Source: Chitinophagaceae bacterium (GTDB lineage: Bacteria > Bacteroidota > Bacteroidia > Chitinophagales > Chitinophagaceae). From it: 64,000 nt of DNA. The stretch spans positions 1 through 64,000 of the forward strand of contig CANFKC010000018.1 of assembly GCA_947447265.1 (NCBI GenBank). Direction: 5' to 3'. Shown here piece by piece: positions 1 through 64,000 of this stretch. The position numbers were made by a program, and so were the translations under genes. The stretch's first letter is position 1, and every line of letters starts with the position of its first letter. The notes under the pieces are model-generated. The model was not told the origin of the DNA. It ran no database searches and saw only the letters and a list, made by a program, of their open reading frames with translations.

Positions 1-504
1 AAACCATTTCAAGACCAAATAGTTCAGGAGATCCAAACCTTAAAACCGACCATCTATAACTATGTAATCAACCAGAAGTCCGAACAACCTAACCTCACTC
101 TACCACAACTGAAAAGGAGTATTTATCGTTCAGTCCGTCTCTTTGTTCAGGACTATTTAGGATCGGAGTATAAGAGTGGAATAGAAAATGAGTTTGTGAA
201 ATACTATTGTTTCTTTGAGACCTCCAAGGAGTTCTACAATATCCAAAATGACATAAACAACTACGATACTAATGTATCAATGGGTCTTCATTTTCACTTG
301 TTTATTTCCTCTTCTTACCCTCAACTATCTCTTACCAACTATACCCATTACCTCTATCAAGAACTAACCTCTTTTCCCTGTAAAAAGACCTGTATTAATG
401 ATTTCGGGTTCAGGACATATAACACCCTACCCTTAGACTTTATTCTCTACCACACCAAACAATACAAGGAATATCCAAAGGACATGATTTTCAAAAACCT
501 TTAA
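1..504 (+). CDS. Possible HUH-endonuclease Rep-like protein, 5' end missing
   Basis: The frame is open from base 1, so the gene begins outside the window; about 167 codons remain before the TAA at 502. Seen: a His-hydrophobic-His motif (LHFHLF, codons 96-101 of the fragment) and, about 50 residues later, a Tyr-x-x-Lys motif (YHTK, codons 150-153). This order and spacing resembles motifs 2 and 3 of HUH rolling-circle replication initiators, which nick DNA with the tyrosine. Motif 1 and any helicase domain would lie upstream or be absent. A terminator hairpin follows at 562-586. Base composition is AT-rich, like the next two genes and unlike the chromosome to the right. The HUH assignment rests only on two short motifs; an unrelated protein is quite possible. 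Confidence 0.4.
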   Translation, partial: KPFQDQIVQEIQTLKPTIYNYVINQKSEQPNLTLPQLKRSIYRSVRLFVQDYLGSEYKSGIENEFVKYYCFFETSKEFYNIQNDINNYDTNVSMGLHFHLFISSSYPQLSLTNYTHYLYQELTSFPCKKTCINDFGFRTYNTLPLDFILYHTKQYKEYPKDMIFKNL

Positions 505-561
505 AATCTTAAAAAAACACCACCCTAAATAAGAAATCTATTTTGTTCAATGAACACATAG

Positions 562-586
562 AACCCCAGACCCCAAGTCTGGGGTT
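562..586 (+). terminator. Terminator hairpin, first of two identical copies
   Basis: Perfect 10-bp inverted repeat (AACCCCAGAC / GTCTGGGGTT) with loop CCCAA, followed by a short T stretch. The same hairpin, with the same loop, recurs at 892-916 behind the next gene. Confidence 0.75.
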
Positions 587-646
587 TGATATTAAACTAA
601 CTACCAATCTATTTATTGAGTATCTTAGTATCTAAAATCAAAAACC

Positions 647-871
647 ATGAACAACTATTTGTGTAAACATTGTGGAACACTCCACCAGTCAAACTCATCT
701 CCGACAACAACAGGATGTCCGAAATCAAACTCTCACTCATGGACAAATCTGGGTTCGGTAGGAAACAACACCTATTTGTGTAAACATTGTGGAACTAAGG
801 TCTCAACCAGTTCCTCTCCAACAACAACAGGATGTCCGAGTTCAAACTCTCATTCGTGGACTAAACTATAA
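647..871 (+). CDS. Small protein with two tandem zinc-ribbon-like repeats
   Basis: 74 residues made of two nearly identical units of about 37 residues. Each carries Y-L-C-K-H-C-G-T followed by S-S-P-T-T-T-G-C-P and S-N-S-H-S-W-T, that is C-x2-C (6/9 and 45/48), a third Cys (24 and 63) and a His (30 and 69) that could complete a Zn site. The DNA is also duplicated: the stretch coding for the C-x2-C segment is the same at about 655-678 and 772-795, so the duplication is recent or under strong selection. Single-unit proteins of this kind occur as small uncharacterised zinc-ribbon peptides, also in phages. The gene sits alone between two identical terminators. Function unknown. Confidence 0.7.
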   Translation: MNNYLCKHCGTLHQSNSSPTTTGCPKSNSHSWTNLGSVGNNTYLCKHCGTKVSTSSSPTTTGCPSSNSHSWTKL

Positions 872-891
872 TCAAAAACCATTTTAAGTAG

Positions 892-916
892 AACCCCAGA
901 CCCCAAGTCTGGGGTT
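892..916 (+). terminator. Terminator hairpin, second identical copy
   Basis: Same 10-bp stem and CCCAA loop as at 562-586, here followed by TTTCTTATTTT. Sequence upstream of the stem (ATCAAAAACCAT) also matches the sequence in front of the zinc-ribbon gene, suggesting a duplicated gene-terminator unit. Confidence 0.75.
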
Positions 917-984
917 TCTTATTTTAACTAACTCTCAACCTGAAAAATGAGTATTTTCATCCATTATTTTAAAAACATAAGTAA

Positions 985-1812
985 ATGTCAAATCACCAAG
1001 ACTTATCTAACTTAATCTGGACTACCTGTGATAATGTATTAAGGGGTTTATTTAAACCTCATGAATACGGAGATGTGGTTCTCCCATTTGTAGTTCTAAG
1101 GAGGTTAGATTGTGTATTAGAACCTCAAAAAGACAAGGTTTTAGAACTCTGGTCTCAATATCAGGATAAAGTAAAAGACCCCACTCCCATCATTCTGAAC
1201 CAGATAGGAACTACCTTCTTTAATACTTCAAAGTTTGACCTTAGAAGGTTGAAACAAGACCCTCAGAACATATACCTCAACTTCAATAACTACCTCAATG
1301 GTTATGACGAAGGAGTGAGGGAAATCATAGAGAACTTTCAGTTGGAGAAACCGATTGAGAAACTCCATAAGAACAATCGGTTGTTCAAACTGGTAGAAAT
1401 GTTCTCTGAGGTAGATCTCCACCCTAATAAGGTAGATAATAGACAGATGGGTATGGTCTATGAAGAACTCCTCCGTAAGTTCTCAGAAATGAGTAATGAA
1501 ACGAGTGGAGACCACTACACACCCAGAGACATTGTAAGGTTATTGGTTTCTTTACTCTTTACGGGTGAGGAAAACTATCTAAAAGGTGAAGGTATTGTAA
1601 GAAGTATGTTTGACCCTTGTTCTGGAACTGGGGGTATATTGACACAGGGTAAGGAATGGGTAAGAGAGAATATCAACTCAAAGGTTGATTTCATTCTGTT
1701 TGGTCAGGAGTTGAACTCACAGACTTATTCAATCTGTAAGTCGGATATGATGTTGTTGGGTGAGAACCCGAACAACATAAAGTTGGGATCATCTCTAATC
1801 GTAAAGACTTGA
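985..1812 (+). CDS. Truncated type I restriction-modification methyltransferase subunit (HsdM)
   Basis: 275 residues matching the start of HsdM, the N6-adenine methyltransferase subunit of type I restriction-modification. Seen: the helical HsdM N-terminal domain (about residues 5-140), a linker with Y-E-E-L-L-R-K-F and G-D-H-Y-T-P-R, and SAM-binding motif I D-P-C-S-G-T-G-G (residues 210-217). The protein stops shortly after D-M-M-L-L-G-E-N-P-N-N-I-K-L-G. Known family members run on to about 500 residues and contain catalytic motif IV, N-P-P-[FY], which is absent here; neither other forward frame after 1812 continues the family. It should therefore bind cofactor poorly or not at all and not methylate DNA. 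No HsdS or HsdR is in the window. It is probably a remnant at the edge of an inserted element. Confidence 0.8.
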   Translation: MSNHQDLSNLIWTTCDNVLRGLFKPHEYGDVVLPFVVLRRLDCVLEPQKDKVLELWSQYQDKVKDPTPIILNQIGTTFFNTSKFDLRRLKQDPQNIYLNFNNYLNGYDEGVREIIENFQLEKPIEKLHKNNRLFKLVEMFSEVDLHPNKVDNRQMGMVYEELLRKFSEMSNETSGDHYTPRDIVRLLVSLLFTGEENYLKGEGIVRSMFDPCSGTGGILTQGKEWVRENINSKVDFILFGQELNSQTYSICKSDMMLLGENPNNIKLGSSLIVKT

Positions 1813-2270
1813 TTTATAAGGGGTTTTATACAAAAAGACACAGAAACGTATATAATAGTTCGAATACTGTCTTCCCGACTTGATAGGTTATCTATGAAAA
1901 TAGGTAGCCTTTTTTTTATGCCCTGAACTGAGCAATAGAAGGGGTCTTCTTTCCTTATCCGGCAAAGGATACGACTAACTCGGATGTATTTTTTCTTTCA
2001 AGGTCAATTTACCTAGACCACTACAGAGACCAAAGGCCGGTTTACCTAGACCAGACCAAATTCCTGTTTTTCTTCCACCGTATACTAACAACATTACCTT
2101 GGTAAATGAGAGAAATTGGTAAGCTATGAACAATTATAACACAGCTAAATGAGACTAATTACAGAAATAAATTGAAATAAAATCAGTAATAATACGGGTT
2201 TATTTGCATGAATATTATATAGCTTTGCTCTTCAAGAACATACATTATTAACCACATAAAGTAAAAAATT
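1813..2270. other. Non-coding junction region with terminator, short direct repeats and a promoter
   Basis: No credible gene in 458 bases. It holds a terminator (1885-1910) and two copies of TTTACCTAGACCA at 2008-2020 and 2041-2053, 33 bases apart, the first within a GGTC...GACC dyad. A TAnnTTTG element (TAGCTTTG, 2220-2227) lies 43 bases before the next start codon. Base composition changes across this stretch from the AT-rich left block to the chromosome, so the boundary of the putative foreign element probably lies here. Confidence 0.5.
1885..1910 (+). terminator. Terminator after truncated hsdM
   Basis: Imperfect stem AGGTTATCTA / TAGGTAGCCT (two G-U pairs) with a six-base A-rich loop, followed by eight or more T. 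The GGTAGCC arm resembles the terminators behind the T9SS cargo genes near 35-36.7 kb. Confidence 0.7.
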
Positions 2271-2660
2271 ATGAACACTTACCAGGTAGGTTCAGGGGCC
2301 GCCAATATTTTGCTGGCGGCCGATATTAATACAGTAGGCCTCGCAGCAACGCGGGCAATTGTATTGGTCGTTACCGGGACGGATGCGGGTACTCCCGTAG
2401 CGCACTCTGTTGATGCAACCGGCGATATAAGCGAGCAAAGCATAGGCCAACCAGCGAAATTAAAAGGACAAAGACTTTCCATTTTTACTAAAATAGACTT
2501 GTTGGGCACCGACGCACCGACCCGCCAGCTGGAGGCGCAAAATATAGGTGCTACTTATACATTATCGGGCGGAGATAGTGGCAACCAGACGTACAACAAC
2601 CCGACTAAAACTTACATGGACCCATCAGTATTTCTTAACTTTTTAGTAGACCTCCAATGA
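2271..2660 (+). CDS. Unrecognised 129-residue protein coupled to an outer-membrane protein gene
   Basis: I do not recognise a family. The protein is rich in Gly, Ala, Thr and Asp, lacks a signal peptide and Cys, and reads like an all-beta fold. Its TGA overlaps the ATG of the next gene (ATGA at 2657-2660), so the two are translationally coupled and probably act together. A TAGCTTTG -7 element ends at 2227, giving a leader of about 35-40 bases. Codon use is that of the chromosome to the right, not of the AT-rich block to the left. Confidence 0.6.
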   Translation: MNTYQVGSGAANILLAADINTVGLAATRAIVLVVTGTDAGTPVAHSVDATGDISEQSIGQPAKLKGQRLSIFTKIDLLGTDAPTRQLEAQNIGATYTLSGGDSGNQTYNNPTKTYMDPSVFLNFLVDLQ

Positions 2661-3775
2661 AAAAAATAGCATTATTTTTTGTCTCTTTCTTTGCCTTGCA
2701 AGCCATAGCGCAAACAAACACGGTCAAACTCAGTGATCTTGCTGTTCCGGCCTCACCGTCATTCGTTATTACGGACGTTTCCCCAACATTGTCGCAAAAC
2801 CCCACAACACCAAAGGCATTTGTACTAGGTGTAGCCCAGTCGTATCAGTCGAGTGATGGTTTTCCCACTAACTACTCTGCGGAGTTCAGCCCATATTGGT
2901 GGCTGAAGCCATCTGGCAGAAATGTGTATAGTTTGGTTGGTCTTGATAAGACCCGGACAAAAGAGAATGTTTTTTCGGGACTGAAGTTTGCGAGCGCATC
3001 AGTTACCTTTATTAAAAAGGACCTTATCCCTGACGCGGTTACTGCTGACCAGAAGGTTATTGCACTTGGTGCGCGTGCCACCCTTATTAAGGTGCATGCC
3101 AAGGGATATGCATCTGAAATAGCAAAGAAAATTCAAGACTGGCATGATGCGGCTTTGGGTGACCTTAGTGCAAACGCTAAACTACAGGCGCAACTGGCAA
3201 GAAGCCAGGGAAACGATTCTGAAATTCTGGCAAATTTCAGAAGTACACTCAGTGCGCCAATTCTGAAAGATATGAATGACCTTCTTGCCCAGAAGCCCCT
3301 TTTTACCTGGGATTTTGCGACCGCCTACTCAGAGTATGGTACTGGTGATTCAGTATGGCAAACGGGCCGCTTCGGAGTTTGGACCAATATGGGGGCTTAC
3401 CTTCCGATAGTGCTTGACCCTGCTTCCAAATCAAAGAACTATCTGGATGTTACCGTGTCGGCACGTTACCTCACTGACCAGTATCAAAAGTTGAAAAGCG
3501 GTGCGGTTGGCTTCCAGAACAATTTCGATATCGGAGGCAAAATTGGCCTTGAATTCAACCAGCTATCCTTTGGTATAGAATCGCTGTATCGTTACTCTAA
3601 TGGCAAAGCCAATTCCCAAAACCGCACAATTGGGTTTGTAAGTGTTAAAGTCGCCAGCAATTTGTTTGTTAACGGCATGTTTGGCGAAAACTTTGACAAT
3701 CCTAACAAACTGGTAAGCACGTTCGGTATCAACTGGGGATTTGGACAGGAGCAGGCAACCCTACCCAAAGACTAA
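2657..3775 (+). CDS. Putative outer-membrane beta-barrel protein
   Basis: 372 residues with a clear signal peptide (M-K-K-I-A-L-F-F... cleaved after Q-A-I-A-Q, about residue 19). The C-terminal half alternates polar and hydrophobic residues with aromatic strand ends, ending in short Gly-rich strands (F-G-I-N-W-G-F-G), as expected of an outer-membrane barrel. A helical stretch around residues 150-210 (A-x-x-I-A-K-K-I-Q-D-W) could be a periplasmic or plug segment. No named family recognised. It overlaps the preceding gene by four bases and is followed by a strong terminator at 3802-3839. Confidence 0.6.
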   Translation: MKKIALFFVSFFALQAIAQTNTVKLSDLAVPASPSFVITDVSPTLSQNPTTPKAFVLGVAQSYQSSDGFPTNYSAEFSPYWWLKPSGRNVYSLVGLDKTRTKENVFSGLKFASASVTFIKKDLIPDAVTADQKVIALGARATLIKVHAKGYASEIAKKIQDWHDAALGDLSANAKLQAQLARSQGNDSEILANFRSTLSAPILKDMNDLLAQKPLFTWDFATAYSEYGTGDSVWQTGRFGVWTNMGAYLPIVLDPASKSKNYLDVTVSARYLTDQYQKLKSGAVGFQNNFDIGGKIGLEFNQLSFGIESLYRYSNGKANSQNRTIGFVSVKVASNLFVNGMFGENFDNPNKLVSTFGINWGFGQEQATLPKD

Positions 3776-3801
3776 TATTCGTTCAGAATATTATCCTGAC
3801 T

Positions 3802-3839
3802 ATATTGAAAACGAGGGCATGTGCCCTCGTTTTCAATAT
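3802..3839. terminator. Strong symmetrical terminator
   Basis: 18-bp perfect inverted repeat around a two-base centre (ATATTGAAAACGAGGGCA and its complement). A and T tracts on both sides mean it can work in either direction; it ends the 2271-3775 transcript. Confidence 0.8.
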
Positions 3840-3974
3840 TCCGCCGATTCTGTTCGTTGATAAACCAATACCATCTGTATAGCAAACAAAGCACTTTATT
3901 TAAAGCGGAAGCAACGTGATTAGATCACTTTACCTAATGCACTAGATTGTTTGTTTCTTCATAAAAATTACCGC

Positions 3975-4063
3975 CAGTTGAAGCACCCGATTTCGAATCA
4001 TGTGTTGCCTCGCAAGCGGGGCACTTGCCGAAGCAAAGACCGAGCGAGACGCTTGGCCTGGTG
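3975..4063. repeat. Hairpin repeat element, copy 1 (partial)
   Basis: Member of a five-copy family in 4-7.1 kb. It has the right half only: a degenerate left end (GTTGAAGCACCCG), GAATCATGTGTTGCCTCGCA, then GCAAGCGGGGCACTTGC and GACCGAGCGAGACGCTTGGCC, hairpins of the AAGCG-nnn-CGCTT type. It lies between the terminator at 3802 and a broken gene. Confidence 0.75.
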
Positions 4064-4096
4064 GAAATCTGTAACATTCGTTATACTTTTACTTCT

Positions 4097-4414
4097 ATGA
4101 AAATTAATCTCCTAACTGAAGAGCGTTACAAGGCCACTATGTCGGCAATGGTGGACATAACGTAGAGTGCTGTTCCTGTCGATAATTTCTGGGAATATGT
4201 GGAGTTGTTGGTTAATGAAGGAGTCGTGGATAAATACATTTATGAGAATGAATTAGTTGAGATAGTGTACCGAAACCGTGAAGTGTCCTTCGATCACGTA
4301 TTGTTGCCCACTGCAGTAAAAAATGTTTTTGTAGTAATTGTCGTTAGCTTAACGGCACAAGATATTTATGGACATTATGTTCTTGATTTAAACAAAGAAT
4401 ATGGCCTCAACTAG
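4097..4414 (+). pseudogene. Small conserved-looking gene broken by an in-frame TAG
   Basis: Reading from the ATG at 4097 gives M-K-I-N-L-L-T-E-E-R-Y-K-A-T-M-S-A-M-V-D, then TAG at 4163-4165, and the same frame continues without another stop to 4414 (83 more codons, containing F-W-E-Y-V-E-L-L-V-N-E-G-V and ending L-D-L-N-K-E-Y-G-L-N). The two parts read like one protein of about 105 residues. Either the gene is inactivated by a point mutation (for example GAG or AAG to TAG), the 3' part is re-initiated at a downstream start (GTG 4199), or there is a sequence error. Family not recognised. It sits directly after repeat copy 1. Confidence 0.65.
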
Positions 4415-4430
4415 TTCGAATGCTCCGTTG

Positions 4431-4880
4431 TCATTCAGGTGCCTCAAAGCTAATTTGACTACTAATTCTTAGTGGCTGACTGGTTTTAGGGAGTAGATTG
4501 ATTTTTCCAAAAGGCGTGTCCAATGGCTTAGTTACGTCTAAAAAATAAATAAAGAAGATGAGTCTTGTAAACTTAGAGTTTTTATCGGGCTCTTTGAAAT
4601 AATCTCCTATTACTTGAGTGCCTGTTTCATTCAGGTAAACTTCGCCGAACGGTGCCTGCCAAAACGATCTGTCGGTATTTTCAATTTCTTGTGCAAAATT
4701 ACCGATGTCAAATTCATTCCATTTTTTTTGAACAGACAACTCAACTAAGCTTACATCAGCATTTTCAGGAACAGAATATAGACCTATAATTTTTACCATG
4801 TCGACGAAATCCAAACCCGTGCAATGTACGAAATACCGATAAGCGACCCAATATTTTCCTGTCTTCCCGACATCTTCCAT
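4431..4880 (-). CDS. Unrecognised 149-residue cytoplasmic protein
   Basis: No signal peptide or membrane segment apart from one hydrophobic strand-like stretch (F-T-R-L-I-F-F-I-Y-F-L-D-V) near residue 110. Many aromatic and acidic residues. I do not recognise the family. The gene converges on the broken gene at 4097-4414 (16 bases apart), and its start codon abuts repeat copy 2 (4881-4978), so its promoter must lie within or beyond that repeat. Confidence 0.55.
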   Translation of the reverse strand: MEDVGKTGKYWVAYRYFVHCTGLDFVDMVKIIGLYSVPENADVSLVELSVQKKWNEFDIGNFAQEIENTDRSFWQAPFGEVYLNETGTQVIGDYFKEPDKNSKFTRLIFFIYFLDVTKPLDTPFGKINLLPKTSQPLRISSQISFEAPE

Positions 4881-4978
4881 CCACCAGTCGAAGCGTCCTG
4901 CATCCGAATCATTTGTAGCCTCGCAAGCGAAACGCTTATTTAAGATAAGACTAAGCGAGACGCTTGCGCTAGTGGACT
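4881..4978. repeat. Hairpin repeat element, copy 2
   Basis: Starts CCAGTCGAAGCGTCC, continues CATCCGAATCATTTGTAGCC, then GCAAGCGAAACGCTTA and CTAAGCGAGACGCTTGCGC, ending CTAGTGGACTAG. The internal left-hand hairpins of the longest copies are missing. It fills the gap between two minus-strand genes. Confidence 0.8.
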
Positions 4979-5007
4979 AGCGGCTTTTTACGCAGGCCAT
5001 TTACACA

Positions 5008-5436
5008 TCAATCTTGCTGCGCCTCAAAACCATATTTTATGGCCGCTGCAAGTACATCAGTGTTGATATCTTTTAGCTTCCTGAACTTAATGCAATACCC
5101 TGTCACGCTGGCGTTACCTAGTTTTTCGCCGAAGGTTTGGGCCAGGTAGGTCTTATCTTTAATACCAAGGATGTAGACCGAGATGCCGGTTGTATTTGCG
5201 CTTAGTCCGATTTGAAAGAAGTCCCGCGTTTTACCATCAGCATATTTTATGGTGTAAGAGCCATAGCCAATATTGGGGTTACTAACAACTCTACCTTCGC
5301 TGTTTTTACCATCCTCAAACCACAATTTACAACCCGGCAAAACGCCTAACGTAAGTTCGTGCAACGCCTGCATATCGTTACGTTTTGGCTCGGGTTGACT
5401 GGCAATATATGCTGCTATCTGTTCTTCTTCTGTCAT
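5008..5436 (-). CDS. DUF1801 (YdhG-like) domain protein
   Basis: 142 residues with the DUF1801 pattern: an N-terminal helix (I-A-A-Y-I-A-S-Q-P-E-P-K-R-N-D-M-Q-A-L-H-E-L), the L-W-F-E-D-G-K segment, a central G-Y-G-S-Y-T-I-K-Y strand with F-F-Q-I-G-L, and C-I-K-F-R-K-L-K-D-I-N near the C-terminus. The family adopts a small alpha/beta fold; its biochemical role is not settled, so none is assigned. Cytoplasmic. Flanked on both sides by repeat copies 2 and 3, which isolates it as a single-gene unit. Confidence 0.8.
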   Translation of the reverse strand: MTEEEQIAAYIASQPEPKRNDMQALHELTLGVLPGCKLWFEDGKNSEGRVVSNPNIGYGSYTIKYADGKTRDFFQIGLSANTTGISVYILGIKDKTYLAQTFGEKLGNASVTGYCIKFRKLKDINTDVLAAAIKYGFEAQQD

Positions 5437-5496
5437 ATCGATACTAAATTAAGGGTTAGCGTGGCTTTTTCAAATTTCGTTTGATTTCCCCACAAA

Positions 5497-5637
5497 GGTC
5501 GAAGGGTCCACAGTGACCACTGGTCTATGCGTCCCGCTTCGTCCCGATATGCTGATGCGTCTCGATTCTGCGCCATGCATTGGCACACAAGCGAGACGCT
5601 TGCTAGTGGTAAGACCAAGCGAGACGCTTGGTCTAGT
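5497..5637. repeat. Hairpin repeat element, copy 3 (longest)
   Basis: The fullest copy, about 140 bases: GGTCGAAGGGTCC, a stretch ending CGTCCCGCTTCGTCCCGATA, TGCTGATGCGTCTCGATTC, ACAAGCGAGACGCTTG, then AGACCAAGCGAGACGCTTGGTCT, a 10-bp perfect stem with loop AGA. It lies between divergent genes (5436 minus and 5672 plus), so it overlaps both upstream regions. Confidence 0.85.
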
Positions 5638-5671
5638 ATTCAACTATGCTCGTTTTAGCTATATTTGAAAG

Positions 5672-6418
5672 GTGAACATTATGAACAGGCTGTTTCTCAT
5701 TGTTGCGTTTATTTTTGTTGGCAGGGCCCACGCCCAGCGGGCCGACAGTGCGAGAAAGTATGACCTGAGCAAAAAGATATTCATTGAACCTCTTGCGCTT
5801 ATTGACGGCTATGGAAAATCATCGTTACGTATTGGTGTGGAGTGGCCGGTAGTAAAAGATTTTTGTTCGGTGTTTGGCATGGTAGGCTTGTACCCACAGC
5901 AGCCTGCTCCATATTACAGCAACTATGCGCGGATAGGAATTAAGGTATACACATCTACGTTGTTTAGAAAGAGCAGGAGTGAGCAGACAAAGTACGTCGC
6001 TTTACACTTTTTCAAAAAATCGCAATGGTATACAGTCGACGATAATCCACGCGATACAAACGGGAATCCATCGAAGGCATCCATTAGCTATGATGTAAGA
6101 AAAAAGTCTTTTGGTTTTCACCTCGAGATCGGAACTCAATTTGCTTACAGGCATTTGTGCTTTGAACCATTCATTGGGTTTGGCCTGAGGCAATCGACAG
6201 TCGTGAATTCAGCCAGCGATTCTTTGCAGCAAAGGCTTTTTCATTTTAACGAAGATCAGGCCACTAATGTAAGTAACAGCAACAAGTACAATGCAGTACT
6301 GCCCTCTATGAGTGCTGGTATCAGGTTGTCTTACCTCTTCAAATCGAAGAATAAATTCGCTCAAAAGCAGGGCGTACCCACGCGCATTAAACGTAGGTTG
6401 AATGGACGCCGGAAGTGA
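5672..6418 (+). CDS. Secreted or outer-membrane protein of unknown family
   Basis: 248 residues with a signal peptide ending ...F-V-G-R-A-H-A-Q (about residue 22). The middle has beta-strand character (I-F-I-E-P-L-A-L-I-D-G-Y-G-K-S-S-L-R-I-G-V-E-W) and the end is strongly basic (K-R-R-L-N-G-R-R-K). The strands and Gly/aromatic pattern suggest a small outer-membrane barrel. An alternative start three codons in (ATG 5681) is possible. Repeat copies 3 and 4 flank it. Confidence 0.6.
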   Translation: MNIMNRLFLIVAFIFVGRAHAQRADSARKYDLSKKIFIEPLALIDGYGKSSLRIGVEWPVVKDFCSVFGMVGLYPQQPAPYYSNYARIGIKVYTSTLFRKSRSEQTKYVALHFFKKSQWYTVDDNPRDTNGNPSKASISYDVRKKSFGFHLEIGTQFAYRHLCFEPFIGFGLRQSTVVNSASDSLQQRLFHFNEDQATNVSNSNKYNAVLPSMSAGIRLSYLFKSKNKFAQKQGVPTRIKRRLNGRRK

Positions 6419-6433
6419 ATTATTGCTCCCTTC

Positions 6434-6531
6434 TGGTCGAAGTGTCCCACTTCGTCCCTGTATGCTGAAGCGTCTCGCTTCAGTGCACATATCATTTGCT
6501 AGCTTGCAAGCGGAACACCGGCAGTGGTGTT
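6434..6531. repeat. Hairpin repeat element, copy 4
   Basis: TGGTCGAAGTGTCCCACTTCGTCCC, TGTATGCTGAAGCG, TCTCGCTTCAGTGCACATATCA, then GCTAGCTTGCAAGCGGAACA and CCGGCAGTGGTGTT. Hairpins GAAGTG-tcc-CACTTC and GAAGCG-tct-CGCTTC are intact; the right-hand hairpins are degraded. It lies between convergent genes. Confidence 0.8.
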
Positions 6532-6550
6532 ACTAATTATTGCAATCTCT

Positions 6551-6922
6551 TCATTTGCAGATTTCAACAAGGTCGCCATCATCAAAGCCTGTGGCGATTA
6601 TTTTTGCTGTTGAAAAAAATGAATTTAGATATAGGTCCGAGCGCACGAAATTGTTCAAAAATTTTTCAATTTCGTCAAGAATTTCCTGCCAGTTCCAGCT
6701 ATCAAATTCACCGGGAAAAATGAAGTATTTGTCGGCAGGCTCAAAGTCGCTGCGGCAGGCCCAATCAGCATCTAACGGGTCATAAACTTCCGAGCCGGTT
6801 AAATACACGGTGTAGTGTACCTCATCCTTAAAAATACCGAAATAGTAACCCACGATTGTTTCATCAGGAGTCTCCGAAGCAATAATGCCATCCAGCCAAT
6901 TTTGAAAATTTGTATGAAGCAA
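6551..6922 (-). CDS. Unrecognised acidic 123-residue protein
   Basis: A soluble, acidic protein, rich in Asp, Phe and Trp (G-Y-Y-F-G-I-F-K-D-E, W-A-C-R-S-D-F-E-P, S-W-N-W-Q-E-I-L-D-E-I). No signal peptide. Size, acidity and aromatic content resemble many small immunity-like proteins, but no toxin partner is visible, so this is only a resemblance. The gene lies between repeat copies 4 and 5. Confidence 0.55.
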   Translation of the reverse strand: MLHTNFQNWLDGIIASETPDETIVGYYFGIFKDEVHYTVYLTGSEVYDPLDADWACRSDFEPADKYFIFPGEFDSWNWQEILDEIEKFLNNFVRSDLYLNSFFSTAKIIATGFDDGDLVEICK

Positions 6923-6997
6923 TTACTATGTTTTTTACAAATGTAATGGTATGCTAGAAATAACGGCATCGAAAGGTTCATATTCCTATTGACTATT

Positions 6998-7114
6998 GTT
7001 CGAAGCGTTCGCTTCGTCCCGATATGCTGAAGCTACCCGCGTCCAAATCATGTGCAGCCCCACAAGCGGGACCCTTGCTAATTGTAAGACCAAGCGAGAC
7101 ATCTGGATTAGCGC
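6998..7114. repeat. Hairpin repeat element, copy 5
   Basis: TTCGAAGCGTTCGCTTCGTCCC, then CGATATGCTGAAGCTACCCGC, GTCCAAATCATGTGCAGCCC, ACAAGCGGGACCCTTGC and AAGACCAAGCGAGACATCTGG. The first hairpin GAAGCG-tt-CGCTTC is perfect; the last is disrupted. It ends about 33 bases before the next gene's start. Confidence 0.8.
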
Positions 7115-7147
7115 TACTTTTATGCCAGAAATCGTATTTTTATTCTT

Positions 7148-7996
7148 ATGCTTAACGATGCAATAGCCGAATTCTTAAACAATGAGCACAAAGATGTTTG
7201 GGCTCTTATAGCTGCCAATAATGTAGAAGCACTGTTAGAAGTAATACAGCCGGTGGAAGAGGCGCCGCGCTTTATGGATAAACTATTGCGCAAGAAAAAG
7301 GTGTACCAGCCTCAAGGCGAACTTTACATTATTCTTTCAGAGCTTTTTAATACGGGTCAAAGCCCTACGTTGGAAAGTGAGTTGTTTAAATTAGATGATT
7401 CAAAAAAGGTGGGTTTATTTACCGACCTCACAAGGCTGCTATTTGCGCTGGAAGCCAACGGAAAGCGCGATGAGGTAAAAAGTGTTGTTGCGGTCAGGCT
7501 ATGGAATGCTACGGGGGATATCGCCGGTGAAATACAGGAGAAAGCAAATGGCTACCCGTTAAACCCTATTAGCGGGGCAGTTTGGTTTGCCGGCAGCGCA
7601 ATGCGCAATGCCCTGCACTTTCTTTCTTTTTATTGCGAAAAAAATAATAGACAGGATGTGCAGCTTTGGATAGAGCGCAACCGCACGCGCACAACATTAA
7701 GCATTATGGCTCACTACAAGGCAATAGTTGGGCCTGATATGATTAGGGTCGCGGAATTGCAGGAAAAAATGGAGCTGCCGGACGATGCCGTAGCCAACTA
7801 CGAAGCCGTAATAGCCGATTTTAAAGATGAAATCGCGTACATTATTGAAGATAAGGAAGCCGGCCAGCCACCTGTGGATGAAGAAATAGTGATCTTAACG
7901 TCACTGCTGAAATCATACAAGGGCGTAAATAGAATACGGCATACCGATAAGTATGCTGAAGAGATGCAAGTCATACAAGCGTTGTTAAAGGGCTAG
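7148..7996 (+). CDS. Unrecognised 282-residue helical protein
   Basis: Predicted almost wholly alpha-helical and soluble, with repeated helix-turn-helix spacing (L-A-N-Y-E-A-V-I-A-D-F-like segments near residue 215) suggestive of TPR-like or HEAT-like repeats. No signal peptide, Cys cluster or catalytic motif seen. Family not recognised. Its upstream region is repeat copy 5. Confidence 0.6.
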   Translation: MLNDAIAEFLNNEHKDVWALIAANNVEALLEVIQPVEEAPRFMDKLLRKKKVYQPQGELYIILSELFNTGQSPTLESELFKLDDSKKVGLFTDLTRLLFALEANGKRDEVKSVVAVRLWNATGDIAGEIQEKANGYPLNPISGAVWFAGSAMRNALHFLSFYCEKNNRQDVQLWIERNRTRTTLSIMAHYKAIVGPDMIRVAELQEKMELPDDAVANYEAVIADFKDEIAYIIEDKEAGQPPVDEEIVILTSLLKSYKGVNRIRHTDKYAEEMQVIQALLKG

Positions 7997-8342
7997 ATTT
8001 TAAGTGGTGTTTTTAACTTTTCAAAAATCAACTACAGCAAGAGTAAATGTGGTTGTGTGCGCTGGATTTTAATTTACTAGAAGAGAAAAAACATACGCCA
8101 TAACGGTCCGCGACTAGCAGGCAGTTTTCGTTTTGCGTATGCGTGAAGAAGTTTATCCTACGAGTATTTGTTTTGTACAAAGTTTCCCGCGATTTTCAAT
8201 ATGGGCAAAGTGGTTGCTAAAAATTGATTTTGAAAATCAATGAATTACCGCGGCAATTTCAAAAATAGACATGCCTGCCTGGCTTGCTGGTGCCAAATAA
8301 ACAAGAGCACTGACTTTTTATATCCGTAGGCTTTCAGAGGAT
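7997..8342. other. Intergenic region without a gene
   Basis: 346 bases with no convincing coding frame. One perfect inverted repeat is visible, ATTGATTTT-g-AAAATCAAT at 8223-8241, which could be an operator or weak terminator. Confidence 0.4.
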
Positions 8343-8783
8343 ATGTACTACCATCCTTTGTTAATAAACGGTATCTTTAGTTACAACTATCGCAATTCGT
8401 TTATGTGGAGCCACTTCTATTTGTATTACGCCATCAGGACAGACGCGAACTACGCAAAGGTCTTTCCATTGGAAAGCATTGTTAAGATACTTGAGGATAC
8501 CGGTGTTTTAAAGAAAAAGCACTTACTGAGTTATGAGAATACCGCTACTTTCCCATGGATGAATCTTACGATTGCGCTGAGCCGTGACGGAGGCTTTGCG
8601 GTAGATAATGATACCTGGCTCACACATGCCAACCTTATATCGGTGCTTTGTAGTAGAGGCGATGATGAAAAGAAATACCTGGAAGTACTAATGCAAATAG
8701 CCACCCTCTTACAATGGCAACTTATTGATGAAAATGAGGATGAAGACATCGTTCTTTACACGCCCCAGGTCGGTATTAATTGA
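8343..8783 (+). CDS. Unrecognised 146-residue protein
   Basis: Soluble mixed alpha/beta protein with an aromatic N-terminus (M-Y-Y-H-P-L-L-I-N-G-I-F-S-Y-N-Y-R-N-S-F) and an acidic C-terminus (D-E-N-E-D-E-D-I-V). No signal peptide, membrane segment or known motif. Followed by a small terminator-like hairpin at 8794-8811. Confidence 0.55.
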   Translation: MYYHPLLINGIFSYNYRNSFMWSHFYLYYAIRTDANYAKVFPLESIVKILEDTGVLKKKHLLSYENTATFPWMNLTIALSRDGGFAVDNDTWLTHANLISVLCSRGDDEKKYLEVLMQIATLLQWQLIDENEDEDIVLYTPQVGIN

Positions 8784-8793
8784 GAATTATGAT

Positions 8794-8811
8794 AGCGAGC
8801 ATCGGCTTGCT
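8794..8811 (+). terminator. Small terminator-like hairpin
   Basis: AGCGAGC-atcg-GCTTGCT (one G-U pair) followed by TTTT, 11 bases after the stop of the 8343-8783 gene. Confidence 0.55.
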
Positions 8812-8867
8812 TTTTAGGGGACTGTCCATTTGGCTACCGGGATTAACAAAACTTTTTTACATGTTTA

Positions 8868-8918
8868 TTTGGTAAAACTAGAAATATAGTTTTATCTTTG
8901 AACTAGAAATATAGTTTT
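8868..8918 (+). promoter_or_regulatory. Promoter with two operator dyads for the BlaI-type repressor
   Basis: A Bacteroidota promoter is readable: TTTGG at 8868-8872, 20 bases, then TATCTTTG at 8893-8900. The spacer is filled by the dyad AAAACTA-gaaata-TAGTTTT (8874-8893), and the same 17-base core AACTAGAAATATAGTTT recurs 25 bases later (8901-8917), over the expected transcript start and up to the ATG at 8921. Two identical dyads, one between the promoter boxes and one on the start site, is the layout expected for autorepression by the BlaI/MecI dimer encoded immediately downstream. Confidence 0.8.
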
Positions 8919-8920
8919 AG

Positions 8921-9277
8921 ATGAAATCGCTAACAAGAGCAGAGGAACAGGTAATGAAGGTTTTGTGGCAGCTGGGTAGTGGTTTGCTTATGGAAGTAGT
9001 AGAAGCAATGCCGCAACCACAACCACACAAAAACACAGTAGCCACTATTTTGAAAACGTTGGTTGATAAAGAATTTGTGCGTGTCGAGCAATTGGGCCGT
9101 ATTCACCGATACCACCCGGAAGTGACCAAAGAAGACTATTCGCGCTCATCGCTTACCAATGTTGCCAAGGGTTATTTTGAAGGGTCGTTCAGCAATGTAG
9201 TTTCTTTTCTGGTAGATGAGAAGAAGCTATCTGTTGAAGACCTGGAGTTATTATTAAAGCAATTGAAGAAAAAATAA
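8921..9277 (+). CDS. BlaI/MecI/CopY-family transcriptional repressor
   Basis: 118 residues of the Penicillinase_R family: a winged-helix domain (L-T-R-A-E-E-Q-V-M-K-V-L-W at residues 4-16; K-N-T-V-A-T-I-L-K-T-L-V-D-K-E-F-V as recognition helix and turn, about 37-53; R-I-H-R-Y-H-P as wing) and a C-terminal dimerisation helix ending in Lys-rich sequence. Family members bind palindromic operators as dimers and are inactivated by proteolysis triggered by an M56 membrane protease. Such a protease is encoded 11 bases downstream. Two dyads in its own promoter support autorepression. The leader is short (about 15 bases) with no evident Shine-Dalgarno sequence. Confidence 0.92.
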   Translation: MKSLTRAEEQVMKVLWQLGSGLLMEVVEAMPQPQPHKNTVATILKTLVDKEFVRVEQLGRIHRYHPEVTKEDYSRSSLTNVAKGYFEGSFSNVVSFLVDEKKLSVEDLELLLKQLKKK

Positions 9278-9288
9278 AACGAACAGTT

Positions 9289-10929
9289 ATGGAAACATTA
9301 AGTCTGTTTTTATGGAAAAGTATTGTGGTTAGCGGCTTGCTCACTACCTGGTATATGGTAGCGCTACGTGGCAAGCGGTTGCACCAGTACAACAGGGTTT
9401 TCCTGCTCACAACATTGTTTGCGAGTTTAACCATACCGTTTTTAAATTTCCAGCTGTTCAGTGTGCCGCGCATTGTAGCCAATGGCATGGCACCAGTAGC
9501 TTTGCTGGTAGGCGCTACAGGCGACGCAGCCAATAGTACGGCGGCAACTCCTGTGCCCGCGGAAACCCCTGTTAACTGGTTACTTATAGCGGGCATTGCA
9601 GCAGTAACTGTGAGCATTACTTTGCTGTTTATACTTTTTACGAGGGTTATAAAAGTGCGGATGATGTGCAGCAAGTATCCCGTTACTCAAAAGAACGGAG
9701 TGAACTTACTGCTCACTGACTCGCCAAGTGCTCCCTTTACGTTTTTAAAATACCTATTCTGGAACAAGTCAATACCCCTGGATGGTGAAGTAGGCCAGCT
9801 CATTTTTAAACACGAACTCGCACACATTGAGCAAGGCCATACTTACGATAAACTGGTAAGTCAGGTACTCACCTGCATATTCTGGTTCAACCCTTTTTAC
9901 TGGCTCATTCAGAAAGAGCTGAATATAGTACACGAGTTTATAGCCGATGAAAAGGCAGTTGATAACAGAGATACGGAAGCTTTTGCTATGATGCTATTAC
10001 AATCGTTCAATAATGGTAGCTACCTGGTGCCTGAACATCACTTTTTTTCCTCTACTATAAAACGCAGGCTCACTATGTTACAAAATGCAGCAATGCCGAG
10101 GTATGCAAAGCTCAGGCAATTTATGGCGGTGCCGCTGATTGCAATGGCGATACTGGTGTTTTCCTTTACTGCACATACAGGACTGGCTGGTAACATTACC
10201 GCTGCCAAGAAGAAGATAGTGCTGGTATTAGATGCAGCACATGGTGGAAAGGACAGAGGTGCAGCAACCGACAACCTTGCAGAAAAAGATATTTGCCTGC
10301 AGGTTACAAAACGGTTACAAGAACTTGCGCCAGCTTACAATATTGAAGTGCACCTTACCCGTGATAATGATAACTATGTTACACTTGCCGATCGTGTTGC
10401 AATGACGGAAAAAATACACCCTGATGTGCAACTATCGCTGCATGTAAATAATTCACCAGGTACCGATAAAGCCAAAGGCGATTTCGATATCTATGTGTCA
10501 AGTCAGAATGCTAATGCACAAAAAAGCAGCGCATATAGTAATGCAATTTTTCAGGCAATGGTGCAAGACGGGATAATTCCGGGGCTCGAAGCCAAGGGCT
10601 GCAGCCACGACCAAGCAAGGATGTGCAGCAATTGCGCAAAGCAAGCTATGGTAATGCCTACTACTAAAGAACTATTGTATATGTTGAAGCAAGTGAAAAC
10701 CCCTGCATTGATGATGGAATTAGGTGATATCCACAATGAAGCGGCAATGAAAAAGCTCACTGATGCTAACAGGCAGGATGTATTGTGCAATGCTATTTTA
10801 AAGGGCATTGTGGAAGGTGCGGCAGCAAAGCCAGCCGCTCCAGCGACCACCAAGCCGGGAGGCTGTTCTGATGCAAATACTCCGCCTGTGCCCGGAGTGC
10901 CTGATTTTAAATCAAATTCAATCAAATAG
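9289..10929 (+). CDS. BlaR1-like M56 membrane protease fused to an Amidase_3 sensor domain
   Basis: 546 residues. Membrane helices near residues 5-22, 35-55 and 100-122; gluzincin motif H-E-L-A-H at 175-179 with the downstream H-E-F-I-A-D-E at 215; fourth helix about 280-298. This is the BlaR1/MecR1 order. The periplasmic part after helix 4 is not a penicillin-binding domain but an N-acetylmuramoyl-L-alanine amidase (Amidase_3): V-L-D-A-A-H-G-G (His318), Glu332 in L-A-E-K-D, S-L-H-V-N-N (His385) and M-M-E-L-G-D (Glu477), i.e. the three zinc ligands and the catalytic Glu. It has a Cys-rich insertion (C438, C446, C449) and a Pro/Ala-rich tail. Encoded 11 bases after the BlaI-type repressor, so probably it cleaves that repressor when muropeptides or wall damage are sensed. 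An active periplasmic amidase is an alternative or additional role. Confidence 0.88.
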   Translation: METLSLFLWKSIVVSGLLTTWYMVALRGKRLHQYNRVFLLTTLFASLTIPFLNFQLFSVPRIVANGMAPVALLVGATGDAANSTAATPVPAETPVNWLLIAGIAAVTVSITLLFILFTRVIKVRMMCSKYPVTQKNGVNLLLTDSPSAPFTFLKYLFWNKSIPLDGEVGQLIFKHELAHIEQGHTYDKLVSQVLTCIFWFNPFYWLIQKELNIVHEFIADEKAVDNRDTEAFAMMLLQSFNNGSYLVPEHHFFSSTIKRRLTMLQNAAMPRYAKLRQFMAVPLIAMAILVFSFTAHTGLAGNITAAKKKIVLVLDAAHGGKDRGAATDNLAEKDICLQVTKRLQELAPAYNIEVHLTRDNDNYVTLADRVAMTEKIHPDVQLSLHVNNSPGTDKAKGDFDIYVSSQNANAQKSSAYSNAIFQAMVQDGIIPGLEAKGCSHDQARMCSNCAKQAMVMPTTKELLYMLKQVKTPALMMELGDIHNEAAMKKLTDANRQDVLCNAILKGIVEGAAAKPAAPATTKPGGCSDANTPPVPGVPDFKSNSIK

Positions 10930-11054
10930 CCGCTGCGAAGCGACCAGGTTATATACTACTGCTGCCTGTATAACAATCCGAGCCACGCGCTTCTGGTACT
11001 GAACAATATTTTATCACTGATTTCTTTTCCCGGTTACTTTTTAAACTCATAAGT

Positions 11055-12416
11055 ATGAAAACGATCATTTCTTTCATGGCTGCGGCCGTGCTGCTGATGG
11101 CATGCCCTGTACAATCAAAAACAAGCACTTCAGAACTCCAGAAAATAAAAGCAAGAAGGGTGATCACCGACTATGGCTTTCGTGTTGGTTATATTTCCAG
11201 TGGTGTGCAGGATAGGGCCGGAAATACCTGGTTTGCCAGTACGCTGCAGGGCGTGTACCGTTACGATGGTAAAAAGTTTACTAACTACACCGTAAAAGAC
11301 GGTTTGAGCAGCGATTGCGCAACTGCAGTAACAGAAGATAAGAATGGAACTATCTGGGTTGCTACTGAAAATGGGGCGTGTATTTTTAACGGTAGTTCAT
11401 TCACGGCAGTTTCAGTGCCTGCTGCTGATGGAAGCAATTTCTTACCAGCTTTTACAACCAAGGGGGAGAAATTAAAACGATCAAATGCCGTTAGCTTCAG
11501 CAAACAAACCAGTAACGGCGATACATGGTATTGGTCAGGATTCAATATTTACCGGTATAACGGTAAGTCGCTTGTATACGCTTTACCGGGTGTTTCCAGT
11601 TTGCTGAGGAGCAAGGGCAAGCGCGTTGATACCACCTATGAGAACCCAAATATCTGGGAAATATTTGAAGATAAGAAGGGTAATATCTGGCTGACTACAG
11701 GCTCATGCTGCTGTTTGAATTGCACTTTCAAAGTAGATGCAAAAAGTATGGCTAATCCCTGTGTAAGCGGCAATTGCAAACACGATATGCACAATCCTCA
11801 GCAAGCCGCTTTGCACGAGCGGGAGCTGGCTACTGCAATCACAGAGGTTACTACAAAAGACGGTAACCGCGGCATTGCCTTCAGTTCCATACTCGAAGAT
11901 AAAAGTGGAGAAATATGGATAGGTACCTGGGACAGTGGCGTTTACAAATATGACGGCCGAAACTTTACACATTTTAAAGGCAAGAACGGGCTCGACCACA
12001 GCCTGGTTGGCGTTATGTACGAAGACAGGACTGGGAATATATGGTTTGGCACTGGCGCAAAGAACGGAAACATATACCAGGGGAGTGGTGCGTTCCGATA
12101 CGATGGTAAATCACTCACCCAGTATACCAGAAAAGATGGGTTGCTGAACAAGGGTGAATTTCAGAATAATGATGTTACTTGTATTGCTGAAGATAAAAAT
12201 GGCAGGGTATGGATATGCGGAGATGGCGGCGCATCTTATTATGACGGTAAGGGCTTCACGAGTTTTGGAATGAAAGAAGGTTTAAGTAAGGAGCGTGTTT
12301 CCGCAATTGTCCCTGACCACAACGGCAACATTTGGTTTACTACTGAAGATATGGGTGTTTTCCGTTATGATGGGAAAGGGTTTACCGGTTTTACTGAAAA
12401 GAAAATACAAGACTAA
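11055..12416 (+). CDS. Lipoprotein with two-component-regulator (Reg_prop) propeller repeats
   Basis: 453 residues. A lipobox (L-L-M-A-C, Cys17) marks a lipoprotein. The rest is Reg_prop repeats of the form G-x-x-W-F-A-S/T ... G-V-Y-R-Y-D-G-K-x-F-T-x-Y-T-x-K-D-G-L, at least six times, forming a beta-propeller. In hybrid sensor kinases such propellers are the periplasmic sensing part; here there is no kinase or membrane helix, so it stands alone. Unusual: a Cys-rich insertion (S-C-C-C-L-N-C at 217-223, then two further Cys and a His), capable of binding metal or forming disulphides. The cytochrome gene follows after 15 bases, so the two are probably co-transcribed. Confidence 0.85.
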   Translation: MKTIISFMAAAVLLMACPVQSKTSTSELQKIKARRVITDYGFRVGYISSGVQDRAGNTWFASTLQGVYRYDGKKFTNYTVKDGLSSDCATAVTEDKNGTIWVATENGACIFNGSSFTAVSVPAADGSNFLPAFTTKGEKLKRSNAVSFSKQTSNGDTWYWSGFNIYRYNGKSLVYALPGVSSLLRSKGKRVDTTYENPNIWEIFEDKKGNIWLTTGSCCCLNCTFKVDAKSMANPCVSGNCKHDMHNPQQAALHERELATAITEVTTKDGNRGIAFSSILEDKSGEIWIGTWDSGVYKYDGRNFTHFKGKNGLDHSLVGVMYEDRTGNIWFGTGAKNGNIYQGSGAFRYDGKSLTQYTRKDGLLNKGEFQNNDVTCIAEDKNGRVWICGDGGASYYDGKGFTSFGMKEGLSKERVSAIVPDHNGNIWFTTEDMGVFRYDGKGFTGFTEKKIQD

Positions 12417-12431
12417 CAAAACCCGCAAACC

Positions 12432-12845
12432 ATGAAACTCTTGAAAACATCGTACGTATGTATTGCTATATTGACGTTTACAGCATGCCACACGCTTAAA
12501 AGAAATACCCAGCCAGTTGCTGCAAAGGCCGAGACAAAAGCCTTTCCCATTACACCAGCACCTCGTGTAAAACCAGCTAATGGTGTATACGAGCCGGGCG
12601 CTGAAGAACATACTGCTATACAGCTTACCAATAAAGACGTTACGTCCGCTACACTTGCAGCAGGGTATAAAGTATATACCGGCCAGTGCACTAATTGCCA
12701 TGGCACAAAGAGTATCTATAACTTTACAGAGCAGGCATGGCCTTGGATAATAGAAGAGATGGCACCGGGTGCGAAAATTACACCTGCCCAGCAAGACGCT
12801 GTACTGAAATATGTTTTGGCTATTAAAGCTACCCAACCGAAATAG
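12432..12845 (+). CDS. c-type cytochrome lipoprotein
   Basis: 137 residues. Lipobox L-T-F-T-A-C near residue 19; a Pro-rich linker; then one haem-binding motif C-T-N-C-H (residues 86-90) in G-Q-C-T-N-C-H-G-T-K, followed by a Met-containing helix (I-I-E-E-M-A-P-G-A) whose Met can be the sixth haem ligand, and a final helix A-V-L-K-Y-V-L-A-I-K. A small periplasmic, membrane-anchored electron carrier. It lies 15 bases after the propeller lipoprotein gene, suggesting a redox partner or sensor role; which electron donor it serves cannot be read from the sequence. Confidence 0.85.
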   Translation: MKLLKTSYVCIAILTFTACHTLKRNTQPVAAKAETKAFPITPAPRVKPANGVYEPGAEEHTAIQLTNKDVTSATLAAGYKVYTGQCTNCHGTKSIYNFTEQAWPWIIEEMAPGAKITPAQQDAVLKYVLAIKATQPK

Positions 12846-12945
12846 TTAATTGCGCCATAATTTCACGCCAACCAGAGACGCGAATAATCCTTAAAACCGA
12901 AATTGTATATGCGCCTGTTAACGCCGCTAATTGTGGTTATTTTCA

Positions 12946-12953
12946 TAAATTTG
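12946..12953 (+). promoter_or_regulatory. TAnnTTTG -7 element for the TPR gene
   Basis: TAAATTTG, 20 bases before the ATG at 12974. No good -33 TTTG partner is seen. AAGGAAA follows it and could act as a weak ribosome-binding site. Confidence 0.5.
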
Positions 12954-12973
12954 AAGGAAAAGTCACCAGCATA

Positions 12974-13774
12974 ATGCGTATTGTTCTTGTATTGTTTGTT
13001 CTTTTTTTTAGTCTGTCCGCAACCGGGCAAGGTAACCCGCGGGTTGATTCTGTGCTTCGCGAAATAAAAGACATGAAGGTTGATACCGCTAAAGTGAACA
13101 TGTACCGTTTACTTTTTTATGATTTCCAGGGTGATTGTAATGTGCTCTTTTATCCCGGGGAAGATGTGGATGAAAAGATGAAATATATTGACTCGATATT
13201 AGTGATATCGCAGCGGCTTAATTCCCGATATGGCATAGCGACGGCTTACAATTGCAAGGGGCTTGTTTATCTTAATCAGCAGCCTGGGCACTACAAAAAG
13301 GCACTGGATAACTTTACCCTCGCAAGGGATATTTTTGCAGTGACGGGAAACAGGAGCAGCTCCGCCGGGGTATTATGCAATATCGGCACTGTTTATCAGG
13401 CGCAATTTAAATCTGATGCCGCAATGTCGGTATTAAGCATCGCAAAGAAGATACAAGAGGAAATGCACGATTCCCTGGCGCTTGGGGCAACGTTATTCGA
13501 TATTGGGAAAGTTTATTTGGGATGGCGCGACTACGACAAGGCAATGGATAATTTTTTAATGGCAAAAACTATTTTTGAAATAAAGCGCGAACAACGATCA
13601 CTTGCGTTGACCTATTCAAATTTAGGTTGGACGTTTGCACGGCAAAAAAGATATAGTGACGCCCTTGCCGCTGCTAACAAGGGCTTAGGTATAGCTACAC
13701 AAACAGGGTGGACCCCGGCTATAAGAGATGCAAATGAGTGTTTAAAATACGTTGCTAAACATAGTTCTCCTTAA
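12974..13774 (+). CDS. Secreted tetratricopeptide-repeat protein
   Basis: 266 residues. Signal peptide ends near L-S-A-T-G-Q (residue 19). At least four TPR units follow, e.g. A-T-A-Y-N-C-K-G-L-V-Y...H-Y-K-K-A-L-D-N-F-T-L-A and A-L-T-Y-S-N-L-G-W-T-F-A-R-Q-K-R-Y-S-D-A-L-A-A-A. In Bacteroidota such TPR arrays often form the periplasmic part of hybrid sensor kinases or SARP-like regulators; here the protein ends after the TPRs, so it is a stand-alone periplasmic scaffold or an isolated sensor part. Confidence 0.75.
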   Translation: MRIVLVLFVLFFSLSATGQGNPRVDSVLREIKDMKVDTAKVNMYRLLFYDFQGDCNVLFYPGEDVDEKMKYIDSILVISQRLNSRYGIATAYNCKGLVYLNQQPGHYKKALDNFTLARDIFAVTGNRSSSAGVLCNIGTVYQAQFKSDAAMSVLSIAKKIQEEMHDSLALGATLFDIGKVYLGWRDYDKAMDNFLMAKTIFEIKREQRSLALTYSNLGWTFARQKRYSDALAAANKGLGIATQTGWTPAIRDANECLKYVAKHSSP

Positions 13775-13802
13775 TAATCACAAGGCTCATTTTCAGAGTT
13801 AT

Positions 13803-14267
13803 TTATAATGTTTCAAACCATGCCTTTTGTGGCCGAGACGTAGGGTACTCATGCGGGGCCCTGTATGCTTTTCGCTCCGCTGTAAGATGCCACCACTGCT
13901 TTGTTACGTCCCCGGTATTGGCAAAATGTACTACCAGCCGGCACTGGTCTTCTACGCAAGGGTCTATCCAATAACCCATTTTTTGCTCCAGTTGGTCTAT
14001 TAATTCCACACCTGTTTTATGCTTTAATTCATCAAGTGCATAATAGCCCATTGCAATGAGATCTTCCGCAAATCTTGCGCCTATTGATGGCACGGACTGA
14101 AATTGGTAGCTAGCAAATATTTCCTTAGCTCGTTGCTCAGTTGTTGAAAGGATATGCTGTAACTCGCCTACCGGGTGGTTAACAATATCTTTCAGTGCTA
14201 TGCGGCTTTTTCTTAACTGCGCTTTTTCCGCGGCTGTTAGGGCGTACCTGTTACTTTTCTTGCTCAT
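13803..14267 (-). CDS. Cdd1/pathogenicity-locus family helix-hairpin-helix protein
   Basis: About 154 residues (start chosen at M-S-K-K-S-N; an ATG eight codons upstream, 14291, is also possible). Features of the Cdd1 family (PF11731): Y-Q-F-Q-S-V-P-S-I-G-A-R-F-A-E-D-L-I-A-M-G-Y, a helix-hairpin-helix like those that bind DNA non-specifically; then Y-W-I-D-P-C-V-E-D-Q-C-R, V-H-F-A and the C-terminal W-W-H-L-T and H-E-Y-P-T-S-R-P. The role of the family is unproven. Convergent with the preceding TPR gene (28 bases apart). Confidence 0.75.
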   Translation of the reverse strand: MSKKSNRYALTAAEKAQLRKSRIALKDIVNHPVGELQHILSTTEQRAKEIFASYQFQSVPSIGARFAEDLIAMGYYALDELKHKTGVELIDQLEQKMGYWIDPCVEDQCRLVVHFANTGDVTKQWWHLTAERKAYRAPHEYPTSRPQKAWFETL

Positions 14268-14379
14268 TTTTATTTGTTTTTCTAGCCGCATTGCTATATC
14301 GGTAGCCAGGAAAGATACGCTTCACCCATAAGTAGCATAACCAGTTCGCATACACCCGGCGGGCAATTCCACAATGCAA

Positions 14380-14422
14380 AACCAATTGTTTGTAAATTGG
14401 TTGATGCTCAAATTTAGAGCAT
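14380..14422. repeat. Two adjacent perfect hairpins in a gene-free gap
   Basis: AACCAAT...ATTGGTT (14380-14402) followed at once by ATGCTC-aaattta-GAGCAT (14404-14422), in the 300-base gap between divergent genes. They may be operators or part of a leader RNA of the 14591 gene. The rest of the gap shows nothing else. Confidence 0.35.
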
Positions 14423-14590
14423 AAAGACCATCGAGGTGCGTTAGCACTGCTAAAAATCAGGCAATGCAGGAAGGTTCTTTACAAGGATGTGGCAAATCTA
14501 TTAACTGGACATTAATACCCATGCAGCCAGGTAAACGTCATTATTTTTATTCCCGCTCACTAGTTAATTTTATAGCTTAACGCCTTTGCC

Positions 14591-15925
14591 ATGAAGAAAA
14601 TATTTTTACTGCTGCTGTTACTGCCATTTAATACCCAGGCGCAATTTATTACTACGGTTGCGGGTGGTGGCACAAGTGGCCTGGGTGATGGCGGTGCTGC
14701 AACGGCGGCTGCTATTCCCAACCCGGAATGTGTGGCATTTGACAGAATAGGTAATTTGTACATCAGCGATCTGGGTAGCAGCCGCATCCGTAAGGTCGAT
14801 ACTTTTGGCATAATAACTACCGTTGCAGGCCCGGGCGTAAGCACTACTATTGGTGATGGTGGCGCTGCCACGGCAGCCTATTTAAAGAACCCCATGGGTG
14901 TTACCTGCGATACATTTGGTAACGTTTATATTGCTGATCGTAACAACTACAGGATAAGAAAAATTACTGTCTCCACGGGCATTATAACTACGATTGCAGG
15001 TAATGGCACAAATATATTCGCCGGCTCGGGCGATGGCGGCCCTGCTACGGCCGCGCAGTTTAATACTGCTAATGACGTAATTTTTGATAAACGCGGCAAC
15101 CTCTATATTGCTGATAACAGCGCGCATGCCATACGCAAAGTAAATGCCGCTGGCATTATAAGCACGTTTGCGGGTATAGGAGGTTCTCCCGGTTACAGCG
15201 GAGATGGTGGCCCGGCCACGGCAGCTGAACTAAAAGACCCGCGCAATCTCGCATTTGACGATACCGGAAATTTATACATAGCAGAACAGTTGGGCGGTCA
15301 CGTGCGTAAGGTCGATACGTTTGGTATCATACACACAATTGCTGGAGCCGGTGGTTTTGCTTTTAACGGAGATAGCATACCCGCCAGGTCGGCCAATTTG
15401 CGGATGTCTGGCATTGTGTACCTAAATCATGCACTCTATGTTTCTACCATTTACCACCGCATAAGGAAAATTGATTTTACCAACGACACCATCTACACTG
15501 TTGCGGGTACCGGAACGGGCGCCTACAATGGCGACAGTATTGCGGCTGTAACCGCACAACTATACAACCCCGAGGGTTTGGCGGTGAATGCCTGCGGCAA
15601 CCTGTTTCTTGCAGACCTTGGCAATGAAAGGGTAAGGAAAATTACCCTTCAAACAGATTGCTTTGTGCCAGATACCAGCAAGGTAGGCGTTACAGAGCCA
15701 TTAAATGTCAATTTTACTGTTTATCCCAATCCAGCCAGACGCGAAATTACAGTTACTGCCAGGCAGGCATTGGGAAGCATAGCTATTACCAATTTGTTGG
15801 GCGAGATGGTTTACACTACCATAGCCAACAAGCCCGAAGTCCATATTGATATAGCTGACCGGGCTCCCGGCATGTATTTTATAAAAGTGGACGGGGCTGG
15901 AGTGACAAAGTTTTGGAAAGAGTAA
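14591..15925 (+). CDS. NHL-repeat secreted protein with T9SS sorting domain
   Basis: 444 residues. Signal peptide (M-K-K-I-F-L-L-L-L-L-L...T-Q-A-Q, about residue 18). Then about six NHL repeats of the pattern G-D-G-G-x-A-T-A-A-x-L-x-x-P-x-G-V-A-x-D-x-x-G-N-L-Y-I-A-D...R-I-R-K-V...I-T-T-V-A-G, a beta-propeller. The last 80 residues are a type A T9SS C-terminal signal (V-Y-P-N-P-A-R-R-E-I at its start, G-M-Y-F-I-K-V and a Lys-Glu end), so it is exported by type IX secretion and anchored or released at the surface. The ligand is unknown. Confidence 0.88.
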   Translation: MKKIFLLLLLLPFNTQAQFITTVAGGGTSGLGDGGAATAAAIPNPECVAFDRIGNLYISDLGSSRIRKVDTFGIITTVAGPGVSTTIGDGGAATAAYLKNPMGVTCDTFGNVYIADRNNYRIRKITVSTGIITTIAGNGTNIFAGSGDGGPATAAQFNTANDVIFDKRGNLYIADNSAHAIRKVNAAGIISTFAGIGGSPGYSGDGGPATAAELKDPRNLAFDDTGNLYIAEQLGGHVRKVDTFGIIHTIAGAGGFAFNGDSIPARSANLRMSGIVYLNHALYVSTIYHRIRKIDFTNDTIYTVAGTGTGAYNGDSIAAVTAQLYNPEGLAVNACGNLFLADLGNERVRKITLQTDCFVPDTSKVGVTEPLNVNFTVYPNPARREITVTARQALGSIAITNLLGEMVYTTIANKPEVHIDIADRAPGMYFIKVDGAGVTKFWKE

Positions 15926-15955
15926 AGCTTTATTTTTGCGTGTAAATTTTAGTAG

Positions 15956-16402
15956 ATGACCACCCTTGAAAAGGATATAAAGCAGCATGCTGATTGGATA
16001 GTAAAAGCATTTGCTGCAGATAAATTAAAGCTCAATTACACCATTGAAAGTTTCAAAACTTTAGATAACTTTTTTGAGCAACACGCCGAAAACGGCGCTG
16101 CAAATCCGAACGGTAGGTTGGCAGCAAATACTGGCAGCATACTCTTTTCTATAGGGGCATATATGGGTGAGTCATTTATACAAACGCTGCCCGGTACAGT
16201 ATGGCTTATAGACGAAAAAGACACACAGGCTGAAATAAACGCAACATTGAAGTTGCCCAATGGTGAGTTAATACAACCTATGCAGCGCGCAATCAAGCGT
16301 TTTCAAAATGGCGCAGAAGATAGTATTTACGCTTATGGAGCGGTTATATTGCAAAGTCCAGGCTTAGTTGTCGCCAATAAAAAGTGGTGGAAGTTCTGGT
16401 AG
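15956..16402 (+). CDS. Unrecognised 148-residue cytoplasmic protein
   Basis: Soluble protein with an N-terminal helical region (H-A-D-W-I-V-K-A-F-A-A-D) and a central G-S-I-L-F-S-I-G-A-Y-M-G-E-S-F segment that recurs in small bacterial proteins of unknown function; ends K-K-W-W-K-F-W. No signal peptide. It starts 30 bases after the NHL gene and could be read from the same transcript. Confidence 0.6.
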   Translation: MTTLEKDIKQHADWIVKAFAADKLKLNYTIESFKTLDNFFEQHAENGAANPNGRLAANTGSILFSIGAYMGESFIQTLPGTVWLIDEKDTQAEINATLKLPNGELIQPMQRAIKRFQNGAEDSIYAYGAVILQSPGLVVANKKWWKFW

Positions 16403-16608
16403 GTTTTATTTGGTGCTACTTCTCTTGCGCTAAATGGCAGAGGACCAAATACTTCCTCAGGTTTACGAGAACAAAATCTTCGATGCTTAGTATTTTTAGG
16501 CATGGTTGTATTTAAAATTACATTGTGCCTAAGGGCAGATTGCAATCACAAGGGTAAAGGTGAAATCCGTAACTTCATTGGTACAGCAACCAGCACAACA
16601 ACAAAACC

Positions 16609-17049
16609 ATGGAATTCAGAGAAACGATACACGCACCCAAAGAAAAGGTTTGGGATACTTTGTGGAACGATGCCACTTACCAGCAATGGACTGCTGTCTT
16701 TTCAGAAGGGTCGAAGGTAATTATAGACTGGAACAAGGGAAGTAAAGTATTGTTTCTCAATGGTAATAACGATGGGATGCTGTCTATGATAGGTGACGTT
16801 AAGCCAAACGAATTCATGTCTTTCCGCCATAAGGGGATAGTAAAAAATGGGGTGGAAGATACAGAGAGCGTTGCGAGCAAAGAATGGGCCGGCGCTATGG
16901 AAAATTATTCGCTAAAGTCAGTCGACGGAGCCACAGAACTAACAGTAGAACTGGAACCCGGTGATGCAAACCAACATTCCCTGAGCTATTTCCTGGCTAC
17001 ATTCCCTAAGGCGCTGGGTAAGTTGAAAGAGCTCGCTGAGCGGAGATGA
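16609..17049 (+). CDS. SRPBCC (AHSA1/START-like) domain protein
   Basis: 146 residues with the opening typical of this fold: E-T-I-H-A-P-K-E-K-V-W-D-T-L-W-N-D-A-T-Y-Q-Q-W, then the strands around a hydrophobic cavity and a long C-terminal helix (F-L-A-T-F-P-K-A-L-G-K-L-K-E-L). Members bind hydrophobic ligands or act as Hsp90 co-chaperone-like proteins; the ligand cannot be inferred. Convergent with the next gene (12 bases apart). Confidence 0.8.
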   Translation: MEFRETIHAPKEKVWDTLWNDATYQQWTAVFSEGSKVIIDWNKGSKVLFLNGNNDGMLSMIGDVKPNEFMSFRHKGIVKNGVEDTESVASKEWAGAMENYSLKSVDGATELTVELEPGDANQHSLSYFLATFPKALGKLKELAERR

Positions 17050-17061
17050 TTCGTACTCCTG

Positions 17062-18411
17062 TCATTGAGCTACCGCCTCTTTTCGTGCAGAGAATTGCTG
17101 TGCTAAACCTATTAAAGCGCATAACGGTATCAGCCACATAACGCGGCAGCCATAGCGGCCGTTAACCTGGCCCATCGTGGCACATGCCCATATATTTACT
17201 GCTGTAGCAGTTACTGCCAGAAAGACGAATAGGGTAAATGCCTTGTTGCTGTTTTTTAATAAAAAAAGCTGTGCGAGTAATACCACCAGGCTTATAATAA
17301 CGGTAGTGATAATTATTTTGTTTGGAAGGGGAAGCAGCGGTAGCAATTGGTCCTGATGCTGCACTGCGGCGCGGAAGGCCCGCTCGTCTCCCGGCACATA
17401 TTGGCGCACTCTGTTCAATAGATCTACAGGGTAGTTGCCATCACCTATGCGAAAATCAAGTAATTGCCGCCACGTAACTACAAACGACATTTTAATGCGC
17501 ATGGCCAGGTATTTTGGGCTGGTGTAAGTGCCCTTAAGTATCTTGTTGTATTCATCCTTATTAGCTTCCCAGCCACCGGTCTTGAAGATGGGGCTTTCCG
17601 GTACCCATAGAAAGTAGTTGGCGTTTTCAATAAGGTTGTCCTTATAGTCGCAAATCCTGTAGTGTTCGGTAGGGCAGGTTTCATCAAGATACGGCTTTAA
17701 GATACCTTGTTCCAGTATGGCACCCATGCCAAATACATGTTTGGAATTGGCAATTGCATAGCCCATAGTAAAAATGCAACCCAGCGTTAAAAACAGCGCG
17801 AGTCCGATACGTTGGGTAGCTATGCGTAACTGCTCTTGTGCAAATAGCTTTTTTCTGAACAGCAGCGTAATAAGCAGCACCAATGTATAAATAGAAACAT
17901 GCGACATGTGCGTGCTGATGCAGGCAGCATAAATAAAGAAGAGGAGAGCGGTTGTTGAACGGGTTTCTTGCTGCAACAATATCAGTGCCAGTGCCAGCAA
18001 TGCGACCGGGGTTAAAAAATCGGGTAGTATCTCGCTGCTGATCCAGGATAGGGAACTGCTGCCTGCAAGTATTATAGTTGCAGCAAGCGCGTATAGGTTG
18101 TATTTGTCACCGGTCACTACGCGTTTAAATACCCTGTGTAGCAACCAGCTCATTAACCAGCATTGCGCAAAGGCGCAGGTGAATAACGTAACACCGTTAA
18201 AGCTGAATATCCGTAAAAATATACCGTAGGCTATTGGCCGGTCAATTGGTGTGGTTGGGGTAAACCCGGCCCAGAGGTAAGTAGCATCGTCATTATTTAA
18301 AATGGGGTAACCATTCAGCAAGGCCGGCATAAAAAGCACTAGTGCACCTAACAATACATAAATATAGTTTGCCGCTTTTTTTAAACGCATCAATATGGGT
18401 TTGTCCTTCAA
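17062..18411 (-). CDS. Polytopic membrane protein, possibly GT-C-type glycosyltransferase
   Basis: 449 residues with about ten membrane helices. After the first helix comes an acidic loop (P-I-L-N-N-D-D-A-T-Y-L-W-A-G) and then I-D-R-P-I-A-Y-G-I-F-L-R; a D-D/E motif in the first outside loop is typical of GT-C enzymes that transfer sugars from polyprenyl carriers. A long extracytoplasmic stretch with several Cys (T-C-P-T-E-H-Y-R-I-C-D-Y-K-D) follows the middle helices. The GT-C idea is inference; otherwise simply a conserved membrane protein. ATG eight codons in (M-R-L-K-K) is an alternative start. Confidence 0.65.
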   Translation of the reverse strand: MKDKPILMRLKKAANYIYVLLGALVLFMPALLNGYPILNNDDATYLWAGFTPTTPIDRPIAYGIFLRIFSFNGVTLFTCAFAQCWLMSWLLHRVFKRVVTGDKYNLYALAATIILAGSSSLSWISSEILPDFLTPVALLALALILLQQETRSTTALLFFIYAACISTHMSHVSIYTLVLLITLLFRKKLFAQEQLRIATQRIGLALFLTLGCIFTMGYAIANSKHVFGMGAILEQGILKPYLDETCPTEHYRICDYKDNLIENANYFLWVPESPIFKTGGWEANKDEYNKILKGTYTSPKYLAMRIKMSFVVTWRQLLDFRIGDGNYPVDLLNRVRQYVPGDERAFRAAVQHQDQLLPLLPLPNKIIITTVIISLVVLLAQLFLLKNSNKAFTLFVFLAVTATAVNIWACATMGQVNGRYGCRVMWLIPLCALIGLAQQFSARKEAVAQ

Positions 18412-18523
18412 AAATAAATTATTTATCCGGGTGGGTCCAAATTAATAATTGTTTAGGCGGAGGTGGGCTATTCAGCGTCCTATATCAGGAGTGTTGCTAT
18501 GAGTTTACCCAACGGCATTAGCA

Positions 18524-18985
18524 CTAGTCTGAATGTTGCGATACTTTGATGACCTTTCCATCCCCAAATTCAACAAACAGCGTGGAGGGGTGGGTATTCA
18601 TTAGGGTCGGCTCATAACCAAGGTAGTAATACATGATTTGGCTACTGGTATCGTTGCCAACTTCCCCCAGTATTTGCATTACTTCTTTATAGTTTTTGCC
18701 AAGGAGCATTTTGCTCTTAATAATGTCTTTCGATAGTTCAAATCGCCTGTCGGGGTTATCCATCCAATCTTGTTTGTTAAAATCTCTGTTCGGATAGTAT
18801 TCTATAGCTGATAAGAACAATAAAATAATACAGGCGTATAGCACAGGTGCGCTTACTATAGTCGTTAACCATGTGGCTATTATTCTCGTTTTTTCAGTTT
18901 TAATATACCGCCTGAATATGGCTCGCCACATAAAGAACAATGGTATGGCCAATACAATGAGGATGAAATAAACTATCGTATCCAT
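18524..18985 (-). CDS. Membrane-anchored protein of unknown function
   Basis: 153 residues: two N-terminal membrane helices (residues 3-20 and about 37-63), then a soluble domain with M-L-L-G-K-N-Y-K-E-V-M-Q-I-L-G-E-V, Y-L-G-Y and a final L-F-V-E-F-G-D-G-K-V-I-K-V strand. The fold of the tail resembles small lipoprotein-like (SmpA/BamE-like) domains, where an L-L-G-x-x-x-x-E-V-x-x-x-L-G pattern is common, but this is only a similarity. Confidence 0.6.
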   Translation of the reverse strand: MDTIVYFILIVLAIPLFFMWRAIFRRYIKTEKTRIIATWLTTIVSAPVLYACIILLFLSAIEYYPNRDFNKQDWMDNPDRRFELSKDIIKSKMLLGKNYKEVMQILGEVGNDTSSQIMYYYLGYEPTLMNTHPSTLFVEFGDGKVIKVSQHSD

Positions 18986-19013
18986 AAAGGGGTATTTTTA
19001 TCTGTTATCCATT

Positions 19014-19928
19014 TTACTGCATATCCTGCAATGCTGTATATACACCATCAATTACCGCAGCCATCCTGGGTATATCGAGTGCTTCCATAACATCGGTGGC
19101 TTCATGGTAGCTTTTATTACGCAGGAAGGCGGTATCGGTGATCATTAATGCGCTGAAATGAAAATGCCAGTAACTGCGGTGGTCGCTGAAATCAATTCCG
19201 GGTAGGTAAGCCGGTGCCGTAAATTTGACGGTCCTTATTTCATCGCTCCTTTTAAATGCCCGTGCAAACCTTGCTGCGAACTTACCTGAGCCTGGCTTCC
19301 TCACCAGTGTAATATAGTTGCCACGGCTGCCGTATAGCAGTTTCAGCGGCTTTATGGGGTACGATTGCGTATGCTTCGCATCTTTAAAATAGCCAATCAT
19401 TTCCAGCGATACCATGCCATATACATCTGTATGATTATCGGCCAGCGATTTGGCGTGTACATAGCTGCCCATTTCCACTTCTTCAAAGTAGGGCGGTTCT
19501 TCCAGCGTATAGGCAACAAGGTCTATGCGGTAGGTGAGCGGCTTGTCTTTGAGCATGCGTGCAAGTTCCAGCAGTCCGGTTATGCCGCTGGCATTATCAT
19601 CGGCGCCTTGCTGGTCTCCGCAAACATCATAATGCGCGCCAATAATTATCCGTTTTGCATCAGCCGGTCCGAAGGAACACAATACATTTTTATAACCTTT
19701 CCCTTTTACGGTGTATTCCTGTATAGTTACATTGGTGCTGTATTTCGAAAGTTGATTTTGTATATAAGCAGCTGTAGCGTTGAGCAGGTCCGTATTGTTA
19801 TGGTTGCGGAATCCCTTTGTCTTAGTAATAGCCGTGAGGTGGCTTTTGATGAGGGTAGTATCGGCACCTTCCGCCGCAAAAGACAGCAAAGGCAGGCATA
19901 AAGTAACGGACAGCAATAGTTTTTTCAT
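19014..19928 (-). CDS. Secreted M28-family zinc aminopeptidase
   Basis: About 304 residues, start taken at M-K-K-L-L-L because a signal peptide (ending L-L-S-F-A-A-E-G) follows directly; an upstream in-frame start (19982) would bury it. M28 metal-site motifs: G-A-H-Y-D (His/Asp), G-A-D-D-N-A-S-G (bridging Asp), E-E-P-P-Y-F (Glu pair), V-S-L-E-M-I-G-Y, and the closing F-S-D-H-R-S-Y-W and S-Y-H-E-A-T-D. These co-catalytic di-zinc enzymes remove N-terminal residues; this one would act in the periplasm or outside. Confidence 0.88.
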   Translation of the reverse strand: MKKLLLSVTLCLPLLSFAAEGADTTLIKSHLTAITKTKGFRNHNNTDLLNATAAYIQNQLSKYSTNVTIQEYTVKGKGYKNVLCSFGPADAKRIIIGAHYDVCGDQQGADDNASGITGLLELARMLKDKPLTYRIDLVAYTLEEPPYFEEVEMGSYVHAKSLADNHTDVYGMVSLEMIGYFKDAKHTQSYPIKPLKLLYGSRGNYITLVRKPGSGKFAARFARAFKRSDEIRTVKFTAPAYLPGIDFSDHRSYWHFHFSALMITDTAFLRNKSYHEATDVMEALDIPRMAAVIDGVYTALQDMQ

Positions 19929-20208
19929 AGAACGAATACCTGTTAATAAACGAAAGTACAGTTGTTTTATTATGATTGGCATCCGAAACGAGGAAGGTTT
20001 TGAATGTGGTGCCGCCCTATTTTAATGAAGGTACCTGGCTGCACCGCAACCGTTGGGTTAACCCAATGATCTACTGTACTTATAAGTATACAAAAAAATA
20101 ACGACACAGCAATTGATTTCTATCAACTCAAAAATTGCCTATTGTCATTTTACAGGGCTGCATCGCGGGGTATTTTTGTATCAGTTTCTAAACAACCATT
20201 ATAAGCGA
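19929..20208. other. Intergenic region upstream of the MgtC leader
   Basis: No gene. It contains a 14-base palindrome TTGGGTTAACCCAA (20053-20066), a possible operator, and at its right end the promoter of the leader transcript (TATTTTTG, 20171-20178). Confidence 0.4.
20171..20178 (+). promoter_or_regulatory. TAnnTTTG -7 element of the MgtC leader
   Basis: TATTTTTG; transcription would start near 20185, some 25 bases before the short leader ORF. A TTTT tract about 20 bases upstream is a weak -33 box. Confidence 0.5.
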
Positions 20209-20259
20209 ATGATTAGAAAATTCCATCCTGTTGAACTGCATTTTTTTATCCCACCCTGA
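20209..20259 (+). CDS. Possible 16-residue leader peptide ending in Pro-Pro-stop
   Basis: ATG at 20209 opens a frame coding M-I-R-K-F-H-P-V-E-L-H-F-F-I-P-P and stopping with TGA at 20257. It sits 30 bases after a promoter element and its stop codon is 2 bases before a terminator hairpin (20262-20286), so a ribosome held at the last Pro codons or stop would cover the hairpin's left arm. The gene downstream is of the MgtC family, whose Salmonella member is controlled by a Pro-codon leader ORF. Whether this peptide is made is unknown; the frame is short enough to arise by chance. Confidence 0.4.
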   Translation: MIRKFHPVELHFFIPP

Positions 20260-20261
20260 AA

Positions 20262-20286
20262 AGCCAACATCTTATAAATGTTGGCT
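20262..20286 (+). terminator. Attenuator-like hairpin before the mgtC-like gene
   Basis: AGCCAACAT-cttataa-ATGTTGGCT, a perfect 9-bp stem followed by TTTTTCTTTTCCTTTTT. It lies 90 bases upstream of an mgtC-like start codon with no full gene before it, so it acts either on a short independent RNA or as an attenuator. Confidence 0.75.
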
Positions 20287-20376
20287 TTTTCTTTTCCTTT
20301 TTAGCCTGGTTTAAGCTACTGTTTTGGCTTAAGTCATTAATTGTTAACTTTAACCGGCTCATAAATCTGTTGAACA

Positions 20377-21018
20377 ATGTATATGCATTTACCCCACACC
20401 CTTATCGTAAAATTGTTACTTTCTGTTTTAATTGGAGGGGCAATAGGCCTGGAGCGGGAATTGCGGAGCAAGTCGGCCGGGTTTCGTACCCTTACTTTAA
20501 TATGCGTGGGCGCTACGTTGTTTACTATTCTCTCGCAGTTTATAGGCAGGCCCAATAATACGGACCGCATTGCATCAAACATTGTTGTCGGGATCGGCTT
20601 TTTGGGCGCGGGTGTAATATTCCGTAGCGAAAGGGGTGTTAGCGGCATCACTACCGCAGCTTCAATATGGCTTACAGCAGCGCTGGGCATGGGTATAGGC
20701 AGCGGCTATTTTGCAGTATCGGTATTGGGTTGCCTTGTGGTGCTTTCTATTCTGTTTCTGTTCTCATTCCTTGATCGCTTCCTCGATAGTCTTAACCAGA
20801 TCCGCCAATACAGGATCATCTATCCTTACGAAGAAAACCAGCAACATAAATACGAAGTGCAGATAAAGCGCTACCGGCTCAAGATATTGGATAGGTCTAT
20901 ATCTAAGAGCGGGAATACCATGAAGGCCGTATGGTCGGTAGCAGGCAGCGAAAAAAAACACCATGCTTTTATAGAGCATATGCTTACCGACCGGGACATT
21001 GCTGAGTTTGATTTTTAG
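20377..21018 (+). CDS. MgtC/SapB-family membrane protein
   Basis: 213 residues. Four to five membrane helices in the first 135 residues with the family signatures G-G-A-I-G-L-E-R-E-L-R-S-K-S-A-G-F-R-T, L-I-C-V-G-A-T-L-F, A-S-N-I-V-V-G-I-G-F-L-G-A-G and G-I-T-T-A-A-S-I-W-L-T-A-A-L-G-M-G-I-G. A cytosolic C-terminal domain (about 140-213) follows. MgtC proteins affect Mg2+ and phosphate homeostasis and inhibit F-type ATP synthase in pathogens; environmental members are poorly studied. ATG two codons downstream is an alternative start. Regulation may be by the upstream leader. Confidence 0.88.
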   Translation: MYMHLPHTLIVKLLLSVLIGGAIGLERELRSKSAGFRTLTLICVGATLFTILSQFIGRPNNTDRIASNIVVGIGFLGAGVIFRSERGVSGITTAASIWLTAALGMGIGSGYFAVSVLGCLVVLSILFLFSFLDRFLDSLNQIRQYRIIYPYEENQQHKYEVQIKRYRLKILDRSISKSGNTMKAVWSVAGSEKKHHAFIEHMLTDRDIAEFDF

Positions 21019-21086
21019 TAGTATTAATTGCCTTGTTATTACATAATTATCTTTTTGTTTAGCAAATAAAAATTATAATCATACAA

Positions 21087-21117
21087 TTTGTATAATGTCT
21101 TACAATTATTATATTTG
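21087..21117 (+). promoter_or_regulatory. Full Bacteroidota promoter (TTTG-N19-TATATTTG)
   Basis: TTTG at 21087-21090 and TATATTTG at 21110-21117, separated by 19 bases: a consensus sigma-ABfr promoter. Transcription should start near 21123, about 65 bases before the ATG at 21188. Confidence 0.75.
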
Positions 21118-21187
21118 TTCCGATAACTATGGTTATTGCCGGTATACCGAAAACGGCTTAGCAGAGTAGGTGCAAACAGCTATAATT

Positions 21188-22141
21188 ATGAATGGTCAGG
21201 CTATCTATGCAATCTCCCTGGTGTTTTTTCTGGTATTGACAATCATTCTCCAGAAGAAATTCCACCTGCTTGAAGACAATACGCTAACCTCGATACAGGA
21301 AAAGCCGTACAGCCTCGCCCGCACACAGCTCGTATGGTGGACCTTTATTGTACTCAGTTCGCTAGTGGCTATTATTTGCACCACGGGTAAACTCCCGAAT
21401 CTTTTTACATCAACCCTGGTTTTGTTGGGTATTGGTTCCCTCACCACGGTTTCTGCGCGCATCACCGATATTTCTGATGACAATAAGGTAAATGCAGCTA
21501 ATGCCGCAGCTGGTCTACCTCCGGCAAGTCCATTAACACCAGCAACTCCGGCAGCTGCTGCTGTATCCCGCAATTCTGAAAGCGAGAGTTTTCTCTTAGA
21601 TATTCTCTCAGATAAAGACGGTATTTGCATACACAGGCTGCAGGCGGTGGTATTCAATATTGTGTTCGGGGTATGGTTTGTTTACGAAGTTTTCCAGCAT
21701 ATTAAATGTGCAAACTGCTATAGCCTGCTCAATGCAGATGATGTTGCAAAAGCTGCAAAAAAAATAGTCGAATTAACAGCGTTGCCAAAATCGGCCTGTA
21801 CCGATGAAATGATAAAAACGCTTCAGGAAGGTGTGAATCAGGCAACTTTCGTTGACTATATAATACCTGAAATTAGCAACAATAACCTGATTTTGCTGGG
21901 CTTGAGCTCCGGTACCTATGCTGCATTAAAGACTACGGAAAATGCCAACATTCCGTCGGCTGCTTCAAGTGCTCAGCAAATGCCCCCACAAAACCCGCAG
22001 GGTGGCATGGTGCCACAGCAACCCGTGCAGCCTGTAATGCCTATGCAGCAGGTTCAGCAACCGGCACGGCCTCCTGTTCAGAATGTGGTAGTTCAGAATG
22101 AAGTGGTAACACCACCTACACCACCAACTGATAATCCGTAG
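21188..22141 (+). CDS. Membrane protein with Pro/Gln-rich tail, unknown function
   Basis: About 317 residues from the ATG at 21188 (a GTG six codons upstream is possible). An N-terminal helix, then Y-S-L-A-R-T-Q-L-V-W-W-T-F-I-V-L leading into a second helix and L-F-T-S-T-L-V-L-L-G-I-G-S-L-T-T into a third; this S-L-x-R-T-Q-x-x-W-W pattern recurs in a family of uncharacterised bacterial membrane proteins. A fourth helix follows at about residue 155 (V-F-N-I-V-F-G-V-W-F-V-Y-E-V-F). The last 60 residues are disordered, rich in Pro, Gln, Val (P-Q-Q-P-V-Q-P). Own consensus promoter and terminator make it a single-gene unit. Confidence 0.65.
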   Translation: MNGQAIYAISLVFFLVLTIILQKKFHLLEDNTLTSIQEKPYSLARTQLVWWTFIVLSSLVAIICTTGKLPNLFTSTLVLLGIGSLTTVSARITDISDDNKVNAANAAAGLPPASPLTPATPAAAAVSRNSESESFLLDILSDKDGICIHRLQAVVFNIVFGVWFVYEVFQHIKCANCYSLLNADDVAKAAKKIVELTALPKSACTDEMIKTLQEGVNQATFVDYIIPEISNNNLILLGLSSGTYAALKTTENANIPSAASSAQQMPPQNPQGGMVPQQPVQPVMPMQQVQQPARPPVQNVVVQNEVVTPPTPPTDNP

Positions 22142-22180
22142 CAACAAACCAGGGTATAAACAAAAAAATGAAAGTCTGTA

Positions 22181-22205
22181 AGCCGGCACTACCTATGTGC
22201 CGGCT
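22181..22205 (+). terminator. Terminator
   Basis: AGCCGGCAC-tacctat-GTGCCGGCT, a perfect 9-bp GC-rich stem, followed by TTTTTT. Confidence 0.85.
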
Positions 22206-22578
22206 TTTTTAAAATGTTTTGTCATGTTAGAAATATGTGTCACCTTTGTATTGCAATACCTTAAAATGAATACAGCAATAATTTCCTCCCTGCAGGTCCT
22301 TTTGTCTACACGATGTAGTGTGGGGGTGAGTTGTATGTGTTAATTGGCCCCGACCGGGTTTACCTCACTTCCTTTTTCAATATTTAAACACCACGCATAT
22401 TGCCGTTAAAATATTACGGCTATTTTTGCGCAACGTTTGCTCAGCCGATATTACATATTTGGGGTAGGTTTCCCACACCTTTGAGGTGTCGGACACCTCA
22501 GCGAAAGCAGCTTTCGACCAGAGAACAATTACTAAAACCAGGTATTACATACTATGTACTACCTACTAAATACTAACA
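22206..22578. other. Gap upstream of cysS with two hairpins and a TACTA-rich tract
   Basis: No gene in 373 bases. Two adjacent hairpins, TGAGGTGT-cgg-ACACCTCA (22482-22500) and CGAAAG-cag-CTTTCG (22502-22516), followed by ACCA; in the reverse direction this begins TGGTCGAAAG, like the ends of the 4-7 kb repeats, so it may be a distant, inverted relative. A tract of TACATACTA/TACTA words (about 22545-22575) runs up to the start codon. Confidence 0.5.
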
Positions 22579-24075
22579 ATGGAACACGATTTAAAATTAT
22601 ATAATTCATATACCCGCCAGAAAGAAAAATTCCAATCTATAGTGCCCGGCTATGCCGGTTTATATGTGTGCGGACCTACCGTATCCGGTGAGTCGCATCT
22701 GGGACATGCAAGGCCATATATTACGTTCGATGTGGTGCAGCGTTACCTGAAACATCTCGGATATAAAGTGCGCTATGTGCGTAATATTACCGATGCAGGC
22801 CATTTTGAAGAAGAAGGCCGTGAGGCGCAGGACAAGGTAAGTGAGAAGGCCAAACTTGAGAAAATGGAACCGATGGAAATGGTGCAGAAATACACCAATA
22901 TGTTCCATCATGGTATGCATTTGTTCAATTGCGTTGAGCCAAGTATAGAGCCTACAGCTACAGGGCACATTATTGAGCAGATAAACATGATAGAGACCAT
23001 CATTGAAAAGGGCTATGCCTACGAGGTGAATGGGTCGGTATATTTTGACGTAGGCAAGTACGCGGCAAGCTATCCTTACGGCAAGCTTTCAGGTAGGGTA
23101 TTGGAAGACCAGCTGGAAACTACCCGCGAACTTGACGGGCAAGAAGAGAAACGCAATAAGGCAGACTTTGCATTATGGAAGAATGCGCCGCCAGAGCATA
23201 TTATGCGCTGGAAGAGCCCATGGGGCGAAGGTTTCCCGGGTTGGCATATTGAGTGCTCCGCGATGAGCAGTAAATACCTGGGTGAGGTGTTTGATATACA
23301 TGGCGGTGGGATGGACCTGCAATTTCCGCACCACGAAAGCGAAATAGCGCAGAGTACTATTGCTCACGGACATGCACCGGTTAACTACTGGATGCACAAT
23401 AACATGATAACCATCAACGGCAAGAAGATGGGTAAGAGTTATAACAACGTAATTAAGCTGTCAGAGTTATTCAGTGGTAACCACCCCATACTGGAACAGG
23501 CTTACCACCCGATGGTGGTACGGTTTTATATTTTACAGACGCACTACCGCAGCACGCTCGATTTCGGTAACGAAGCATTGCAGGCCGCAGAGCGTGCCGC
23601 CCGCAGGCTATGGGATGCCTACGATATTATGCAGAAGATAGTACATCCTGGCAATGCTACCCCAACTGATGCAGCGCTTGACCAACAGGTTGTAAAATTG
23701 TGCAATGAGTTCACCGAATTCATGAACGACGATTTTAATACCGCCAAGGTTATTGCCAATATGTTTGAGCTGGCACCGATAATTAATGGAATGAAGGGCG
23801 GACAGGTAAAAACAGACGCTATATCTGCCGCTACATTTGAATTGATGAAAACCAATTTCAAAGTGTTCCTGGAAGATATACTGGGAATGCAACAGCTGGC
23901 TGTGCCTCAAAGCAATAAACTGGGCCAGGTGTTACAAGTGTTAATGGATATTCGTGCGGAAGCCAAAAAGCGTAAAGATTTCGCGACCAGCGACCAGATA
24001 CGCAATAAGCTTGCCGAAAGCGGAGTTATTATCAAAGACGAAAAGGACGGCAGTACTTCTTTTACAATAGAGTAG
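22579..24075 (+). CDS. cysS: Cysteinyl-tRNA synthetase
   Basis: 498 residues, the usual length. Charges tRNA-Cys in the cytoplasm. Class I motifs: H-L-G-H (residues 40-43, the HIGH motif) and K-M-G-K-S (283-287, the KMSKS motif). Zinc-site residues appear as C in Y-V-C-G-P-T-V (about 31), C in H-I-E-C-S-A-M-S (about 224), and H-H-E in F-P-H-H-E-S-E. The C-terminal helical domain (F-N-T-A-K-V... and [16 protein letters not shown]) recognises the anticodon. Followed by a terminator at 24095. Confidence 0.97.
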
Positions 24076-24094
24076 TATGTTTACACAATTATAG

Positions 24095-24125
24095 AAATCC
24101 TGCAAGTTTTAAGTTTGCAGGATTT
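24095..24125 (+). terminator. Terminator after cysS
   Basis: AAATCCTGCAA-gttttaagt-TTGCAGGATTT, an 11-bp perfect stem ending in T residues, 20 bases after the cysS stop codon. Confidence 0.8.
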
Positions 24126-24242
24126 TTAGATTATGCCAACCACGTCGCCGATTTTACGAAAGGAAAGTTAAGTTTGTCGGCTAGCTGCTTGCAATGGCAA
24201 GGCTGCAATCGGATTTAATAATTTTTATATAATTTTGCTGGT

Positions 24243-24410
24243 ATGGAAAATGCTGTAGAAAAAGAGAAGCCAATGAACTCAAAAGGTGCTGCTATTTTCA
24301 AGACTATGCTTGACGACAAAAGAGCCGCGCATGAACATTTGAAAAAAGGCGGTGAACTTGAAGGAATTTTAAGAGAACTAAAACATAAGCATTGCACCTT
24401 ACCCCTATAA
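24243..24410 (+). CDS. Small 55-residue charged helical protein
   Basis: ATG at 24243 to TAA at 24408. The product (M-E-N-A-V-E-K-E-K-P-M-N-S-K-G...) is rich in Lys and Glu, with a helix containing M-L-D-D-K-R-A-A-H-E-H-L-K-K-G-G-E-L and ending K-H-K-H-C-T-L-P-L. Amino-acid content and in-frame codon choice look like a real protein rather than a chance frame, and it fills an otherwise empty 450-base gap. Function unknown; small DNA- or RNA-associated proteins often look like this. Confidence 0.55.
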   Translation: MENAVEKEKPMNSKGAAIFKTMLDDKRAAHEHLKKGGELEGILRELKHKHCTLPL

Positions 24411-24526
24411 AGTACATTTCTTTGATTATAGTTTTCTTTCCCTGATTATCCTGAATTTTCAAGGGAATAATTAAACATCAAACCATCGTTCAGATCGCCT
24501 GTTCAGATAGCGCAAGCCAATCATAA

Positions 24527-26350
24527 ATGAAGAAAATTTCGAGATTACTAAAATACCTGGCAGACTATAAGGGCAAAATAGGTCTTTATTTTATTTTTAA
24601 TTTGCTGAGTATCCTTTTTTCTTTACTCACAATTACCATGTTAGTACCTGTTTTGCAGGTGCTGTTCAAACAACAGGATTCTGCTGCCGCTAAGATGGTG
24701 GCACCAACCAGGCAGGCTTCTATTGGTCTAATTAACCAGGCATCTGCTTATTTTAAGAGCATTATTGAGCATGAAGACAAACTAAGGGCGCTGGCCATGG
24801 TTTGCGTAGCGGTAGTGATATTTACCGTACTTAAGAACCTTTTCCTGTACCTGGCACTATATGTGCTTAACCCACTGCGTAACGCGGTTTTGCGCCGCCT
24901 GCGCGATGACCTTTTTGCCAAAACGCTGTCTTTGCCAATTGGTTTCTTTACTGAGGAGCGCAAGGGCGATCTTATTTCCCGCATGACCAATGACATTAAT
25001 GAGGTTGAGCTTTCTGTAATGAGTGTACTGGAAGTTTTTATCCGCGAGCCACTGACTATTATGGTGTATCTGTGTGCCATGTTCTTTTTTAGTGTGAAGC
25101 TTACTTTGTTCCTGCTTATTTTCTTGCCAGTTGCGGGGCTTATAATAGGCCGCATCAGTAAGTCGCTGCGCAAATCGTCTAACATCGCCCAGGAACAGTT
25201 GGGCAGCATGATGGGGGTAATCGATGAAACTTTAGTTGGTATGAGGGTGTTGAAGGCGTTCAGTGCTGAAAAGCACCAGCACCTCAAGTTCATGAAAATG
25301 AACAATACTTTATTCCATACGCGTAACCGCATTGCAGCGCGTCGCGAACTGGCTTCGCCCATGTCAGAAACCATGGGTATTATTGTGGTGAGCATTATTT
25401 TATGGTTTGGCGGCCGGATAGTATTTTCAGGAAGCGGGTTCGATGGTGCGTCGTTTTTGGGCTACATCGGTATGTTCACGCAAATCATTAACCCATTCAA
25501 AAACCTTTCTGCTGCTTTTTACAATGTTCAAAAGGGCACTTCAGCAATTGACAGGATAGAGCACCTGCTGCATGTTGAAAATAACATTACAGATGCCCCG
25601 GCTGCATTGCCAATAAAATCGTTTGAGCAAAAAATACAGTTCAAAAATGTGCAGTTCAGCTATGGCGATAAGAAGATAATTAACGGTATCAGCTTCGATA
25701 TTGAAAAAGGAAAGGTAATAGCCCTGGTAGGCGCTTCAGGAGCAGGTAAGAGCACGCTTGTTGACCTGATTCCACGTTTTCATGATGTTACCGGAGGGGA
25801 AATATTGATAGATGGTGTAGATATAAGGAACTACAAAATTGATGATCTGCGTCGCCTTATGGGCGTGGTGAGCCAGGACCCGATCTTATTTAACGATACT
25901 ATTTACAACAACATAGCACTGGGTACTGGCGGAGCCAGTAAAGCAGGAGTAGAAGAGGCGGCGCGTATTGCGCATGCCGATAAATTCATTATGCTCAAAA
26001 GCGAAGGCTACGATACCATGGCGGGCGACCGCGGTGTGCGCCTGAGCGGCGGTGAGCGCCAGAGGGTGACTATTGCAAGGGCGGTATTGAAGAACCCGCC
26101 AATTATGATACTGGATGAGGCTACATCTTCGCTCGACACCGAAAGTGAGCGTATTGTGCAGGAAGCCATTAATACGCTCATGAAAAACCGCACGTGCATT
26201 GTTATTGCTCACCGCCTGAGCACAGTGCAACATGCTGACGAAATTATTGTGCTGGAAAAAGGCAGCATAGCGGAACGCGGCACCCATGCAAGCCTTCTGG
26301 CAAACAACGGTATTTATAAGCGCCTTGTTGAAATGCAGCAGGTAAGGTAA
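24527..26350 (+). CDS. MsbA-like ABC exporter (fused membrane and ATPase domains)
   Basis: 607 residues. Six membrane helices in residues 15-320 (ABC transmembrane type 1), then the ATPase: Walker A G-A-S-G-A-G-K-S-T, Q-loop V-V-S-Q-D-P, signature L-S-G-G-E-R-Q-R, Walker B I-M-I-L-D-E-A-T-S-S-L-D and the switch His in I-A-H-R-L-S-T. A half-transporter that works as a homodimer. The closest characterised group is MsbA, the flippase for lipid A/lipid-linked cargo; other lipid or peptide exporters of the family cannot be excluded. No partner gene adjacent. Confidence 0.88.
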   Translation: MKKISRLLKYLADYKGKIGLYFIFNLLSILFSLLTITMLVPVLQVLFKQQDSAAAKMVAPTRQASIGLINQASAYFKSIIEHEDKLRALAMVCVAVVIFTVLKNLFLYLALYVLNPLRNAVLRRLRDDLFAKTLSLPIGFFTEERKGDLISRMTNDINEVELSVMSVLEVFIREPLTIMVYLCAMFFFSVKLTLFLLIFLPVAGLIIGRISKSLRKSSNIAQEQLGSMMGVIDETLVGMRVLKAFSAEKHQHLKFMKMNNTLFHTRNRIAARRELASPMSETMGIIVVSIILWFGGRIVFSGSGFDGASFLGYIGMFTQIINPFKNLSAAFYNVQKGTSAIDRIEHLLHVENNITDAPAALPIKSFEQKIQFKNVQFSYGDKKIINGISFDIEKGKVIALVGASGAGKSTLVDLIPRFHDVTGGEILIDGVDIRNYKIDDLRRLMGVVSQDPILFNDTIYNNIALGTGGASKAGVEEAARIAHADKFIMLKSEGYDTMAGDRGVRLSGGERQRVTIARAVLKNPPIMILDEATSSLDTESERIVQEAINTLMKNRTCIVIAHRLSTVQHADEIIVLEKGSIAERGTHASLLANNGIYKRLVEMQQVR

Positions 26351-26637
26351 TTCACAAAAAACGGTCTGGAAAAAGTAATGCGGGATAGTCGTGCTATGCC
26401 CGTAAATCGGTTTGGTATGCTTTGGGTTACGCTGCCAGGCCAAGGTTAGCCTAAGCTGTGAAAAGTGCAATAAATACTGTAAAAAATATAACCTTGCCGT
26501 AAATAATAGCCGCAACTTTGCAACAGCCATTAGCAGTAAAAGGTCCTTTTATTAAAACAAAATGATCTTTAACTTGCGATAAGGGATATAATACGTAGTT
26601 TACAACAATAAGGTGAAGAAAATACTACTACACTGCT

Positions 26638-27558
26638 ATGGACTTTAAAGACTACTATAAAATACTGGGTGTGGCTAAAACTGCTACAGCGGATGACATT
26701 AAAAAGGCTTACCGCAAACTTGCAGTTAAATACCATCCGGATAAAAACCAGGGTGACAAAGCGGCTGAAGAAAAGTTTAAAGAAATAGGGGAAGCTCACG
26801 AAGTACTTGAGGATCCGGAAAAGAGAAAGAAGTACGATGAACTGGGGGCAAACTGGAAAAACTACCAGCAGGGCGGTGGCACCCAAGGCTATGAAGGCTT
26901 CAGGAATGCTAACCGTGGCGGTGGGTATCAATCGTCAACCAGCGACCAGTATGATGACGGCAATTTTTCCGACTTTTTCGAGAGCTTTTTTGGTGGAGGT
27001 GGTTTTAACAGGGGCGGTGGCAAGTCGCGCGCCTATAAAGGAGAAGACTATACTGCCCAGGTGCAAGTATCGCTGGAAGAGGCTTATATTGGCACAACCC
27101 GGGTTTTAAACCTAGGTGAGCAGAAGCTGCAAATGAAAATTAAGCCCGGAATAACAGACGGGCAGAAGCTGCGACTGAAAGGCAAGGGTGGAGCGGGGAT
27201 TAATGGCGGCGTGGCCGGTGATATTTTTATTACAGTCCGGGTAACAGAACATAGCTACTATAAGCGTAAGGAAGACGACGTGTACTGCACCATAAACGTA
27301 GACCTTTATACAGCCATACTAGGCGGTCAAACAGTGGTAAAAACCCTGCGTAACGCACTTAACGTAAATATAGCCAAGGAAACCGACAATGGTAAGGTGT
27401 TGCGGCTAAAAGGAATGGGTATGCCAAAGTATGGTAAGGAAGATGAATTTGGCGATATGTACGCGACAGTAAACATAACCATGCCGAAAAACCTATCGGA
27501 TAAAGAACAAGAGCTATTCAGAGAATTATCATGTTTTAAAAATGCATCCCATGACTGA
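26638..27558 (+). CDS. CbpA-type J-domain co-chaperone
   Basis: 306 residues. N-terminal J domain (residues 4-68) with the H-P-D motif in K-Y-H-P-D-K-N that stimulates DnaK; a Gly/Phe-rich linker ([11 protein letters not shown]); then two beta C-terminal substrate-binding domains ([16 protein letters not shown] and V-N-I-T-M-P). The Cys-rich zinc-finger domain of DnaJ is absent, which places it with CbpA/DnaJ class B. Its last 17 bases overlap the next gene. Confidence 0.9.
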
Positions 27559-27907
27559 ACAATTTAGCCAACCCGGAAATTATATTGAGCCATTGCAGGC
27601 ACCGTATTGGTTCTTTGAGGCAAAACTCAACTACCTGTTGACCGAAGTTATGGAGGAGTTAGGCATAGACAATGAAAACGACATAGCCACCTCGCTCAGC
27701 AGGGCACTCAGGGCTTGCGACACCCTGCAATTGCCCATCAGCCGTAATTTCAGAAAGGTATTCCGGTCAGAAGGCCACCAGATGAAGTCTGATTGGGAAA
27801 TTTCGCCCGTGGCCTGCTACTTGCTTGTTATTAATTGCAACCCCACTTACGAAAGCGTAGCAAAAGCGCAATTGTACTTTGCCCTAAACAGGGTAGCGCA
27901 CGGGTAG
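27542..27907 (+). CDS. DinD/BRO-like small protein overlapping the J-protein gene
   Basis: 121 residues (or 118 from the ATG at 27551). The C-terminal half, [21 protein letters not shown]-followed by [12 protein letters not shown], resembles the D-Y-x-L-S-R-Y-A-C-Y-L-I-A-x-N-G-D and A-x-A-Q-x-Y-F-A-V-Q region of DinD and BRO/antirepressor-type proteins, and the N-terminal [10 protein letters not shown] fits the same domain's start. It is shorter than DinD. It overlaps the CbpA-like gene by 17 bases, where other bacteria encode the unrelated modulator CbpM. Coupled translation implies a shared role, not yet known. Confidence 0.55.
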
Positions 27908-27953
27908 TAAAATATTGAGGTTGGGTATGGGAGGTTGACTGAATAATAAAAAA

Positions 27954-27979
27954 ACAGGGCCCAATAATTTGAGCCCTGT
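27954..27979. terminator. Bidirectional terminator between convergent genes
   Basis: ACAGGGC...GCCCTGT stem with A tract on the left and T-rich sequence on the right, between the plus-strand 27542 gene and the minus-strand TonB receptor gene. Confidence 0.75.
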
Positions 27980-28020
27980 GTATTGGAAAAAGGTTTTAAT
28001 GAATAAGAATAAAAAAATGC

Positions 28021-30267
28021 TTACCACCTAAACGTTATCCCACCCATTACATTAAACCCTGCTTGTGGGTAGTAGTAATTCTGGGTAGTAAATTTTGAAT
28101 CAGAAATGTAGCTGAAGGTATAGCCGTTATTTGCGTACATGCTCCCGAAAATATTATTAAGTGCCAGTGTGGCTATGATCTCTTTAAAAGGGCGCGTTTT
28201 TACTGAATAGCGTACCAATGCATTGAAGTAATTGTATTCTTTTATTGCCCGTCCATCGTTCTGGGTATTATCCAGGTAATGCTTACCTACATATTTGCTG
28301 GTAAGGTCAACACCTAGTGTGCTGCCCTTTTTGCCATTGAGCAATGTAAATGCCGCTGTGGCAGCAGAAATGAAGTTGGGAGAAAATGCAATATCCTTGT
28401 TGCCGTGGTTAATAGTGCGCTGCGCAGTGCTATCGTAGTTGTCAATATACTCTGTGAAGTTGTCAATTTTGTTGCGCGACAAGGTTGCGTTGCCCAATAG
28501 TTTTAGCCATTTGGTTACTGTAATGCCTGCCTGTAATTCAATACCTGCCCTGTAACTTGCATTTACATTCGTTTGGGTATATGCGCCAACGTCGTTGAGC
28601 TGCCCGGTTAAAACCAACTGGTTGTGGTAGTACATATAGTAGCCGTTAACGCTTGCATTCCATTTTTTACGGGTTATTTCATAACCTGCTTCACCGTCCA
28701 CCAATTGTTCGGGTTTAGGCAGGTGCAGGGCATCTGTTTCAAAAGCACCCCTGGTCGGCTCGCGGTTGCCTACGGCGACTGAAGCGTAAATGCGTTCGCG
28801 CTGGGCGTCGGTATTGCTAAGTAAGTAGGTAATACCCGCTTTAGGGTTGAAGAAGTTATAATTCACATCGCGGCGAATCAGTGGATTGTGGCGGAAGCCA
28901 TTCATGAAATAGGCAACATTCCTGTACTGCACATCGGCAAAAAGTATGGCTTTGCCTACATTCTGTTCTGCTTTCAGAAATACGTTCAGGTCATTTTTCT
29001 GTGCGTCATTCTGGTACCATTTATAGTTATCCGTGAAACCTCCGTATTGCGCCCAGGTTACGTTCCCATAGGTGAGATTAGCGAATTGTGACCAGCCGCC
29101 ACCCAGTGTAACGTGTGTTTTCTCTTTTGCATATTGCAACGAAAACACGCCGCCATAGTAATAGTTATCAAGCCATAAGCGACGGATAAGGTCGGTTTGG
29201 GTAACTGTATCGCCTTTAAGGCTCACAAGGTCAGGAATGCCGTAGTCAGCATAAGACGCCATGGCCTTATATTCTTCGTAATAACCTTTACCGCGTGTTA
29301 AAAACAGCCCTGCATGTCCAATCAGTGCCGAACTGAATTTATGATCGGCAAACAACTGGTAGTAATTCTGCATGTAGTTATCGGTCTGGTTATTGTAAAA
29401 TGTGCCGTCACTTTTCATGCCCAGTTCATTGTACCTCCTATTCGTACCAAGTGAATCCTGAGGAACGCCATTCCACGCCTGGCCGGTTTTTTCGGTGCCT
29501 GGCATAAACAGAAAATGGAAAGATGTACGTTCATTGGGCGTCCAGCCGGCAGTAAACTGCATAGATTTCAGGTCGCTGGCGGAGCGCTGTATGTATCCAT
29601 CAGATGATATTTTAGAAAACCGCACATCAAACTGCCAGCCTCCTTTCAGAAGGCCCGTACCTGCAGCGAGCGTATTTTTAAAAGTGTTGAAAGAGCCTAC
29701 GCTTGTGCTGTAAATAACGCCGGCACTATCCATTTGTTGCAGGTTGCTTATGCTTATGGTAGCACCAAAAGCACCCGCGCCATTAGTGGAAGTACCTACG
29801 CCGCGTTGTATTTGTATAGAATTAGTGGAAGAAGCTATATCCGGTATATCCACAAAAAATGTTGCCTGCTCTTCAGGGTCGTTTACGGGCATACCATTGA
29901 AAGTAACATTAATGCGCGTAGGGTCAGTACCCCTGATATGGATTCCAGTATAACCTACCCCGGCGCCCGCATCGGTATTCACCACCGCGGAAGGCGTGTA
30001 CTGCAACAACATTGGCAGGTCCTGTCCCAGATTCATTTTGGCGATATCAGCCCGTTTCAGGTCGGTTTTTGCGAAGGGTGAGTTGGCTGTGGCGCGGAGG
30101 CTCCTCACTTCCACGGGTTGCAGCTCACTTACTTTTTTAGGTTGGGTTGCTACTGTGTCTGTTTGTACATCTTCGTCAGTAGTGTCAACAGCCGGCTTGG
30201 TTTGCGCATGTCCCAGCGTTGCGGTTGCCGCAGAAATGGCAGAAAGAAGAAATAGTTTTTTCAGCAT
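28021..30267 (-). CDS. TonB-dependent outer-membrane receptor, probably for thiamine compounds
   Basis: 748 residues. Signal peptide ends at G-H-A-Q (about 22). A TonB-box-like stretch (L-Q-P-V-E-V-R-S-L) precedes the plug domain (I-A-K-M-N-L-G-Q-D-L-P-M-L-L, G-I-H-I-R-G-T-D-P-T-R-I-N-V-T-F-N-G-M, G-A-F-G-A-T-I) and then a 22-strand barrel ending V-M-G-G-I-T-F-R-W, with the usual terminal aromatic. These receptors import scarce ligands using energy from TonB-ExbBD. A thiamine-pyrophosphate riboswitch sits in its leader (30395-30469), which is the main reason to assign thiamine, its phosphates or a precursor as ligand. No inner-membrane transporter is adjacent. Confidence 0.88.
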   Translation of the reverse strand: MLKKLFLLSAISAATATLGHAQTKPAVDTTDEDVQTDTVATQPKKVSELQPVEVRSLRATANSPFAKTDLKRADIAKMNLGQDLPMLLQYTPSAVVNTDAGAGVGYTGIHIRGTDPTRINVTFNGMPVNDPEEQATFFVDIPDIASSTNSIQIQRGVGTSTNGAGAFGATISISNLQQMDSAGVIYSTSVGSFNTFKNTLAAGTGLLKGGWQFDVRFSKISSDGYIQRSASDLKSMQFTAGWTPNERTSFHFLFMPGTEKTGQAWNGVPQDSLGTNRRYNELGMKSDGTFYNNQTDNYMQNYYQLFADHKFSSALIGHAGLFLTRGKGYYEEYKAMASYADYGIPDLVSLKGDTVTQTDLIRRLWLDNYYYGGVFSLQYAKEKTHVTLGGGWSQFANLTYGNVTWAQYGGFTDNYKWYQNDAQKNDLNVFLKAEQNVGKAILFADVQYRNVAYFMNGFRHNPLIRRDVNYNFFNPKAGITYLLSNTDAQRERIYASVAVGNREPTRGAFETDALHLPKPEQLVDGEAGYEITRKKWNASVNGYYMYYHNQLVLTGQLNDVGAYTQTNVNASYRAGIELQAGITVTKWLKLLGNATLSRNKIDNFTEYIDNYDSTAQRTINHGNKDIAFSPNFISAATAAFTLLNGKKGSTLGVDLTSKYVGKHYLDNTQNDGRAIKEYNYFNALVRYSVKTRPFKEIIATLALNNIFGSMYANNGYTFSYISDSKFTTQNYYYPQAGFNVMGGITFRW

Positions 30268-30394
30268 TGTATTGCTTTTTAATGGTTACGGGGGTGCCAT
30301 AACGAAAAAGCCCAAGCATTTTTTCTGCATTAACCAAGGCTCGTCAGCCAATAGTAGTATTGCAGGTAATTGTAAACAAAAAAATCGCTGAAGT

Positions 30395-30469
30395 TTTACA
30401 TCCCTAACCGGCATTACCCGGTCCAGGTTCAGCGGGTATGATCTCAGCCTTTATATTTCGGCACCCCGT
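30395..30469 (-). promoter_or_regulatory. TPP (thi-box) riboswitch
   Basis: On the minus strand the order of conserved blocks is GGGGTGCC, GGCTGAGATCATACCC, GCTGAACCTG, CCGGGTAATGCCGG and TTAGGGA, the standard TPP aptamer with its helices closing correctly. About 125 bases downstream, before the receptor start, a weak hairpin with a T run (GGGCTTTTTC, about 30303-30340) could be the expression platform. Binding of TPP would lower expression of the receptor. Confidence 0.93.
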
Positions 30470-30486
30470 TGCAATAATTATTGCAA
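30469..30486. repeat. 18-base palindrome next to the TPP riboswitch
   Basis: TTGCAATAATTATTGCAA, perfectly symmetric, directly upstream of the aptamer in the receptor's direction and just downstream of a minus-strand TACCTTTG element (30489-30496). It lies at the expected transcription start, so it may be an operator or part of the first RNA helix. Confidence 0.5.
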
Positions 30487-30574
30487 GGCAAAGGTAGAGC
30501 ATTTGGAAATACGCACTACGGTATCGTCATATTTTTATGATCGCTAACCGAAGCAAATTGTAAGTACGTACCGC

Positions 30575-30582
30575 TACTTTTG
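30575..30582 (+). promoter_or_regulatory. TAnnTTTG -7 element for the first Omp28-like gene
   Basis: TACTTTTG, about 80 bases before the ATG at 30664. The long leader is T- and A-rich. No convincing -33 box. Confidence 0.45.
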
Positions 30583-30663
30583 TTGATTTGGTAATATTTT
30601 TTTAATTTTAAGTTTAAATAACTATTTTTGGACCTCCTATTATTTCTTTAAAAAAAATCAATA

Positions 30664-32613
30664 ATGAAAAAAACATTTACTTACTTAGCATTGGCTGCAT
30701 GCCTCGCTATCAGTACAAAAGGAACTTCGCAGGTTATTTACTCTGAAGACTTTGAAGGTGTTACTTTCCCATCTCTGCCAACAGGCTGGAGCCAGAACGT
30801 AACTCCTAACGATTCTGTGGGTTGGAACTCTGGTGACAACACCACTTTGGGTTCAACCGCTTTCAACATGAATTCGCATACAAACTTTGTTGGCGTAAAC
30901 GATGATGGTCATCAGTTTGCTGCTAACACTGATATCTTATTAAAATCAGGCACTTTCAGCCTTTCTTCCGCTTCAGCTCCTTATTTGTCATTCGATTGCT
31001 GCTACCTGCATGGCACATACAGCGGTGCTACTGAAGATGCTACCGTTGAAGTATCTTATGATGGTGGTTCTACATGGTCTGTTATAGCTACACTTGCGGC
31101 TAACGCTAACTTCTGGTGGGAACCACGTTATATTAACATGAGTGCAGCAGCAGGACATTCAAGCGTAATGCTTGGCTTCCGTTATAAAGATGCTGGTGGC
31201 TGGTTATACGGTTTCGCAGTAGATAACATTAAAGTATTCACTCCTCCAACTAACGATCTTGGTTTGCTTTCAATAGCGCCAATGTCAGGTACACCACAAT
31301 CATATGGTGTTGGTGGCAGCAATATTACGATGACAGGCAACGTGTTTAACTATGGCGCAACTGCCGTTACATCATACGACGTGCATTATGTATTTAATGG
31401 TGGTTCAGTTGTAACTAACACTGTTTCTGCAAGTATCGCTCCTTTCACAGCTGGTAGCTTTACCGCTACTACACCGGTAACATTGCCAACAACTAACGGT
31501 GCATACCCAATCTACATGTGGGTATCATTAACAGGCGATGCGAACAGTGCAAATGACAGCAGCGTTCTGGATACCCTGAATTCAGTTTCTTTTATGCCAA
31601 CTAAGAAACTGGCAATAGAAGAAGGTACTGGTACATGGTGCGGATGGTGCGTACGTGGTATTGTTTATATGGATTCTTTAAGGACCCTTTATGGCAATAA
31701 CGTTAGCCTGGTAGCCGTGCACAATGGCGACCCTATGACTGTATCAGCTTACGATAGCTGGATGGGCTCTAAAATTTCCGGTTATCCTTCAGTAGTTATT
31801 GACCGTACGATTGTTGGCGACCCAAGTGATCTGTTGGCTGAATACACTGCTCACCACAATGATTTCGGTTTTGCTGACATTACTGCAGCTGCAACCGTTA
31901 CTACTTCATCAGTATCTGTAGCTGTTAACGTTAAGCCAGCGCTTAACCTGAATGGTAACTATCGTCTTGTAATGGTTTTAACTGAAGATAAAGTACATGG
32001 TACTGCTGCAGGTTGGGAACAACACAACTACTACAGCGGCTCAACTACCAACATTTTAAGTGGTGGTGGTGTTAACTACAACACAGCTCCATCAACAATA
32101 CCTGCTACAAGCATGTATTATGAGCATGTTGCACGTTCTATCACTCCAGGTGCAACCGGTGCTTCTTCATCAGCGCTGCCTACAGCAATGGTTGCAGGTA
32201 CTAACTACCCATTGACTTTAACAGCACCTGTAACTGCAGGTTGGAACCTGAACTATATGCATGCTATCGTAATGTTGCTTGACAACACTACCGGCCGCGT
32301 ATTGAACACTCAGAATGCTACCCTTACTTTGGGTGTGAATAATGTTGCGAACAGCGTAGAAGCAATCAGCGTTTACCCTAACCCAACTACAGCAAACGCT
32401 AATGTTGCTTTCACATTGCAGAACGCATCTAAGGTTTCTATTGAAGTATCTGACGTAACTGGCCGTATTTTAAGCACTGTTGCTGGTGCTGAATATGCAG
32501 CTGGCGACCATCAGGTAGAACTTTCTACTGCAAACCTTTCATCAGGTCTTTATAACGTTAACGTTATATCTGAAGCAGGTACTGCAACTACAAGGTTAAC
32601 AGTTATAAAATAA
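30664..32613 (+). CDS. T9SS-exported Omp28-like protein with choice-of-anchor J domain
   Basis: 649 residues. Signal peptide ends K-G-T-S-Q (about 23). Residues about 25-195: cleaved-adhesin/choice-of-anchor J jelly roll (Y-S-E-D-F-E-G-V-T-F-P-S-L-P-T-G-W). Middle: CARDB-like strands. Residues about 315-545: Omp28 region with a thioredoxin-like C-G-W-C motif (326-329) in E-G-T-G-T-W-C-G-W-C-V-R-G. Last 80 residues: type A sorting signal (V-Y-P-N-P-T-T...T-R-L-T-V-I-K). Exported through T9SS to the surface. The C-x-x-C pair could bind or reduce substrates outside. The next gene is a paralog with nearly identical DNA around C-G-W-C. Confidence 0.88.
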   Translation: MKKTFTYLALAACLAISTKGTSQVIYSEDFEGVTFPSLPTGWSQNVTPNDSVGWNSGDNTTLGSTAFNMNSHTNFVGVNDDGHQFAANTDILLKSGTFSLSSASAPYLSFDCCYLHGTYSGATEDATVEVSYDGGSTWSVIATLAANANFWWEPRYINMSAAAGHSSVMLGFRYKDAGGWLYGFAVDNIKVFTPPTNDLGLLSIAPMSGTPQSYGVGGSNITMTGNVFNYGATAVTSYDVHYVFNGGSVVTNTVSASIAPFTAGSFTATTPVTLPTTNGAYPIYMWVSLTGDANSANDSSVLDTLNSVSFMPTKKLAIEEGTGTWCGWCVRGIVYMDSLRTLYGNNVSLVAVHNGDPMTVSAYDSWMGSKISGYPSVVIDRTIVGDPSDLLAEYTAHHNDFGFADITAAATVTTSSVSVAVNVKPALNLNGNYRLVMVLTEDKVHGTAAGWEQHNYYSGSTTNILSGGGVNYNTAPSTIPATSMYYEHVARSITPGATGASSSALPTAMVAGTNYPLTLTAPVTAGWNLNYMHAIVMLLDNTTGRVLNTQNATLTLGVNNVANSVEAISVYPNPTTANANVAFTLQNASKVSIEVSDVTGRILSTVAGAEYAAGDHQVELSTANLSSGLYNVNVISEAGTATTRLTVIK

Positions 32614-32634
32614 TTTTAATTCTGAATTAAAAGT

Positions 32635-32664
32635 AAAATGCCACCCTTTGCGGGGTGGCATTTT
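32635..32664 (+). terminator. Terminator
   Basis: AAAATGCCACCC-tttgcg-GGGTGGCATTTT followed by more T, 22 bases after the stop of the 30664 gene. Confidence 0.9.
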
Positions 32665-32746
32665 TTTTTGAATTTTGTTTCAAGGGGCGCTTTTATTTTC
32701 GTTAAAATTATTTTTTACGAAAACGATTTTCTATTTTAGTTTTAAT

Positions 32747-32754
32747 TACATTTG
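32747..32754 (+). promoter_or_regulatory. TAnnTTTG -7 element for the second Omp28-like gene
   Basis: TACATTTG, 41 bases before the ATG at 32795, giving a leader of about 35 bases. Confidence 0.5.
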
Positions 32755-32794
32755 TTTCCTCAAAACAAGCTTAAACCTCTTTAAAACAAAAAAA

Positions 32795-34801
32795 ATGAAA
32801 AAACTATTACTATGTTTCGCAGTTGCTGCATTTGGAGTAACGGCAAACAGCTATGGTCAGTTTTTAACTGAAAATTTTGAAGGTGCATCAGTGCCTTCAT
32901 TGCCTACAGGCTGGAGTGATGTACACACCGGTGCTGGAAATGGCTGGCAAACCCATTCAGGCGGCGACTATACTATCCTGGCTTCGGCTGGTGCGGTTAT
33001 CCCTAGCCACACTACGTTTGCGTATATTGATGACCAGATAGCTCATAACAATAATCCGGCTAAAATGTCCAGCTCGGTATTCAGTATGGCATCATCATCA
33101 TCTGCGGCTTATGTTACTTTCGATGCATGGTTCCCTCAATATCGTATTACTTCAACTGGTCGTTCAGAAGTTGCATGGATAGAATTTTCAACTGATGGTG
33201 GTACTACTTACAGTGTTGTTGACTCTATCAGGGCTTCAGGCAGTGATTGGGTTCTGAAAGGTATTATGTTACCAACTACTACATCTGCTACCTGTAAAAT
33301 CCGTTTTTGCTATTCTGATAAAAGGGCAGCATCTGGTACCGATACAAGCGGTATCATAGGTATTGGTATCGATAACATCAAATTATTCAACCCTCCAGCA
33401 AGCGAAATAGCGCTTACACAGGTTACTCCGCTTGCCGGCGATCCAGGTGCTGACTATAAAGTAGTTGGCGGTAGTTTCGTATTCGGTGGTACAGTATTTA
33501 ATAATGGTGCTACAACCGTTACTGGTTTCAACGCTGGTTTTAAAGTAGGTACAGGTAGCTGGGTTACTGGTGCTGTTTCGGGTCTTTCAATAGCTCCGTT
33601 CACTTCTGGTACTTTCACTTGCACTGGCTCTCACACTGTTAGTTCAGTAAGTCAGCAGGCTGCTACTGTATTCGTAAGGGCAACAGGTGATGCTGTGTTC
33701 ACGAACGACTCATTAGGTACTTCAGTTAATGGTGTTGCTTCTTTCCCTACAAAAGTTCCTTTCTTTGAAGAACCAACCGGTACATGGTGCGGATGGTGCG
33801 TACGTGGTATCGTTTACATGGATTCTATCTACAAATTACACCCAGGTGGCGTAAGTGTGGTATCTGTTCATAACAGTGATCCTATGCAATCAGAAAATAC
33901 ATTAACTGCTAACTATGATGCTTTTGCCCGTACTAAAATTAGCGGTTTCCCTAGCCTAATAGCTGACAGGTTATTTGTTTCTGACCCATCAAATGTTATT
34001 CCTTACTACAATGCGTTGGTTAACTATTTCGGTTTCGCTAACATCAGCATGACATCTGCACTTTCTGGTTCTAACCTTAACATAACAACTAAAGTAACGC
34101 CAACATTAAATCTTTCTGGTGATTACAGGGTTGAGCTTATTGTTACTGAAGACAGGGTTCATGGCACAACAGCAGGTTGGGAACAGCACAACTACTACAA
34201 TGGTGGTGGTTCTGGCGCAATGCAGAATGCTGAATACAATTTTGCAACACTTGCGAGCACTATCCCAGCTACACAGATGTACTATGACTATGTAGCTCGT
34301 TACACAGTTCCAGATCTTTCTACATCTCCTAATGGTGTTGCAGGTAGCTTACCATCTAGCATGGTTGCAGGTACTCCGTATTCTTATACGTTCTCTCCTG
34401 TGCCAATAACTTCTACATGGAAATCAAACAAAATGCGTGGTATTGTTGTTTTGATTGACAACAATTCTACCAGCCTTACTTATGGCATGGCGTTAAACAG
34501 TGTGAACACACGTTGGTATGTTGGTGTATCTGACGTTAAAGCAGGTATCCAGGGTCTTCGTGTATTCCCTAACCCAGCTTCTCAGAACGCAAACGTTATT
34601 TTCGATCTTGACAATAACTCAGAAGTTTCTGTAAATGTTTATGATGTTATGGGTCGTATCGTATCAACCAGCACTGAGCAAATGAATGCAGGTGAACACG
34701 AAACAAACATTAACGTTGCGAACTTTGCGCCAGGTGTTTACAATGTTGTAATTGCTACTGCAAACGGTTCAGTAACTGAGCGTTTGACTGTAACTAAATA
34801 A
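32795..34801 (+). CDS. T9SS-exported Omp28-like protein, paralog of the previous gene
   Basis: 668 residues from the ATG at 32795, where a signal peptide begins (M-K-K-L-L-L-C-F-A-V...S-Y-G-Q); an in-frame start at 32675 would lie upstream of the promoter element and is rejected. Same order as its neighbour: choice-of-anchor J domain (L-T-E-N-F-E-G-A-S-V-P-S-L-P-T-G-W), CARDB-like region, Omp28 thioredoxin-like segment with C-G-W-C (332-335), and type A sorting signal (V-F-P-N-P-A-S-Q-N-A ... R-L-T-V-T-K). Codons end in T or A more often than in neighbouring genes, a usual sign of high expression in this group. Own promoter and terminator. Confidence 0.88.
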   Translation: MKKLLLCFAVAAFGVTANSYGQFLTENFEGASVPSLPTGWSDVHTGAGNGWQTHSGGDYTILASAGAVIPSHTTFAYIDDQIAHNNNPAKMSSSVFSMASSSSAAYVTFDAWFPQYRITSTGRSEVAWIEFSTDGGTTYSVVDSIRASGSDWVLKGIMLPTTTSATCKIRFCYSDKRAASGTDTSGIIGIGIDNIKLFNPPASEIALTQVTPLAGDPGADYKVVGGSFVFGGTVFNNGATTVTGFNAGFKVGTGSWVTGAVSGLSIAPFTSGTFTCTGSHTVSSVSQQAATVFVRATGDAVFTNDSLGTSVNGVASFPTKVPFFEEPTGTWCGWCVRGIVYMDSIYKLHPGGVSVVSVHNSDPMQSENTLTANYDAFARTKISGFPSLIADRLFVSDPSNVIPYYNALVNYFGFANISMTSALSGSNLNITTKVTPTLNLSGDYRVELIVTEDRVHGTTAGWEQHNYYNGGGSGAMQNAEYNFATLASTIPATQMYYDYVARYTVPDLSTSPNGVAGSLPSSMVAGTPYSYTFSPVPITSTWKSNKMRGIVVLIDNNSTSLTYGMALNSVNTRWYVGVSDVKAGIQGLRVFPNPASQNANVIFDLDNNSEVSVNVYDVMGRIVSTSTEQMNAGEHETNINVANFAPGVYNVVIATANGSVTERLTVTK

Positions 34802-34822
34802 TTATTAGTTTTTAGGTTTTTG

Positions 34823-34853
34823 AAGCAGGCTATCCTCACCGGGTAGCCTGCTT
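34823..34853 (+). terminator. Terminator
   Basis: AAGCAGGCTA...TAGCCTGCTT stem followed by TGTTTTAT, after the 32795 gene. First of three successive terminators sharing the GGCTA/TAGCC core. Confidence 0.85.
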
Positions 34854-35023
34854 TGTTTTATGACATTAATGTGGCAGTAATGCAGGTATTTTTTGCCATG
34901 AAATGGCATATTTTGCTAGTTAGGCATGGTATTTGTTAAACTATATTTAAGACATGGAAGCGCCATAAATTTATTTGGCAAAAACATGATTTTACATTAA
35001 TTTGCAACGATAAATTTTAGAGG

Positions 35024-35746
35024 ATGAAGAAGTTTTTATTTTTCCTGAGTGCTATAGTTGTTTTATTTGGTTCCACTGCATCGTTTGCACAAACTTTTTC
35101 TATTGAAAAAGATACTGTAAGGCTTACTTACCTGCAAGGTACAGGTTTGCAATTTATGAGGGATTCGATTGTTCCCGGTGCTAGTTCAACTATCATTGAC
35201 TGGAGGGTGATTGCAACAAATTTCCCGGCGGATTGGTTAGCTACCAGCCCTGGTATATGCGATAACCAAAGTTGCTATCCTATGAGCCTGCTTTGGCCTT
35301 CAGGTGCCACTAAAACCAGTCTTGCTTATGGTAATGGCGCAGGTTATGTACGTGATTTTCACCTGCAACTTAACCTTACCGGTGCAACAACTGCGGGTAC
35401 CTACTATGTAGTTGTAAGGCTTAATGGCGGTACTACTGATACCACTCAGGTATATTCAGTTACTTTCGCGCCTACTGCTATTCACAACATCAGCAAATCA
35501 ATGGACGAAATTTCATTGTATCCTAACCCTACTAACAACGACATTAATGTTGTTTACGATGCAAACGCAGACATTAAGACAATATCTGTTTACAACATCA
35601 TTGGTAAGGCATTGGCAGTATACAAGCCAACTGCTGAGAACAGCGCTAACCTGAGCCTTGAAAATGTGCCTGCCGGTATCTATTTCCTGAGGTTGATCAA
35701 TTCAAAAGGTGAAGTTGTTGTAACCAGGAAATTTACAAAGCAATAA
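35024..35746 (+). CDS. Small T9SS cargo protein, copy A of a tandem pair
   Basis: 240 residues. Signal peptide ends S-F-A-Q (about 22). A domain of about 130 residues follows with two Cys (C-D-N-Q-S-C, probably a disulphide), opening F-S-I-E-K-D-T-V-R-L-T-Y. The last 75 residues are a type A T9SS signal (L-Y-P-N-P-T-N-N-D-I-N-V-V-Y ... R-K-F-T-K-Q). About 60% of residues match the next gene over the full length by eye. The domain is not one I can name; it reads as an Ig-like or extracellular beta-sandwich. Confidence 0.8.
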   Translation: MKKFLFFLSAIVVLFGSTASFAQTFSIEKDTVRLTYLQGTGLQFMRDSIVPGASSTIIDWRVIATNFPADWLATSPGICDNQSCYPMSLLWPSGATKTSLAYGNGAGYVRDFHLQLNLTGATTAGTYYVVVRLNGGTTDTTQVYSVTFAPTAIHNISKSMDEISLYPNPTNNDINVVYDANADIKTISVYNIIGKALAVYKPTAENSANLSLENVPAGIYFLRLINSKGEVVVTRKFTKQ

Positions 35747-35769
35747 TTTCTTACAACGTAATTTATATG

Positions 35770-35794
35770 GCAGGCTACCATTCTGGTAGCCTGC
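35770..35794 (+). terminator. Terminator
   Basis: GCAGGCTACCA-ttc-TGGTAGCCTGC followed by TTTTTT, behind copy A. Confidence 0.9.
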
Positions 35795-35894
35795 TTTTTT
35801 ATGTGCTGGTTAGGGCCGACACAAAGTAGCTATAAGTACTTTTTTTGTGGTTGTTTCGGGAAATATCGATATATTGCAATACAATCTCCGTTAT

Positions 35895-36623
35895 ATGAAA
35901 AAAATGCTATCCTTTTTTATTACTACAATTATTGTGCTGCTCGCTGCAAATACCTATGCACAATCTTTCTCTATCGAAAAAGACACGGTAAAAATCATTT
36001 ACCACTATACCGGCAGTTCTCATTTGTATCGCGATAGTATTGTTCCTCCTGCAAGCGGATCGGTCATCTTGAACTGGAAAGTAAAAGCTACCAACTTCCC
36101 TGCGGACTGGCTGAATTGCACAACTATTTGCGACAACAGATCGTGCTACAATTGGTCTATGTTGTGGGTATCGGGTGCAGGCATTAATAAGACTTCCGAC
36201 GCTTATGGAGCAGGGGCAGGTTTTATAAGGGATTTTCATCTTGGGCTTGACTTTGATACGGTGCACTCTTCGGGTACCTACTACCTCGTGCTGAGCCTGG
36301 CGTCTGGTCTTACTGACACTACACAGGTATACCAGGTAACCTATATCCCGACCGCTGTACCTACAATTGCTAATGCCGCTACTGAAGTACAGGTATACCC
36401 AAACCCGACCACAAACGATATTAATGTGGTATATAGCCCTGCAGCCGACATAAAGACGATTTCGGTGTACAGTATAATTGGTAAGCCGATGGCCATTTAT
36501 AAAACAACTACAGACAACAGCGCGAACCTAAGCCTCGAAAACGTGCCTGCAGGTATTTACTTCATGAGGCTGATCAATGCCAGTGGTGAAGTGGTAACAA
36601 CAAGAAAATTCACGAAACAATAA
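35895..36623 (+). CDS. Small T9SS cargo protein, copy B of a tandem pair
   Basis: 242 residues from the ATG at 35895, where the signal peptide (M-K-K-M-L-S-F-F...N-T-Y-A-Q) starts; an earlier in-frame start at 35847 would add 16 residues without signal character. Same plan as copy A: F-S-I-E-K-D-T-V-K-I-I-Y, I-C-D-N-R-S-C-Y and a sorting signal V-Y-P-N-P-T-T-N-D-I-N-V-V-Y ... R-K-F-T-K-Q. The sorting signals of the two copies are nearly identical, the N-terminal domains more diverged. Confidence 0.8.
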   Translation: MKKMLSFFITTIIVLLAANTYAQSFSIEKDTVKIIYHYTGSSHLYRDSIVPPASGSVILNWKVKATNFPADWLNCTTICDNRSCYNWSMLWVSGAGINKTSDAYGAGAGFIRDFHLGLDFDTVHSSGTYYLVLSLASGLTDTTQVYQVTYIPTAVPTIANAATEVQVYPNPTTNDINVVYSPAADIKTISVYSIIGKPMAIYKTTTDNSANLSLENVPAGIYFMRLINASGEVVTTRKFTKQ

Positions 36624-36644
36624 AAGTTCCCCAACTACAAATAT

Positions 36645-36673
36645 AAAAGGCTACCCTCAATAGGTAGCCTTTT
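36645..36673. terminator. Bidirectional terminator
   Basis: AAAAGGCTACC-ctcaata-GGTAGCCTTTT, a perfect 11-bp stem with A and T flanks, between copy B (plus) and the M3 peptidase gene (minus). Confidence 0.9.
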
Positions 36674-36697
36674 GCTTTATGGTAATGCTCATTTCGG

Positions 36698-38428
36698 TTA
36701 TTCGCCAGCAATTTCTGCAAGTGCCGGTTGCACAAATGCAACCAGTTCTTTAATATAGGCAGGAGACAAATCGAACTTTATACCTGCTGTTGCGTAAAGC
36801 TCTTTTAGGGTTTTGGTGTAGCCTTCACTGAGCGCTGCACGGTAGTTGCTCAGCGCCTGGTTTTTATCTTGTCTGTACTGGCGCCACATAGCTATAGCAC
36901 CCAGTTGCGCAATGCCGTATTCAATGTAATAGAACGGCACTTCAAACAGATGGAGTTGTTTCTGCCAGAAGTTGGTGCGGTACTCTTCAAAGCCACTCCA
37001 ATCTACAATACCCGTTGAAAATTCATTCAGTATATTGATCCATTCTTCTTCCCTTTGTGCGGTAGTGTGGCCCGGGTTAGTGTATATCCAGTGCTGGAAT
37101 TTATCTATGGTAGCTATCCATGGCAGCACGCTGATCACGCGTTCCATTTCTTCAAGCCTTGCACGTTGCAATTCGGTTTTATCGGCGAAGAAAACATCCC
37201 AATGCTCCATGGTAAACAATTCCATACTCATGCTCGCCAGTTCGGCAATTTCCATCGGGTATTCTTTAAACGATGTGAGCGGTAAATGGTGCGAAAGGAA
37301 CGAATGCACCGCATGCCCACCTTCGTGCATCATGGTAATAACATCGCCCATGGTGCCGGCCGCATTCATAAAAATAAATGGTACACCCGTTTCTGCCAGT
37401 GGGCAGTTATAGCCACCGGGAGCCTTACCCTTCCTGCTTTCCAGGTCCAGGCGTTGCATATCGCGCATGGTTTCCAGGCAGCCACTGAAGTAAGGATTGA
37501 GGCGGTTGAATACTTCTATTGCCTTTTCACTCAGCTCTTTACCGGTATGGAAAGGCTGCAGGGGTTGTGTGCCTTTTGGTTCTGCATCAGTATCCCACGG
37601 GCGCATAACATCAAGGCCAAGGCGCTTTTTACGGGCATTGGTAAGCATTGCCTGCAGCGGCAAAATATGTTCTTTCACTGCCTGGTGAAATGCGAAGCAA
37701 TCATCAATGGTGTAATCAAAGCGACCCAGTTCGCGGAATTTATAATCGCGGTAGTTATCAAAGCCTGCGTTTACGGCTATCTGATGGCGCAATGCAATCA
37801 ATTCGTTGAAAAGTTCGTTCAGCTTATCTTTATCCTGCAGCCTGCGTGCCGCCATTTTCCGGAATACACCTTCCCTGACATCGCGTTCAGGGTTTTGCAA
37901 AAATTTTGCAGCCTGTTGCATAGTATACTCCTTGCCATCCACGTCCACACTCATGCCGCCGGATATAACGCCATATTGCTGTGCTTTCAGGCTCATTTCA
38001 GCCTGTAGCTGCACGTTCTCGTCGCGGTACAGTTTAATGGCATTATCTACATTACGCAGGTAAGGGAAATATAATTTCGGATCCAGTTCTTTGGTGAATG
38101 GGGAAGCCTGAAGTTTCTTGTTCAGTTCAAAGCTATAGGGCTTCATTTTAGGCTCTATTTCCATGCAGAAGAACGTAAAGGCTTCTTCAAAGGCTTTGTT
38201 GGTGGTGTCGCAGGTCATTTTAATTTGCCTCCAGCAGGCATCTTCGCTTATTACGGCTTCCAGTTCACTAACATCATGCAGCCAGTTTTCCAGGTCTTGC
38301 AGGGTATCGAGTTTTCTATCTACAAGGTTGGTGAACCATGGTTCTAATGCAGCCCAGTCGGTCAGCACAAAATCAGCGGGCAAAAATGTTCTCTTTATTT
38401 TCTCTATCGGGATGAATTCAGTTTGCAT
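36698..38428 (-). CDS. M3-family oligoendopeptidase
   Basis: 576 residues, the size usual for oligoendopeptidase F-like enzymes. Zinc motif H-E-G-G-H in M-M-H-E-G-G-H-A-V-H-S-F, with the third ligand Glu in the following helix (A-E-L-A-S-M-S-M-E-L-F), and Y-Y-I-E-Y-G-I-A near the C-terminus supplying the substrate-contacting Tyr. No signal peptide: cytoplasmic, cleaving short peptides produced by other proteases. Single-gene unit on the minus strand. Confidence 0.93.
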   Translation of the reverse strand: MQTEFIPIEKIKRTFLPADFVLTDWAALEPWFTNLVDRKLDTLQDLENWLHDVSELEAVISEDACWRQIKMTCDTTNKAFEEAFTFFCMEIEPKMKPYSFELNKKLQASPFTKELDPKLYFPYLRNVDNAIKLYRDENVQLQAEMSLKAQQYGVISGGMSVDVDGKEYTMQQAAKFLQNPERDVREGVFRKMAARRLQDKDKLNELFNELIALRHQIAVNAGFDNYRDYKFRELGRFDYTIDDCFAFHQAVKEHILPLQAMLTNARKKRLGLDVMRPWDTDAEPKGTQPLQPFHTGKELSEKAIEVFNRLNPYFSGCLETMRDMQRLDLESRKGKAPGGYNCPLAETGVPFIFMNAAGTMGDVITMMHEGGHAVHSFLSHHLPLTSFKEYPMEIAELASMSMELFTMEHWDVFFADKTELQRARLEEMERVISVLPWIATIDKFQHWIYTNPGHTTAQREEEWINILNEFSTGIVDWSGFEEYRTNFWQKQLHLFEVPFYYIEYGIAQLGAIAMWRQYRQDKNQALSNYRAALSEGYTKTLKELYATAGIKFDLSPAYIKELVAFVQPALAEIAGE

Positions 38429-38787
38429 CAGTTTATTTTTATTGACTGCAAATTACAATATGGCGGAGTAAAAACATGGATTACTATCTGCTAATAAGCA
38501 AAAATTAAGATTTCCACTTTTTCTGTGTTCAGGTTGCTTTTTGCCGCGACCTCCTGAGCAGGTAGCGGTAATTGATAGCTGCAATATTATTTTATTTATA
38601 GTGGAAAATTTGATAATGTCACGTATCTTTTTTCATTATAAATAAATGTTGAGTAGTTGTAAATAGTTGATTTACAATACTAAAATAGATGTATGTAATA
38701 TTTTGTGTTTGCATATTGAAAATTAAAATAGTTAAATAGGACCCTGAAATTTTTTTAGTCCAATTGCAATTACTACTTTTGTCATAG

Positions 38788-38928
38788 TTGTGAATTTAAT
38801 GGGTTAGTAAGTAGAGCTGCTGGATTCCTCCGGCGGCTCTCATTTTTTCAGGAAAGTCAGCAAAATTTATTCTTCAAATATCAATACTCAAATGTGCCAT
38901 GCTTCAAAAAGTGTGGCACATTTTTTTT
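38788..38928 (+). ncRNA. Candidate small RNA with two hairpins
   Basis: Promoter element TACTTTTG (38774-38781), predicted start near 38788, hairpin GAGCTGCTGGA-ttcc-TCCGGCGGCTC (38814-38839; two G-U pairs) followed by CATTTTTTC, then terminator AATGTGCCA...TGGCACATT (38891-38922) with TTTTTTTT. No open frame inside. The RNA would be about 60 or 140 bases depending on which hairpin stops transcription. It matches no RNA family I recognise. Confidence 0.4.
38891..38922 (+). terminator. Strong terminator in the radA upstream gap
   Basis: AATGTGCCA (38891-38899) and TGGCACATT (38914-38922), 9-bp stem, followed by TTTTTTTT. There is no protein gene before it, which is why an RNA gene is suspected. 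Confidence 0.85.
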
Positions 38929-39048
38929 ACCTGCTGCAACAAAAATTTATGCACAATTTTTCGCGGGTTGATAACCAATATAATTGCTAATTGTGGACAT
39001 CGCCCCGGGTGCTTTGTGTGAGATTTTATAAACGCTTACATTCGTAGC

Positions 39049-40419
39049 ATGGCGAAAACAAAATCTGCTTTTTTTTGTCAGCAGTGCGGATACGAGACAC
39101 CAAAGTGGACGGGCAAATGCCCATCATGCAACGCATGGAATTCGTTTGTGGAGGAAGTAGTGCAACGGGATGAAAAAGGTAAACCCAATATGAATTGGGA
39201 TGCCGATAATAAAGAGGCGAAGAAGGCGCATAAGCTTGATGAAGTAGTGCATGTAAATGAAGCGCGCATGGTAGCGCCAGATGCGGAGCTGAACAGGGTA
39301 TTGGGCGGTGGCCTTGTGCCGGGTTCAGTAATACTTGTTGCGGGCGAACCGGGCATAGGTAAGTCTACATTGTTTTTGCAGGTGGCCCTGTTGTGGAACA
39401 ATATTACCACACTCTATGTATCGGGAGAAGAGAGCGCGCAGCAAATAAAGCTACGTGCGGAAAGGCTTGGATTGAATAACCCCAACCTGTACCTGCTTAC
39501 AGCAACAGATACTAACACCATCTTCCAGGAAGTGAAGAAGATAAAGCCGCAGATGCTCATCATTGACTCTATACAAACACTGGAGTCAAGCTATGTAGAA
39601 TCGGCAGCAGGAAGTGTATCGCAGGTAAGGGAGTGTGCGGCTGAATTACAGAAGTTTGCCAAGACCAGTAACATACCTGTATTTATAATAGGGCACATTA
39701 CTAAAGAGGGTTCTATTGCAGGGCCGAAAGTATTAGAACATATTGTTGATACGGTGCTGCAGTTTGAAGGCGACCGGCATTATGCGTATCGTATTTTGCG
39801 CACGCTCAAAAACCGTTTCGGTTCTACCTCAGAACTTGGAATTTATGAAATGATCACGCAGGGCATGCGCCCTGTTACCAACCCATCGGAGATATTGCTT
39901 TCGCAACACGATGAGCCATTGAGCGGCATCGCCATTGCGGCAACTATGGAAGGCCTTCGGCCGATGATGATAGAAGTGCAGGCGCTGGTAACACAAGCGG
40001 TATATGGCAACCCACAGCGCACGGTAAGCGGCCTCGATCCGCGGCGCATGCAACTGATACTTGCGGTATTAGAAAAGCGTGGCGGTTTCCACTTCGGAGC
40101 GAAGGACGTATTCGTAAATATAGCCGGTGGTTTAAAAATAGAAGACCCTTCAATAGAGCTGGCTGTAGTGTGCGCTTTACTATCATCATACGAGGATAAA
40201 GCACTGCCATCCAACATCTGTCTGGTAGGTGAGATTGGCCTGAGCGGAGAGATTCGCGCCATCAACCGCATAGACCAGCGCATAGCCGAAGCAGACAAAC
40301 TGGGCATGGATGTCATCTTCATTCCCAAAGCCAACGCCAAGGGCCTGAACACAAAGGCTTTTAAAATTGAAATAAAGACGGTGAATAAGGTGGAGGATGT
40401 TTATAAGATGTTGTTTTAG
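39049..40419 (+). CDS. radA: DNA repair protein RadA
   Basis: 456 residues, full length. N-terminal zinc finger C-Q-Q-C-G-Y...C-P-S-C-N-A-W; RecA-like ATPase with Walker A G-E-P-G-I-G-K-S-T (99-107); the RadA-specific K-N-R-F-G motif; and a C-terminal Lon-protease-like domain (G-L-D-P-R-R-M-Q, F-V-N-I-A-G-G-L, L-V-G-E-I-G-L-S-G-E-I-R). It is a hexameric helicase that extends recombination intermediates. No visible Shine-Dalgarno sequence. Confidence 0.97.
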   Translation: MAKTKSAFFCQQCGYETPKWTGKCPSCNAWNSFVEEVVQRDEKGKPNMNWDADNKEAKKAHKLDEVVHVNEARMVAPDAELNRVLGGGLVPGSVILVAGEPGIGKSTLFLQVALLWNNITTLYVSGEESAQQIKLRAERLGLNNPNLYLLTATDTNTIFQEVKKIKPQMLIIDSIQTLESSYVESAAGSVSQVRECAAELQKFAKTSNIPVFIIGHITKEGSIAGPKVLEHIVDTVLQFEGDRHYAYRILRTLKNRFGSTSELGIYEMITQGMRPVTNPSEILLSQHDEPLSGIAIAATMEGLRPMMIEVQALVTQAVYGNPQRTVSGLDPRRMQLILAVLEKRGGFHFGAKDVFVNIAGGLKIEDPSIELAVVCALLSSYEDKALPSNICLVGEIGLSGEIRAINRIDQRIAEADKLGMDVIFIPKANAKGLNTKAFKIEIKTVNKVEDVYKMLF

Positions 40420-40654
40420 GCGGCATTATTAAATTATGCATGACTATCAATATGTGCACAATGTAGGGGCGATTCCTTGGTGTCGCCCTAAAGCGGTGTA
40501 TGTTATGTCGACCGTATTGTTGTGAGGTTGCTTCTCTGCGTTCGCAATGACCGCGACTTTTTTCGGATGGTAGTATCCATGTTAGGCAGGGCAACCGCAA
40601 GGGATTGCCCCTACAAAATTCGAATCGATACAAAAAGATACGGTTACCGGCATA
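40420..40654. repeat. Composite intergenic repeat between radA and the DUF4476 gene
   Basis: Contains GTAGGGGCGATTCC...GGTGTCGCCC (about 40465-40490) and the reverse-oriented GGGCAACCGCAAGGGATTGC followed by CCCTAC (40589-40613), which pair as the ends of a large inverted structure. Between them, on the minus strand, CATTGCGAACGCAGAGAAGC followed by AACCTCAC (40513-40551) is the CATTGCGA...GAAGCAA word common in intergenic DNA of many bacteria. It looks like nested mobile intergenic elements; no coding function. Confidence 0.6.
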
Positions 40655-40680
40655 AAAAAAGGTGCACGAAGCACCTTTTT
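40655..40680. terminator. Bidirectional terminator
   Basis: AAAAAGGTGC-acgaa-GCACCTTTTT between convergent radA and the DUF4476 gene. Confidence 0.85.
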
Positions 40681-40701
40681 TAAAAATTGTTTGTTGGGCT
40701 A

Positions 40702-41667
40702 TTATTGGCCTAAAAATTCGTTCAATTCAGTTTTGCTGGCATCGAATGAAAATACATTGTTCACTTTAAAGTAGTTGCTCTTGTCAGTAGTTTTAGGGTA
40801 AGCAGCTTTTGCGAACGTTAATTTTGATTCTTCAAAACCAAATAGCTTGCAAATTTCCACTACCTGGTCGGTTGAAAGGCAATTAGAAGCCAGTATGCTT
40901 TTTGCAGTAGATAGCTTGGTGTCTTCAAAGCTGGTTTCCTTAATTGTTTTTTTAGCTGCACCAAAGCTGCTCATATCCATAGGGTAGCTGCAACCACTTT
41001 TTGCAGGTGCAGGTTCTGTGTAGTTGCCGCCCGTGCTGCTTGATGAGCTGCTGTAGGTAGTAGTAGTGGTGGTCGTTTGGCGCACATTGCTGTTTACACC
41101 GCCATTTACGTTCCCGTCATTAATATTGAGGTTCATATTCACTCCGTTGCCGCCATTGGTCGGGTCTGCAATATTCACGCTCATATTTACGCCTCCGCCA
41201 TTCACACTCATATTTACGCCCGCAGGGTCGTTACTAACTACAGTGGTTGATTGTGTAGTAGTCTGTGTAACTGCAGGTGCGCCAAAATGGACATAATACA
41301 TATCAGGAGGAGCAACATAATTCTCGGGCATAGTCGTTGAGCCAAATAAACGGATCTTTAATTCGCCCTTGCCCGTCCTTTTAATTTTATAGGTTACGTC
41401 AGCGAACTTGTTATCAAGGTCTTTCGTTGATAATCTATTGCTTATTTCCTGCTTGGTTTTGTCTTCAAATAAAATTCTTGCAGCATAATAATCGTTATTG
41501 AGGCCATCAACACGCACATTGGTTTGTGGAGCAGTATTTTGTTTTATACCGTTTAAAACCAGGTAAAAGCGGTCTCCATCTTCCGAGAATATGGTAACTG
41601 CGCCTTGGGCGAATGAGATAAAGGGCATGGCCGCAATGGCTAAGACGAATAGTAGTTTCTTTTTCAT
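40702..41667 (-). CDS. Secreted DUF4476-domain protein
   Basis: 321 residues. Signal peptide ends I-S-F-A-Q (about 21). N-terminal beta domain (V-T-I-F-S-E-D-G-D-R-F-Y-L-V-L-N-G, residues 24-115). A low-complexity middle (about 150-215) repeats N-M-S-V-N-G-G-G-V-N-M-S-V-N and N-M-N-L-N-I-N, then Thr/Ser-rich. The last 90 residues are the DUF4476 helical domain (S-F-E-D-T-K-L-S-T-A-K-S-I-L-A-S-N-C-L...V-C/E-I-C-K-L-F-G-F-E). Such proteins are common in Chitinophagaceae; function unknown. Periplasmic or surface. Confidence 0.85.
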   Translation of the reverse strand: MKKKLLFVLAIAAMPFISFAQGAVTIFSEDGDRFYLVLNGIKQNTAPQTNVRVDGLNNDYYAARILFEDKTKQEISNRLSTKDLDNKFADVTYKIKRTGKGELKIRLFGSTTMPENYVAPPDMYYVHFGAPAVTQTTTQSTTVVSNDPAGVNMSVNGGGVNMSVNIADPTNGGNGVNMNLNINDGNVNGGVNSNVRQTTTTTTTYSSSSSSTGGNYTEPAPAKSGCSYPMDMSSFGAAKKTIKETSFEDTKLSTAKSILASNCLSTDQVVEICKLFGFEESKLTFAKAAYPKTTDKSNYFKVNNVFSFDASKTELNEFLGQ

Positions 41668-41887
41668 TTGTTTCTTTTTTCTAGTACAAGATTAGTGATT
41701 TTTCTTAAGACAATAAATTTTGCAACTGTTAAGACAAAGAGCGTGCCAAAAATAATTGGGGTGTAATCGGGTATCTGTTAACGAATCACGATTAGGAAAA
41801 GAGGAGAGCTATAGCCGGGCTATAAGTTATAATAAAAAATATTTTTAAAAAATGATGCACAATTCAGCAATGCATTGGTTTCTTATG

Positions 41888-41895
41888 TATCTTTG
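41888..41895 (+). promoter_or_regulatory. TAnnTTTG -7 element for the PadR gene
   Basis: TATCTTTG, 36 bases before the ATG at 41931. No good -33 box. No obvious operator palindrome nearby. Confidence 0.5.
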
Positions 41896-41930
41896 AATTA
41901 GGTATTGAAGCAGCAAAATAAACAACGACT

Positions 41931-42272
41931 ATGATCTATTCATCTGAACTTATAAAAGGAACCCTCAAAACGATTGTTTTAAAGTTGCTGGAAGATAATA
42001 ACCGCATGTATGGTTACGAAATAACGCAGCGCGTAAAAGAACTAACATTCGATAAGATACAGATAACTGAGGGGGCGCTTTACCCGACACTGCATGTGCT
42101 GGAAGAAGATGGCCTGGTAACGACCGACCTGGAGTATAACGGCAAACGGGTGCGGAAATATTATACGCTGAGCCCTGAAGGCAAAAACAAAACCAAAGAA
42201 AAAGTAAGCGAACTGGCAGATTTTATGAATACCATGAAATTTTTGTTAGATATAAACACACAAACGGCTTAA
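41931..42272 (+). CDS. PadR-family transcriptional regulator
   Basis: 113 residues. Winged helix typical of PadR: E-L-I-K-G-T-L-K-T-I-V-L-K-L-L, M-Y-G-Y-E-I-T-Q-R-V, I-T-E-G-A-L-Y-P-T-L-H-V-L-E-E-D-G-L-V, then the wing (R-K-Y-Y-T-L-S-P-E-G-K) and a C-terminal dimerisation helix. Its TAA and the next ATG share one base (42272), so it is translated together with a membrane protein, the usual PadR arrangement, where the regulator controls the membrane gene next to it. Confidence 0.92.
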   Translation: MIYSSELIKGTLKTIVLKLLEDNNRMYGYEITQRVKELTFDKIQITEGALYPTLHVLEEDGLVTTDLEYNGKRVRKYYTLSPEGKNKTKEKVSELADFMNTMKFLLDINTQTA

Positions 42273-43480
42273 TGTATAAGATCAATGACCGGCAAATAGA
42301 TTACATTCTCAGTGACATTAGTGCACGTGGCATTGAGATGGAGGGCCTGCAGCTAAACCTCCTCGATCATATTTGTTGCATCATAGAGCAGGAGCTCGAA
42401 GAAAATGGTGACTTCGAGCAAGGCTATCGCGCTGTTATCCGTAGATTCTACAGAGATAAGCTCAGCGAGATAGAAGAGGAAACACACCTATTATTAAACA
42501 ACAAAAACTATTATGTTATGAAAAAGGTCATGATTTACAGCGGCACCTTTTCTGCTGCAGCACTAACTATGGGCATATTTTTTAAGTACATGCACTGGCC
42601 CGGGGCATCTGTCTTAATGGTATTAGGCATTGGCATCTGTAGCCTCCTGTTCCTTCCGCTTCTGGTTAGCCTGAAGATAAAGGAACAACAAAAAGCCAAG
42701 GATAAACTACTTGTAGTACTAGGTTCTATTTCCGCCATCACACTCGCTTTAGCAATACTGTTTAAGGTCCAACACTGGCCTGGCGCCAATATTATGGGTG
42801 TTACATCCCCTGCAATACTAGCCCTCGTATTCCTGCCCATTTACTTTTTCGGCGGCATACGCAACCCGGAAACCAAACTGAATACCATTGTATCTTCTGT
42901 ATTGATCATTTTAGGATGTGGCTTATTCTTTTCACTGACCATAACCCCGCAGTCAATGAAAATAATAGCCATCAGAAACACCAATAGCTTCCTCAGGAGT
43001 GAGCAGATACTGAAAAATGAGGCCGCTCAGGTTGCCAAACTAAGCGGGGGAGATAGTGTAAGTACTCCGACCCTTACGCTCAGTAAGCAGATACTAAGCA
43101 CCTGCGAAGAAATGAAAGCCGGGTTACTGGAGTACGTGACAGGGGTAAAAATCATTGGCAGCGACTTTGAATCTAAAGGAGAAGTAATTGAAGATGGCAA
43201 CACTCAGGACTACCTTTCACAAAACAGCGTGGCATCAGCGAAACTGGATGAACTGGCAAAAGCTGTAGAAAAATACAATGCGCTGACTACCGTGGCTACC
43301 AACCGCAACGTGAAACCCATACCTATGAAATACAGCATCATTAATACCAATGAAAATAAGGTGCAGTATAAAGTATCAGGAGCACTGAATGATATCATAC
43401 AGATACAGATGCTGGTACTTCAAAACCAGCGGGAATTGTGTGCGCCTGCTCAGAAAGAACTGGTTTCTGTGCAACAATAA
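42272..43480 (+). CDS. Membrane protein with two GldL-like MHWPGA segments
   Basis: 402 residues. An N-terminal cytosolic helical part of about 85 residues (I-D-Y-I-L-S-D-I-S-A-R-G-I-E) is of the kind found in PadR partners. Four membrane helices follow (about 90-220), including F-K-Y-M-H-W-P-G-A and F-K-V-Q-H-W-P-G-A, the F-K-x-x-H-W-P-G-A motif of GldL, the proton-channel subunit of the T9SS/gliding motor. A periplasmic helical tail of about 170 residues ends the protein. GldL proper is shorter and has two helices, so this is a relative with duplicated helical hairpin, not GldL. It may sense or use ion flow; unproven. Confidence 0.7.
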   Translation: MYKINDRQIDYILSDISARGIEMEGLQLNLLDHICCIIEQELEENGDFEQGYRAVIRRFYRDKLSEIEEETHLLLNNKNYYVMKKVMIYSGTFSAAALTMGIFFKYMHWPGASVLMVLGIGICSLLFLPLLVSLKIKEQQKAKDKLLVVLGSISAITLALAILFKVQHWPGANIMGVTSPAILALVFLPIYFFGGIRNPETKLNTIVSSVLIILGCGLFFSLTITPQSMKIIAIRNTNSFLRSEQILKNEAAQVAKLSGGDSVSTPTLTLSKQILSTCEEMKAGLLEYVTGVKIIGSDFESKGEVIEDGNTQDYLSQNSVASAKLDELAKAVEKYNALTTVATNRNVKPIPMKYSIINTNENKVQYKVSGALNDIIQIQMLVLQNQRELCAPAQKELVSVQQ

Positions 43481-43491
43481 AGACATAAGTG

Positions 43492-43556
43492 ACTACAAGG
43501 GGTGCCAGGGCGCTGATGTACTGCCCGTATTTTTAGTGGTGCCCCTTGTAGTTTTT
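43492..43556 (+). terminator. Long-stem terminator
   Basis: ACTACAAGGGG (43492-43502) pairs with CCCCTTGTAGT (43542-43552) around an internal GGGC...GCCC hairpin, followed by TTTTC. Confidence 0.75.
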
Positions 43557-43603
43557 CTTTAAGTGCCTGTAAGTATAAGTATATTTACAAAAAACAGCAC
43601 GCA

Positions 43604-44299
43604 TTGTTTACCCCTTTCGTTAGCGGTCTATCTCATTTATTTTTCCCTGTTGTTTGCGAGGGTTGCGATAAACCCTTGGTGGGGGCTGAAGAAATATTGT
43701 GCATAAGCTGCGCAGCCCAACTGCCTGAAACAGGTTTTCATAACTATGAAGGTAATGAAGCTGCGCTGCGCCTGGCGGGTCGAATACCCTTTATTAATGC
43801 CACCGCTTTTGCACATTTTACTGACGATGGCCTCTTACAGCATTTACTGCATGGGCTGAAGTACCAGCAAAAGAAAGGCACTGCGCTCTACCTTGGGCGC
43901 TTATTTGGTCAGCAATTACTGGAAACAGCCTGGATAAAAAACATAGATGTTATTATACCCGTTCCTCTCCATCCCAAAAAAGAAGCTAAACGTGGCTTTA
44001 ACCAGAGCTCAATAATTGCTGATGGTATGGCTAAAGTTTTGGGCATACCCGTAAGCACTACCGGTTTATTGCGAACCAGGGAAACAGAAAGCCAGACGCA
44101 GAAAAGCCGCACAGAGCGCGTGGCCAATATGAAAGATGCATTCCGAATTAACCCAAACGAACTACTAAAGCATAAGCATATACTTATATGCGACGATGTT
44201 TTGACTACCGGTGCCACTATAGAAGCCTGTGCATTGGCATTGCTGGCCGAAGAAACTATAAAAATAAGCGTCGCTACCATTGGTATTGCCGCTTCTTAA
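43604..44299 (+). CDS. ComF-family phosphoribosyltransferase-like protein
   Basis: 231 residues, from a TTG start (43604); no ATG or GTG is available upstream in frame before non-coding sequence. N-terminal zinc ribbon C-E-G-C...C-I-S-C-A-A-Q; then the PRTase core with V-I-I-P-V-P-L-H-P-K-K-E-A-K-R-G-F-N-Q-S and the PRPP loop I-C-D-D-V-L-T-T-G-A-T. In naturally competent bacteria ComF is needed for handling incoming single-stranded DNA in the cytoplasm. No other competence gene is adjacent. Confidence 0.88.
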   Translation: MFTPFVSGLSHLFFPVVCEGCDKPLVGAEEILCISCAAQLPETGFHNYEGNEAALRLAGRIPFINATAFAHFTDDGLLQHLLHGLKYQQKKGTALYLGRLFGQQLLETAWIKNIDVIIPVPLHPKKEAKRGFNQSSIIADGMAKVLGIPVSTTGLLRTRETESQTQKSRTERVANMKDAFRINPNELLKHKHILICDDVLTTGATIEACALALLAEETIKISVATIGIAAS

Positions 44300-44419
44300 C
44301 GCTTATATTTGCAGAGTTTTTATTACGGAATCTTGGTTAAACAAGAATTTCGCCATACCTTACGCGATTAGTGTGCAGTACACTACGATAAAAAGATATT
44401 ATTACAACAAATCTGGTTT

Positions 44420-45646
44420 ATGAAGAAACATTTATTGGCGGCATCATTAGTACTATCATCATTTGCTTCATTTGGTGCCGGTTACCAGTTAAATCTGCAA
44501 GGGCTCAGGCAGCTTGCCATGGGCGGCACGGGTGCCGCTACACCATGGGATATCTCTACAATTTTCTACAATCCCGGTGGCCTGGCACGTATTAAAACAA
44601 TACAGGCCTACGGCAGCATTCTATCTATTAATCCGGGTACTGCCTATGGCAATTTCCAGGGTTCTACCCGTTCGGTTGCTCAAAGTTTTACACCCTTCAA
44701 CATATATGTTGGTGGTACTGTAAGAGAAGGTAGCCGCCTTGGTCTGGGTCTTGGTATCTATACTCCGTTTGGTACAGGTATTAAGTGGAACGATGATTGG
44801 GCTGGCAGGTATCTTGTTCAGCAAATTGATCTGAAATGCGTATTCGTACAACCTACAATAAGCTACAAGCTGAGCGAAGTATGGTCAGTTGGTGCTGGTT
44901 TTGTTTATGCTAACGGAACATTCGACCTGAGGCAGGCTTTACCAGTTCAGAATGGTCTGGCTGAAGATGCTACTGCTAAATTACACGGTGTTGGTAATGG
45001 TGTTGGTTTCAATGTGGGTATCCACATGAAAGCAAGCGAGCGCATGAGCTTTGGTCTTACATACCGTTCACAGGTTAACATGGACCTGAGCGGTGGTTCT
45101 GCTACCTTTAAGGTACCTGCAAGTTTAAGGTCAACTTTCCCTAACACTACTTTCGGTTCTTTATTGCCTTTGCCGCAGGTTGCCACTTTTGGTATTGCGC
45201 TTAAGCCATTGAATAACGAAAGGCTTACACTGGCACTTGATTTCAATTATACAGGCTGGAACTCTTACGATTCTCTGCGTATTGATTTTGATAACCATAC
45301 TGCAATGCTGCAGAATATGCACGCTCCGCGCCATTACCGCAATACATTAACTACACGTTTAGGCGCTAATTACAAAATAAGCAAAGTTGTTTCTGTTATG
45401 GCTGGTGGTGCTTACGACCCAACGCCTGTCACCAATGGTTTTGTTTCTCCGGAACTTCCGGATGCTGACAGGGTTGTTGTTACAACTGGTGCTGCAATTA
45501 AGCCTTTGAAAAGATTTACAGTACTTGCCGCATGCGAATTCGTTTCATCGCTGAAAAGGGTAGGCAGCTATAACTACAGTAACTTCAGTGGTACTTACTG
45601 GACACAGGCAATAACACCGGGCATTGCTGTTTATTACAATTTCTAA
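44420..45646 (+). CDS. FadL/OmpP1-family outer-membrane transporter
   Basis: 408 residues. Signal peptide ends S-F-G-A (about 20); then G-Y-Q-L-N-L-Q-G-L-R-Q-L-A-M-G-G-T-G-A-A...S-T-I-F-Y-N-P-G-G-L-A-R, the N-terminal hatch of FadL-type channels for hydrophobic compounds, and a 14-strand barrel ending I-A-V-Y-Y-N-F. A lipase-like lipoprotein gene follows after 20 bases, so released lipids may be its substrate. Codon use (T-ending) suggests high expression. Confidence 0.9.
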   Translation: MKKHLLAASLVLSSFASFGAGYQLNLQGLRQLAMGGTGAATPWDISTIFYNPGGLARIKTIQAYGSILSINPGTAYGNFQGSTRSVAQSFTPFNIYVGGTVREGSRLGLGLGIYTPFGTGIKWNDDWAGRYLVQQIDLKCVFVQPTISYKLSEVWSVGAGFVYANGTFDLRQALPVQNGLAEDATAKLHGVGNGVGFNVGIHMKASERMSFGLTYRSQVNMDLSGGSATFKVPASLRSTFPNTTFGSLLPLPQVATFGIALKPLNNERLTLALDFNYTGWNSYDSLRIDFDNHTAMLQNMHAPRHYRNTLTTRLGANYKISKVVSVMAGGAYDPTPVTNGFVSPELPDADRVVVTTGAAIKPLKRFTVLAACEFVSSLKRVGSYNYSNFSGTYWTQAITPGIAVYYNF

Positions 45647-45666
45647 AAAAAGTTCAAAAGATAAAA

Positions 45667-47034
45667 ATGAAGAAAATATATATCATTGGAGCGCTGGCAT
45701 GTTTGTTCTCAGCTTGTAAACCCAGTGTAAATGTTACGGTTCCTCCTACTGCGGGCGATGCGACATTCACATCGTACCTTGCAATAGGTAACTCACTTAC
45801 GGCAGGCTATGCTGATAACAGTTTGTATGTTACCGGCCAGCTGAATTCCTATCCAAACCGATTATTCGAACAATTCGCAACCATAGGTGACCGTGGCGCA
45901 AAGGGTAAATTCTACCAGCCATTACTTACCGGCGATATGGGTTATCCTGGTCCGCGTAAAGTTGTAGGTCTTGTAGGCAGTTGCCTTGGCGATACTTCTT
46001 TAGGCGCAATAGATTTACCATATTTCTCAGCTTCAGGCGACGATGCGAAAGCTTATGTAAGTCCGGGTCCTAACCATGAGATCAACAATATCGGCGTTCC
46101 GGGTATCCGTGTTGCCGACTATGCTGTTCCTACTTATGGCAATTTGAATCCGTATGCTAAGCGTTTTTATCACGACCTTACCTCTACACCACTTGAAGAG
46201 TTGCAGTTCCGTGTAAACAACATACACCCTACATTTGTTACCATCTGGTTAGGTGCTAATGACGTGTTAGGTTTCGCAACCAGCGGCGGTCAGGGTGATG
46301 GTTCGGGTAATGCGTCACCAGCTTTCGGCAATTTCTATGCAACAAATGCAGTTACGCCAACAGCGGTGTTTAAAAAGTATTATGATACTGTAGTTGGTAT
46401 GGCTATCGGTGTTGGTGCACGTGGTGCATTGATCAATATCCCTGATATTACTTCAATACCTTTCTTTACTACTATTCCATCAAATGGCCTTTATATCAGT
46501 CGCCAGTCTTTGGCTGATTCTTTAAATGCCGCTTATGGTCATTCAAAAGATTATGCTTTCCATTTAGGTTACAACCAGTTTGTTGTAAAAGACCATTTGG
46601 GCAACATCAGGCAGTCGGTTCCGGGTGAATTGATTTTACTTACTACTCCGCTCGATTCTATTACCTGCGCTGCATGGGGTAGTTTCCGCGCTATACCAGA
46701 GCAATATGTAATTACAACTGAAGAACTACAGCAAATAAAGTCAGCAACTACAAGGTTCAACGACATTATTGCTAATGCGGCATTACGTAACAACCTTGCA
46801 TTGGTTGATATGTATAGCTACATGGGTACTTTAAAATCAGGTATTGTATACAACGGTATCAAGTACAACGCCAGCTACATTTCAGGTAGCGCATTTTCTT
46901 TAGATGGTGTACACCTTACACCACGTGGTTATGCTATTGTTGCTAACAAGATCATTGAGTCTATCAACGCAAAATATCATTCAACAATTACCGCTATCGA
47001 TGTAAACAAATACAACGGTATTTTGTTCCCATAG
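45667..47034 (+). CDS. SGNH/GDSL-hydrolase lipoprotein
   Basis: 455 residues. Lipobox L-F-S-A-C (Cys18). SGNH blocks: A-I-G-N-S-L-T-A-G with nucleophile Ser43 (block I); N-I-G-V-P-G-I-R (block II Gly); G-A-N-D at 196-199 (block III Asn); D-G-V-H at 413-416 (block V Asp/His). The enzyme should hydrolyse esters, probably lipids, on the periplasmic or outer face. It lies 20 bases after the FadL-type channel gene and shares its codon style, so the two likely form a lipid-degradation and uptake pair. Longer than simple GDSL esterases (about 200-250), with extra loops between blocks. Confidence 0.88.
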   Translation: MKKIYIIGALACLFSACKPSVNVTVPPTAGDATFTSYLAIGNSLTAGYADNSLYVTGQLNSYPNRLFEQFATIGDRGAKGKFYQPLLTGDMGYPGPRKVVGLVGSCLGDTSLGAIDLPYFSASGDDAKAYVSPGPNHEINNIGVPGIRVADYAVPTYGNLNPYAKRFYHDLTSTPLEELQFRVNNIHPTFVTIWLGANDVLGFATSGGQGDGSGNASPAFGNFYATNAVTPTAVFKKYYDTVVGMAIGVGARGALINIPDITSIPFFTTIPSNGLYISRQSLADSLNAAYGHSKDYAFHLGYNQFVVKDHLGNIRQSVPGELILLTTPLDSITCAAWGSFRAIPEQYVITTEELQQIKSATTRFNDIIANAALRNNLALVDMYSYMGTLKSGIVYNGIKYNASYISGSAFSLDGVHLTPRGYAIVANKIIESINAKYHSTITAIDVNKYNGILFP

Positions 47035-47060
47035 TTAAGCGTAAATTGAAAATTATTAAG

Positions 47061-47084
47061 AGTCTGCACAGTATTGTGCAGACT
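47061..47084 (+). terminator. Terminator of the FadL/SGNH operon
   Basis: AGTCTGCAC-agtatt-GTGCAGACT, a 9-bp perfect stem followed by TTTTTTT. Confidence 0.9.
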
Positions 47085-47175
47085 TTTTTTTGTTGCTTGA
47101 ATACAGGTTTATTTTTATAATTATATTTTTTGTTTTATTTATATTATCTTAACCTGAAAATTGAAATGTCTGGGT

Positions 47176-47987
47176 ATGGAACAAAAGATCTTTAAATTAC
47201 AATCTGGAGTTGCGATGATGGTTCTGGCCTGCTTACTACAAGCCTGCGCGGGTGGTGGTAGTAACGGAAATGCAACTGATTCGACTGCTATAAAAAATGA
47301 TAGCGCCGCTATCCCCAGCCCTGTCGGTAACCCGGGTGACGATAGAATAGCAAATTACAGGGGTATTGATGTATCTCGCTACAATGGCGACCTGGTGGCA
47401 GAAATTGACGGTACCGACAGCCTTACATTTATTGTATGTAAGGCCTCAGAAGGGCTTAATTACCGCGACCCAGATTATGATAAGAACAGGCAGATCATAA
47501 AACAAAAGGGTATGCTGAGCGGGAATTATCATTTTTACCATACCGCAGATGACCCGACAACACAGGCTAACTTTTTCTGGTCAACGATACAAACAGCAGG
47601 AGTGCCGGATATGCCCCCTATAGTAGATATAGAACAAGGTAGCCTGCCGCAACCTGCCTAAGGGAAAGCTGCCAGCAGCATTAAGGTTGACGTTCAGAAA
47701 TTGCAGAAAGACCTGCTTACTTTTGTGCAGCAGATAGAAAAACTCAGTGGCCGCAGGCCAATGATATATACCGGAGAGGCATTCGCCAACGAGTACCTTG
47801 GCAATGAGATATTTGCCAAATACCCGCTTTGGCTGGCTGAATATTCCGGTAAGCCAAGTCCTGTTATTCCCTCTGTATGGAAAAAATAGGTTTGAAGATC
47901 TGGCAAAAAACAGATAAATACGATATTGATTCTAAGCCAACCGATTATGATTTATACATCGGTAAAAAGTCAGATTTGCTGAAATAG
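47176..47987 (+). pseudogene. GH25 lysozyme lipoprotein gene broken by a nonsense codon and a frameshift
   Basis: From ATG 47176: a lipobox (L-L-Q-A-C), a low-complexity linker, then GH25 muramidase sequence (Y-R-G-I-D-V-S-R-Y-N-G-D; V-C-K-A-S-E-G; D-P-D-Y...N; G-N-Y-H-F-Y; catalytic V-D-I-E). The frame stops at TAA 47659-47661, continues in the same frame with matching sequence (M-I-Y-T-G-E-A-F-A-N-E-Y, P-L-W-L-A-E-Y) to a TAG at 47887, and the remaining part (G-L-K-I-W-Q-K-T-D-K-Y-D-I-D, the W-Q-x-T...D-x-D close of GH25) is in another frame to 47987. The shift lies in a six-A run at 47881-47886; one extra A restores it. Two independent lesions point to a real pseudogene, though homopolymer error could explain one. 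Confidence 0.85.
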
Positions 47988-48028
47988 TTGCTTGCAGCTT
48001 TGCCAATAATCACAACCGTGCAAATAGT

Positions 48029-48994
48029 TTATTTTAAAATAATTACCCTTTGCGTAACTGGTGGCATGCCCTCTGCTCCAAACTTAAGGTAGTAAACACC
48101 CGCAGATAGGTACTGAGTACTTATTTGCACGGTTTCAGTATTAATGTAATTCCCGGTGAATACCACTACGCCAGTAGTATTAAAAAGCGTTGCAATTAAC
48201 GCTGGAACGGGTTTAGAGAAACTTACATTTATATAATCGGTAGCCGGCACCGGGAAAATGTTGATATCGTTACCAGGGAAGATTTGTGGCACCGCGCTGT
48301 AATCTTTACCACAAATGCCGCTCGCCAGCTTTATTGCCGTTGCAGGGTCGTTATAACAACGAACGGAGTCCTGATACTGTACTGCATCGGAAGTAACAAT
48401 AATGCAGCGTCCACAATAGGGTAGCAGTCCTCCATTTACAGTTCCTATTTTCATGGCGTATCGGTGTGCGGCATCACGACCGTAAGAATAGTAGTAGTGC
48501 GGGCTGCCCGGGTCAATTGGTGTTGTGTATACCGTTTTCAGGTGGGCTGTATCGTAGGTCGCAATCTTTACCGAGTCTACAACAAAGCTGAAGAATGAAT
48601 CGGTAACAGTAGCCATGGTGGCAGGTTCAGGTGGTAATACCGGCAAGGTTATGGTATCTCCCGCATTTACGTTGAAAACATATAAAGGCGTGAATTTTGA
48701 GAACAGATGGTTATAAACAAAAACAGTATCTGCATTGCTATAGATAAATAGGTCGGGATGAGCATTAACCTTCAAGCCCATTGCCAGCCATGGGTTTGCG
48801 GTATATGCTTTTTGAGTAACCTTTCTGCAGTTGACCCCTAAAATAGTAGTATCGGTAACATACGCTGAATGAAATACTCCATAAGGCATGGCATGATACC
48901 ACTCTGAGCCAGCCGGGGCAAAGTTAATTTGAGCCTGCAGGTTGTAAGATAGAAAGAGGGCTGCAAGAAAAGCGATTGTAACGATAGGTTTCAT
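48029..48994 (-). CDS. Secreted protein with T9SS sorting domain
   Basis: 321 residues. Signal peptide ends Y-N-L-Q-A-Q (about 22). The main domain (about 25-240) is beta-rich with paired Cys (C-R-K; C-G-R-C-I; C-Y-N; C-G-K) and no family I recognise. The last 75 residues form a type A sorting signal (F-P-V-P-A-T-D-Y-I-N-V-S-F ... S-A-G-V-Y-Y-L-K-F ... R-V-I-I-L-K); the usual Y-P-N-P is changed to F-P-V-P. Confidence 0.8.
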   Translation of the reverse strand: MKPIVTIAFLAALFLSYNLQAQINFAPAGSEWYHAMPYGVFHSAYVTDTTILGVNCRKVTQKAYTANPWLAMGLKVNAHPDLFIYSNADTVFVYNHLFSKFTPLYVFNVNAGDTITLPVLPPEPATMATVTDSFFSFVVDSVKIATYDTAHLKTVYTTPIDPGSPHYYYSYGRDAAHRYAMKIGTVNGGLLPYCGRCIIVTSDAVQYQDSVRCYNDPATAIKLASGICGKDYSAVPQIFPGNDINIFPVPATDYINVSFSKPVPALIATLFNTTGVVVFTGNYINTETVQISTQYLSAGVYYLKFGAEGMPPVTQRVIILK

Positions 48995-49063
48995 ATAGGA
49001 ATTTTAAATACAAAAATAATAATTTCCCTAACCCAGTTACGTTTTTAGTAGCTTATTCTTATG

Positions 49064-49789
49064 TTATTTATCTATTACAGCAATTAGGTTTTGTGTGAAT
49101 ATACCCGCAGAGCTGCCTGTTTCCACCATCTTCCAGAACTTTAGTTTCATCACCATCAGTTTCCAGAGCAGATACCTGACATTTGATTTCAGGCCGTGCG
49201 GCACTGGTCCGGTTGGATAGCATGCCGATTTTTTAAATCCTGTGTTGAGGATAATCTGGTTCACTGAGCTAGCTGTATAGGCCATTTCATGAGTGTAATC
49301 TCCATAGAAAACACTGGTATAAAATAAGCCCTGGCCATTAGGTACCTGCATCACAAAGCGTCCGCCATCATTCAGGCTTTTGCTCACCAGCGCAAGAATT
49401 TCAAATACCTCGTTGCGGGTGAAGTGTTCTATCACATCGCGTGCAATAATAAAGTCGAATTTCTTCCCCCTATTGCTGAGGTAGTCTATAAGGTCGCCAC
49501 ATTCAAGGTTACCTATGCCCAATTGGCGCCCTTTATCTATCTGTTCCTGCGATATATCAATGCCATGGGCATTGTTATAGCCGCGTTTATTCAGCCAGTA
49601 TACAAAGTTGCCATCACCGCAACCTATATCTAGAATTGCAGCGTTCTTATTGGCCGGCAAATGCTTCAGATAATGAAAATCAAGGGCGGGAAAGTGCCCT
49701 TCGATACGCGCAATTGTCATATCGCCATAAAGTGTTTTGTTATGGGTAGATACGTAACTGCTGTATATGATTTCTTTGAACTTTTCCAT
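49064..49789 (-). CDS. SAM-dependent methyltransferase of the polysaccharide cluster
   Basis: 241 residues. Class I Rossmann methyltransferase: I-L-D-I-G-C-G-D-G-N-F (motif I), H-G-I-D-I-S (acidic loop), F-D-F-I-I-A-R-D-V-I-E-H-F (motif IV region) and G-G-R-F-V-M-Q-V-P-N-G-Q (post IV). No membrane segment. Its ATG overlaps the stop of the glycosyltransferase before it (TAATG), so the two are translationally coupled; it probably methylates a sugar or lipid-linked intermediate of the surface glycan. Confidence 0.85.
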   Translation of the reverse strand: MEKFKEIIYSSYVSTHNKTLYGDMTIARIEGHFPALDFHYLKHLPANKNAAILDIGCGDGNFVYWLNKRGYNNAHGIDISQEQIDKGRQLGIGNLECGDLIDYLSNRGKKFDFIIARDVIEHFTRNEVFEILALVSKSLNDGGRFVMQVPNGQGLFYTSVFYGDYTHEMAYTASSVNQIILNTGFKKSACYPTGPVPHGLKSNVRYLLWKLMVMKLKFWKMVETGSSAGIFTQNLIAVIDK

Positions 49790-50823
49790 TATAGTTGAGT
49801 CATGAGTTGAATAATAGTTTTAGCGCGTGCATCCAGCGAATGCTCTGCCATTGCCCTGTTATGGCCGGCAGTGCAGATTTGGTTTCTCAGGGTTGTATTG
49901 GCCAGATATTCTTTTGTTTTGGCTGCCAGTTCCTCGGCACCGTCGAAAAAGCCAGCTTCCTCATTTTCTTTATAATATAGCACCGACTCTTCGTTGCGTT
50001 CGTGCAGCATAAACCCGCCTGCACCCGGTATGTGAAACGTGCGCGAAGTAATGAGATCGCCTGATGAAGCGCCCGAAACCTGTTCTGATAATATACCGAG
50101 GTTTATTTTTGAGCATTGAATGGCCATCGCATAAAGATCGCCGACAACCGGCATCCCTTGTATGGAGCTTTTTAATACTCCTGCTGTTGCTTTATCCCAT
50201 TGGCCGCCCCATATTTTGAGGCTTATATCGGGTAATGTTTGTTTGAGATGTGCGAGTAATTTTTCCTTTTTGGGAGACCAGATGCCTATAAATGAAACGT
50301 CGCAGCCAAAAACACTTTTATCTTTTTCAGTTATTTTTAACGGCCGGTGTATATCAGGGTCGAAACCATGAGGGATAAAACTTACGTTTTTTACCGTATA
50401 TTTTTCCTGCATATCGCGTATGCCGAACGTTTTGGTCGTGAATATGAGGTCATATAATGGTATAGCCTTTGGTATATTTTCGCCATGTGCTGTCATGCTT
50501 ACGTCTGGATAGAACATAGCCAGTTTACAACCCTGTTGCCGGGCATATTGCAAGGTTTCCGGGGTTACGAATACGCCTTTATAAATAAAGAGTACATCAG
50601 GCTTCAGTACTTTTACCTGACGTGTAATTGCCGTATTGAAAGAAGCCTGCTGCCATGGGCGTAGCAGGCGTTCGCCTATTTTAAGCTTTTTATCTTCACT
50701 CTTCAGGCTTATGTAATAAAATTCGTCTATTACTTCAATGAGGCAATTTTCGCGGCTAAAAGCACGGAAAAGGCCGCCTGCATTACTACCTCTCCAAATT
50801 GGGCCAACACAAAGAATACGCAT
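49789..50823 (-). CDS. Glycosyltransferase of CgeB-like type
   Basis: 344 residues. Rossmann-type GT-B enzyme: N-terminal R-I-L-C-V-G-P-I-W-R-G-S-N, P-D-V-L-F-I-Y-K-G-V-F-V-T-P-E-T-L, then F-I-P-H-G-F-D-P-D-I-H and the C-terminal S-R-T-F-H-I-P-G-A-G-G-F-M-L-H-E-R...Y, matching the glycosyl-transferase-group-1-like (CgeB-type) domain. It would add a sugar to the growing surface glycan at the cytoplasmic face. Eight bases separate it from the polymerase gene and one base overlaps the methyltransferase gene. Confidence 0.85.
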   Translation of the reverse strand: MRILCVGPIWRGSNAGGLFRAFSRENCLIEVIDEFYYISLKSEDKKLKIGERLLRPWQQASFNTAITRQVKVLKPDVLFIYKGVFVTPETLQYARQQGCKLAMFYPDVSMTAHGENIPKAIPLYDLIFTTKTFGIRDMQEKYTVKNVSFIPHGFDPDIHRPLKITEKDKSVFGCDVSFIGIWSPKKEKLLAHLKQTLPDISLKIWGGQWDKATAGVLKSSIQGMPVVGDLYAMAIQCSKINLGILSEQVSGASSGDLITSRTFHIPGAGGFMLHERNEESVLYYKENEEAGFFDGAEELAAKTKEYLANTTLRNQICTAGHNRAMAEHSLDARAKTIIQLMTQL

Positions 50824-50831
50824 AGATTCGT

Positions 50832-52172
50832 TTAAAAATAACTTACTATTACCTTTTTAATTGTAAACAGCATGAGGTACGTTGATGCATAAGTTACTAA
50901 TAGCTGAAGATCTGCACCAATACCAAATGAATATAACAGTACATAGCCGCCAAAAAGAACACCAATAATGTTATAGGGAGAGGATTCAAATTCTACTGAG
51001 TTCCAGAGCATTCGTATAATACCACCGAATAAAAAACAGCCGATTACCACACCAAGCCAGCCAAAGTCGACGTAAAATTCACCCATTATGGTCATGTTAA
51101 TTGAATTGTTGGCACGCCCGTTGTCACCAATGGTAGCAGTGCCAATTTCAACGGCAAACCAGGAACCCAGCTGAACGAGTGGTTTTTCCGGCCACAAAAA
51201 ACGCGGAATAAGCGCATAAGCAACGGCTGCACTCACAGAACCCTCGTAAAACCCTTTTTGTTTAGTAAGTTTAACGCAGTTGCTAAGCTGCGCCATAATA
51301 GCGGACCGTTCCAGGAAGGTACCCTGGTTTTCGTCCTCATCTTCAAAGCTATTTTTAATGGTTACATAGCTGTTGGCCTGGGCATATTCTTTTGCAAACA
51401 CGTCAGAAAAACGGGCCCGATATCTTCCCAGTGTGCCAAACGATGCGATGAAAACAGAAAAAATAATAACAAAAGGAACTATACGGTAACTAAATAGTGC
51501 TTTTACGCTGCCTTTACCGGCAAAGTAGCCCGCGAACATAATAGCAGTTGGTAAAAGCAATTCACTTCGCAGATAGGAGGTCTGGAAAGCTGAATAAGTC
51601 TGGATCACAAGTAAAATAAATCCATACGTCATGAACTTTCTATCATTTGTTACTGCCCAAAGCCTGGCATAGAATAATATACCAATGGTGCCAATAAGAT
51701 ATAGCAGCTTGGAAACTGAACCGAGGAAGGAGAGATAAAATATAATTTGCTGTACGAAAACAGAAATAAATAAAACAACGCTGAACATCTTTACAGCAAG
51801 TTCCCGGCTAACATCCAGTCTTAAGGAAGGGAAGGAGCGTGTAGAAAAGAATTCGTAGCCGATAAAAATGAAACTTACACCTATCGCCCAGATAGAACTG
51901 GCTTCCGGCAGGTAGCTCGCTATCATGTATGCGTTCATTGAACTCTTTTCAATCCCTGATTGGCCAATAACCACAATATTACCAGATGAAGCAATAATTC
52001 CGCTGAAATAAAATACCGTAAGGGGCTGAAAAATACGTCTATTCCGGTTTAATACGCCAAGCAGTGCAATTGTACAGTGGACAATTATTGCAGCATTAAT
52101 AAATTCCGGTTCAAGGCCCAGAATATTATCAAGGAATATATATATTGCAATGAAAATTATGTGTAGTATCAT
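50832..52172 (-). CDS. Wzy-like oligosaccharide repeat-unit polymerase
   Basis: 446 residues, about eleven to twelve membrane helices with a large extracytoplasmic loop (R-Y-R-A-R-F-S-D-V-F-A-K...I-P-R-F-L-W-P-E-K-P) before the last helices. Helix number, the single big loop with Arg residues and the W-P-E-K-P-type segment fit O-antigen polymerase/ligase-like proteins, whose sequences vary greatly. Placed in the middle of a glycan gene cluster, it most likely joins repeat units on the periplasmic side. No flippase (Wzx) or chain-length regulator is in the window. Confidence 0.75.
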   Translation of the reverse strand: MILHIIFIAIYIFLDNILGLEPEFINAAIIVHCTIALLGVLNRNRRIFQPLTVFYFSGIIASSGNIVVIGQSGIEKSSMNAYMIASYLPEASSIWAIGVSFIFIGYEFFSTRSFPSLRLDVSRELAVKMFSVVLFISVFVQQIIFYLSFLGSVSKLLYLIGTIGILFYARLWAVTNDRKFMTYGFILLVIQTYSAFQTSYLRSELLLPTAIMFAGYFAGKGSVKALFSYRIVPFVIIFSVFIASFGTLGRYRARFSDVFAKEYAQANSYVTIKNSFEDEDENQGTFLERSAIMAQLSNCVKLTKQKGFYEGSVSAAVAYALIPRFLWPEKPLVQLGSWFAVEIGTATIGDNGRANNSINMTIMGEFYVDFGWLGVVIGCFLFGGIIRMLWNSVEFESSPYNIIGVLFGGYVLLYSFGIGADLQLLVTYASTYLMLFTIKKVIVSYF

Positions 52173-52355
52173 CCCTGATTTTTACTGGCCCATCCGGCAC
52201 CCGCCAGGGTACCCACTTTAATACGCACAAATATAATGCAATTAATCGGCGCTAGGTTACACTATCATTATACCCCTGAAAATATTACATTATGCTAATA
52301 ACGGAACATGCGAGCCGCAACTGGTATAATGCCTATCAAAGCCAGCCCTGCAATA

Positions 52356-54194
52356 TTATTTAACATTAAATTCCTTCATCCATAATGCAACGGAAAGTTG
52401 CCTCCAGATATGCAGAGCAGTTGGTGTATCCAGTTTGTTGCTGTTGAGCTGAGTTACCAGGTTGTTATGAAATTCCGGTTTAATAAATCGGACGTCGTTA
52501 AAATTACTCATCACCCATTCTTTATCCCGCATCAACGAATCTGCCAACGGGGTAAAGAACCCAATCTTATCGGTCCTACGGTATACTTCTTCAGGCATAT
52601 ACTGCTTGCAGGCTTCCCTCAAAATATACTTCCTTAATCCGTTCTTTAAAAATTCGCCCGGTTTAATAGTAGCAACAAATTCAGCTATTCTATGGTCAAG
52701 GAAGGGCATCCTGCCTTCTACGCTATATGCCATGCCATTTCTGTCGTCATATTGCACCAGGTGCGGTAAATGCACACCGTAAACTGATTCTGACCAAACA
52801 TTGTATAGGTTTTCATAGCTATACATTTTTATCATGCTCTCGTCTACGTCATTCAGCAACTCAGGTAGTATGTGTGCCCTGCGCTTCAACCTTGAATTTA
52901 TACGCATCCGGTTCTCCAGGTCAGGCAGGGTCGATTGCAACAGTGCGCGCATCATGAACCCTTTACCCAACTTCATTGCTTTCAGGTTATTGTAAAACCG
53001 CGCGAACTGCAATGATTTAAACTGGCCGGGCAACAATGCCTGTGCCATATTGTTATAACCGAAAAATATTTCGTCTGCACCTTGTCCGTTAAGAATAACT
53101 TTAATACCCGCATCAGCAGCCATCTGCATTAAAAAGCCATGTGCTATTATTGATGGGTCTCCAAATGGCTCTTCCTGTATCCTGAGGTATTTGACCAGAT
53201 CATCTTTAACCGAAAGCGCATTGAGGTTTTTGTTATGAACAATAAACCGGGGGTTATTCCATTTTTTTATTACAGCTTCTACATATTTTGTTTCGTCAAA
53301 GCTGCTATTGGGCGACTGGGCCGTAAATATATGTATGTCTTTATCGTAGTAAGTAGAAAGTATGCCCGTTACAATTGACGAATCAATACCACCCGATAAG
53401 GTAATGCCTATTGGCACATCCGCCAGTGTTTGTGAAAGCACCCCTTCCACGATAAGATCATGCAGTGTGCGTTTGGCTACACTATCAAATGGCACTTTAT
53501 CGCTGTTACGGATGTCAGGCAGCACCCAATAAGGCTTTGCATTAATGGAGTTTTCGTTTGGTCCCAGCCATGCATAACATCCTTGAGGGAACTGTTCAAT
53601 ATCCCGGAAGAAGGTATGATTACCCAGATGCCCATAATTACCCAGCGCAATAAATTCGGTAAGCGCGGTGGCATTATAGTGCGGGTTGGGATGATAGGCT
53701 AGTATTGGTTTTATTTCGCTGGATAGGAGCCATGCCCCATTTTTAAGGTTATGGGTATAAACTGGCTTCTGTCCGTAGCGGTCGCGGCTAATAAATATTT
53801 TCCCGGTACTCTTATCCCAGATTATAATAGCCCACATGCCCACCATTTCCGCAAGCATTTTTTCCTGCTTCAGGCGGAAGAGTTCTATAATAGTTTCAGT
53901 ATCAGAATGTCCCTTAAAATTATAGCCGGATAAATATTTTTTTCTTAGTTCAAGATGGTTATAAATTTCCCCATTAAATATGATCTGGTACCTGCCGCAT
54001 GAAGATGCCATGGGCTGATGGCCCAATTCAGAAAGCTCGAGAATAGAAAGGCGCATGTGAAGCAACGTTACATTGCTGTCGTTAAATATACCGGTATCAT
54101 CTGGGCCCCGATGCCTGAGCATAGGTTGGGCTCCGGTTGCGAACCTGAGGCCCTCTTCTGCACTATTGCCAATATAACAGGCTATTCCACACAT
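52356..54194 (-). CDS. asnB: Glutamine-hydrolysing asparagine synthase (glycan-cluster type)
   Basis: 612 residues. Glutaminase domain begins M-C-G-I-A-C with catalytic Cys2, then R-H-R-G-P-D-D and F-N-G-E-I-Y-N-H; the synthetase domain has the ATP P-loop T-L-S-G-G-I-D-S-S. Makes amide from glutamine and ATP. AsnB-type enzymes in surface-glycan clusters are thought to amidate sugar acids such as uronamides rather than to make free asparagine. It lies between a glycosyltransferase gene (32 bases) and the polymerase gene (183 bases). Confidence 0.92.
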   Translation of the reverse strand: MCGIACYIGNSAEEGLRFATGAQPMLRHRGPDDTGIFNDSNVTLLHMRLSILELSELGHQPMASSCGRYQIIFNGEIYNHLELRKKYLSGYNFKGHSDTETIIELFRLKQEKMLAEMVGMWAIIIWDKSTGKIFISRDRYGQKPVYTHNLKNGAWLLSSEIKPILAYHPNPHYNATALTEFIALGNYGHLGNHTFFRDIEQFPQGCYAWLGPNENSINAKPYWVLPDIRNSDKVPFDSVAKRTLHDLIVEGVLSQTLADVPIGITLSGGIDSSIVTGILSTYYDKDIHIFTAQSPNSSFDETKYVEAVIKKWNNPRFIVHNKNLNALSVKDDLVKYLRIQEEPFGDPSIIAHGFLMQMAADAGIKVILNGQGADEIFFGYNNMAQALLPGQFKSLQFARFYNNLKAMKLGKGFMMRALLQSTLPDLENRMRINSRLKRRAHILPELLNDVDESMIKMYSYENLYNVWSESVYGVHLPHLVQYDDRNGMAYSVEGRMPFLDHRIAEFVATIKPGEFLKNGLRKYILREACKQYMPEEVYRRTDKIGFFTPLADSLMRDKEWVMSNFNDVRFIKPEFHNNLVTQLNSNKLDTPTALHIWRQLSVALWMKEFNVK

Positions 54195-54226
54195 AATTTA
54201 GCTGATACTGTAATTTCGTTATTCAA

Positions 54227-55393
54227 TTAATGGTTACTGGAGTTTTGTAAAAAACTGATTATTGGTTCTGCCTGTTTTTGCATGCAATAGTAGTCTTTAA
54301 CAAAGCTAATTATCATTTCTTTATTGTTATTGGCTTCCACCTGCTTAATGGCATCTCTTAATGTAATGCTAATATCAGCAACCGATGGGCTATCGGCCAA
54401 AGCGGCTACACCAACGTTTTCAAACATATTCATGTATACGCACTTTACCCCCAGAATGAACAGACCTTTGTTAAGGTATTCCCCAACCTTGTTTGGTGCA
54501 ATCATTTTTGAAGCAATATTGTCTCTATACTCCCTTACAAGGCAGGCTCCAATATGCGAATTTGCCTGTAGTGCCAACATTTCTTCCCGGCTCACATAGG
54601 GCAGCAGCTGCACATTTTCACGCATAGGGCTGGCGGCCACAATTCTCTTTATTTCATTACAATATGGGTTGTCTTTCATGCCGGTAACTATCATAGCGCA
54701 GCCGGTATCACCCACCTTCAAATATGCCTGTACCAATTCTGAAACACATAGGCGTTCGTTCACCGCACCCGTATAGAGCAATATTTTTTTATTCAGGAAG
54801 TGTGCAGGCACCAATTTCCTGAATATCCCCTGCGTTGATTTTTCCAGGTCTTTTTCAGAGAAATAGCTTGTATTGTATATCGTATCAGGCAACACATCCA
54901 TATGCACGCGGCCTGCCAGCCATGCCGAGCGCTGCACCGAAGGTGTTGCGACAAGATCAGCTTTAGGAAGGCTATTTAATGCAATGAGGTTATTGAAATT
55001 ATTAAGCGGTGAATGCATCACATATTTCCATTCAAAATCTGCAATTTCAAGTGCGAAATAGATAACGGAAGTCGCCGATTTAAACTTTAGTGCTGTTAGA
55101 AAAGAGAAGGGGCAAAAAGAAATAATAGCATGTGTTTCGCTGGTCACGAGTTCACTCGCCCGTATTGCATACTTACGCCTCAGCCTCCACCTTTGTAAAA
55201 AGGGAATGTCATGGTGTTTGCCAACAGATTCCACAATTATATTCGGTCCCAGGTCACTTTCTGCAGGCACATAAGAATCAAATGTAAGTATGTGGATGTC
55301 ATACCCCAGATCACGGAGCGTTTGCGCACTGGCATAAACCGGTGGCAAAAAATCAGGGTGCACAAGAGTAAATAATAAAATCTTTTGCTTCAT
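54227..55393 (-). CDS. GT4-like glycosyltransferase, first gene of the glycan cluster
   Basis: 388 residues. N-terminal V-H-P-D-F-L-P-P-V-Y-A-S-A-Q-T-L-R-D-L-G-Y-D-I-H-I-L-T; central D-V-L-P-D-T-I-Y-N-T-S-Y-F; C-terminal K-I-L-L-Y-T-G-A-V-N-E-R, L-L-P-Y-V-S-R-E-E-M-L-A-L-Q-A-N-S-H-I-G and K-V-G-E-Y-L-N-K-G, the GT-B acceptor/donor domains of family 4-like enzymes; the E-x7-E pattern is loose here. Probably transfers the early sugars of the repeat unit. Confidence 0.85.
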   Translation of the reverse strand: MKQKILLFTLVHPDFLPPVYASAQTLRDLGYDIHILTFDSYVPAESDLGPNIIVESVGKHHDIPFLQRWRLRRKYAIRASELVTSETHAIISFCPFSFLTALKFKSATSVIYFALEIADFEWKYVMHSPLNNFNNLIALNSLPKADLVATPSVQRSAWLAGRVHMDVLPDTIYNTSYFSEKDLEKSTQGIFRKLVPAHFLNKKILLYTGAVNERLCVSELVQAYLKVGDTGCAMIVTGMKDNPYCNEIKRIVAASPMRENVQLLPYVSREEMLALQANSHIGACLVREYRDNIASKMIAPNKVGEYLNKGLFILGVKCVYMNMFENVGVAALADSPSVADISITLRDAIKQVEANNNKEMIISFVKDYYCMQKQAEPIISFLQNSSNH

Positions 55394-55577
55394 CCTCAGG
55401 TTATAATCAACTTTTTATCCTATTTACTAATGTGGTGATGGCTACATGGTTTAGCCTGGTGAACAGATTTTTAAATTAAGGAGTTTATAAGGTGCTCCAA
55501 AAATACATTTATTGTTCAAATTATTGGTATGAACGTAAAAACTAACAACAAAACAATATTGCCAGCTGTTAATAAAC

Positions 55578-56393
55578 TTATTGTAACAGGTAAACTTCTC
55601 TGAATGGAATATCAGATTGAACAACAGCACGACCACCCTTTTTGAATATACCGAAAATAGCGGAGCCGGTACCGCTCATGGCAGCATATATGGCGCCTTG
55701 TGCATATAATTGCGCTTTTATAGCCGCGAGTTCGGGATGCTTTGCAAATACAGTAGCTTCAAAATCGTTGGCGACACTGTCGCGCCATTCTGGTACGGGC
55801 AATGTGCCCAGTCCGGCCAGGTTAAATGGCGCTGGTCGTGGGTTAATGTTACTGAACGCATCGCGGGTTGACACATGTACCTCAGGACAGATAAGCTGGA
55901 TACTGTATGCAGAAAGGTCGATATTTACCGGGGTCATTTTTTCGCCCCTGCCGGTTGCAAATTGGGGTGTATTGTAAACAAAGAAGGGACAGTCACTGCC
56001 CAAAGTAAGCGCCATAGCGGCAAGAGCAGGTTTATCGAGCTCAAGGGTGCAATAGTCGTTTAGTAATTGCAGCATAAAAGCCCCATCGGCAGAGCCACCG
56101 CCGAGGCCGGCACCCATAGGTATTACCTTGTGCAGCAAAATTTCCAGTTGCGGTATTTTTGCAGGGAACTGCTGTTGCAGCATAGTGTATGCTTTCCATA
56201 CCAGGTTATCTGTAGCATCGCCGGCAACGGGCAGGCCTGTTACCCGCATAGCAGTTTTTGCGGCAGGTATCACCTCCAGCACATCTTGAACCATAAGCGG
56301 GAAGAAGACGGTTTCTAGATCGTGATAGCCATCGCTTCGTTTTGCGGTTACATACAAACCCAGGTTTATCTTACAATTTGGAAAACACAGCAT
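55578..56393 (-). CDS. ispE: 4-diphosphocytidyl-2-C-methyl-D-erythritol kinase
   Basis: 271 residues. GHMP kinase: N-terminal C-K-I-N-L-G-L-Y-V-T-A-K-R-S-D-G-Y-H-D-L (substrate-binding), ATP loop P-M-G-A-G-L-G-G-G-S-A-D-G-A, L-G-S-D-C-P-F-F-V-Y and the C-terminal A-M-S-G-T-G-S-A-I-F-G-I-F. Phosphorylates CDP-methylerythritol in the MEP route to isoprenoids, needed for the polyprenyl carrier used by the glycan cluster and cell wall. About 185 bases separate it from that cluster, so linkage is by position only. Confidence 0.95.
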   Translation of the reverse strand: MLCFPNCKINLGLYVTAKRSDGYHDLETVFFPLMVQDVLEVIPAAKTAMRVTGLPVAGDATDNLVWKAYTMLQQQFPAKIPQLEILLHKVIPMGAGLGGGSADGAFMLQLLNDYCTLELDKPALAAMALTLGSDCPFFVYNTPQFATGRGEKMTPVNIDLSAYSIQLICPEVHVSTRDAFSNINPRPAPFNLAGLGTLPVPEWRDSVANDFEATVFAKHPELAAIKAQLYAQGAIYAAMSGTGSAIFGIFKKGGRAVVQSDIPFREVYLLQ

Positions 56394-56592
56394 ACGGGAG
56401 GTGAAATTATACGTATTTTTGGAGATTGTGAAGACGTTTTAACTGCCCGCATAAAACGTGCGGAACAATTGGTGAACGTTTACAAAATTAAGTAGGCAAC
56501 CGGTATATTTCATTTTTAATGTTTCTGATACATGGTTACGTACAATTTTCATTTATTAACAGCATTCAGGCTAGGCATTGTAAACAACAAGA

Positions 56593-57276
56593 ATGAAAGA
56601 AGTAATAAGGCTCAATGACATAACCAAGAGTTATTTTCTGGGTAATCAGGCGTTACCTGTTTTAAAGGGAATAAACCTGCTGATAAATGAAAATGAATAT
56701 GTGGCGCTAATGGGTCCTTCGGGTTCCGGCAAATCGACCCTGATGAATATTTTGGGTTGCCTTGATTCGCCAACCGGCGGTTCGTATATACTTAATGGGC
56801 AGAACGTGAGCAATATGGAAGATGACGAATTGGCCGATGTGAGGAATGTGGAGATAGGATTTGTATTTCAGCAGTTCAATTTATTGCCGCGCCTTACAGC
56901 GTGGGAGAACGTAGCATTGCCACTTATTTATGCAGGATTGAAAAGAAGCGAACGTGAGGAACGCGCCCGCGCCATGCTGGAGAAAGTTGGCCTGAGTGAG
57001 CGTGCGCACCACAAACCTAATGAGCTGAGTGGCGGCCAGAGCCAGCGTGTAGCCATAGCCAGGGCATTAATCAATAATCCATCGCTGCTACTGGCAGATG
57101 AACCTACAGGTAACCTGGATACCCGAACATCAGAAGAAATTATGGAGCTTTTTGGCAACATACATAAGCAGGGTAATACCGTTGTATTAGTCACGCATGA
57201 AGAAGATATTGCCAATTTTACGCAGCGGGTTATACGCGTTCGCGATGGTGTGGTAGAATCGGATAGAAGCAAGTAG
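56593..57276 (+). CDS. LolD/MacB-type ABC transporter ATPase without adjacent permease
   Basis: 227 residues. Walker [11 protein letters not shown]-loop [18 protein letters not shown], signature L-S-G-G-Q-S-Q-R, Walker [13 protein letters not shown] and switch His in L-V-T-H-E. The E-P-T-G-N-L-D and Q-F-N-L-L-P sequence is that of the LolD/MacB/FtsE group, which pairs with FtsX-like permeases to move lipoproteins or substrates by mechanotransmission. The permease is not next to it, as is usual in Bacteroidota. Confidence 0.9.
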
Positions 57277-57290
57277 TAATGGTGACTTGA

Positions 57291-57325
57291 GAATGGTGAA
57301 TGGTGAATGGTGAATGGTGAATGGT
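57291..57325. repeat. Five tandem GAATGGT heptamers
   Basis: GAATGGT repeated five times without error, 15 bases after the stop of the ABC ATPase gene and in the gap before the PduO gene. Short tandem repeats can change copy number by slippage. A preceding GTAATGGTGACTTGA is a degenerate relative of the unit. Confidence 0.9.
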
Positions 57326-57498
57326 GTTTTTAGAGGGTTGGAATTTTTGGTTGTGTTAATTATAGAAAAAACGGTTTAGTTAAATGTACCGAGCGCGATG
57401 AAAACTTGTTCAGACTGCAGATTGGATACTTTTTGTATGAGTAGGTTGGCTAGTGCTTCTTTGTTATTTGTTATCTAAAAATTGTTATTTAAAGAAAG

Positions 57499-58056
57499 AT
57501 GTTTAAGATATATACTAAAACTGGCGATAAAGGCGGAACGAGCCTGATAGGCGGAGTAAGAGTGCCTAAAAATCATATTCGCATTGAAAGCTACGGCACG
57601 GTTGATGAATTGAATTCGTACCTGGGTATGGTAAGCGACATGGCAGGAAACGAGGCCATTAGTGCGCAATTGCATGAGATACAGGATAGGTTATTCACCA
57701 TCGGATCGGTACTGGCAACTAACCCTGATAAAGAGGTTAAAATGAAATTGCCTGACCTGCATGAAGCAGATGCGGAATGGCTGGAACAAAGAATTGATGA
57801 AATGAATGAAGTGCTACCTGAAATGCGCTCCTTCATTCTGCCGGGTGGTAATCTGGCATCTTCAACCTGCCATGTTGCACGCTGCGTTTGCCGCCGTGCC
57901 GAACGTATTTGCGTTGGTATGCAAGAAACAGGTGAATTTATTCCGCCTCTGGTTATTATGTACCTGAATCGTCTTTCTGACTATCTGTTCGTGCTTTGCA
58001 GGTACATAAGCCATATAAACAATGCCGCAGAACTGCCCTGGAGGCCGAGGATGTAG
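57499..58056 (+). CDS. PduO-type cob(I)alamin adenosyltransferase
   Basis: 185 residues, full length. ATP-binding start K-I-Y-T-K-T-G-D-K-G-G-T-S-L-I-G-G, R-I-E-S-Y-G-T-V-D-E-L-N-S-Y-L-G, and the C-terminal H-V-A-R-C-V-C-R-R-A-E-R with the Arg and Glu used for catalysis and trimer contacts. It makes adenosylcobalamin from cob(I)alamin and ATP and can deliver it to methylmalonyl-CoA mutase. A B12-binding mutase subunit is encoded 2.5 kb downstream on the other strand. No cobalamin riboswitch is visible upstream. Confidence 0.95.
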   Translation: MFKIYTKTGDKGGTSLIGGVRVPKNHIRIESYGTVDELNSYLGMVSDMAGNEAISAQLHEIQDRLFTIGSVLATNPDKEVKMKLPDLHEADAEWLEQRIDEMNEVLPEMRSFILPGGNLASSTCHVARCVCRRAERICVGMQETGEFIPPLVIMYLNRLSDYLFVLCRYISHINNAAELPWRPRM

Positions 58057-58201
58057 TTGGCAATTTATAGTCTGCAGTTAGCAGTCTGCAGTTTACTTTT
58101 CAAAGCCATTGCTCCTTAGGGTAGACTACGAAAAATGTCGCGCCCTACAGGGCTGGGTGTCTCATTGGTAGATAGTGATCGCTTCAATAAGCTTCAAAAT
58201 A

Positions 58202-58237
58202 AAAACGGGCTGTATCTTTTAGATAACAGCCCGTTTT
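58202..58237. terminator. Bidirectional terminator
   Basis: AAAACGGGCTGT (58202-58213) and ACAGCCCGTTTT (58226-58237), a 12-bp perfect stem between convergent genes. Confidence 0.9.
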
Positions 58238-58254
58238 AAATATTTTATACAAGA

Positions 58255-59217
58255 CTACAGCCTGTGGTATTTCCACCACTCTTTGGTGCGGCTGAATACT
58301 TTGTAGTAGAATGTAAAGTTGATAGAAGTATAGGCATCGCTGTTGCCGGAATTACCACGAACATTGCCTGCAACGTTAGGCTGTTGCAATTTGTAGAGGT
58401 AAGCTTTATCCTGAACAGCAGCAGCAATAGCAGCATCTTTAGCTGACATATGCTTTGCGTATTCGGCCGGGTCAATGTACTTGCCGCTTACGTTATCCAG
58501 GTAGTCAAAGAAAGTTTTGCGGTAGGTAAGGTCAATGCCAATGTTGCAATGCATACCAATGTCCCATTTGTAGCCAATAACCATTGGTACGCAGAACTGC
58601 CATAGTTTGTAAGCATCAGGGAAACCTGCGCCGAAACCATCACCTTCAATATGCAAATCATACACTTCCCTGTACTTTGTACCGGAACCTACAACATTGT
58701 AAGGTGTGAAGTGGAAGTAACCAAGGCCTGCACCAAGAAACAACTGACCTTTTTTATGAGCACGTGCTTTTTCCGGGTTAAGGCGGAAAGGAGTAAGTTC
58801 CAGCATAGCTGTACCTTCAAAAATGTCAGACCTTATTTTTTGCCCACGTGCGTAACGCTGGTAAGCATCATCGCCCTGAGAGGTTGAAATGATAGCTTTA
58901 TCATAGTTCCACTCGTCGGTAGCATAAAGCGTACCTGCTGACAGGCCCATTCTTACTGCAAGGGCCGGATGGATGGTGTATCTGCCAAACATGCCTCCCA
59001 TTATGGCCATCCTGTCAAAGTATTTGCTGTTCGTGTAGTGATCCAGTATACTTTTTGTTCCAACATCGCCCCATAAATCGGTTAAACCAAAGGTGGTGCC
59101 TAATGACCAGCCGGTTGGTTCCACGTAGATACGGGATGCATCTTGTGCAAAAGATGAAGTGGTTGTAAATACAACCATAATAAGTATAACCAGATTACGG
59201 ATTGACTTCGCCCGCAT
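58255..59217 (-). CDS. Outer-membrane beta-barrel-like protein (DUF6089-type)
   Basis: 320 residues. Signal peptide ends S-S-F-A-Q (about 25). The mature part begins with W-S-L-G-T-T-F-G-L-T-D-L-W-G-D-V-G-T, close to the G-x-x-x-G-x-x-x-x-x-G-D-x-G start of the DUF6089 outer-membrane family, with further strands (L-F-L-G-A-G-L-G-Y-F-H-F, V-I-G-Y-K-W-D-I-G, I-N-F-T-F-Y-Y-K-V-F). It is preceded on the same strand, by 33 bases, by the enoyl-CoA hydratase gene. Role unknown. Confidence 0.7.
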   Translation of the reverse strand: MRAKSIRNLVILIMVVFTTTSSFAQDASRIYVEPTGWSLGTTFGLTDLWGDVGTKSILDHYTNSKYFDRMAIMGGMFGRYTIHPALAVRMGLSAGTLYATDEWNYDKAIISTSQGDDAYQRYARGQKIRSDIFEGTAMLELTPFRLNPEKARAHKKGQLFLGAGLGYFHFTPYNVVGSGTKYREVYDLHIEGDGFGAGFPDAYKLWQFCVPMVIGYKWDIGMHCNIGIDLTYRKTFFDYLDNVSGKYIDPAEYAKHMSAKDAAIAAAVQDKAYLYKLQQPNVAGNVRGNSGNSDAYTSINFTFYYKVFSRTKEWWKYHRL

Positions 59218-59249
59218 TATGTATATTTTTTGGAGGTTGAAGATATAAA

Positions 59250-60029
59250 TTATTTTCCTTTAAACGCAGGTTTTCTTTTTTCGAGGAATGCAGTAGTGCC
59301 TTCCTTCATATCTTCTGACTCAAAACAAGCGCCAAAACGCTCAACTTCATCGTCAAATCCGGTTGGTACACATTTAGTTGCGCCATTTACTAATGCAATA
59401 ATATGGCTAACAGCTACAGGTGCTTTTGTTTGTATTTTTTGTAATATCTCTTTTGCTTTCGGCAACAGTTCAGCCAAAACAAAAACGTGGTTAACCAGTC
59501 CTAAGCTCTTAGCTTCTTCTGCACCAATCATATCGCCGGTCATCATCAGCTCCATTGCTTTACCCTTACCAATAAGCTGGGTTAGGCGTTGTGTGCCACC
59601 GTAACCAGGTATAAGGCCCAGGTTAACTTCTGGTTGGCCGAATTTTGCGTTTTCGCTCGCAACACGGAAATGGCAAGCCATAGCCAGTTCGCAACCGCCG
59701 CCTAAGGCAAAACCATTAATTGCAGCAATTATTGGTTTTGGGCTGTTTTCTATTTTATTAAAAACAAGGTCAGCACCTTTTTGAGCCAGGCCAGAACCAC
59801 CAACTTTATCTAAAGACGAAAACTCAGAAATATCAGCTCCGGCAACGAAAGCTTTTTCGCCCATGCCGGTAATAACTGCGGTTTTAATTTCGCTGTTAGT
59901 ATATACTTCTTCAATAGCCTGGCCTAATTCTACAATAACGTCTTTGTTAAGAGCGTTCATTTTATCAGGCCTGTTTATGATAATGGTGAAAATACCGTTT
60001 TCAAGCTGCGTTTGTAAAGTGTTGTACAT
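59250..60029 (-). CDS. Enoyl-CoA hydratase
   Basis: 259 residues, standard crotonase length. Oxyanion-hole sequences A-G-A-D-I-S-E-F and G-F-A-L-G-G-G-C-E-L-A; both catalytic glutamates are present, in G-G-C-E-L and in Q-P-E-V-N-L-G. C-terminal helix region ends E-K-R-K-P-A-F-K-G-K. It hydrates trans-2-enoyl-CoA in beta-oxidation or branched-chain amino-acid breakdown. It lies 63 bases after a B12-binding mutase subunit gene, which fits propionyl/methylmalonyl-CoA metabolism. Confidence 0.92.
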   Translation of the reverse strand: MYNTLQTQLENGIFTIIINRPDKMNALNKDVIVELGQAIEEVYTNSEIKTAVITGMGEKAFVAGADISEFSSLDKVGGSGLAQKGADLVFNKIENSPKPIIAAINGFALGGGCELAMACHFRVASENAKFGQPEVNLGLIPGYGGTQRLTQLIGKGKAMELMMTGDMIGAEEAKSLGLVNHVFVLAELLPKAKEILQKIQTKAPVAVSHIIALVNGATKCVPTGFDDEVERFGACFESEDMKEGTTAFLEKRKPAFKGK

Positions 60030-60092
60030 GATCTGTTGTTAGTTTTTTATCTGTTTATCTGTAATTGCGGCTCAGCGCTGCATTTTAAATAA

Positions 60093-60509
60093 TTATCTGT
60101 TGTGTGCTTCCACCCACTCTTTAATATAGCCGGCAATTTCCGACGTATTAGCGCTGGGTGCGAATAGTTTGCCAACGCCCCGGCTGTTAAGGTCCTGCAT
60201 ATCTTCTTCCGGAATAATTCCGCCACCGGTAAGTAAAACATTCGTGAGGCCTTTTTCCTGCATAAGTGCTGCTACCCGTGGGAAGACTGTCATGTGGGCT
60301 CCACTGAGTATGCTTATGCCTATCGCATCAACATCTTCCTGCAAAGCTGCGTTTACCACCATTTCAGGGGTTTGCCTGAGGCCGGTATAAATAACTTCCA
60401 TACCTGCATCGCGGAGGGCGGTTGCTACAACTTTGGCGCCCCTGTCGTGCCCGTCGAGCCCCACTTTAGCTACCAAAACCCTTATTGGTCTTTTTAAATT
60501 ATCACTCAT
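60093..60509 (-). CDS. B12-binding subunit of a methylmalonyl-CoA mutase-type enzyme
   Basis: About 138 residues. The start is taken at [10 protein letters not shown]; an ATG ten codons upstream (60539) adds a non-family extension. Cobalamin-binding signature D-G-H-D-R-G (D-x-H-x-x-G, His ligand to cobalt), then S-I-L-S-G-A-H (S-x-L) and G-G-G-I-I-P (GG). The domain corresponds to the C-terminal part of MCM large subunit or to the small stand-alone subunit of isobutyryl-/methylmalonyl-CoA mutases. The catalytic alpha/beta-barrel subunit is not in the window, so it must be elsewhere. Confidence 0.93.
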
Positions 60510-60832
60510 AGTACCGTAATACGGCGCAAAAGTAATCATTTATAGTACATTGTAGTTAGCGGTTAGTATGTACTAATTAGTACATAGCAGTTATTGCCCC
60601 TGTGAAGGCTTTATTTTGCCGCTATCGGGCAGCTCCTGACGTAGCCTGCCGACCGGTCAGGCAGGCATAATCCTAAAAAAGTGTCTTTGCTACAAAGTGG
60701 TAGCCCCGAAGGGGCAAATTCCTTTCCACTAGATTCTACATACTAATTGATTCATACTATCCAGTATATACTATATAATACATACTATCCACTACATACT
60801 AACTACTATATACTATAGCCTACCTTTGCACC
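60510..60832. other. Gap with inverted repeats and a TACATACTA-rich tract
   Basis: No gene. An 8-bp palindrome TGTACTAATTAGTACA, an inverted GCCTGCC-gaccggtca-GGCAGGC (60644-60666), AGCCCCGAAGGGGC, and a 90-base low-complexity tract of TACATACTA-type words (about 60729-60815), like the one upstream of cysS. It ends in the promoter at 60821. Confidence 0.55.
60821..60828 (+). promoter_or_regulatory. TAnnTTTG -7 element almost on the start codon
   Basis: TACCTTTG ends only 4 bases before the ATG at 60833. A transcript starting 5-7 bases after the element would begin at or within the start codon, so the mRNA may be leaderless. Confidence 0.55.
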
Positions 60833-61606
60833 ATGGCCACTATCCATGAATTGAAAGGCTTTCTTGATGAAAAAGTACTGTTATACAACCGGCCCGGGTT
60901 TATTGAAAAGGATCCGGTATGCATCCCACATTCCTTTTCTAAAAAGCAGGATATAGAAATATCAGGCTTCTTTGCTGCAATACTCGCCTGGGGTAATCGT
61001 ACCTCTATTATAAACAGCAGCAACAAAATAATGGGCTGGATGGATAATGCACCCCACGATTTTATTGTAAATCATGCAGAAACCGACCTGAAACGTTTTC
61101 TCCATTTTGCGCATCGTACCTTTAATACTACCGACCTGCTCTATTTTATTTACTTCCTGAACACACATTACAAAACGCATAGCTCACTTGAAGATGCTTT
61201 CGTGCCGGGTAAAACGTATACAGAACCCAATGTAGAAAAGGCGTTGGTTACCTTCCATAATACCTTCTTTGGCCTGGAGCACCCTGACCGTACACGGAAG
61301 CATGTAGCCACGCCACAACGCAATTCGGCATGCAAGCGTATTAATATGTACCTGCGCTGGATGGTGCGTAATGATAATGCCGGGGTCGATTTTGGTTTAT
61401 GGAAGAAAATAAAGCCATCGCAGCTCATTTGCCCGCTAGATGTGCATGTGGCGAGCGTTGCCAACCATTTCGGATTACTACCGGTAAATAAGGCCGACTG
61501 GAAGAATGCAGTATACCTGACCGGGCTGCTGAAAGAACTGAACAATGACGACCCCGCTATTTACGATTTTGCCCTGTTTGGGCTGGGTATGGCAGAGCGG
61601 TTTTAG
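60833..61606 (+). CDS. TIGR02757-family protein
   Basis: 257 residues. Characteristic sequence of this family: F-L-D-E-K-V-L-L-Y-N-R-P-G-F-I-E-K-D-P-V-C-I-P-H, F-S-K-K-Q-D-I-E-I-S-G-F-F-A-A-I-L-A-W-G-N-R, and later R-W-M-V-R-N-D and C-P-L-D-V-H-V. Mostly alpha-helical and cytoplasmic. The family, common in Bacteroidota, has a fold reminiscent of helix-hairpin-helix DNA glycosylases at its C-terminal half (D-V-H-V-A-S-V-A...L), but no function is established. Confidence 0.88.
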   Translation: MATIHELKGFLDEKVLLYNRPGFIEKDPVCIPHSFSKKQDIEISGFFAAILAWGNRTSIINSSNKIMGWMDNAPHDFIVNHAETDLKRFLHFAHRTFNTTDLLYFIYFLNTHYKTHSSLEDAFVPGKTYTEPNVEKALVTFHNTFFGLEHPDRTRKHVATPQRNSACKRINMYLRWMVRNDNAGVDFGLWKKIKPSQLICPLDVHVASVANHFGLLPVNKADWKNAVYLTGLLKELNNDDPAIYDFALFGLGMAERF

Positions 61607-61912
61607 GAAATAGCGCTACACTCCCAATAAAAAATATGCATTATTTACGAAAAAGGTGCACTAAAAGTTTCCAAAAGCACTATCTTGGCTCAAAAAATAG
61701 CAGTTAAAAGCGTATTTTCTCAATTATTTTTATGTAATATGATAAAATGAAGGCTCATAAACAGCTATTTAGCAGATGTGGAGGCAAAATTCCAGACTAT
61801 TTCCGGGAAAAATATATCTATTCTTAAGCTAAGGCTTTATTATTTTATATTAAATCCTATCTTTGCCAACCTATTTGAAACATATTACGTAATATTAATT
61901 TAATTAAAACCT
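61607..61912. other. Gap with the secD promoter
   Basis: AT-rich, no gene. TATCTTTG at 61858-61865 with TTTA about 19 bases upstream is the likely secD promoter. A similar TATCTTGG (about 61681-61688) might be a weak second one. Confidence 0.5.
61858..61865 (+). promoter_or_regulatory. TAnnTTTG -7 element of secD
   Basis: TATCTTTG, 47 bases before the ATG at 61913; leader of about 40 bases. Confidence 0.6.
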
Positions 61913-64000
61913 ATGCAATTAAAAGGTTTGGTAAAATTTTTTACCGCTGCACTTATCGTTTTTGCTCTATACCAACTGTCTATAACCTTTGTGGTTAGAA
62001 ACCAGGAAAACAAAATGAAGGCTATGGCTGAGAGGGATGTGAAAGCATCTAATCCCGGCGCAATATCAGAAGACTCTACCAGGAAACTGTTTGAGGCCCG
62101 CCTGCAGGCTATCACTGATAGTATGCAGACTGAAACAATCTTCAACATTGGTATAAAGAAATATACCCTTGAGGCAGCAAAGGAAGAAGAGCTGAAACTT
62201 GGCCTTGACTTGCAGGGTGGTATGAACGTTACCCTTGAAGTAAGTCTGGATGAGCTGGTTAAATCCATGTCAAACAACCCAAAAGATCCGGTTTTGAACA
62301 AGGCTATCAGTGAAGCCAACACCAAGAAAGGTAATAGTGACGCGAGCTTCATTACCCTTTTCGGTGAAGCTTATCAGGCAGCAAACCCTAACGGTAGCCT
62401 GGCATCTTTGTTTACAAAGCCATCAGAAAAAGAAATTACTCGTACTTCAACTAATCAGGAAGTATTAAAGGTATTGGGCAATGAATCAAAAGACGCGATC
62501 AAACGTACTTACAATGTACTCCAGACCCGTATTGATAAATTCGGTGTTACCAGTCCTAACGTAAACCTTGATGAAAAGAAAGGTATTATTACTGTAGAAC
62601 TTGCAGGTGTTCATAACCCGGAGCGTGTACGCAGCTACTTACAGGCAACTGCGAAATTGCAGTTCTTTGAAACATGGACTAACGAAGAAATTTTCCCTGC
62701 TATACAATCAGCTAACGATGCATTGGCTTTACATCTTGCTGGTGTTTCTGATACTGCTGCTGATACTTCAAAAGCAACTGCTGCACTTGATTCAACTGGC
62801 AAGTCAACTCAACCAGACACTGCTAGCTTAGATAATCTGTTGGCTAAAAAATCAACTGCTAAACCTACAGTTGGTAAAGACGGTAAAGTAGATTCTAATA
62901 AAGTTAAGGAAGAAGAGTTTAAAGGTAAGAACCCATTGTTTGCAATAATGGTGCCTTCAATTGACCAGCAGAACCAGCTTTTGCCAGGTGCAATGGTTGG
63001 CCGTATCTTAAAGAAAGACAGCGCTAAATTCAACAAATACCTTGCTCTAGATGTTGTTAAGAGCAAATTACCTCCTAATACACGTTTAGTATATGGCGCT
63101 GATGATAAGAAAGATCCGGTACTTGCAGTTTATGCTATTAAAGTACCAGCAGGCGGTGTTGCTAAATTAGAAGGTGACAACGTTTCCAACGCACGTAAAG
63201 ATTTCAATCAGCTTACAGGTGAGCCAAGTGTATACATGGAAATGACCATTACCGGTTCTCACTTATGGAAAGATATGACCAGCCGTAACGTTGGCCGTTT
63301 CATTGCTGTTGTACTTGATGATAAAGTTTACTCTTGCCCTCGCGTACAAGGTGAGATCGCTTCAGGAAGCACTGAAATTTCTGGTAGCTTCACTCCTGAA
63401 AAAGCAGAAGATCTTGCCAACATTCTTAAAGCAGGTAAATTACCGGCTCCGGCACACATTGTTGCTGAGCAGGTAGTAGGTCCTACATTGGGTGGCGAAA
63501 ATATTGACAGGGGTATGAACTCACTGATACTTTCTTTTATCGTGATCTTCGTACTGATGCTGGTTTACTATAACACAGGTGGTATCGTTGCCGATATTTC
63601 TCTTATCCTCAACCTATTGTTTACTGTAGGTATCTTATCTATCTCTTTATTACATGCAACACTTACCATGGCGGGTATCGCCGGTCTGGTACTTACAGTT
63701 GGTATGGCGGTGGATACGAACGTAATTATATTCGAGCGTATTAAAGAAGAACTGACAGCGGGCCGTAGCTATCAGGATGCTGTGAACGAAGGTTACAAAC
63801 GTTCTTATGCACCGGTATTCGATGGTCACATCACTACACTTATTACTGCTATCATCCTTTTCGTATTCGGTTTAGGTCCTGTACGTGGTTTCGCAACTAC
63901 ACAGATCATCGGTATCCTGTTATCATTGTTCTGCGGTATCCTGGTATCTCGCTTAATTACCGACATGTACACTAAGCGTGAGCGTCACTTCAACTACTTC
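61913..64000 (+). CDS. secD: Protein-export membrane protein SecD (SecDF), 3' end missing
   Basis: 696 codons are in the window and the frame is still open. Seen: an N-terminal membrane helix (residues 8-24); L-G-L-D-L-Q-G-G-M-N, the SecD signature; a large periplasmic P1 domain (to about residue 525) with a Ser/Thr/Lys-rich insert around 285-335; V-G-P-T-L-G and then helices 2-6 with V-G-M-A-V-D-T-N-V-I-I-F-E-R-I, the proton-relay Asp and Arg of SecD. SecD with SecF uses the proton gradient to pull exported proteins through SecYEG. In Bacteroidota SecD and SecF are usually one fused protein of about 1000 residues, so SecF probably follows in frame. T-ending codons fit a highly expressed gene. 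Confidence 0.95.
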   Translation, partial: MQLKGLVKFFTAALIVFALYQLSITFVVRNQENKMKAMAERDVKASNPGAISEDSTRKLFEARLQAITDSMQTETIFNIGIKKYTLEAAKEEELKLGLDLQGGMNVTLEVSLDELVKSMSNNPKDPVLNKAISEANTKKGNSDASFITLFGEAYQAANPNGSLASLFTKPSEKEITRTSTNQEVLKVLGNESKDAIKRTYNVLQTRIDKFGVTSPNVNLDEKKGIITVELAGVHNPERVRSYLQATAKLQFFETWTNEEIFPAIQSANDALALHLAGVSDTAADTSKATAALDSTGKSTQPDTASLDNLLAKKSTAKPTVGKDGKVDSNKVKEEEFKGKNPLFAIMVPSIDQQNQLLPGAMVGRILKKDSAKFNKYLALDVVKSKLPPNTRLVYGADDKKDPVLAVYAIKVPAGGVAKLEGDNVSNARKDFNQLTGEPSVYMEMTITGSHLWKDMTSRNVGRFIAVVLDDKVYSCPRVQGEIASGSTEISGSFTPEKAEDLANILKAGKLPAPAHIVAEQVVGPTLGGENIDRGMNSLILSFIVIFVLMLVYYNTGGIVADISLILNLLFTVGILSISLLHATLTMAGIAGLVLTVGMAVDTNVIIFERIKEELTAGRSYQDAVNEGYKRSYAPVFDGHITTLITAIILFVFGLGPVRGFATTQIIGILLSLFCGILVSRLITDMYTKRERHFNYF

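Follow-up and report, generated by a model that had tools for sequence, protein, structure and literature searches.

A gene pair from a member of the Chitinophagaceae couples a BlaI-family repressor to a BlaR1-like membrane protease in which a peptidoglycan amidase fold occupies the place of the penicillin-binding sensor. On balance, the pair probably works as an autoregulated transducer of the BlaI/BlaR1 type with the amidase fold as its periplasmic receptor. It lies in a stretch of 64,000 nucleotides, which is referred to here as the window.

Organization of the operon

The Bacteroidota promoter consensus is TTTG / TAnnTTTG, and a sequence of this type precedes the repressor gene, where TATCTTTG is flanked by both of the dyads found there. 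The features of the operon are as follows:

8868..8900, + strand: predicted Bacteroidota-type promoter, read off the sequence (TTTG at 8868-8871, spacer of 21 bases, TATCTTTG at 8893-8900)
8875..8892, no strand: predicted operator 1, AAACTAGAAATATAGTTT, within the promoter spacer
8900..8917, no strand: predicted operator 2, GAACTAGAAATATAGTTT, in the interval from the -7 element to the start codon
8921..9277, + strand: BlaI/MecI/CopY-family repressor, 118 aa, cysteine-free (Pfam Penicillinase_R)
9289..10929, + strand: fusion of a BlaR1-like M56 protease and Amidase_3, 546 aa (profile matches, motifs, structural model)
9289..10167, + strand: TM1-TM4 and M56 domain of the fusion (residues 1-293; HELAH 175-179, Glu216)
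10204..10830, + strand: amidase module of the fusion (residues 306-514; zinc triad His318/Glu332/His385, catalytic Glu477)
10600..10635, + strand: Cys-rich insert CxHx5CxxC (residues 438-449; C438, H440, C446, C449), exact in eight of ten clade members
11055..12416, + strand: secreted Reg_prop propeller protein with an invariant Cys/His set, probable operon member in the window's clade (Pfam Reg_prop, E 1.3e-32)
12432..12845, + strand: small lipoprotein-like protein with the c-type haem motif CTNCH, probable operon member (Pfam Cytochrome_CBB3, E 0.0012, under the curated cut-off)

The fusion, propeller and haem-protein genes are presumably cotranscribed. The basis for this is gene order and not the terminator scan, which returned seven terminator-like sites between 8700 and 13000, compared with 5.1 in shuffled sequences; one of them, on the + strand at 10878-10899, lies just within the 3' end of the fusion gene.

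A BlaR1-like protease with an amidase in the sensor position

Penicillinase_R spans the whole repressor (102.1 bits against a cut-off of 22.6, E 3e-29), which places it in the BlaI/MecI/CopY family. CopY copper repressors carry a cysteine metal motif. The window repressor contains no cysteine at all and falls short of the curated CopY model TIGR02698 (59.9 bits against a cut-off of 121.95). Without cysteines, it could not bind metal in the CopY manner, and CopY-type metal sensing by the repressor is thereby ruled out.

The fusion protein has the transmembrane helices and the M56 domain, with HExxH and a downstream glutamate, that characterize BlaR1 and MecR1. The penicillin-binding sensor domain is absent, and Amidase_3 stands there instead, complete with its fold, zinc triad and catalytic Glu; the curated BlaR1 model NF000326 gives 24.2 bits against a cut-off of 400. 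A single structural model of the protein resembles BlaR1 and amidases alike, with the BlaR1 fold covering residues 4-249 and low confidence in the Cys insert (pLDDT below 50 at residues 444-459). The first-pass annotation had described a pair of blaI-blaR1 layout with an amidase in place of the sensor, a full set of catalytic residues and a trio of cysteines, and this description has held up. The repressor, the M56 half and the Amidase_3 half are all present, the domain search locates Amidase_3 C-terminal to the M56 half, the tetrad His318/Glu332/His385/Glu477 is complete in the window copy, and the Cys trio is confirmed, cysteines of this kind being conserved within the clade to which the window protein belongs. 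Together with His440, the trio forms a candidate metal or redox site.

Distribution of the fusion

Some match to the window protein (E 1e-8) was found in 264 of 294 family genomes, many of which match just one half. Of the matches listed, ninety were read as open reading frames (30 loci and 60 stretches, eight of the latter picked as M56-only or short), and 81 of these are fusions, in at least 80 of the 294 genomes. Six more occur in named records: a Sphingobacteriia MAG, two Chitinophagaceae MAGs, a Chitinophagales MAG, Flavobacterium denitrificans and a Cytophagales MAG. Outside the family, one of 23 loci is a fusion (L259); these loci were the best matches when 296 genomes of the phylum were sampled. 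A tree built from 136 M56 halves requires 11 changes of the fusion state, compared with a mean of 39.7 when the labels are shuffled. As judged from these sequences, the architecture is an inherited one, gained or lost in some lineages.

M56 motifs are present in all 87 fusions, and the BlaI gene lies directly upstream in 79; in 68 of those, -4 to 7 bases separate the two genes. One of the eight fusions without an upstream BlaI gene (L170) had just 101 bases of upstream sequence. The fusion does, then, recur beside BlaI genes in the Chitinophagaceae, as the first-pass annotation required.

Several variants on the architecture were also seen. In L009 (467 aa) and L189, a shortened amidase runs into a tail that by eye is LytTR-like and similar to an adjacent response regulator gene. 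In L014 (883 aa), L010 (695 aa) and other fusions of 600-1000 aa, the amidase can be followed by Plug-like and TonB_C tails, stacked one after the other; L014 has amidase, Plug and TonB_C together, with both tails over the cut-off, and the tails of L010 are weak. Directly behind one fusion gene is a small amidase paralogue (L199:7658-8305, with L022 having one in the same place) in which the first zinc His has become Gln.

Conserved operators and the extent of control

Fusion operons have paired AACTA-N6-TAGTT dyads. With up to two mismatches, the dyad in its AAACTA-N6-TAGTTT form is present in 71 of 78 upstream regions, the window's included; in 20 rounds of dinucleotide shuffling, 5.0 regions out of 78 matched on average and nine at most. 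Relatives have the dyads in the position that they occupy in the window (8875-8917).

How far does the control extend? The tandem dyad is unique within the window's 5.06 Mb genome. Across 20 genomes, selected for carrying fusions, there are 22 tandem sites, of which 21 are at the fusion operon (reversed control, 0), and the switch therefore seems to be mainly self-controlling, governing its own operon. The one tandem dyad away from a fusion operon is at G212:C34:6351-6386. A composite of the dyad with TAnnTTTG occurs once in the window genome and at 23 sites in the 20 genomes, 20 of them at the operon; the three others are fewer than the 25 control hits in total and so give no evidence of further targets. 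In these 20 genomes, no target beyond the operon with a promoter-embedded dyad rose above the control level. The window genome has two further exact single dyads. The one at C52:1010 falls within open reading frames, and the one at C3:145788, which precedes a same-strand open reading frame by three bases in a run of such frames, may have a regulatory role.

Beyond the Cys-insert clade, the 21 loci compared (the window and 20 relatives) share no third gene family in more than four cases. With no further target among the sites read and no common third gene, a classical output like blaZ appears to be missing, and no beta-lactamase or PBP gene was recognised among the neighbouring genes that were read.

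Loss of the catalytic glutamate

Among the 87 fusions, His318 is present in 86, Glu332 in 87 and His385 in 86, and of 104 fusions with a readable zinc triad (the 87 plus 17, L326 being unreadable), 103 have kept it. The catalytic Glu477 is retained in 74 of 83, with nine replacements (I, A, A, Q, Q, H, G, V and N); this count omits L009, L018, L032 and L172, where the Glu site is unreadable, and three duplicates of the window ORF. When 18 fusions from the two nearest genera are added (omitting L308/L309 as repeats, L323 as unreadable and L325 as the same gene as L318), the total becomes 16 Glu-less fusions out of 101, with Glu retained in 85, including the window's. The nine Glu-less fusions of the first set are otherwise well preserved: the zinc triad is intact in eight and the M56 motifs in all nine, and seven retain both blaI and dyad (L164 is without BlaI, L052 without the dyad). 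By parsimony on the M56-half tree, there were nine Glu changes, at least five of them forced by supported branches, and the losses are scattered.

Is this pattern particular to the fusions? Glu is present in all of 70 stand-alone amidases from many phyla (one has an altered first His), but these were gathered mostly with scan patterns that include the first zinc motif, so that they are a fair control for Glu and the other ligands only. Set against this group, the fusions give 9/83 vs 0/70 (Fisher p 0.004, with rows that are not independent). A better-matched control consists of 16 non-fusion amidases from 12 genomes, each of which has such a separate gene; 15 are intact and one is Glu-less, and by itself this control cannot be told apart from the fusions (p 1.0). 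Pooling the controls gives 1/86 vs 9/83 (p 0.009, rows again not independent). The Glu-less member of the better-matched control is L304 (G026:C29), an amidase-like protein of 203 aa; the fusion of that genome (L034) is likewise Glu-less.

With Glu replaced in 16 of 101 fusions and the M56 motifs kept in 87 of 87, hydrolysis looks dispensable, which would favour a receptor over a mere enzyme. On the other hand, the retention of Glu in 85 of 101 suggests that selection for amidase activity probably exists in most lineages.

Receptor or regulated enzyme?

We propose that, in the resting state, the BlaI homologue would sit on both dyads over the promoter and keep the operon low. The amidase module beyond TM4 would bind a ligand, most simply a membrane-near peptidoglycan stem at the zinc site; binding would be relayed via TM4 to the M56 domain, and this would cut BlaI, and perhaps itself as well, so that the operon is derepressed. 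The conserved step would be binding, not hydrolysis. The suggestion made from the window alone, that the amidase is a sensor, gains support for a receptor role in an indirect way, from the nine of 83 fusions that lost Glu in at least five independent events with the triad (8/9) and the M56 motifs (9/9) in place.

LytH is a membrane-anchored amidase. Along the same lines, the amidase could be the output of the system, with BlaI and the M56 protease holding the level of a membrane-bound wall amidase by feedback. That no other clear target was found counts against a receptor and for such an arrangement, since the operon is the sole output seen and its product is mostly an active-looking amidase. 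Repeated loss of Glu while the zinc site and the switch are kept is, however, what would be expected of a binding receptor and not of a feedback-run amidase. Sixteen fusions are Glu-less, and the nine checked in full keep their M56 motifs, seven of them with blaI and dyad also; among the seven others, the M56 half of L318 lies in two different frames, and L326 consists of a 3' part only. Moreover, a separate amidase gene was present in every one of the 12 genomes checked, and 15 of the 16 amidases concerned read as intact. We regard control of an enzyme by feedback as unlikely, and prefer the receptor.

A clade with a Cys/His insert

Ten proteins from among the window protein and its nearest relatives carry an insert rich in cysteine, positioned between His385 and Glu477, and make up one clade (support 100/98). 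The exact CxHx5CxxC motif is found in eight (window, L305, L311, L312, L313, L318, L326 and L012), and the inserts of L007 and L310 have the form Hx3CxCxxC. No pair of cysteines occurs at this position in the 84 remaining first-set fusions, of which four are truncated, or in any of the 70 stand-alone amidases. L318 (also read as L325, G595:C27), with its M56 half in two frames, may be a disrupted gene, or the split may come from a sequencing error.

The gene that follows the fusion goes with the type of insert. It encodes a Reg_prop propeller in the eight CxHx5CxxC loci, whereas the two Hx3CxCxxC loci have a small protein of another kind there, and no relative of the propeller (E 1e-4) was found behind 29 other fusion loci, 11 of which had only 0.5-1.5 kb of downstream sequence (L323, with an unreadable insert, is omitted from this comparison). 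Six aligned propellers share an invariant Cys, a Cys-x4-Cys-x-His and one more His. Of eight Cys-insert loci that were mapped, four (window, L327, L328 and L329) have a gene for a c-type haem protein downstream.

Because the Cys trio is linked to the downstream gene throughout the clade, a metal or redox cue in place of a wall cue has to be taken seriously. Taken together, the Cys/His insert, the Cys/His propeller and the cytochrome-c-like protein suggest that the cue in the window's clade may have shifted towards periplasmic metal or redox state. Catalysis may be fading: Glu is absent in eight of the ten members and retained in the window protein and L305 only. It had been suggested that a catalytically intact sensor could process its own signal; this may be true of the window copy, but most members of its clade are Glu-less. 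Tentatively, the amidase of this clade may be in the course of being turned into a periplasmic metal or redox receptor, with its Glu disappearing, a Cys/His site added, and BlaR1-type proteolysis of BlaI controlling the propeller and the cytochrome-c-like protein. If so, the window protein and its closest congener, L305, would represent a stage at which enzyme and receptor coexist.

Could the insert do all the sensing in this clade, with the amidase fold serving only as a scaffold? L012 has lost two zinc ligands as well as Glu, and it retains the exact CxHx5CxxC, blaI, dyads and the propeller neighbour, as would be expected if the insert were sufficient; the widespread loss of Glu in the clade points the same way, as does the cysteine-free BlaI, which could not take up metal as CopY does. 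However, every other readable member of the clade has an intact zinc triad (eight proteins, the window's included; L326 is unreadable), and the insert is predicted with low confidence in the structural model. An insert acting by itself seems improbable, and the amidase fold as receptor is still the preferred reading.

Other explanations

An active amidase could also generate the signal instead of receiving it, through a breakdown product of the stem peptides it frees that binds cytoplasmic BlaI, as in Bacillus licheniformis. According to PMC3305447, a D-Glu-diamino-acid dipeptide binds BlaI in that organism, and the peptidoglycan dipeptide dissociates BlaI and MecI from their operators at about 2 mM by EMSA and 8 mM by NMR. 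Such a scheme is in keeping with the intact catalytic tetrad of the window copy. It fits poorly with the recurrent loss of Glu in fusions that keep the switch, and we consider it very improbable. An assembly error or one-off fusion has next to no chance of being correct, being refuted by the recurrence (81 loci confirmed across 80 genomes of the family, plus the six from named records) and by the clustering of the fusion state on the tree.

Relation to known systems

The receptor reading sets the operon beside BlaI-BlaR1 and MecI-MecR1 of Staphylococcus aureus and Bacillus licheniformis, with which it shares a repressor gene beside a four-helix M56 protease, a sensor module after TM4, and dyad operators (here predicted) at the promoter. 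The layout of BlaR1, with a protease accessible from the cytoplasm, is described in the structure paper (PMC9834060), as is the relation of its sensor to class D beta-lactamases; the window protein differs in having an amidase fold there. A second difference is that control in the window system appears to be confined to its own operon.

With Amidase_3 enzymes (AmiA/B/C, CwlV, CwlD, LytH, Rv3717/Ami1), the window copy shares the fold, the zinc triad and Glu. Unlike these, the fusions are tethered to an M56 protease, have lost Glu in 16 of 101 cases, and in the window's clade carry the Cys/His insert. Bacteroidota M56 proteins with TonB_C or Plug-like tails have the same M56 half (at most 44 percent identity to the window protein) but lack the amidase. 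In four amidase-less M56 proteins that were scanned (three from the family, one from the window genome), TonB_C was over the cut-off in two and Plug in one, and the rest were weak. A wall-amidase fold serving as enzyme and as receptor is known from animal PGRPs, which have an Amidase_2 fold and have lost a zinc ligand. Their signalling is unrelated, and it is mostly Glu, not a zinc ligand, that the fusions lose.

In the part of the open-access literature that was searched, no title or abstract opens on an M56-Amidase_3 fusion, and the terms "M56" and "BlaR" were not found in the available portions of the main text of two papers on wall hydrolases and autolysin architectures (PMC6403190, PMC8051824). 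What the fusions add is a BlaR1-type protease-repressor engine coupled to a wall-amidase fold, present in at least 80 of the 294 genomes sampled from one family. Public protein databases probably display such fusions in their annotation. BlaR1-type signalling is known mainly from antibiotic resistance; the fusions open the questions of what BlaR1-like sensing does without an antibiotic and by what route an enzyme becomes a sensor. The natural Glu-less variants, in which the switch has been kept, provide material with which to ask whether a wall-hydrolase fold can be a receptor.
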